From: Glandiceps talaboti
Taxonomy: Eukaryota > Hemichordata > Enteropneusta > Spengelidae
Direction: 5' to 3'
Assembly: GCF_964340395.1 (NCBI RefSeq)
Contig: NC_135570.1
Coordinates: forward strand, 3,362,498-3,426,497
DNA length: 64,000 bases
The notes under the pieces are model-generated. The model saw only the letters and a list, made by a program, of their open reading frames with translations, searched no databases and was not told the DNA's origin. Below are positions 1 through 64,000 of this stretch, piece by piece (positions within the stretch are counted from its first letter, which is position 1; the number at the start of each line of letters is the position of its first letter). The position numbers and the translations under genes were made by a program.

Positions 1-322
1 CAGCACTAACGTTGTCTTTGGCTTCGTTTCAACTTGACTAAAGAATGAGTAATTATTGTCGCCGCTCAAACTGGATACAGCAAATACCTCAATTAATCCT
101 ACCTTTAGTAATGTTGAAAGTTTGTAAATAGACCGTATATATTTTACATTACTTCACCTCAAAAGAATATTGAACTATGACAAATTCGGGCTTTGCACGG
201 CTAGCTGGTGAACTTTAGAACTATAGTACATTGGAAAACACTGCCTGTCAAGAGATTCCCCGTAGTATCTGTTGTACATGTAAATAGTATCATAAACATA
301 CTAATTGCAGTTTGATTTTCAG

Positions 323-503
323 GAAAATTGGTCCCCGCGGTGAACGCTACCTTAACCAGCTACAGTACATTCTAGTAGGTACATCTGTCGTTCTGATGGC
401 TGTCAACTCATTATCACTGTTCGTTCACCCTCCCGATGTAATTACTCACTCGTTTGTAACACCTGCTTCCCTGTCTCCTATAGAAATACTAAGCAAAAGT
501 TAA
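323..503 (+). CDS. Possible 3' terminal exon of an unidentified membrane protein (partial)
   Basis: An acceptor-like pyrimidine-rich stretch ending in AG at 321-322 is followed by an open frame of about 59 codons that ends in TAA at 501-503. In this frame the first base completes a codon from an upstream exon outside the window. The peptide begins KIGPRGERYLNQLQ and then has a hydrophobic run of about 19 residues (ILVGTSVVLMAVNSLSLFV) that could be one transmembrane helix, followed by a polar tail rich in Ser, Pro and Thr. I do not recognise the family. The composition looks more protein-like than the neighbouring chance frames, and an acceptor plus a stop fits a last exon. A second AG at 309-310 could also be the acceptor. 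It could still be a chance frame, since no upstream exon is visible. Confidence 0.35.
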
Positions 504-1980
504 AGCTCTCATCGGTTGATCATTATTGAGCACGTGATGGTATGTGAGATTCTTTTGGTACAGATATATAAATATATGTTGTCATATGTGCTGATTGGAA
601 TGACAGAAATTAGAATACCATGGTAATATCATTTTCAATTCTGTAACCAGATAACTCAGTACGACATAATTTGGAATCGTTTTTTTTTACTGGATTGAGT
701 GTCATCTAATACTAATGTATCACATATGTTTATTCCTAAAATACCGTTACTTCAAACTTATACATGTCAAGCCATCTATTTAACGACATTCTCCAGTGAA
801 TTAAACTGTCATCGTATTTCTACAAAAAATGGCGTCAAATGATGTGTTGATATTTATGATAACTTACAGTGTGGTATTATATGATTTGGTAAAGAAGTAA
901 TGACATATGCAATCAATTGTCAGTTTACAAAGTATGAATGTGTTGTCCAACACCCATCTTAAGTTGCCAATATTATTACAGGAGCAATCGATTTAACTTT
1001 CCTCTGCGTACCAAAATAGTAGAATGTGTGTGATCCTGTCCTTTAAGTTTTAAGTATCTAGTAAAGATGCTAGCCGTGTCTTGAATGCCCGGCTAATTGA
1101 TAGAAACTCATTATTCGAGTGAAATTACATCAACGCTCATTGATAGCTTACTGTCAGTATTATCAACACATTGATTGTAACAATAGTTTTAGTTCGTGTC
1201 TCTCTTAGTTTATCGATAGCTTGATTTCCCTAGTAATAGCTCCCTTTCCATCATTTATAGTGCTTCACAGAAATGAAAAAATAGCTTGCAGTCGTAACAG
1301 TACACATACAGGAAATATCTGTCCACAGCTGGACTTACCATCTGTCATGTAGGGTTTCTGAATTAATTCATCATCCACAAGGCCACATCAACATAACACG
1401 TTTTGCCGTTAAACATGTCCCCAAATAAACTTCCAAGCTGTTCGCTTACGTAATATTTGTGGTACACATGATAAATTTTGGAGTAATTCTTCAAAATTGG
1501 GATTATATATATGTCCTCGCTTACAAAAGTAATTTCAATATAGCAATTCGTTACGCCTAATTTTGCTTTCGACTAATACATTTGAATAAATCATATATAA
1601 TCTCAGGTCTGAAGCATGCTCAGTTTATTTATGAATGATTGCCTTTCGACACCAGCACTTGCTTAACTTCACATATTTCAATTTTGTAGTCCTTGTAAAA
1701 AAAAAGTTGAAGGAGAAACTTAGCTGTTTATTATTCATTGATTGTGATATGGTAGGAAGTAACTCAATAACGAATTACTATATTAAAAAACAAATAAACA
1801 TAAAGCATTGAGTTTCTATAGGTATGGTGGTGTGTTGGATCTAAAATACGCTACAGCGTCCACGAAAGTGGAGGCTCCACCAATTGAAAGCTATGTGCCC
1901 CCCAAAGAGGTCCAATTTTTACATATTCGAGTCTAAAATTGAGTGTGCTTTTTGCCTTCCGTAAGGAAAAGTTATAGTGT
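504..1980. other. Non-coding stretch downstream of the edge exon
   Basis: AT-rich sequence with no convincing exon on either strand. The first few hundred bases may be 3' UTR of the possible edge gene. The first AATAAA noticed is near 1584, but it has no supporting context. Nothing else was recognised. Confidence 0.5.
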
Positions 1981-1985
1981 GCGTG

Positions 1986-1986
<1 letters not shown>

Positions 1987-2050
<64 letters not shown>

Positions 2051-2155
2051 GCGTTTGTGTTTGTGTCGCTGTGTGTGTATGTGTGTATGTGTGTGTGTGT
2101 GTGTGCGTGCGTCTCTGTGTGTGTGTCTCTGTGTGTGTATGTGTGTCTGTCTATC
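1987..2155. repeat. Compound microsatellite (TCTG)n then (GT)n-rich
   Basis: A run of about 16 TCTG tetramers is followed by interrupted GT repeats with periodic CT and AT. The long frames seen across it on both strands are pure repeat translations, not genes. Confidence 0.95.
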
Positions 2156-3116
2156 CATTTCTCAAAAATACCTGGCTCAAGTCAAACACATCTTTTAAGA
2201 TAGTGGCTAGAACTGATTTGTAAACATGGTGAATATTAATGAGGCATTTGCATAAATAACTACTTTTCTGTACATAGACAATATTTTAACAGTGCTACAT
2301 CAAACTTCATATAATTTTGTCTATACATTGATGATAAAATACGGCTTTTTTCATGTAGCTTTTAACCATGAGTAATTTGCATAATTAATGATTTTCTGTG
2401 ATTGGGCAATATCTTTTGAATACCAGCTTCACATTCCATATAATTTAGTACATACAACGATGGTAATAAAGTAAGCTTACATTTGTCCTTTCTATCCGAA
2501 TACGGTTTTTGAGTTTAATGCGTCATTTGCATAATTAATGACGTTTACAAATTAAGTTATGTACCATTTATGGTAGCACAATCTGATTATGTGTGATGGA
2601 GGATATGGAAAGACATTATGGAAGGCATTCAGTTTACATCTCCTTGCATATATAATGGGATGGGGTAGCATACTCAAATGATGAACGACTCACGTAGACA
2701 ATCTAAACTCTGTTCCTTTGCGAGATCATAAATAGGTTGTTTTCAAAAATTGAATTCGACATGTGATGATTGATGAGATGAATCTTGCCTTCTGGATTTC
2801 TCTTACATCATTCTTGTCAAAGCTTAAGTGATTACATGCTATCGCTGATGAATCTGATAAATGATTCGTAGTTCGTAAGTTAACTAGCAAGGACTTTTGT
2901 CGTCACTGTTGTAGAAGCCTACTTTGTCATCTGTCTTTTTTATAATCAAGTCTTCTAAGTGTTTAACTATTGGTCTCCCGAGGGTTAGAAGATCAGCGAA
3001 AGTGACATGATATCAACTTGCTCCCATAACCTAGATGGGTGGCTCGACAAATAAAGAAAAAGAGATGATGAAATGGACATCACATAGATATTAAAGTGAA
3101 GAAGTATACGCTTACA

Positions 3117-3247
3117 GAGGCTGCAATGGATTGTTCGCTCTCTGGGGAATTGAGGAAGTATAAAAGGACGTTGTGCCACTATAGATACGTGCCAGGGGTA
3201 ATGATTGTTAGTGCCTGGAGCTCTCCGGAGAACATTATAAATATACT
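3117..3247 (+). repeat. SINE-like element, 3' half (copy A)
   Basis: Starting at AGGCTGCAATGGATTG, this segment aligns over about 130 bp with 52331-52460. Shared blocks include the start, a central GTGCCRGGGGTAATRATTG-like block and the tail ACATTATAAAT. The preceding 100 bp match copy B only weakly. Two diverged copies on the same strand with a common 3' end are typical of a SINE family. Confidence 0.75.
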
Positions 3248-3595
3248 TTATTATTATCATAATGTACAAAGAACTACATGTAATTATGAGATGGACAAGG
3301 GTGAACGGAAATGAAAAAAAATATTAAAATTAAGCAAGAAATAACGAAATAAACAAAGACGTCAAAATGACGGAAAAAGAACAAAATGAATAAAGGTGTT
3401 GAAATAAACACTGCATTTACGAAATGATAAGTAAATTGATTAGTAGGGCACATAGATGTTACAGCCTAAAGGGTAAACGTAAGAAATGAACAAATTATAG
3501 AAATATATTGAACAAAGAATTAAGAAATGACCAATGCAAAGATGCTTAAATAAACGAAATTATGAAATAAGTACTACACAAATCACCAAAACCAC

Positions 3596-3682
3596 CATCA
3601 TCGTTTATATCACCATTATCACCAGCACCATCATTATCATTATTATTATTACCACCATCACCAACACCACCACAACCACTAC

Positions 3683-3741
<59 letters not shown>

Positions 3742-3914
3742 CCACCACCACCACCACCACCACCACCACCACCACCACCACCACCACCACCACCACCACC
3801 ACCACTATCATCATTGTTATCATTACCATCATCGTCGTCATCATCATCACCACCACCAAAACCACAACCACTATCATCATTGTTATCATTACCATCGTCA
3901 TCATCTTATCATCG

Positions 3915-3953
<39 letters not shown>

Positions 3954-3992
3954 CCACCACCACCATCACCACCACCACCACCAACAACACCA
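3596..3992. repeat. Long trinucleotide microsatellite (ATC/ACC)n
   Basis: Almost 400 bp of CAT, CAC and related triplets in blocks, with a pure (ACC)n core near 3740-3805 and (ATC)n on both sides. Frames across it would encode homopolymers of Ile, Thr, Ser, His, Val or Met, depending on frame. These are rejected as coding. Confidence 0.95.
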
Positions 3993-4565
3993 TGTAATTA
4001 TCATCATTGACATCATGATAATTTTTATATCGTCTTGACTAATAAATTGTTTCAGTTCTAATAATTAGTTTTGTTATCTGTATGCTAATCACTGATGGTA
4101 CTATGTGTATACTAACTTGATGTCCATTTGTAAACAGTATAAATAAACTGTTTGGACCATTGTTTGTCAACACATTGTAAATTTCTGATTTGCATAGATT
4201 TTGATCACTGGGTAATCATACATGTATCAACAGCAACAACATAATAAGAAAAAAGAAAAAGAAAAAAGACCATGATGAAGAAAAATTAGGAACAACGCTT
4301 TCAAATTTGTAACCCTAACACATAACATGACATAACTAATTCAGTATTATGTAAATCTATTTAGCAAAGGATATTACAAAGTAGATTTCTCACCTTATAG
4401 ATTCAATATGACACATCATCATCAATCATTGGACTGCTTCACAGTTTACTATTATGGCTCTCACAGTCTTCCATCACTGAGTCAAATTTGACCAAGCAAA
4501 GAACCAAATTCTTGATTGTCTTCACCTATTCACCACTACCTTCCATTACTCACATATACACATTA

Positions 4566-4665
4566 CTCATATATAGCGCCAAATACTTATTGCACAAAAT
4601 CCAATGAAGAAATGTAGTTTTCTTGACGGATGCAATAAAAGATTCTATTCTATATTCTATTCATA
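4566..4665 (+). repeat. Dispersed repeat, copy 1
   Basis: Contains CCAATGAAGAAATGTAGTT followed by TGCAATAAA(A)GATTCTATTCTAT. The same ordered blocks occur at 9302-9362. The second block ends in a short TTCTA-type simple repeat, as expected of the 3' tail of a retroposed element. Confidence 0.7.
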
Positions 4666-5587
4666 TATGGTATATTTCCTTGGTGAAAATGCACTGAAAC
4701 ACTTTCAAATTGTATACTTTTTGTTGAAACGTATAGAGAGCGAGACACATGTATATAGCAAAGCTTCAACTTAGTAATACTGCTGATGCCAGTCAGACCT
4801 ATTCTAGGGAGTCTAACACACTATTCTTATACCTAATTCATAACTCCCTTGCTTGAATACAAATATGTGTCTATTCTACAGTTAGGTCGATGTGTTCTAC
4901 ATTCTTGCCCTGGTAAACACACTTTTGCAATGATTACCAAGGAGAACCTAGGTGTTTCTCATAAAATAGCTGGCATGAATCACTGTCCTCTTTATATGCC
5001 ATTCTAATTCACATACCCTATTAGTTTGCAAGGTATCTGAACACGTAAATTAACCTATATAGACTTTGTATAGAATCACGTTTAATAAGAGACACCTGTA
5101 CCCAGGTAAAGTAATTTTACTGTGTGCCACAGTCGTTTATATCAGGTGTCAAATAACATCATTTCACACAAGTCTAGTATGTAGCTCTACTAAGGCAAAA
5201 ATTTAAAATAATGTTTGTTTCTGATAACATTACTTCAAAAGGTAGGTAGGTTGGTTGGAGTTTTATTTTACTTTATTTTTTTAAAATTTTTTGTTGGGAA
5301 ATTGCTTCAACTCATAGACAAGATACTTATTGGTCACAATACTTCTGTGATAGTTTGGTGAAGTGTAAAAGAAGTAAATAAACACAATATATAGATTGTA
5401 TTGTATACATTCCACTTACATTTTTGGATGACTCAATTGTACTTTACTGTGAATCTTACCTACCAAACATCAGTGAATAGTTAGTGTAACATCAGTGAAT
5501 AGTTAGTTACACAGGCTAGGCATAACTTTAACTTCTTATGTACCACTCAACATAAAAACAGACAACTTTGAGAAGAAAGTTCATTCT

Positions 5588-5604
5588 TTATTTATTTATT
5601 TATT
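5588..5604 (-). terminator. Candidate polyadenylation signals on the minus strand
   Basis: The plus strand reads TTTATT several times in overlap, giving tandem AATAAA on the minus strand. They lie about 1 kb downstream of the LRRC20 stop in its transcriptional direction. The motif is common by chance in AT-rich DNA, so this is weak support. Confidence 0.25.
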
Positions 5605-5877
5605 AACAACAATTTAACAAACCTAAGCCAAATCTGACATTTGAATCAACTATAACACTATTTAGAAAAGTAGGAATTAATAACTCTCTATATTTAAATA
5701 TCTTAATTTCATCTTGTCATTAATATCATTGGGCAAATTGAATGCACTAAAAAGATGATATTTAGTTTAAGACAGCCTCATTGCCAAAATAGTTTACCCT
5801 ATTGATAAATTGGTACATGTATTGTAAATGAGAATATCAAAATGTTATAGAAATAAGCCTATATCATATTTACTATG

Positions 5878-6295
5878 TATATTCATCAGTCCACAGTCCC
5901 TTGTGATCAAAGTGGGTCATATGGATGAGGATTGGGTATTAATTTTAGATTTTGAATTTATAAAACAATTTTATCATGGCTTCCTACTTGAACAATCAAT
6001 GTAAAACAACATAGACCAAGTCCTTGTTTGTCACTTAATACATTGCAAAAGACTGATAAATGTGTAAAATTTTTATTATTGTATGTACGTCCAATAACAA
6101 ACTTTTTACACATTCATTAATCGTTTGCAATGTATTGAGTTACAACACACAGACTTGGTCTATGTTGTTTTACATTGACTTTTCAAGTAGGATGCCATGA
6201 TAAAATTGTTTCATCAATCAAAAATCCCAAATAAATATCCAATCCTCATCCATATGACTCACTTTAAGGGACTGTGATCAGCCAGAGAATATTCA
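5878..6295. mobile_element. Large foldback (inverted-repeat) element
   Basis: Two arms of about 200 bp (5878-6080 and 6093-6295) are near-complete reverse complements with a very short spacer. Shared blocks include GTCATATGGATGAGGATTGG, AACAATTTTATCATGG and GTAAAACAACATAGACCAAG on one arm, with their complements on the other. No coding capacity is present. The structure fits a palindromic non-autonomous DNA element. If transcribed as part of the LRRC20 3' UTR it would form a long double-stranded RNA stem. Confidence 0.9.
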
Positions 6296-6612
6296 TTATA
6301 TAAGGTTAATCACTGTCTTCCACTCACAGTGACACCCCCTTATGTCATTTATATTTTGCAAGGCTGAACAGAGAAAATACATCAGGGAATACTTCACTAA
6401 TAATTTAAAATCTAAATTTTACAATTTTCATAAATATTGAAAGTTTTGTTTCTGCCTCAGAGAAAGCCTAAACATAAAGTCGACATCATCCATAAATATT
6501 GATTTTCTTGAACACCAGGGGTGCTATAACAATGATGGAGGAAAGCCTATATATGTAAATCCTACACGCTATCAGTAAATATCTTTTTGGCCACTAGAGG
6601 GTGCTATAAGTA

Positions 6613-9607
6613 TCAGGCCATTTCTTCATCCTGGTGAGGATCACTGAATTGAATAGACAAATGGTGTTTACATTCTTCTATGGCATTATGTGTCACTTCA
6701 TTCAATGGATTGTACTTCAGATTCAACATTTTCAGCTTCCCCCTCTGTAGCAATATTGCCATATTGATGCCTGTTTCAAAAAATAAACGAAACTTATTCT
6801 TAATATTGTTCTCTTCTAAGAAAAACAAATTATCAAAGTCTTTAAAAATACCACCACAGGCAGGAATTGTGGAAATTAGTTTCACTACTAAATGAATACA
6901 AAACAGCTTGAATTGAAGACTATCTTTGACAAATTTCACATCTCAGTAGGCTTTTTCAAGAAGTTTGAAGGAAATTAGTATCACGCACTTTACAGTATTA
7001 GATAGCTTTACTGCTAAATTAAGAAATGAATGAAACAACCTTGAGATTTCAGACAATTCCTACCTGCAGACAAAAAGACAATTTGCCAATATTTGGACAT
7101 AAATATCCAGTTATAATATGTATACCAATGATGATATTAAAAGACATCACCTACTTACTTTCTATTTGATTATTTTCTACATTTAGATCTTCCAGACTTG
7201 ATAAACTATAGATGACCTCAGGGAAGACGGAAAATGCATTGCTAGACAGATCTAGGATAGATAGGTTTGTCATGGCAACCATTGTGGCTGGAAGACTAGA
7301 TAAACAGTTACTAGCCATGTTGAAAACTGTGAAGGGAATAGACAGAGAATATTTGTTTTTTTGGTAAAATGATTTAAGAGGTACTTGTAATGATAACCAT
7401 GCATTCAAACTGTTCGGAGATTTCAGTTTTCGTCATGTGACATGATGAATGTAAAGGAATTGAACTATAAGAATATAATCAGATATTACTACCCAATATT
7501 TTTGTTCTGTATGTGCATTGTACATCCTGACTATTAGACTGTATATTATAGGTTATGTATGTGCATACAGTATTTAAATAAAACATATTTCAGAATTTTT
7601 TTTTAGGAATACAACACAATATAGTCTGCGCCTGAATACAAACTAGTGAAAAGGTACAGCTGCTTTGGCTTCACAGTACTAGTGTGTTTGATTACATTTC
7701 TTATTACCAGAACTATCACACTGCAGCAGTACGTATCACTTTAGTGTAATCTTTACAACTTACCTTTTATTTGGGGAAATTTCTGTCCAATTTTTGCAGG
7801 TATTCTTTTAAGCACATTCTTTGAGAAGTCGCAGGTCTCTGGTTTAGTTTCACTGAAGAAGAAAAAGACTGCATCTGGTATTGCTTTCAGAGAACAGCTT
7901 GATAGATCTGTAACAGGTAGAAATATATAACACACAGAGCAATCACATAATGAGAAGACAGTGTATATACTTAGAGTTTATATTGTTCATGGTTCCAAGA
8001 ATCAATAGAACAGTAAAACATAGTTAATTGATACAGTAAATTAGAAAAATGTGATGTTTTGATTTGTCTAGATTCAGGGAGCTCTAGACAAGTTTGTAGT
8101 ATAAAAAATTTCAATTGTACTAAATGTTGTACTGTCAGCTTTGCTATTTTCCATTCTCCCTTTAATCTTTTACCTAAGATTGTAAAATATTTCTTCTTTT
8201 TCAATGCTGTAACAAATGAGTAATAAATAAATAATAATAAATGCTAAAATAGAATTAAAAAGGTTTTAATTTTACTCATTTGGCAATTTTGAGCACTTTT
8301 ACAATCAGTTAGTACACCTGGTGGTGGAAGTCCCTGGATGGGTGGGTACCCATGCTTGTTAGCGAAATTTCAATGAAAAGCAACCCCTTTTGTTAGTGAA
8401 TCTGGGAGAATATCACTGCCAACACCCCCCCCCCCCATTTCCAAAACCAGGGAGGTTTTACCTTCAAGGACACCTAATCCATACACTGCACCATAAACGG
8501 TTTGCCCAAATGTTAGGGTGATCTGAAAAAACACCCCCTTTTCAGTGAAATTTCTAACAAGCATGCATACCCGCTTCGTCTGGGATGGCCAGCAGCACCA
8601 GAGTAGTACACAAGTACACGACTATTTCATATATACTGAACCTTTTAATTTGCTGTGATACTTTCCTGTCACATTACTGGAAGTGTTGGACACATTAATA
8701 TTATCAACACTAATTCAATGGTCACCTCACTGTGGTTTGTTTGACCCAGGTCATTAATTTTTAACAACATTTTATTTTCAACTAACTTTTGAAACTTTTT
8801 GAAACTCATAATGGAATCATCAGAAAATGTTTTATTTTTTGTCAAGGTATTCTTATAACAACAAATAGCATTTAAATGCATAATTAATTACTCTGCAATT
8901 ATTCAGTTCTTGAGAAAATTTACATGCATATTAAGTCATTTGTGGATTTCACATAAAAGAAGTCACCCTGACATCAGAAACATTAAAAAACTTAAATATC
9001 ATAGGATATATATGATTATGTGATATCTTGAAACATGTCTGACAATGGTGATCAAGAAATACAAAATCTAAATAATCCTATTTTGACATTTAGCATATTG
9101 AGCTTACTGAAATTATTCATACATCCATAATAAACTATTAATATGTATAAATTTACATGTGAATGTTATATTTCATCAAGCTGCTAGGTAATGTGTTGCA
9201 TTTCCTACAGCATATATATTTCAATACAACTTACAAGAAATGAAATTTCAAATTCTATATTTTGGAATATTATGAAACATATATTTACTAATTTGTTTTA
9301 GCACCAAAATCCAATGAAGAAATGTAGTTACATATGCAATAAAGATTCTATTCTATTCTAATGTAGCTAGTTAGAAGAACTTTGTTCCTTGTTAACTCCT
9401 AGTCCAAGAAAGGTGACAAGTAAATCATTGACTGAGTTGCGAGTATTTAGTTTCCGTTCTCTTCGTACCAAAGAAAGAATCTTTCCGATGAGTTTGCTCT
9501 CCAGGGAATTTCAGTGTGTATTGGTCTAAATGCCTACCTAATAATCTCGTAGTTTGTGCTTCTCGACACCTATTCGCAACTTCTGCCACCTCCTGGGCGG
9601 CTGACAT
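6613..9607 (-). CDS. LRRC20: Leucine-rich repeat-containing protein 20 (LRRC20-like), 4 coding exons
   Basis: Minus-strand exons join in phase with GT-AG borders: 9607-9538, 7907-7764, 7326-7159 and 6770-6613. The product is 179 aa, close to the roughly 184 aa of human LRRC20. An N-terminal helix-like segment (MSAAQEVAEVANRCREAQ) precedes leucine-rich repeats. Recognisable repeat cores are LDLSSCSLKAIPDAV, NCLSSLPATMVAMTNLSILDLSSNAF, VFPEVIYSLSSLEDLNVENNQIE and LKMLNLKYNPLN, followed by an acidic C-terminus ending DPHQDEEMA. The start ATG at 9607-9605 is chosen because it opens the only frame continuing into exon 2 and gives the expected length. LRRC20 is a small intracellular LRR protein of poorly known function; LRRs usually mediate protein binding. 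It lies head-to-head with 4E-BP. Intron 1 (7908-9537) carries two foldback repeats and a dispersed repeat. The LRR assignment is strong; the LRRC20 orthology rests on length, exon layout and neighbours. Confidence 0.85.
7981..8140. mobile_element. Foldback repeat in LRRC20 intron 1
   Basis: A self-complementary element: TTGTCTAGA near 8064 pairs with TCTAGACAA near 8082, and outer blocks such as ACAGTA-AACAT pair with the complement near 8125-8135. Its left half matches 62300-62400: ATTGTT, GTTCCAAGA-TCAATAG, ACAGTA and TGTGATGTTTTGAT occur in the same order. It is therefore a second, diverged copy of the foldback at 62.3 kb. Confidence 0.7.
8335..8590. mobile_element. Foldback repeat with about 55-bp terminal arms in LRRC20 intron 1
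   Basis: The left end contains CATGCTTGTTAG, then AAATTTCAATGAAAAG. The right end contains the reverse complement, CTTTTCAGTGAAATTTCTAACAAGCATG, in a mirrored layout. The interior includes a C homopolymer near 8406. No coding content was seen in it. This fits a MITE-like element. Confidence 0.7.
9302..9362 (+). repeat. Dispersed repeat, copy 2
   Basis: Shares CCAATGAAGAAATGTAGTT and TGCAATAAAGATTCTATTCTATTCTA with 4590-4660, in the same order. It lies in LRRC20 intron 1, on the strand opposite to transcription. Confidence 0.7.
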
Positions 9608-10095
9608 CCTCGGGTTGGTCTTGTAATGTACGAAAATTGAAAGCCCTGTTTTCAAGTAGAGAGGAGTTATTACACTTTCACTCGGTTCGGATCATATCCG
9701 AGTATGAATGCCCTTGTAAGTTGTAATGTAAGCGCTACGTGCGAAGCCCTTCTCTCCTCGCTGCAATGACTCAAGGGCTTCTCGTTCGCTAGACTGAAAT
9801 TACACTGCGAAATACCCAAGCCCGAATTCCTATACAAACCGCTAACATTGCCAACTTTTCGTCGGTCGATTGTGTCGTGATGTCACTTCACTCCGAGTCA
9901 AAAGTTTAAAGGTTAAATATTTCGGCTATGTTCGGCTTCTTCCGGTTAGCTTCGACGTAAACTCGTGACACGACGGTGGAATGGTGTAACATCTTGGAGG
10001 CTGTGTTTGCGTAGCTTTTCACAATTTTCCCCAGGTTTCATGACGGTTTTCTCTGGTTACTTGTCTTAAATTCAGCCTAAGGTTTTATTTTAAGT
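9608..10095. promoter_or_regulatory. Shared divergent promoter region of LRRC20 and 4E-BP
   Basis: 488 bp separate the two start codons, which face away from each other. The stretch is richer in CpG and G+C than the surrounding AT-rich DNA and shows no obvious TATA box, which fits a CpG-type bidirectional promoter. A 9-bp inverted pair (GAAGCCCTT/AAGGGCTTC) lies around 9744-9782. A short upstream reading frame of nine codons (ATG at 10040, TAA at 10067-10069) precedes the 4E-BP start and may or may not be in the mRNA. Confidence 0.6.
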
Positions 10096-13000
10096 ATGTC
10101 ACAGCAAGCTGCACCGCCCAAGCTCACTACGAGCCGTCAAATTCCGACTCGGAAGGTGATTTTGAACGACCCATCGCAAATGCCCAATGATTATAGCTCA
10201 ACGCCAGGAGGGACCATTTTTTCAACCACGCCAGGAGGTGAGTGCATCCATACATGTTTCTTATTCATCACTAGTTCTCGGCGATGTAAGACATATAAGT
10301 ACATGAAATCCAATTTAGTGGAATTTGATATAATTTCGAGTTTCTGTCAGCGAAGAAATAAGGATCCCCAGGTGTTTGATAAGTACGGAAACACAGATAA
10401 ACAGGACGTTACGCACACATTGTAACGACGTTTTTCTCATGGTGCGACATTAGGCCTTCGTTTCTCGACACACTATTGCCTTCTCGAGGCTTTCATGTAT
10501 GTCTAAGCGAAGATTTTAATACTTAGGTTATTTCTGATTAAAAACTAAAAGTAATAATTAACATTTCCCAGTATTTCGGTAGTTTTTAGAACATATGTTA
10601 TATCCAAGTTGATCAAAACACGATACAATGTCGTATGTGTGCACGATCACGTCATAGTCGATACCACGTGACTTTGTTTTGATGTGATCATCACACCATT
10701 TTGTCCTTGTGGGGGTTTCCCAAATCACTCGACAGTTAGATTTACGGATGACTTATAACGTGAATATTGGTTTAGTTTTCTCTTATTAACACCAAGATGA
10801 GAGGAAAATCATTTAAAATATTATGAAATTCTCTATTGATGCTTTTTTCATGAAAACGATGGATGTTTAGTGCAGCTGACAACATATACCCATTCTGTGC
10901 ACAGTACAGTTGTGTTTATTTGTCAGTGTTACACAGTTAATATGTCTGTTTGGGAGACACAGACAGTCAGTGTGTGTTATAGAGGTCACTGGTTTGGTGT
11001 TTGCTTAGTGACTTTGTTCAGTTTTATAGTTGAATTTGACTTGTTTGTACTGCGTAGTCAACTTGACATCCTGTTTGAAATAAAAGGAGAATGTTAGCTT
11101 TAAATATGAATTTATGCAGAATATCATACCAATTTTATCTTTGTTTCACTGAAATGTGGAAAATGAAAATGTTGGTTTGAGTTTGTTTCTAAACATGATA
11201 AAATTACTGAGGAACTTGCTGACCTTTGACCTTGGCAATTGTCCAAGTTCTTGCATCAGTTTTTCTAGTCAACAGTTCCCAATGTCCTAATTTGTGCAAT
11301 CAATATGTAAACAATAACAAATCTAAGCTCAGTTAAACAAGCTGAAAAGGAACGCTTCTAAGAAAGTCCCAATATTCTAAATGCAAGTATCTACATTTTG
11401 TATGGCCAGAGTCAAAGGGGGGGGGGGGGGGGTCCCCAAAATTCTTCAAGAATCATGGGTTCCCAATACTCTAAATGCAAGCATCTACCTCTGGAGTTAT
11501 GAGTGGGTCTCACCTTGGAAAGTGATTGGGTGTGTGTCTTACAAGGAAAAGGCGCAATATTAATACTAATAACAATAACAAATACTAGTAACTGTAGTAT
11601 TACCCATTTTCAGACAGGATTCAAGCCAATCTTTTACAACTCATACTACATGAACTAAGTTCATTTATTGAGCTTGTGTGACATTGTGCGATCGTCCCTT
11701 ATGCTATATTTGTTTTCTAATAGGCACTCGCATTATTTACGAACGTAAATTCTTGATGCAAATGAGGAATTCACCACTTGCACGGACTCCACCCAAGAAT
11801 TTGCCAGTTATTCCAGGTGTTACTAGTCCAATAGAAAACACTAAGAAAGTTCAACAAAAATCGAAGAATAACGCTAATCATGAAAACAGTGATAAAGATA
11901 AGCCAATATTGGGTAAGTATAATGGTTATTGGATTTAGCCAAGTAGGTAATGCAGATTGGTGTTGAGAAACTGATGTATGTGTTTGGGGGACTTCAGTTT
12001 GTTTTTACAATGTAGTATTATATGCTGTTATTTATGTTAGGCTATGCAAATTGCATCATATATTGAATGTAGAAAGGGTATGCTAATGAGGTCAAACAGG
12101 GTCGCTCTAGCTTAAGAGAATTGAAAAGTTATGTTTTTATGTCAATTCACACATTATGAAATCCTTCATTTGTCTACCATGAAAGTAAGCAATCAAGATA
12201 TACCTAACAATAGTTTATAATATTCCCTGATGGTAATGTCTTCATATTGAGAATCCAAGTTTTTGAAGCATGGCCAAGTGCCATGAAATACAATAAAAGT
12301 ATTCACTACATGTTTTCAAAGCACATCATCTAAAAAGCAAGTTTCAAATTGCTATAATGCTAATATTAAAACACAAGTCTCAAATTAATGAGACAAAACA
12401 TTAACTCTGGTATCTGGGAAAATGTCAGAGATGAAACATTTATGACTAACAATATTTTGAGGTCATATAGCAAAATCTAATCAAGTGAAGTTGTGTACTG
12501 TCCACTGTGTTTGTTTCTGTGTTAGCATGCAATTCTGCATGAACAAAAATGTTTTGTTCCAATGTTAACCTCTTATTTTCCTGTATATTTTATAAGTAAT
12601 TTGTTTTGTGAACTGCCCCCCCCCCCCTCTTTTTTTCCATCCAGAAGTAACGTTAAAGAGTTCCATATTTGAGTGGAGCTATGATCTTTGCTGTAGACAA
12701 AATGTTTGCTTGTACAGAGTATGTTTTTGGTGGAGTTATGATCTTTGCTGTAGACAAAACGTTTGCTTATACAGAGTATGTTTTTGGTGTACAGATATAT
12801 GTCTTTCAAATTTTCACCAAGTTGTAATTATTTCATAAACATGAATCCTGTGACTTGCCACCCTTTGATCAGCCGAGAATGGTTGTGAAGCAGATTATAA
12901 TGAATAAATAAATAAATAAATAGAGATTTATATAGCACCAAGTATCCATCAAGTGATGTTCACTGGTGCTTACAATTGATACTGTCATAAGTAGGCTCTC

Positions 13001-13764
13001 TCAAATAGGTATGTCTTTAGTCTTAATTTGAAAGTCACAATACTCAGTGCAGACTGGCTAGTGTTTGGTAGTGTTTAATGTATAATGCATGGAGTTTATT
13101 CAAAATTTATAAACACAGTCAGTCTGTGATATCTCCAAATGCAGAGAGGTACACTGTAAATATTTATAGTGGTGTAGACATTGTTTTTGACAAGGTTTGA
13201 GGAAAGATAGGGAAACCTTGTCAAAGTCCAAGAGATTTCTGTAATATTTACCATAGCCAGCTTGATAAAAATAATGTGGAACATAGGTCAGTTTTATGTA
13301 CTTACCAGCTCAGCTGTAATAAAACGTTTGTAGAAATCAAATTGTACCTGTACAGCTGTATGAAACAAAGTGAAATACAGTTTACTAAATATACTACATG
13401 TACATATACAAAATGAATGTATTATGCAGGTGAATAGGAACAAAGAAATTGCAGCTTTGTATTGCATCAGTATACACATACTTGGTTTAATCCTAGCTGT
13501 CAACATGAAACATCAGGTCTTCTTAAGAGATGTGAAGTCATGGGTGATGTTTGCAGATATGTGACTTTGAATACATGTACATTTGTATATGTGGCCATTA
13601 ACGTTTATACTTTTGTTATGCATGCACAAGTTACACATTGCATTTCACAAGTTCTGTAATGCAAAGTATGTGCATACTAACATAATGAAGCTATCAACAG
13701 TTTGATTTTCTTTCATGTTGCTTCTACAGAACTTGATGAGCCACAGTTCCAGATGGATATTTAA
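10096..13764 (+). CDS. EIF4EBP: Eukaryotic translation initiation factor 4E-binding protein (4E-BP), 3 coding exons
   Basis: Exons 10096-10237, 11724-11912 and 13730-13764 join in phase 1 at both junctions, giving 121 aa; vertebrate 4E-BPs are about 100-120 aa. 4E-BP is a cytoplasmic repressor of cap-dependent translation: unphosphorylated it competes with eIF4G for eIF4E, and mTORC1 phosphorylation releases it. All diagnostic motifs are visible. They are a RAIP-like RQIP at residues 14-17, priming sites STPGGT and TTPGGT (Thr36 and Thr45), the eIF4E-binding motif YERKFLM at 53-59, RNSPLARTP with Ser64 and Thr69, PVIPGVTSP, and a C-terminal TOS-like motif FQMDI at 117-121. The canonical TOS is FEMDI, so Glu is replaced by Gln. 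The gene is divergent from LRRC20 and tandem with ANKHD1 downstream. An AATAAA at 16343-16348 is one candidate polyadenylation signal, giving a long 3' UTR. Confidence 0.96.
12673..12786. repeat. 57-bp tandem duplication in 4E-BP intron 2
   Basis: Two adjacent copies of a 57-bp unit containing ATGATCTTTGCTGTAGACAA and CAGAGTATGTTTTTG, differing at only a few positions. Confidence 0.85.
12905..13080 (+). repeat. SINE-like dispersed element with (AATA)n
   Basis: Short (AATA)n followed by GAGATTTATATAGCACCAAGT and then GGTGCTTACAATTG. The arrangement resembles the 'TTATATAGCGCC ... GCGCTTTACAA' retroelement tails common in animal genomes and resembles the block at 33655-33710. Family assignment is by recall only. 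Confidence 0.4.
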
Positions 13765-15506
13765 AAGTTCAACTTGGAAATCCTCAACACTTACATTAGA
13801 CAGTGCAGCACGATGGATATAGCTGGTGTTTACTTATGATGACTTGAGGTGCAATAGAAGTTCAAACGGTGGTCATCATACATTAGGGACGTTGATGTGA
13901 ATTGGAGTTTCATACAGTGATCAAAGAGTGACTTGACATACGACTCACATTTTCAAGATATGTCAAACAAAAGGCAAGACAGAAGTTTTTGTGATGTTTG
14001 CATCATTATTTCATAATGTGTGTTTAGAAGTGTTGTCAGGGTGATGACAGAAGACAAACCAGGGAAAATTTACACTTGGGAGGATGTAAAGATTAAATCA
14101 AGTTTATTTAATTTTTTTAGATAATTAATCATGTTTTATCCACAGGGTATGTAGAGTGATTATTCCTATCATGACTTAATTGTGTTTACAGATTGATTAC
14201 CAAATGACTGTCTACAATAAGAGATGTAGATAGTATCAGAGTAACTTTAATTAGTACCAGGCTTCTCCCCAGGCCTTTCTAATATAGTTGGTTTCACACT
14301 GAGATTTCCTTATACGATATAAGTTAATTAGCATAACAGTATATTCCTTTTGTCATGTAAATTCATACTGTTCTGTGTGTGGTTTCTGGGGAGAACACTG
14401 ACTAGTACTCAGGTTGGTTCTTGCTAAATGTTGCTGGTGTCAAAACTGGAGGTTAGGCTCAGCTCCTTTGTTCTGTCTAGTTTATGATAAGGTTGAAAAA
14501 AGTTGTCGTGTAAGCGATTGCTTTTTAAGTTGAGGTCAGTGATTTGAACTTTGGGTACTAGTGAGACTTGACAGAAAAATATATGATATGTAGGACTAGT
14601 TAAGTAGTTGATCTTATCATGCTGCGAAAAAAGAGCTAGCCAGTGCAATTTGGTTGTTTATATACTCCTATATCATGTAAGACGTTATATCAATATAGAA
14701 GTAGGTAAAAACAGTAAACCTGGCCAAGGATGCCTTTTAGTATCCAGTTTTTTCCAACAACTGATTTACTGAGGACAGTTCCAGAGTCCGAGATTCTTCT
14801 TTAACCATGACTTGACTTCAGGGAAGCCCTTGAGTTCTCTTGGGCTAGCAGTGGATTTATTCTACTATATTTAGACAACAAAACAAAAAATAGACATATG
14901 GATAGCAAGAGCTAACCTGACAACTAGACTTTTGTTTAAAGTAATATAGATATATTTACATACAAAATTTCTTAGATCTTCCATCACAAGTGTTGCCCTA
15001 TTTGGAATTCACAAATATCAGGATTATCTCATTCTATTCTCTGTAGATAAAATACCAGTTATTTTGTCAAACTGGCCCGTAATTTATTTTCCCGTGAAGA
15101 ACCAATGACGCCATTGTTTTTAAGAGTTTTTTTTCTTAAAATATTTCTTATTACATATTTTTGAAATGGATTTTGAAACATGTTTTGTGTTATAGTGTAT
15201 GTAATTTTCTTCTGAGCAACCTGTGGTTGACACATGATTTGCCACTTGGGTCACTTTATGAAACTTCTATGTAATTCAATAACTCATGATGTGATGGAGA
15301 GTCATCCCATTGAAAGGCAGTTTTTCTTTTCACTGTATTTATGCTTTATTTTGTAAACCAGCCATTCCATGTATGTAGATAACATGTTCAAACTCTGTTC
15401 TGGCCAAAAGTAGAGAATGCTGCATTAAACATAGGTTCTTCATATGGTTTATTATAACTAATGTATTCACTATGCACTTATGAATGTACACAAATTGTGT
15501 GATATC

Positions 15507-15517
<11 letters not shown>

Positions 15518-15564
<47 letters not shown>
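15518..15564. repeat. (AC)n microsatellite
   Basis: About 47 bp of AC dinucleotides preceded by CATACATACATAC. Confidence 0.95.
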
Positions 15565-15567
<3 letters not shown>

Positions 15568-15867
15568 ACATAATGTGGTAAACCACCTTGCAGTCTTTTG
15601 TGAAAGTAACATTGTACAAGGATGAGTGAAAATGAAGATTAATCTTTTCACCATGGATACCAATAGCATGGAATTACAAGGAGTGGACAGTGACGTGTAT
15701 AAGTTCCTTATAAGTTCCTAATCTTACACCATTAACCTGATAAAGCCTATATCCCATATATAGGGTATAATTAGAAAGATATCCCGAAACCAAGTCACTA
15801 AAGGGTGAAATAAAAAGATTGAAGATGTAGTTAAATTAACAGAATTAACGCCATTGACATTTACCAT

Positions 15868-15951
15868 GAAACTTATGGATATCGTGTTCGAAGTTGAAAC
15901 TTAGAGATATGGTGTTCAAAGTTGAAACTTAGGGATATGGTGTTCAAAGTA
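15868..15951. repeat. 28-bp tandem repeat, three copies
   Basis: Three successive units of the form GAAACTTAGRGATATGGTGT followed by TCAAAGTT, with a few substitutions in the first copy. Confidence 0.85.
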
Positions 15952-17891
15952 CATGTGTGCTACAGTACTGAACAGTAGTTCTACCCATCCTGTCAGAATA
16001 CCACTTTCTAAGATCACCCCTAGTGGCCAGACTGCACAATCTTTTATTTTTACAATTATCAGACTATGACATGTAAAATCCAAATGGACTGTGTATATGT
16101 ATACCCACACAGATATGTTTATAGTTGTGAAATGAAGTATATATCAATTCATGAAATGTGGTGTTTCCGGTTTTGTAGATATAATGGTCACTCAATGGAA
16201 ATGTGGCATTTCTGGATTTTCGGCAATTCCGTTTTCTGACCGTCATGTAAACAGAACTGGAAATGCCACCCTTTCATGCACTTGTGATGCCATTTTCATA
16301 TGAAATCAGGGTACACTTCAGAATCTTTGCATATGAAAATTTAATAAAGTCAACAGTCAACACACTAGACTGACTGGTCAAAGACATGTGTCAACTAGTT
16401 GGCACTTCGCACTCTTCACACTATATAAGTGTGACAGCAAATTTCCAGAGCTGACAGAGACAGGCTTGCCAAGTACAACATGAACTTATTTGTCAAAACA
16501 TGTCCAGTATTTTAAATCAGTGGATATATATGTGAACCTGTAAATTATTGGTTATTGAAATTATATGCATGTGAATGTCTAAGAAGATACATGTATGTTA
16601 TTTTCTGTTAGTGTAACATTATTTGATCAAAACTACCTACTGGAAGGACAAGAATTAATGATTGTTGTTTTCATTTTTAGATAGTGCATGTTGACTGTCG
16701 GTAGTTGATTTTGTACACTAAGTTTAATTTTACCTGATGTCTTGGACACTAAAGATGTATGTAAAAAAAGAGAAAATGATTGAAGATTTTAATAAGTTTT
16801 CTTTGAATAGTGAAAGGTTTGCATACTAATTAGCTTATTTGCATACTCATTGTTTGTAGGGGAGGGGGGGGGGGGAGTTGCATCATTGAATGATTGTTGT
16901 GAATTCTCTATGTCCTGACAGAACATCGCTGACATAAACCACTGTTAAAATATAATTTTGTAAATAGTGTGGTGATTTTTTTATCTGCTTGAAGTCAGAA
17001 GTATGGAGATTTGAAGTTATAGAAGGGATTTATGTTATTTGCATAAAAATGCACATCTTAATACTTGAATCATGCATTGGTGTTAGGGGTCACACTAACT
17101 TCAGTTGACAATCCAAAATCAATATTCCTCTTGTTGATACAAAGTTGTGGATAAGCACTTGTACCAAACCCTGTACATCAACTATTTTCTAAATTAGGAT
17201 CATTGAAAGTGTATACGTTTCATAACCCCCAAAGGAAAGTAGTCATGTCCCTCATTTTATACAAATATTCAAGAGAAATGCAAGGAAAGTGCATCTTTAT
17301 CCAGGAACACATAGTGTACCAAATGAAAGATAAACTTGTTTGTTGACAGCCTTTGTCAATTTATTCCTATGAACTTAATACAAACGGATTTAATAGAGAT
17401 GTTTTTTTTCCGGTTCATCAAAAAGGTGGATTAATTGTGAACACATTATTTCACAATACATCATATCGTTTGCCAGATGTAACAGTAATCCCCTAGTCAA
17501 AAATACCATTTCACTTTGCACTGAGAAATATTTTAGCGTTATAACCCAAAAGTGGATATTTTTGTTGCCGAAAAGTTTTCATATATAAATTCACTTCAAG
17601 AGCAGAGTGTGAATGGATGTACATACCTCACGATACGGAAAAAAAGTTTACAACTATCACTGGCCAGTTTCACATATTAGAAATGTTTTTTTTTTTAAGA
17701 ATTATTTTATAATGAGGAATTGGACACTTTTCCTGCATGAGGAATCAGAATACAATAATTGATTTAAGGATGTAGTGACACTTTAAAGTTTGTTCTAGCA
17801 AACATTTTTTGAGAACTTCTTTTTAACACAAATTGTAAAATTGAGCTATGGATGTCATAGGAGTGGTATTTTAATATTCTTTGTCACTAGT

Positions 17892-17991
17892 AGACTGTAA
17901 GATACGTCGTGACGTTTCGCCCTCACTGGCCTCCCATGTTAGGGGTTGGCTGATGTTTGAGGGCGCCCCGTCACGGCGTACCTTACAGACT
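17892..17991. mobile_element. GC-rich palindromic MITE, copy 1, with 11-bp target-site duplication
   Basis: A 100-bp imperfect palindrome starts AGACTGTAAGATACGTCGTG and ends with the near-complement CACGGCGTACCTTACAGACT. Internal CGCCCTC and GAGGGCG blocks also pair. It is flanked by TTGTCACTAGT (17881-17891) and ATGTCACTAGT (17992-18002), an 11-bp direct repeat with one mismatch. It is much more GC-rich than its surroundings. Confidence 0.92.
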
Positions 17992-20900
17992 ATGTCACTA
18001 GTTGCACGGTGCATATAGCCTACAATGACTTGTTCTGAAATGTGTTCAGAATAAATACTTCATATGCATCGTAACATGTTGATAACACAATAGTAATAAT
18101 CTACAGTATTACAGCATTTGTATTTATGGAATAGGGAACTTGCAAACCCGCCATGTTGAATGTTGCATCATGGGAAATGTGATAATATATACTAATCAAT
18201 TAGCATTGTAAACAATGATATTGTAACATTGTTTGTAACCAGGAATGATCAATTCATAGTCACCCTGGTCTGTGTGGGAGGTTAATTTTATCAGTAGCTC
18301 CAGATTAGGTATTACGATAACCACAGATAATCCCATAGTCCTTTGCGTCTGAGCATGCCCAGTTTGGATTGCAAGTTCCCTATTGTTACCTTGATGAGGA
18401 TAAAGCATTGATTCATATGTTCAAAATAAACAGAGTCATCATTGCAGGTGCTCTCCCACTGTTGTCACTTACACCAGCTTTGTTGAGTGCCCTCAATGAC
18501 CAATCTTTCAGGCTCGTGTTCAAAATAACTGGCACTTACTGTTTTTCTGATCTATAAATGCAACCATGTAAGATTTGTCACTTGCATTCCACAATGCTGT
18601 CAAGTACATAGAAGCCGGAGCATCCACAATTATGACTCGCAGTCAACTGGGTGGTATTACATAGCTAACATAAGAAAGTTGATAAGATGTGCCCATAAGC
18701 GCAGACGATAATTAGGAGTGATGTATGACAAAAAAAACTTTGTAAGACTCAGGATCACTCCATTCTAACCAGTACTGTAACTGTTCATGCTAATACTCAG
18801 AATTTTTGTGAACATTTTGTAGTGAATGTCGGGGAAAATTAGATTTGTAATTATCCTATTCTGTTACTTACATTCACACCTCTGTGTTTAAGTCTAAAAT
18901 TTAAGCCAAAGTACATTGTTGTCAGAATAGTGACAATATTGAATATTTCTGTAGATTTGGCAGATAAATAGTACTTATATAACTACCATTGCATCTCTTG
19001 TTAGAGTTTTGTGTACTCTGGCCCACACTTGGACTACATATGATTGACACATTTTGCATACTGAAGTCCACAGGGGGAAACATGTATGTGTATGTGTAGT
19101 TGTAACAGTGGAATTCACTACTGTTGAAACCATAATGTGATGTTAGATGTTTTAATCTGGAGCAATACTGGGGTCAAGGCTGTCAGCTATTGTGAAAGCC
19201 AGTCAATACCCAGTGTATCTTGACCCTGGTTTGACCTTGGCTGTACTAAACTGGGGTTAAAGTGGGGTCATGACAGTGGGGTTTGTGTGAAGGCCAGCTA
19301 ATACCTGATCATGAAGTGTGGTGGTGATACAAACATTTTGAATGTGTCATAAGAAGCAGATTTTATGTGTGCGAGCAAAGACATTTTCAATCACCTGCTG
19401 TACAGAAAGAGTTCTCCAGAATGTAGTGAACTCAAGATAAGAGGTGCAATGATAGTAGTTAGTACTATTACCTTGTTAGTTGGTGCTATGTACATCTGTA
19501 TGCTGTCACATGACAAGCGTTCCAATTGTAATGATCATATTGATATCATGTATGTTACAGTTGACTCTTAAATTGGTTAAATAGAAATATGACCAATATT
19601 GAATTGATTTATTGTGTTTGATTGTAAGATTCCTTTGTTGCTTTCACATCTATACAATTGTTTGTGGAATGATGATGAAAACGCCAAGCTCATTGTTATG
19701 TACCATATCATACTTATTAATTGTGCATGTAACTCCTATACCTCTGGATTAGCTGGATTAGTCTAGTTTTATCTGTGGCACCAGATCTCAAGATCTCTCT
19801 TTACATCTAACTCAGTGAGAAAATTTTTAATTCAACCAGTCATTAACATCATATCTTTGACCACAGAATTCTGCCCATTGATAGGTTGATATTTATTGGG
19901 GGCAGTGACAGTAATGTGATTATCCAAATATGGTATTGTTGTCAGCTCAGGATGCTACTTATACACTGTTGACATTATTCTGACAGTCAAGGTTTACTCA
20001 TTTGCATGAATAAATTTTGGTTTGTAATTTCTCATTGAGCTAGACACGGTGAAGAGATGATGCAATACCACGGATAGATCTAGACTATGACTGGATGATT
20101 GACCAGGCAAGCATTCTCTCCACACAGCCTACCACAAAGACCACGCGACTCAAGATTTCTTGAAGTAATATACATGTCAGATTTATGAGTGAAATGGTAC
20201 ATTTTTGAACTTCAAAGTTGAATGCATACAAAGCATGATAACTTTTCAGTTATTCAACACAAATTTACATTTTCTGTCATGTGAAAATTTTTTAAGATTC
20301 GAGATGTAAAATGACTTTGATTTAAGAAAAATCCTAGAAAAAAAAAGAATAAGTTCCAGCTGTGTATGTTGCTACAAATGTATGTACAAGTTAGGGAACT
20401 AAAAATATTTTAACATCTTTATGTCAGTTGATTACTGAAGTCTGTCTCTCACAGTAGCTTTGTTTATAACTAACATTGTAGGTCTTAATTGAAGGTTAGA
20501 GAACTGTTAGTAGAAAGGAACTTATTTTCTATTTTTAATGCTTGATAGAGAAAGATGCTGCTGTCATGGTAACACTAAGAAAGTATGGGATGTTTCTCCA
20601 TCTTCAGGTTCGGGTGCTGAGAAGAAATATCATAATGATGCTGCTTCTATACAAAATAAAAGTGTTTCAAAGATGTTATTCCAGTGATCTTAATTAAAAC
20701 GTGCCTGGAAGAAAGATATTTTCCTCACAAACATGAAATATCATGGGTCCCCTTTCATGCCTTCAACGTATGTTAAACTCAAAGCATTATACAAATGTAT
20801 GGGAAGTTTTGTTGAACTGAGATCAATACATTGATTGATTATATTGCCTTTTTTATTTCATTGAACATTCATGTACATGTATGTGAATGAAAGGAAAACT

Positions 20901-23088
20901 GCCTCTGGGTTTCGGTAGCTAGTTTCAGGAGCTGAGTTGATACATACAGCTTTAGTTATTTGTGAAGTCAGACATTATTTTAAACATACATGCGGTGTTG
21001 GTGAAATCTGGAGCTTATGGAAGCTGGGTTTACAATTGAAGGGATCAACTCTAGAAAAAATGTATATTATTTACTAAAAACATCCAGTTTGTGAAGGTGC
21101 ATTTCCAAGTGTGTGGGAAGTGAATATGCAACAAACCGTGCCACAGTTTGGTAACATCTGTGATTTTTGGTCAAAGCTTGTAAGTTTACCATAACCAGTT
21201 CTGATGTATACCACACTATCTGCTTGACTCTGGAGTGTGACATTTACAGGCAAAATGTCCATATTTGTTTTAAAAAATAGTGAATCTTCTTCAGATGTGA
21301 AGCTATTTTGTTACAATAGTGGTCATACTCTTGACCAAAAACTGGTAAATTTTGTAAAGACCTGAAGAAAACTTGTTAATCATGGTGAACATTTTGAAAA
21401 TTCAGATTGTGATCAAACTTTTCACCAAATTGTAGAAAATTATATTCTGACAAATTATTAAGAAATTTTAGAAAAATCAAAGATAGCCCTCAAACTATAA
21501 TCAGACCATTCGCTGAACTCTACGATATTGACTAGGTAAACAAATCAACCAATGTATTGATTCTCGTCATGTGTTTATCAGTAAGCATGATCTACACTTC
21601 CTGGCTTTGTTAGTTTCAACTGAGATATTATGAAATACATGTATCAAGAGAAGAGAACTGTCATCATTATGAGAAAAAAAACCCAATGTTGTATGTCTCA
21701 TTATTTTGTGTGCAAGACAGTGAATGATAATGTGATCAACTTATTACATCCCATAAACACCAAAGGTCAAAGATCATACATGGTCAAAGATAAAATGTTA
21801 TGTGCACTCTGATCAACAAAAGTTATTATAATATATATATTGTGTGTGTATATAATGTTGTAGACTCTAGATAGAGGTGTATAAGAATTCATATTGAAGT
21901 GAAATCAATGTTACATGCTGTTTATCAAATGGGCCCGATGTCCAAATTTCATAAATTGTACAGGCCTGTTGCTATAACTCCCACTCCATTACAGTAGTAT
22001 CCCCATATTACTATACGACTTGCTGTGGACCATTTCATCAAACAGTTTGAGACCATGTACATACACAGACAGACTTAATCCACAATATGCCAGTATAAGT
22101 CGCAAAAGATACATGTAATGTTTATTGGGCTGGCAAGTAAATAAACATGCTGAAAATGTATGCAAATCAGCCCTAGCAACAAGAGCACACCCATAATTAG
22201 GATTGTCTACATAGCAACAGTAAAGTGATGGCATGTATATTTCTTTGGTAACAACACGGATGGATCAGTATGATATTTTCATGTGTTGTCCTAACGACTT
22301 ATTTTGTTACTGGTCAATAACAGGTCAGTGGCAGTGTCAATGAAGTTAGGTGGATACTACACATTTTAAGGTATACAATGTAGTTGACATATAAACTGTC
22401 CAGTTGTGTTACAATATCATTGGAGCTGTTTTTGGTTTACCCATAGACCCTCCACCAATGGTTTACCAGTAGACGTATATATGCAATGCAAATATGAATA
22501 ATACAAGAAATGTGATAGTTCGATATTGATCTTCCAGCTGTCCTGCAATTAGTCATGTTTTGACACTTCTAATGCGACTTACTATTGTCATCAAGACGAA
22601 AGTTATTCATAAAATGTAAATATTATTCTAAGTGATGACACTCGGCACAGCTGAGGCAAGTAAGAAGGTGTCTGTGGCACAGCTGAGAGTTCACCATGAC
22701 CTTGAGAGTTATATCAAAACTGTGCTGCCATAATAGAAATAAACTTGTCAAAAGTTATGAATTTTATAAAACACCTCTCTGATGTCCGTGACAACATGCT
22801 CGCACTTACTGACACCTAGTTGTAGGGCCCGCATGGCCAGAAGTAGTTATAAAGTAATTTGAACTAAAAGGAGTATATAAGTGGGAATTTCAACTAAAGG
22901 GAAATTAAGTGTAAACATTTTGCGAAAGTATCCTCAAAATATAGTGGAGGCCTGTTGTAAGCTTAGCATAGGGGCCCGTAGTATTTCTTAGATTGCTTTT
23001 CTTGTCTACAGGCCAAATATAACAACGTTTTGTCTTGAATATATTTCCGCTACCTTCATGGAATGAACATATATTCCAGTATAGAGTT

Positions 23089-23192
23089 AGACTGTAAGAT
23101 ACGTCGTGACGTTTCGCCCTCACCGGCCTCCTCTCACACTAGGGGTTGGCCAATGTGTGAGGGCGCCCCGTCACGGCGTACCGTAACAGACT
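23089..23192. mobile_element. GC-rich palindromic MITE, copy 2, with perfect 11-bp target-site duplication
   Basis: The 104-bp element shares the same termini and about 85-90% of its bases by eye with the copy at 17892. It is flanked by a perfect 11-bp direct repeat, AGTATAGAGTT, at 23078-23088 and 23193-23203. The perfect duplication implies a fairly recent insertion. Confidence 0.95.
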
Positions 23193-25017
23193 AGTATAGA
23201 GTTTATATTGATACATTTGTAGGAGCAGGAGTCCTGTGATATTTTCTTAAGAAAACAATCTAAGCAATAATACGTGTCCCTGTGGGCGAAATAGCTATAA
23301 GGGTAGAATATTATGATTCATAAACATATTTTGATTTCAAAATGTTGGGGCAAATAAAAACGATGAAGTTCAGAGCAGGTGATAGCGTCAGTGCGAATAT
23401 CAAATCATCTAGATCACTTGTAAACAGTTGAACTAAAAAAAGGAGCAGAAAACTGTAATTTATTAGTGATCATGGAATATGTTACGATACTTAGGAACTT
23501 CTAGAGATATGAATTGACGGAGAGAACATATCGGGTACATCGCGGTAAGTTAACGTTGATAATGATAAGATAAGAATTTTGCTTTCATCCGTTTTGCCCA
23601 AAATGCAATAGTAGGCCCTACAGTATAATTCCAACTCGATCGAAAAGCACAGTAAGTTTCCGGCCTATTTTTGGGTCGGAAAATATGTTACCATTATCGT
23701 AAGAGGCCCGGTGGCCAAGAAGTTTTACCGGACAATGTTGTCTTATAATTGCAAAAGTTTCAAGTTTGTTGATGAGGTTGATCAGCAGTTCATATATTTG
23801 CATCGTCAACCTAAAAACGACAACTCGAACACATTAGTTTTACATTTTAAACGTAAATTAATCGCAACATTGTTATTTTCCACGTTGTGAACAACTAACA
23901 GTTAATTCGGTAAATTTCACTGCTACATAATGTGGCGGGGTGTGGTAGCGTCAGCGGGTGGGATGTGGTAGCTGTAGGATTTGGAACTGGTGACAGCGGG
24001 TGGGATCATGCCAAAATTACAAAATAATGAAAACTTATATTTAAAAAAATGAGTCAAAGTAAAATGTGACCCTATTTTTTTCTTAAATAAAGCCCTCCCC
24101 AAGGACGGATTTGTGAACAGTGACCCCCCCCCCCTCATTCCCGCCCCTTATAACGACTACCATTACGTCCACCGTACGACACATACTACGGTTGATCTCC
24201 AGTATCATTGTCGTGTTTGCCATTTGCTCCTATTCTTCCATAGATGAGCTTGAGTGTCATTTTCTCTGATATGTATAGGCTTATAAATCAACTTAGTAAT
24301 ATATTTTGTGTGCTAACACCATATTGTCGCCGGCGGAATAATGACAACATATAACCACATAGCCCGACAGATGAAATGTGTCATTGATACATGTGTGAGA
24401 GACGTTTATGAAAATAAACTACTTGCATAAATATGTATTTCTTCAAATCATGGAAGTACCACCCACATACTTTTATTTCCAAATCTACTTGGAGTGTTCC
24501 ACCTATATAATTATGGTTATTTTTCCCCGAGCCCAGGAAGGCAAGAATTTATCCTGGCTGTAGTGCATAGCATCATGGAAGTATAATCGAAACTTGCAGG
24601 TAACCCTGTTTCACTTATAAGTCAAGATCCCGTGGTAAGACGCATTTATGAAATATGTGGCTGTTTGTCTTGATTTGCCCCTAGGCCACAACTTACTTGT
24701 ATCATGGATCTATCTCTGACAGTTTATAGATTCATACATATACTGTATCTGCTATAAATCTGTACATATGCATTCAACTATATGCTACCCTACTCGACGA
24801 ATGGATACTTTAGCCATTTTATAATCCCACGTGTCATCATTTCACGCAAACCTACCAATAAATTAAAACAAAAGAAAAGAGAAAGGCATATGAAAACGCC
24901 ACATGGCAGTTTAAATACATAGTAACGTTTGGCCACGTTATCACAGACGAAAAAGAGACTTAAAATGCTGTGCGCAAAACAAACTGCGCAGTCTATGACA
25001 TCCGGGCATTCATCAAC

Positions 25018-25080
25018 ATGGCGGGTGGACTGATAGGTATACGAAGTGGAAATATTGAACAGATACGAGCAAAATTATAG
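25018..25080 (+). other. Upstream reading frame with strong start context before ANKHD1
   Basis: CATCAACATGGCGGG has an excellent Kozak context and opens a 20-codon frame (MAGGLIGIRSGNIEQIRAKL) ending in TAG at 25078-25080. The frame carrying the ANKHD1 exon 1 is different and is open from 25037. Either this is an upstream ORF, or a one-base indel in the sequence separates the true start from the rest of the exon. Confidence 0.45.
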
Positions 25081-25132
25081 TTTTCCTGGCCCCGAAGAAC
25101 ACTATATTACATGGGAGAAAGACATTGAGAAA

Positions 25133-50538
<25,406 letters not shown>

Positions 50539-51666
50539 TTGGGACTGTACATTACAGATGGTGTTGTAGGGCTGTTGCTATAGGATTGACCAGTAGAATG
50601 GTATGGAGTAGATATGATGAACTGATAGATGGTACAGACGGTGACTTGACAGTTGACTTTGGGATGTGGTTACAAGTACAGCTGGATTACAACTTCTGAA
50701 ATGTAGATGTTAGAACTTTTGTCTGCCTAGAAACAAAATTATTGAGTTTGGTTTGAAATCAAAAACTATTCTGATTATGTTTTACCTCTGGCTTGTAAGT
50801 TGTGTTCTCTAGGTCAGAAAACACACAAGTTATTAAAGGTGTTAGTTGAAAGAGACTCTGTTCTTGGTGTTTATATTGCTTGTATGGAAGTAAGGGAGTG
50901 AGTTGAAAGTGTGAGCTGTTCATTGTACATAGTCAAAATGCATGTATTTAGCATGATTGTGATGGTCAGTGGTAGGTGTACCCAGTAGTGAATTTAATGA
51001 AAATGAAAGCTAACCCTAACCTAATAGATCACTAGCCATTTGTAATTACTATATACCTCAATACTAAATGTTTGAATTTAGTATTTGAGAAATAGTGCAC
51101 ATAGTACATGCACGCCATACCCAGTATGTAGAAACCACGGATGGGGGAGGGTACATAGATATTTTGACAAATTAGTTGTTCAGGAGCCAAAATGACACTT
51201 ATTTTGTCATTTTCCAATGTGCCCCCCTCCCCACTTCAAGTGGTGTTTTCCAAAAACACCAACCCATCACTCCACCCCCCCCCCCCCCCCCCCATCAGTT
51301 AAAAATGCCTGGACCCTAATTGGCATTTAATAAGAGAAAAGTGAGAAGCATCCATTGTTGTACCAATCCTCTTGTGGACATTTTTTCAGGGAAAACACTG
51401 CTATATACTTTGGTAGAAAAAATCCTGGCTGTCAGGATGAAATAGGGTGTATTAAGACAACACAATTGACATCAAAATATTGAGATTAGGAATTAATTTA
51501 TTCATCACAATTAACACCTGAAACAGGCTAGTCTGTCCATGTCACTGTAATGATCGATGATTGAAGCATTGATTTGTGAAAATGACAGGCTAAAAAACAT
51601 GTTTACATTTCAAAATAAACCCTAGGATGTACTATTGTAATGTGCTGGCTTTCGTAAACTGGGTAC

Positions 51667-51695
51667 ATAACCATAACCCTAACCCTAACCCTAAC
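51667..51695. repeat. Short interstitial telomere-like run (TAACCC)n
   Basis: About three and a half TAACCC units. TTAGGG is the usual animal telomere repeat outside arthropods and nematodes. Too short to imply a chromosome end or fusion. Confidence 0.8.
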
Positions 51696-52202
51696 ATACA
51701 TTCATGATTGTACAAGTTATTTTTGTATTGATGGGCAACTATCGCACATTTCTAAAAAAAAAAAAATGAGATCGAGAACAAAAAGCTGATATTACAGTAG
51801 TAGTAATTCTTTTACATGCATCTATGCTGTTGCAAATAGGAATAATGCAATAAATGCAACACACAGCACTCGGATATACTGTAATACCATTCTAGAATAC
51901 AAAAAATAAAGTCATGACTGAAAGATGAACAAATCACAAACTCATAATCATGAACCCCAATGAATAGTACAAAGTGTGTTGATTACTTGTAGCTGACACA
52001 AATACTAGTAGTTGCTGTGTTGACAGTGTTAGCTATATATCTACATGTCAACCATCTTGAATAATCAAGGGACTTAGATTACAATAATGTTCATCTTGCC
52101 CCTTGAAGTCTAAGCATTCATACTGTATATGTTAGCATGCCCCCAAACAGTCACAAACTGCCAATCATAGAATTCCCTTTATATTATATTATTGTGGAAT
52201 CA

Positions 52203-52470
52203 TGATGGCCGATTGATTAGCATGGCTGGCTTGGAATCTACAGGTTGCCTTAAGTCAACCCAGCTGTATAATTGGGGACCTGGTAGGATACAGGTTGCAA
52301 TGTGAATGCTTTAATCCTATGCATTTATAAAGGCTGCAATGGATTGTATGCTCCCAGGGAGTTGACGTTAAGGGCTGTTGTGCTGCCATTGATCTGTGCC
52401 GGGGGTAATAATTGTGAACACCCTGAGCTCTCGGGAGAAAAGGCACATTATAAATCCACAATAAAAACTA
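52203..52470 (+). repeat. SINE-like element, tRNA-related head (copy B, near full length)
   Basis: The 5' part GATGGCCGATTGATTAGCAT resembles an RNA polymerase III A box, with a diverged GGTTGCC...CAACCC B-box-like region about 40 bp later. The body GGTTGCAATGTGAATGCTTT, then AGGCTGCAATGGATTG, runs to a tail ACATTATAAAT followed by A-rich sequence. The 3' 130 bp align with 3117-3247. Confidence 0.7.
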
Positions 52471-53103
52471 TTCTAGGTGGGAAGGAAGTGTTTGTGATAA
52501 GACACATGGGTTGAGGAAAGTCAATATGATACCTTTCATTTCAGTCTTTTGTTTGCAAATACATGGAGGCATCCCATTGGGCATCAAGTCAGTGATGACA
52601 CCCAATCAGGTATAGCCATTTGGGATATAAACACTATTAATGGGTTGAGATGAATGAATACATGAAATCCCTTGATTATTCATGATGCATGTCAACTACT
52701 TTACTTCATTCTGAGTACAATATACCATACTGTTTTTGCCATCTACCACTACATCTTGGCCATCATATATCTATATTTAGGTTTCCTATGATTTATATTT
52801 CATTTATGATACTTTTTTCTTAACAAAACACAACTCAATAAAGTAATGTTTTATGATTTTAATGGTAAACAGTAAAGCATTGTTGATTATCAAACCAAAG
52901 TGTTCAATTGAGGCTAGTTACTGTAAATACAAGACTCAATTTCCACACAAATTTTTGATATATACTATCAAGTTCATATTCTGTGATCTATACACAAAAA
53001 AATGTATACTATTATACTGAAGTCCAAGTTGCTGTGAAGATTATAATATGTTGCCTTTAATAGGTTAATGCATTTACACCTCATAAGAAAATATGTTTTT
53101 GTT

Positions 53104-53273
53104 GTTACAATATTAGTCTAGCTGCTAGACCTCTGGCTTTCTTCTCAACACACTGATTCTGAAAGGTGGAATACCAATCGATGGTGAACAGGCTATTGCC
53201 CTTACTAGCAACCTTTGGTCACCTTCACAGTAAGCAGAATAGCCTGAGGGGTTCTAGCAGCAAGACTATTACA
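53104..53273. mobile_element. Foldback element with about 35-bp terminal arms
   Basis: The left end TTACAATATTAGTCTAGCTG and right end CAGCAAGACTATTACAATAT are imperfect reverse complements; CTGCTAGA and TCTAGCAG also pair. It is followed by tandem ATATCTA units. There is no coding content. Confidence 0.65.
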
Positions 53274-53504
53274 ATATCTAATATCTAATATCTACTTTGG
53301 ACTTTGGACTATACTATGACTCGCATTCAAGATTAATGTGTTTCTCTATTATATGAATGAAAGTAATTATTGTCATATAAAGCTGTCACATTTCATAGAT
53401 GTAGTAATACTTCATAAACTGAAAACTTTAAATCCCACACTGTTGCTTTAGTACTACCTTATATCAGTGGAACTTTACAGTTAATATTCTTTAGTTCACA
53501 ACTA

Positions 53505-53850
53505 CATGAAGTACTTATATCTGTAGCTCTGCCACAGAACTGTTTTTCACACCAAATTTTGAATCATGGGCCTCTCGGAACAAAAACAAATTTCAGTGAT
53601 TTTGTAATGCTTATATGTAGATATCAATCTACAGCTTTACTGTGAAGGTCTGTTTAAAGGCCTGTGATTCAATCCATGGTTTTTGTGTTAAGTGTTATCG
53701 TATCAGTGAAGCCATCATGATGAAATAGAATTATTCATTCAGCTCAGAACCAACTTTTTGTATAACTCTGCCATACAACTGTTTTTTGCAAATAAATTTG
53801 AATCCCTAGTCTGACTTAATATTGGGTCGTAAGGTGTTGAAACTGCATGG
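53505..53850 (+). repeat. Dispersed repeat family 4, two adjacent partial copies
   Basis: GTAGCTCTGCCACAGAACTG followed by TTTTTCACACCAAATTTTGAA recurs about 230 bp later as ATAACTCTGCCATACAACTG and TTTTTTGCAAATAAATTTGAA. A third copy lies at 60095-60300 in SIRT1 intron 3. Confidence 0.55.
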
Positions 53851-55276
53851 AAATTAAAACACTTTTGTAGTTAGTTACTAGAAATAAATCAACATATTTT
53901 ATAGCGATAAAAGAGCTAAATTCAAAGTCAAAACTGCAACCACCTCCTTGAATAAAATCAAATGACTGTCTGTGAGAACATATACTTGAAATTTCTCTAA
54001 TTCATCTTGAATTGGAGACTCAAAGATTTGTTATTGTTTATGCTCTACATTGTTGTTGTTTACATTACCGGCAATGTAGGGCAAGAACAATGACAAATAG
54101 TTCATTCTATTTAATTTGTTACAAATTAGATGAAGAATGAACATTGTGACAATGATTATTGGAAATGTGTATCAGAATAATACTTTTTTTATATTACGTT
54201 TTCATTGAAAAAAATAGGACAATAGTTATGTTGACCAAAAGTCAACTAGAATTTGATATGCAGTTCATGAGAAAGAAAATAAAAAGGTGAATAATGTACT
54301 TTTTTTTTTGTAAATTCAGCTGTTTCAATTTTACACTCAATGATCACAGATTATGAATCACCCTAAGACTAAATGGTACACCAATTTTTTTTTATGAAAT
54401 GAGTTTGTTTATTTTTCAAGCTCATAATCAGTTGCCATAATTAGAAAACAAGTAAAGGAAATACGAGGTGTGTGTTTGCACCAAGTTGTATTTCTAACTA
54501 ATACCATGCCTTTCTTTGTGATAACTTGATCACTTTCATTATACTACTGTTTACAAGTGCATCCTGTCTCTTCTTATTTTCACATTAAAACTCGGTCAGA
54601 GTGATTGCATTGTGGTATTCAAACCAATATAGTGTAGCTGGCATTATAGTTCAACTGACTGCACTAAAAGAACCAAGTTACATGTATTTCACTTGGAGAC
54701 CCAATTACTGAGAAGCTTACAGCTACATTTGTACTGCAGCCATTATCAGATTTGCGTTTAAGGATTTCAGATATGATGATGGAATTGTTTGCTATGATAC
54801 ATTATTTCACATGTATTATTGCAAAATCAGCGTCATTTAAGTCTTGCCATTGACCATCCCATTGTCAAACAGTTTAGTTGAAGAAGGCTGAGTGATTTAA
54901 CCAAAATATACTTACAACTTAGATGTACAATCTGAGTTTGAAACTAATACAAAATATTGTCAATCATTTTGCTTTGAAGAAATTTCCAACTTGACTCTAA
55001 GAGTACAATCAGTATAGATATTATCTGACAAACACGTCTGTCTGGACAAAAACTTTCCATGAATAACGTTCGGTTAATAATTTCTCATTTAGCCAGATAG
55101 GGTTAGAGCTGATTGGATACCGCGATGGCATCCAGACTACCCACAGACAGACATTAAAACATTTTTATCATACCACTGAACCTCAGCTTAGCTGTGCTAA
55201 ATATCAAATTTGAAGCCAAATTTCACTTAGCTGTCACTGAAACAAAATGTTGTACTTGATAAACAAATATTTCTAA

Positions 55277-57131
55277 TTATGATGATTCTAATCCGTGGGG
55301 CGCCATCTCTTCAAGCTGATCTGCCAAAAAGTTCAAATTACATTTTCTTAATGTTGCTACCAGCATCTGCTTATTAGCTGCACTTCCCTGGTATTGCTTC
55401 CAAAGAAGTAATGCTTGCATCGACTGTTCTTTCAAATCTCTGACATAGTCATGAGAAATGGAATCAATATCTGTTTCACTTAAACGAAATCTTCTTGCTA
55501 ATGACCTCCAATCCCGTCCAAGGTGGTTACGAAGAAATTCAAACTCATCCGTCAAATCTATAAAAGAAAATTGACATACAACTGCTGACATCAGACCATG
55601 GACATATGAAACCTGTTACAAACAGGGGAAATAAACAGATGATTTGGATAAATAACACTTGGCTCATTTGCATATCATTTGCATGCAGGTATGCCATAAT
55701 ATTTTCGGTATTACACTACAGTGCAAATTACCACTAATATGCATACACCAGTCCAGGTAATCACTGGTACATAAACTGTATGTAATAATGGTACATGTAT
55801 AGTTCACACAAAAAATTAGCAATGTTGATAAGATTATTTTGTTACACCAGTTGATGAAAAGAAGCAGTTAGACTTCGTACATTTGTTTCTACTCAGCTGA
55901 TTTTGTTTGTAAACTTACCGGGTCCTTGCTCTTGTGCTATTACACCTGGTGAAGACAAAAATAGAACAAAAAAAAATCCCAGATTATTGAAACATCTTAT
56001 TTGAGTAAAGGCAAAAATAAAAGCATTGTATTACATTTCTATAGTTAATGACATAAAATATCAATATGAATTTGATACTGATAATGAGATAATATTATTG
56101 TAATCTATACATGTAACACTTAATAAATACAGATAAAGTACAAATACATAGTGTCATGACAAAGAAATATCATGTCATCATCACCAAAGGTTTTCCCATA
56201 AATCTTTGCTGTAAATGGCTGAACACATGTCAAGTACAGTAGAGCTTCTGTACAAAGATTTCAAAATTGTGTAAATTACAAGGTGTCATTTAACCAATTT
56301 ATATGTAACTTGATATTACATTGGAAGCAGTAATCAATACAAGTTGTACTAAAGGCAGAATAACACCAAATACATGCAAGTCAGACTGAACTTTTCCTTT
56401 AATTTAATCAATTTATAATATGCTTATACATGTTGTCCATTGTTTATATTCATTTGATCCAACCTAACAGCTGTAACCTACATTGTATTTCATCTTTATG
56501 TATGTATGTATGTATGTATGTATGTATGTATGTATGTATGTATGTATGTATGTATGTATGTATGTATGTATGTATGTATGTATGTATGTATGTATGTATG
56601 TATGTATGTATGTATGTATGTATGTGTGTGATTGAGAGTTGGTGTGGGCTTGGGTTCAAATATCACATACATCCTTCTGTATCACACCATCAAATGAAGC
56701 TAAGTTACATGTAGCGTAAGTGTAATGAATGCTTTGATACCTCTGTTCGGTCTTGACTGACTAACTCTGGTCATATTCACTGGTGCACTGCCTTGAACAT
56801 TAGTGTTCGGCCTAAGCCAAAGCTGTTCGTATTCTTCTATTATTCGTACAAGATCTTTTCTATTAATTTCACCAACACATTCCTTCAAAAATTCAGTATC
56901 GTCCACACTCAGTTTGTCAGCATACTCGATTTCCTCCAGTAGTTGTACGGTTGATGTAATTTTCTCTTTCCGGGCGCGAGAGATAAAATAACACATAAAC
57001 TTGATTTGCTCGACTTCGTCATTATTCTTCAGTTTCTGTACGATCTTCATGAGCATTTTTCGAAAGGAGGGTTCCCGAACTTCCGACGATTCAACGACCT
57101 CGGCGTCGCGGCTGACGCTATCACCACTCAT
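55277..57131 (-). CDS. FADD: FAS-associated death domain protein (FADD), 3 coding exons
   Basis: Minus-strand exons 57131-56741, 55945-55919 and 55557-55277 join in phase 1 at both junctions, giving 232 aa (human FADD: 208). FADD is the cytoplasmic adaptor that links death receptors, through its death domain, to caspase-8-type initiators through its death-effector domain. The N-terminal DED spans about residues 23-103 (FRKMLMKIVQKL... LLEEIEYADKL...) and has the charge-triad RxDL motif as RKDL at 91-94. The C-terminal death domain spans about 141-222: EFEFLRNHLGRDWRSLARRF, SETDIDSI, ALLLWKQYQG, LVATLRKCNLNFLADQL. No other common family has this DED-DD order and size. The ATG at 57131 is the first in the open frame and precedes a plausible disordered leader. 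The gene is head-to-head with SIRT1. The second exon, only 27 nt, encodes the domain linker. Confidence 0.92.
56497..56624. repeat. (ATGT)n microsatellite in FADD intron 1
   Basis: About 32 TATG tetramers. Frames across it would give MYVC or IHTY repeats and are not genes. Confidence 0.97.
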
Positions 57132-57836
57132 GTCGACAAACCTCGAGTCGAAACCGTGTTAGAATCAATACTTTGCTGTAACAATCTCAAGCGCAAGTCC
57201 TAAGCCCATATACAGTCCTTATCATATCTGGCACTACGGACAACGAAAATGCATTCGTGACGATCGGTAATTTCCCTGTTGGGTTTTTCAGTAAGTTTAC
57301 GAAGTAATCTCATGAACATGCAGGGAATTCCCTGAAATGGCCTCGTTCGTGTTCATGCTTATATGAACTTGTATTTCTATATGGAGTTTAAACAGACTCA
57401 ATGGAAATCGCTGAGAACGAGGGTGTATACTAGTTTTCATAGTCGTTTATAAAATCGCCAGTAATTTCACTATTATCGATTACTTATTGACTGGAAGTAC
57501 ACTCTTATTTCTGAAGCACATGAAGGCATATTTTTTACCCGGGATAGTTGTGAGATCAACCGACGCTGAATATGAACGAATGCACAGATCAAGAATGTCG
57601 CTGGGAGATAGAGTTGAAGTTTTTATTTGTAGTACCATTTTTCAAAAAGTATTTGCGAAAAATTTGACAACTTTTACAGGTTTTAATCGAAATTTTAAAA
57701 TGTAGCAATTGCTTAACAAAAATCATAGTTAAAACTATAATTTGAGTCTACATTTAGTTCTTTTATTTGATACTAATGAACGAATTTTATTGTATCGAAT
57801 GACTTTGATTAATCATCAACGAGCAGGAAGTTGAAC
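57132..57836. promoter_or_regulatory. Shared divergent promoter region of FADD and SIRT1
   Basis: 705 bp separate the two start codons. The FADD-proximal part (57060-57200) and the first 100 bp of SIRT1 are CpG-bearing compared with the flanks, while the middle is AT-rich. No clear TATA box was assigned. One or two separate promoters could fit in this space. Confidence 0.55.
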
Positions 57837-59485
57837 ATGGCGGACGACGTAGGTCGGTTGTTTCCCATCTCTCCGCCAAAACGTCCAAAATTTGACGACG
57901 ACGTAAATAACCTCAAGGAAGACACCCTGAAATATGGAGAGTGTACAAATGAACAATCGTTTCAAGAAGATACAGGTCATTTTAGGGCTATTGGACTAAT
58001 ATCCGCCGAGAATCATGCCATTGTCAACGACGGACAGCAAGGCGAAAAACAAACGGCCACACATGAGAAAATGAGCGAAAGCGGTAAGTGATATTTACAA
58101 ATGTATAAGTATGTCACATTACGATCTCCCTCGTGAGAAATAAGATAATTTGCTTCATTCACACATGGTATTATATACTATGTGAATATGAACCAAAGTC
58201 TAACTAAAGATGTCCCTGGACCCTAGTAATATTACATGTAGTAATTTATGCCTCTTCGGATCTTACCGGACTATATTATGCGCGCGCACTGTGATGCCGG
58301 AAAGGAATGGTCATGTAGGCAATGGGTTGACTCTGACAGTTTTCCGAAGTTGAGTTGAATAATTGTTGTTTAGTACGAGACGTACAGCAATAGTGAACAC
58401 TTCGTAAACTCTATACGTTGTAAAACCGTACTTCTGTGTTGTCAGTGTTGTACATGTAGCAATATTATTATGAATGGAATTAATTTAATTTTTAAATTAA
58501 AAGCAACTTACAGCAGGCATCGCCTAAGTACATTTGTAATTTAGTCCATGGATCTCGAGACTGACTTGAGTACAGAGTCAAATATATTTTGTTAGTATGA
58601 CGCCGTTCTAAATCAGAGATTGAAGTGCTTTCAAAGTTGTGCTCAAACAGTGATGCCGACACTCTTGAAGTCGGCACCGATTTTCTCTCAGTAAAATATG
58701 TAAAGTTGTCAAGAAATAATCTTACATCTCTCCCTACATTCAAAGGCAACTTAATATTAAGGGGTCCAGTAACGTATGTATCAGTTTCTGTTTGAGAGTG
58801 ATTGATTGGTTAATGCTGGGTACTTTTTTTTTCCATATAGATTTGTTACCTGTATCATCAGATCATAGCACACATGATATGATACCATGTGAACCCAGTT
58901 GTAGTCAATACACCAAAGACACTCCAAGCACAGCAAGATGTGGCAGTGATAGTGGTAGTACTAGTAGTGATAGTGACGATTCCCTAGACTTTCACCTTGG
59001 ATTCTTGGATCCTGAACTCAAAGGAGGTATGTCACAACTCTGTATGTAAACAGCATTATACCACACACAAGCCAAGTTATTGTCTTTGAACAGAAAATAT
59101 GGTTTGCATACCATATATTTGTTCTACTTAGCAACAACCTGTCTTTGATTACATGTATGTGATGCTCGAAATCATGGAGTCAAATGTTCCAAGGGCATTA
59201 ATTTTCCTGGATGAAGAAAAACCTTGGGGACTAATATCTAATAGTGTTATCACTGTTTAGGAATATCAATATCATAGCAAAGATGTTTATTTTTATTCTG
59301 TTTATTGTTTACACTACATTTGCTAAATTTTGACTTACAGCAGCTCCTATTGTTCATGAATCAAATTGAAGCAAAAATGAATCTTGGATGGTATGCATTG
59401 GTATCAACAAAAACTCGACTCAAAATATTTCAAAACATATTTTTTTGCACTAAGAAATGAAGTCTTGGTCTGAATAGGAATTGTC

Positions 59486-59557
<72 letters not shown>

Positions 59558-62500
59558 ATTCTTGCAAACCAGAGCTGTTATTTCTACTGCGACACTTGGA
59601 CAGTGCCATAAAAGAGGCTGTGGTTTATGACGATGGTGTTTTGTGGCTGTAGAGTGTGTATAGTTTCATTGTCAGGCCACATAACTCATAAGTTAGCTTT
59701 TAATATGATGTTTTCAGGAATATTTTTTTTTTGAGAGGATCATAATCCTGTAATCTTAAATGTTTTGAATCTGTTTTTTGATAGGTCCAATGGGATGGGT
59801 GCAACAACAGATGTTGTCAGGTGTCAATCCTCAAGACATCCTTACCAAAATGATACCTGATGGTGCAACCCTTCCAACAGAACTAGATGAGGTGACAATG
59901 TGGAAGATTATCATAAGTATCCTAGGTGAACCACCAAGGCGGAAGAAATTAAAAGACATCAACACATTTGATGACGTGTTACATTTATTACGAACAAAAT
60001 CCAAAATTATGGTTCTCACAGGTGCAGGGGTAAGACTTCAATAAAATGTTCTGATACATATAATTCATGTATTCTTTCATATTGTGTATTTAAAGGCCAA
60101 CGTTTCAATCCCAGGTTCTCACTTTAGTTTTATCTTATCAGTGGAGCCATAAGTATTTCTTAGGATTATTCTCTTGTTCTGGGCCAACTTTTTCTATAAC
60201 TTTGTCAGACAACTGTTTTTCACAGCTAATTTTTTCATCCTTTTTAAAGCAGGCCTTTATATAAACTACGGAACTAATGAGGTGTTGCAGTTGAAAGTAT
60301 TTATATGGATTACAGTACAATAAAATATAACAAATTACAACTGTGGAGATGAATTTCATTATATGTGTTGCACAGTAACTGCAGAACTGTTAAAAGCAAC
60401 ACTTTTCTGTAGTTGCACCAGACGGGAATATTTTAATGCTGTCTCGGTGTCCTGGTGAATCCCAATTTCATGTAAGTTATCCCAATCTTTTCCAGGTGTC
60501 AGTCTCTTGTGGAATACCAGATTTCCGATCCAGAGATGGGATCTATGCACGACTAGCAGTAGATTTTCCAGATCTTCCTGATCCCCAAGCCATGTTTGAT
60601 ATCTCCTACTTCTGGAGGAATCCAAGACCATTTTACAAATTTGCCAAGGTAAGTACATTGTAATTTGTATGTCTTAAAATCATAGCTTTATACTATATAG
60701 TTTGTTTAGGTTTAATCACATATTGCTGTGAGGTTACAGTTACATATTGACTTCATGTGTATAGTCAATATTAGGCTGATGTATGTTATCACTCCCCATT
60801 GTGACCAATCACTTTGAGTGTTCATTTACATAATGACTTCATGTGTATAGTCAATCAGGCTGACATACCCTATCACTCCCTATTGTGACCAATCAGTTTG
60901 AGTGTATTTTTTCTAACCAAACAGTTTGAGCATATAGTTTTCAAACAGTGTTGTTTGCTATTGCTAGCAATACAAGTGGTTAATGAGACATTGGAGTAAA
61001 ATGACAGTTTACAATGTAAGCAGGCTACTAATGTACCTGCAGGGAGTCCTTTTAACAGTTACTTCAACTACTGGGTAATTCATTGCGATGTAAACAGAGT
61101 ACTACCTACAAAGAGTCCTTGTTAACATTCACTTCAATTAATTCATTGCAATGTATTTGATGTATACAGGAAATTTATCCAGGCCAGTTCCAACCTTCTA
61201 TGAGTCACAAGTTTATTGGATTGTTAGAAAAACACAACAAGCTTCTTAGAAACTACACACAGAATATCGACACTTTGGAGCAAGCTGCAAACATCTCTAG
61301 AGTAGTACAATGTCATGGTAAGCAAATATTTTTATATTATACATGTAACTACCAATCTTGACATTTCCATTATCACAAAAGCACACACATAACAGATCAA
61401 CAAAATTTTTGTCACACACCATGAACGGATGATATGAGTTTAGCGAGTGTGAACTGAGATCTCGTGTCCTTGGTGAGAGAGTGTGACATGTGACCTGAGG
61501 TCAGAGTTCATAGCAAAATATATGTCATTTCATTTGTTATCCTGACTATACCCTAGCAGGATTGTTATTGTGAATGTGAGTAGATAGTCAATTGCAGAAA
61601 ATACTGGATGAATCATATAAGCATGCAATGAGTCAATCATAAGCAGAAAGTTTAAAGCATGAAACCTCATACCACTAGTTAGTAGTACAGCAGTGTTCTC
61701 CCCACGATAGATTGCAAAGATGGCTGCTAATTTGCATAATGATTTGCATATAATATGCTTGTCTTCAACATTGAAACATACTCTGGCATATTTAACACAC
61801 ATGGACACACACATGTAGGGGTCAGCCATTTCTCTTCATGTGAAAGTGTTATTATAATATTGTCATTCAAAGATTTCTAAAGCTCAAGGATGGTAAAACA
61901 CTTTTGAAGTATGGCAGGAACCTGCCAAGCATGGCAGCCTGGGTGACAAAGATGGTGTTATCAGTGTTAGCACCATGCTTTATCTATTGTGGGGAGAACA
62001 CTGGCACAGGGACTGGGTGATGGTATATCCTTTAGCAGAGGTACAAATTTGAACTTTAGTTTCAGCAGTCAAACTTCAACATTTTTCATTGTGTAAACTT
62101 CCTGAACTAATAACCATATGTGTTCCAGAAAGGTACATTGCATGGTGGTTCAAGTATAGATATTTTAAGATATGCAAATTGTATATTACCACAATGTTGC
62201 CATCCTAAATACCTTTTTCCATATTTGTAGTGGTTTTGGTACAGAATGTGACATATACATTACAGGAATATAGAAAATAAACACTTTGTTGATGGAGAAT
62301 ATATTGTTAATAGTTCCAAGAGTCAATAGGACAGTACAATATACCTTGTAGTTACATGTACTTTAGAAAGATAAATTGGAAACGAATGTGATGTTTTGAT
62401 CTATCTACTACAGACCTTGGTCACGTGTGTTCAAGGTCTGTAGTAGACGGATTGAAATATCGCATTCGTTTCCAATTTATTGTTCCAAAGTAACTATATT

Positions 62501-63642
62501 GTACTGTCCAAACACTTTGTTGAATATTTAGCTTGTGTTTGTAAACATCTTTGTGATATTTGGCACATGGTTAGAGGACACACATGAGATACATCATTGG
62601 AAAAACACCATTATTCTTTTATTAGGCCAAACATGTGATTATCAGAATGCAATTGCAAATCATTACTTACCAGGTTATTGCTTGGTTGACTTTGTTGGCT
62701 GAAATCTGGTTTTCTTTCTCACTGCTTTCTGATTTATCACTTTTGAAACAAAAACAAAGTTGTGTGTGTTTGTGTACCCTAACTGAAATCAAGTGGCATT
62801 GGTGGTTAAAGAATCTCCTAGTACCTGGATAGACTGTACAAAGGCCTTTGTTAATGCAGAATAGAATATACATTGTATATTCAATTGAATAGCAGTGGAT
62901 TTATCATATTTTGGTACTCCAGCCCAGCCCAGGACATTGTTGTTAAAATGAGTATGAATTCAACCACAGTTATTTTCTTGCAGGCTCCTTTGCAACAGCT
63001 TCCTGCACTAGATGTAAATACCAAGTTGACTGTGAAACCATTAGAGATGACATCTTTAACCAAGTAAGTGAGGATCATAACATCGTTGATGTTGGTTCGC
63101 TATATTGCTTACATTTTACATGTAATAAAATAAGTTACTGAATACAATCGTATTTGTAGGAAGGATTAAAAAATTTGTCAATGTACATTCCCTACTTCAT
63201 CAAGACATGTATCTCATAGATCTCTTTGATTTTTATCATAATCTGGGTATTTTATTTTTTGGTATATCTGTACAAAGGACCAATTGTGTAGAGTGTCACC
63301 TTGAATTTTATGAAATGCAAAGGTTGGTGCCATGTATTTGCCATAGTCGACTTTGCAAGTAAATATTCTGAATAGTGTCATTGCTTGTTGTGAACCATGT
63401 CATAGCAGCCCTTGTAACTTATACCTTCCACCTTTCATCTTTTAAGGTTGTACCCCAATGTCCCCGGTGTCCGCTGTCTTCAGATCCAAGTGAACTTGCT
63501 GTAATGAAACCAGATATTGTTTTCTTTGGAGAGGGACTGTCAGCAAGTTTTCACAAAGGTTTAGACGAAGACAGGGAAGAACTTGATCTGCTTATTGTGA
63601 TAGGATCATCTCTGAAAGTACGACCAGTGGCACTCATTCCAC
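57837..63642 (+). CDS. SIRT1: NAD-dependent protein deacetylase sirtuin-1 (SIRT1), first 7 coding exons, truncated by the window end
   Basis: Exons 57837-58083, 58841-59026, 59785-60029, 60496-60648, 61170-61317, 62984-63063 and 63447-63642 join in phase, giving 418 aa; the last exon ends in phase 1 and the rest lies beyond the window. SIRT1 is a mainly nuclear deacetylase that removes acyl groups from histones and transcription factors using NAD+. The N-terminus ([20 protein letters not shown]) contains a basic PPKRPK stretch, then a Ser/Asp-rich segment. The catalytic core starts near residue 150. NAD-binding GAG and [20 protein letters not shown] follow, then TQNIDTLEQ, the catalytic His326 in QCHG, zinc ligands Cys334/Cys337 and Cys358/Cys361, [11 protein letters not shown] and [14 protein letters not shown]. 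All key residues are intact. Class I (SIRT1) is indicated by [17 protein letters not shown] and the KKLKDINT segment. The start ATG is chosen for its MAD(E/D) match and Kozak context (AACATGG). Confidence 0.96.
59489..59555. repeat. (CA)n microsatellite in SIRT1 intron 2
   Basis: About 33 AC dinucleotides without interruption. Confidence 0.97.
60095..60300 (+). repeat. Dispersed repeat family 4, copy 3 (SIRT1 intron 3)
   Basis: Contains TATCAGTGGAGCCAT, CAACTTTTTCTATAACTTTG, CAGACAACTGTTTTTCACAG and GAGGTGTTGCAGTTGAAA, matching the ordered blocks at 53695-53850. Confidence 0.55.
60748..61165. repeat. Two local tandem duplications in SIRT1 intron 4
   Basis: A unit with GACTTCATGTGTATAGTCAA and TGTGACCAATCA is present twice at 60748-60910. 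A second unit with GAGTCCTT, TAACAG/TTCAC, ACTTCAA and AATTCATTGC is present twice at 61018-61165. Confidence 0.75.
62280..62523. mobile_element. Foldback element in SIRT1 intron 5 flanked by a 14-bp direct repeat
   Basis: Arms of about 80-90 bp pair: AAATTGGAAACGAATG and CTACTACAGACCTTG on the left, with CAAGGTCTGTAGTAG and CATTCGTTTCCAATTT on the right, around a 12-nt loop near 62425. The outer GGACAGTACAATATA pairs with TATATTGTACTGTCC. The direct repeat AAACACTTTGTTGA occurs near 62278 and again at 62509-62522, possibly a target-site duplication. A diverged relative lies at 7981-8140. Confidence 0.85.
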
Positions 63643-63723
63643 GTAAGTCTTCCAGTAGAAGTATTTAAGTGTAAATGTTTTCATAAGGTTTACTAAGTGT
63701 GTTTTACTTCAAAATTGTGCAGG

Positions 63724-63800
63724 TTAGACTTTAAGATATGTCGTGTTGTTCAGCCCTATCAGACTTCTCATATCAATAAGTAGTGGCTGATAGCTTAGCA
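63724..63800. mobile_element. Degenerate copy of the GC-rich palindromic MITE
   Basis: AGACTTTAAGATATGTCGTG resembles the MITE terminus AGACTGTAAGATACGTCGTG with 2 differences. Later GCCCT and TGGCTGAT blocks also match. The right terminus and palindrome are eroded, and no target-site duplication is visible. Confidence 0.55.
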
Positions 63801-64000
63801 CAAAACGTATTAGCTTTACTTAAGTAAACTTTACTCGAGTTCTCCAGGATTTTACATAGGTTCACCACCAAAATTATGGTACAGCGAGTCAAAGGTATGG
63901 TACATGTGGTATAGAAATCTATGTAAGTGAAAAAGAGCTGTAAATTATGAAAGAAGACAGCAATAACTAAACTCATGGTGTAATTTTAAGTCTCCAAGTG

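Follow-up and report, generated by a model that had tools for sequence, protein, structure and literature searches.

A hemichordate 4E-BP gene between LRRC20 and ANKHD1: a plausible ancestral neighbourhood of human EIF4EBP2 and EIF4EBP3

Published counterparts of the locus

The human genes for 4E-BP, a brake on translation, differ in their gene neighbours. EIF4EBP2 is taken here to lie in divergent orientation to LRRC20 at 10q22.1, about 22 kb from it, with SIRT1 presumably close to both at 10q21.3, and EIF4EBP1 at 8p11 is assumed to have neither LRRC20 nor ANKHD1 as a neighbour. For the fly, we take mask and Thor to lie on different chromosomes, a placement at odds with one published statement given below. 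An initial annotation of the DNA studied here had already described human LRRC20 and EIF4EBP2 as divergent neighbours at 10q22; of this claim, the divergence stays an assumption on our side, while the adjacency is compatible with the literature. The available part of PMC5720705 names LRRC20, EIF4EBP2, NODAL and PALD1 under one 22-kb deletion at 10q22.1, and this joint listing fits the adjacency without proving it. In sheep, a set of 18 genes located no more than 100 kb from SNPs includes LRRC20 and EIF4EBP2, according to the corresponding excerpt of PMC5408376.

EIF4EBP3 belongs to a different neighbourhood. Its adjacency to ANKHD1 at 5q31, together with a read-through transcript of the two genes, was likewise part of the initial annotation and is borne out by the sections available of three sources: a table in PMC2764143 gives the human order ANKHD1(+), EIF4EBP3(+), SRA1(-), and the ANKHD1-EIF4EBP3 read-through at 5q31.3 is described in PMC6862657 and PMC10454556. 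The read-through is also mentioned in mouse tissues in an excerpt of PMC2953495. According to the accessible part of PMC2764143, EIF4EBP3 is missing next to ANKHD1 in the anole. Many teleosts carry two eIF4EBP3 genes according to an excerpt of PMC3797031; EIF4EBP3 therefore did not arise recently in mammals. Furthermore, a Mask-BP3 orthologue is said to exist in Drosophila in a passage of PMC10454556, which conflicts with the placement of the fly genes assumed above. Both 4E-BP2 and 4E-BP3 consist of three exons, as stated in the available part of PMC12644199.

Head-to-head gene pairs of the type discussed below are common in amphioxus, where bidirectional promoters were reported in 25% of neighbouring genes (3,950/15,884), and stem vertebrates lost 54.5% of 372 putatively ancestral bidirectional promoters; these figures come from the accessible sections of PMC6292497, whose main text names neither LRRC20 nor 4E-BP. 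The genes of the neighbourhood described here are not named in the main text of PMC8851819 either, and among the literature matches listed none concerned this synteny in invertebrates.

Gene content and order of the Glandiceps talaboti locus

The window, that is, the whole 64-kb stretch of DNA analysed, corresponds to C24:3362498-3426497 of a 590.4-Mb assembly in 47 contigs (C24 being 18.48 Mb long) and is free of N. Its exon structure and protein sequences appear to be those of an invertebrate. LRRC20 on the minus strand (9607-6613), 4E-BP on the plus strand (10096-13764) and ANKHD1 on the plus strand (exon 1 ending at 25321) were confirmed as consecutive genes, as the initial annotation had read them, with no recognised gene between them. 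The limits of the interval 6613-25321 that it had given coincide exactly with the stop of LRRC20 and the point where ANKHD1 exon 1 ends. Downstream of ANKHD1, the same window holds two more genes, first a FADD-like one on the minus strand, then SIRT1, which is on the plus strand. Orthologues could be assigned for the genes of the block, LRRC20 and ANKHD1 by comparison with assumed human sequences. No RNA families or tRNAs were found in the window at the settings used. The ORF translations also reveal long tracts of simple repeats, which are AG-rich (41231-41500, within an ANKHD1 intron), trinucleotide (3560-4000) and of two tetranucleotide kinds (1950-2200 and 56450-56660).

The LRRC20 orthologue (6613..9607, minus strand) is encoded by four coding exons, 9607-9538, 7907-7764, 7326-7159 and 6770-6613, which form the sole splice-consistent model and give a product of 179 aa with leucine-rich repeats recognised by Pfam. 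Against the assumed sequence of human LRRC20, the product scores 68.6 bits in one colinear stretch from residue 6 to 152. The best relative among PDB chains is SHOC2, which ranks first among the best 60 of 278 LRR chains, LRRC20 itself being absent from those 60. Identification of the gene as SHOC2 was rejected, given that the best single stretch is lower (47.9 bits) and that the gene in the window is complete at 179 aa. The score of SHOC2 summed over five stretches is, however, higher (122.6 bits), with the alignment also covering the N-terminal part of SHOC2, so that colinearity and size are what support the name LRRC20.

Arranged head to head, LRRC20 and 4E-BP have 488 bp between their start codons, within the distance of about 1 kb that we used, between start codons, to call a divergent pair. 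The gap (9608..10095), a putative bidirectional promoter, is CpG-rich. Its CpG observed/expected ratio is 1.24 and its GC content 0.44, compared with 0.60 and 0.36 for the N-free part of the 264-kb region and 0.37 and 0.36 for the window. When 4082 N-free windows of 488 bp were evaluated, the CpG ratio of the gap was higher than that of 96.3% of them and its GC content higher than that of 97.1%, and only 1/4082 was at least as high in both. The gap contains one ETS-like site (CCGGAAR/TTCCGG), as do 6-7% of the background windows, and no match to TATA, CCAAT, CRE, SP1, NRF1 or YY1 motifs. The close head-to-head spacing, combined with the high CpG and GC content of the gap, suggests that LRRC20 and 4E-BP likely share one bidirectional promoter; that it would fire in both directions is deduced from the gap and its composition.

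The 4E-BP gene (10096..13764, plus strand) is complete. Its three exons (10096-10237, 11724-11912 and 13730-13764) encode 121 aa ending in FQMDI, and the product matches the Pfam family eIF_4EBP with an E-value of 5.4e-47 and, as the best PDB match, human 4E-BP1 with 8.1e-33. The sequence YERKFLM fits what we take to be the eIF4E-binding motif, and FQMDI presumably represents the C-terminal TOS motif. In the whole assembly, the two eIF_4EBP matches found correspond to exons 1 and 2 of this gene, which is the only eIF_4EBP locus found there.

Between 4E-BP and ANKHD1 lies a gap of about 11 kb. Pfam matches were absent from the 18 ORFs scanned there out of 121 ORFs of at least 38 aa, and these 18 include all four gap ORFs above the coding-score threshold. 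The scores of these four, 7.6-11.3, fall in the same range as those of the true LRRC20 and 4E-BP exons, and therefore the coding score cannot exclude a small gene in the gap. A missed gene at this position was considered and not adopted: Pfam gave no match in those 18/121 ORFs, and the coding score is unable to decide.

The ANKHD1/MASK orthologue occupies 25133..50090 on the plus strand, with approximate ends, and was identified by alignment with the assumed sequence of human ANKHD1 and by Pfam. Exon 1 ends at 25321, exon 2 starts at 30277, the ankyrin exons extend from about 31.6 to 43.3 kb, the KH exon is located at about 46.0 kb (both by Pfam), and the last clear coding ORF spans 49881-50090. 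Over the N-terminal part, 512 of 649 aligned columns are identical with this human sequence. Intron 1 of ANKHD1 carries a coding-like minisatellite at 27052-27318, whose repeated units, each about 22 residues long, share a single open frame.

The locus lacks the MASK-BP3-type layout, in which ANKHD1 precedes 4E-BP in the same orientation, as 4E-BP is the upstream gene here. A simple in-frame read-through from 4E-BP into ANKHD1 was also considered and rejected. The introns of 4E-BP are of phase 1 and intron 1 of ANKHD1 is of phase 0, and consequently either exon 1 or exon 2 of 4E-BP spliced to exon 2 of ANKHD1 would be out of frame.

The FADD-like gene (55277..57158, minus strand; ORF limits rather than a spliced model) sits between ANKHD1 and SIRT1 and consists of a DED ORF (Pfam, E 5e-17) followed by a death-domain ORF (Death, E 1.3e-18). 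Human FADD is assumed to lie at 11q13. The SIRT1 orthologue begins with an ORF from 57813 on the plus strand, some 33 kb beyond the ANKHD1 start, and runs to the window end at 64000 and on to 65562, the continuation of about 1.6 kb being found in the flank. Among PDB chains, it scores 433 bits against human SIRT1 and 173 against SIRT2.

Genes recognised in the 100-kb flanks are carboxylesterases and a UGT on the upstream side and, on the downstream side, two SARDH/DMGDH-like genes, a cadherin and a GPCR fragment. For every one of these five kinds, Pfam confirmed a single exon, SARDH/DMGDH by the GCV_T_C domain only; two further ORFs gave no Pfam match, and the remaining ones were assessed by eye on the basis of the coding-score list. 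The flanks contain 12.6 kb of N (-60099..-60000, -57499..-55000, -4999..0 and 75001-80000 in window coordinates), the block at -4999..0 abutting the window start. Apart from SIRT1, none of the genes recognised there is known to us to neighbour human EIF4EBP2 or EIF4EBP3.

The upstream carboxylesterase-like ORFs form a tandem cluster from -95 to -72 kb, followed by the UDP-glucuronosyltransferase-like gene from -68 to -65 kb. The SARDH/DMGDH-like genes are inverted relative to each other (67803-73671 on the minus strand and 84382-94076 on the plus strand, window coordinates), and their ORF pieces 70900-71049 and 92002-92151 are identical in amino acids, which suggests a recent duplication or gene conversion. 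The cadherin-repeat gene (101559-107760, minus strand, window coordinates) is found some 37-44 kb past the downstream end of the window. Its use as a marker of 5q31 or 10q22 was dropped, its closest kin not being decidable by sequence.

Possible origins of the gene neighbourhood

We lean towards reading the window as a retained piece of an old neighbourhood that was shared out between human 10q and 5q31 after the genome duplications. The verified gene identities, the nearby SIRT1 and the divergent orientation of LRRC20 and 4E-BP, which we assume to be the same in human, speak for such a block. Against it stand the swapped order of 4E-BP and ANKHD1, the intervening FADD-like gene, the unmatched recognised genes of the flanks, the neighbours of EIF4EBP1 and the anole. 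The presence of SIRT1 in the same window, given its presumed human position at 10q21.3, favours one old block.

According to this reading, the divergent LRRC20/4E-BP pair would be ancient and would have stood on one CpG-rich bidirectional promoter, and the same pair may persist farther apart as LRRC20-EIF4EBP2 at human 10q22.1, as a disentangled bidirectional pair. In the common ancestor, this stretch would also have included ANKHD1 and, farther along, SIRT1. Following the two rounds of vertebrate genome duplication, LRRC20, 4E-BP and SIRT1 could have been kept in one copy, on 10q, and ANKHD1 and 4E-BP in another, at 5q31. The simplest account of the swap of ANKHD1 and 4E-BP in human would be a local tandem duplication with reciprocal loss, or a transposition. 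Since ANKHD1 lies on the other side of 4E-BP than in human, the case for this gene is weaker and requires one of these additional steps. The initial annotation had pointed out that the order is opposite to the human one, and rightly so, with 4E-BP upstream of ANKHD1 here and downstream of it in the table of PMC2764143; the adjacency is thus not conserved in order. In the excerpts available, the human papers support pairs, never the triple, and one of the pairs is in the other order.

These points determine how the neighbouring explanations are weighed. It is possible, but rather unlikely in our estimation, that only the LRRC20/4E-BP pair is ancestral and that ANKHD1 and 4E-BP, residing on the same ancestral chromosome, became adjacent independently here and on 5q31. 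The placement of ANKHD1 on opposite sides of 4E-BP would fit this explanation, as would the shared orientation of the LRRC20/4E-BP pair here and presumably in human, and the gap of 11 kb between 4E-BP and ANKHD1 compared with 488 bp within the LRRC20 pair. Two independent approaches within one ancestral chromosome would, however, be a coincidence, and the nearby SIRT1 favours a compact old block. A gathering by chance, or one specific to this lineage and without ancestral meaning, to which the human matches were fitted post hoc, appears improbable. The recognised flank genes beyond SIRT1, which find no match in the human neighbourhoods, and the order of 4E-BP and ANKHD1, unlike that in human, would fit such a gathering. 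Nevertheless, when 20,000-25,000 genes are assumed, any one gene has a chance of about 1 in 10,000 of standing next to 4E-BP, and this applies to each of two named neighbours, with SIRT1 coinciding in addition. Moreover, the human pairs are backed in print, as far as the accessible parts of PMC2764143 and PMC5720705 go.

The block might also have been kept together by regulation rather than by slow rearrangement, with enhancers in the introns of neighbouring genes or in the gaps between them (a genomic regulatory block). The stretch of about 11 kb without a recognised gene between 4E-BP and ANKHD1 would offer room for this. In 2012, Irimia reportedly proposed genomic regulatory blocks as a cause of deep microsynteny, in support of such a mechanism. 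The split of the block in human argues against it, and we consider it very improbable here.

Returning to the old neighbourhood, LRRC20/4E-BP can be regarded as an ancestral pair with more confidence than all three genes as an ancestral triple, the ANKHD1-4E-BP adjacency being the weaker part. An ancestral LRRC20-4E-BP-ANKHD1 triple is plausible and partly supported. A more comprehensive proposal, which we put forward tentatively and regard as doubtful in its entirety, is that the bilaterian ancestor had LRRC20, 4E-BP, ANKHD1 and SIRT1 together in a single compact block headed by the bidirectional LRRC20/4E-BP promoter, that human 10q21-22 and 5q31 are its complementary remains, and that only the vertebrate swap of ANKHD1 and 4E-BP enabled the MASK-BP3 fusion.

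If the neighbourhood is ancestral, it would provide a one-step account of why two human 4E-BP genes differ in their neighbours, give a polarity to the ANKHD1-EIF4EBP3 arrangement behind the human fusion transcript, and offer a simple, checkable case in which genome duplication in vertebrates was followed by complementary losses. The mode of action of 4E-BP would be unaffected by it.

Comparison with human and amphioxus arrangements

In comparison with human 5q31.3, where ANKHD1 and EIF4EBP3 are adjacent on one strand (PMC2764143, available part), ANKHD1 and 4E-BP are adjacent on one strand here as well, but ANKHD1 follows the 4E-BP gene instead of preceding it. The three-exon structure of the hemichordate 4E-BP is shared with 4E-BP2 and 4E-BP3, as far as the excerpt of PMC12644199 goes. 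Likewise, LRRC20 accompanies a 4E-BP gene both here and at human 10q22.1, where NODAL and PALD1 are listed with them (PMC5720705, excerpt).

Further points of this second comparison depend on our assumptions about the human locus. The pair is presumably divergent there too, but about 22 kb apart, compared with 488 bp between start codons here, and 10q22.1 is taken to be without a copy of ANKHD1, which here stands next to 4E-BP.

In these respects, the locus resembles the disentangled ancestral bidirectional promoters of PMC6292497, in its accessible sections, which are likewise close head to head in the invertebrate and farther apart in human, the human spacing of our pair being assumed. The frequency of bidirectional promoters in amphioxus and their loss in stem vertebrates make the proposed fate of the LRRC20/4E-BP pair an ordinary one, and the locus as a whole would be a good, though ordinary, illustration of gene order conserved over great evolutionary distance.
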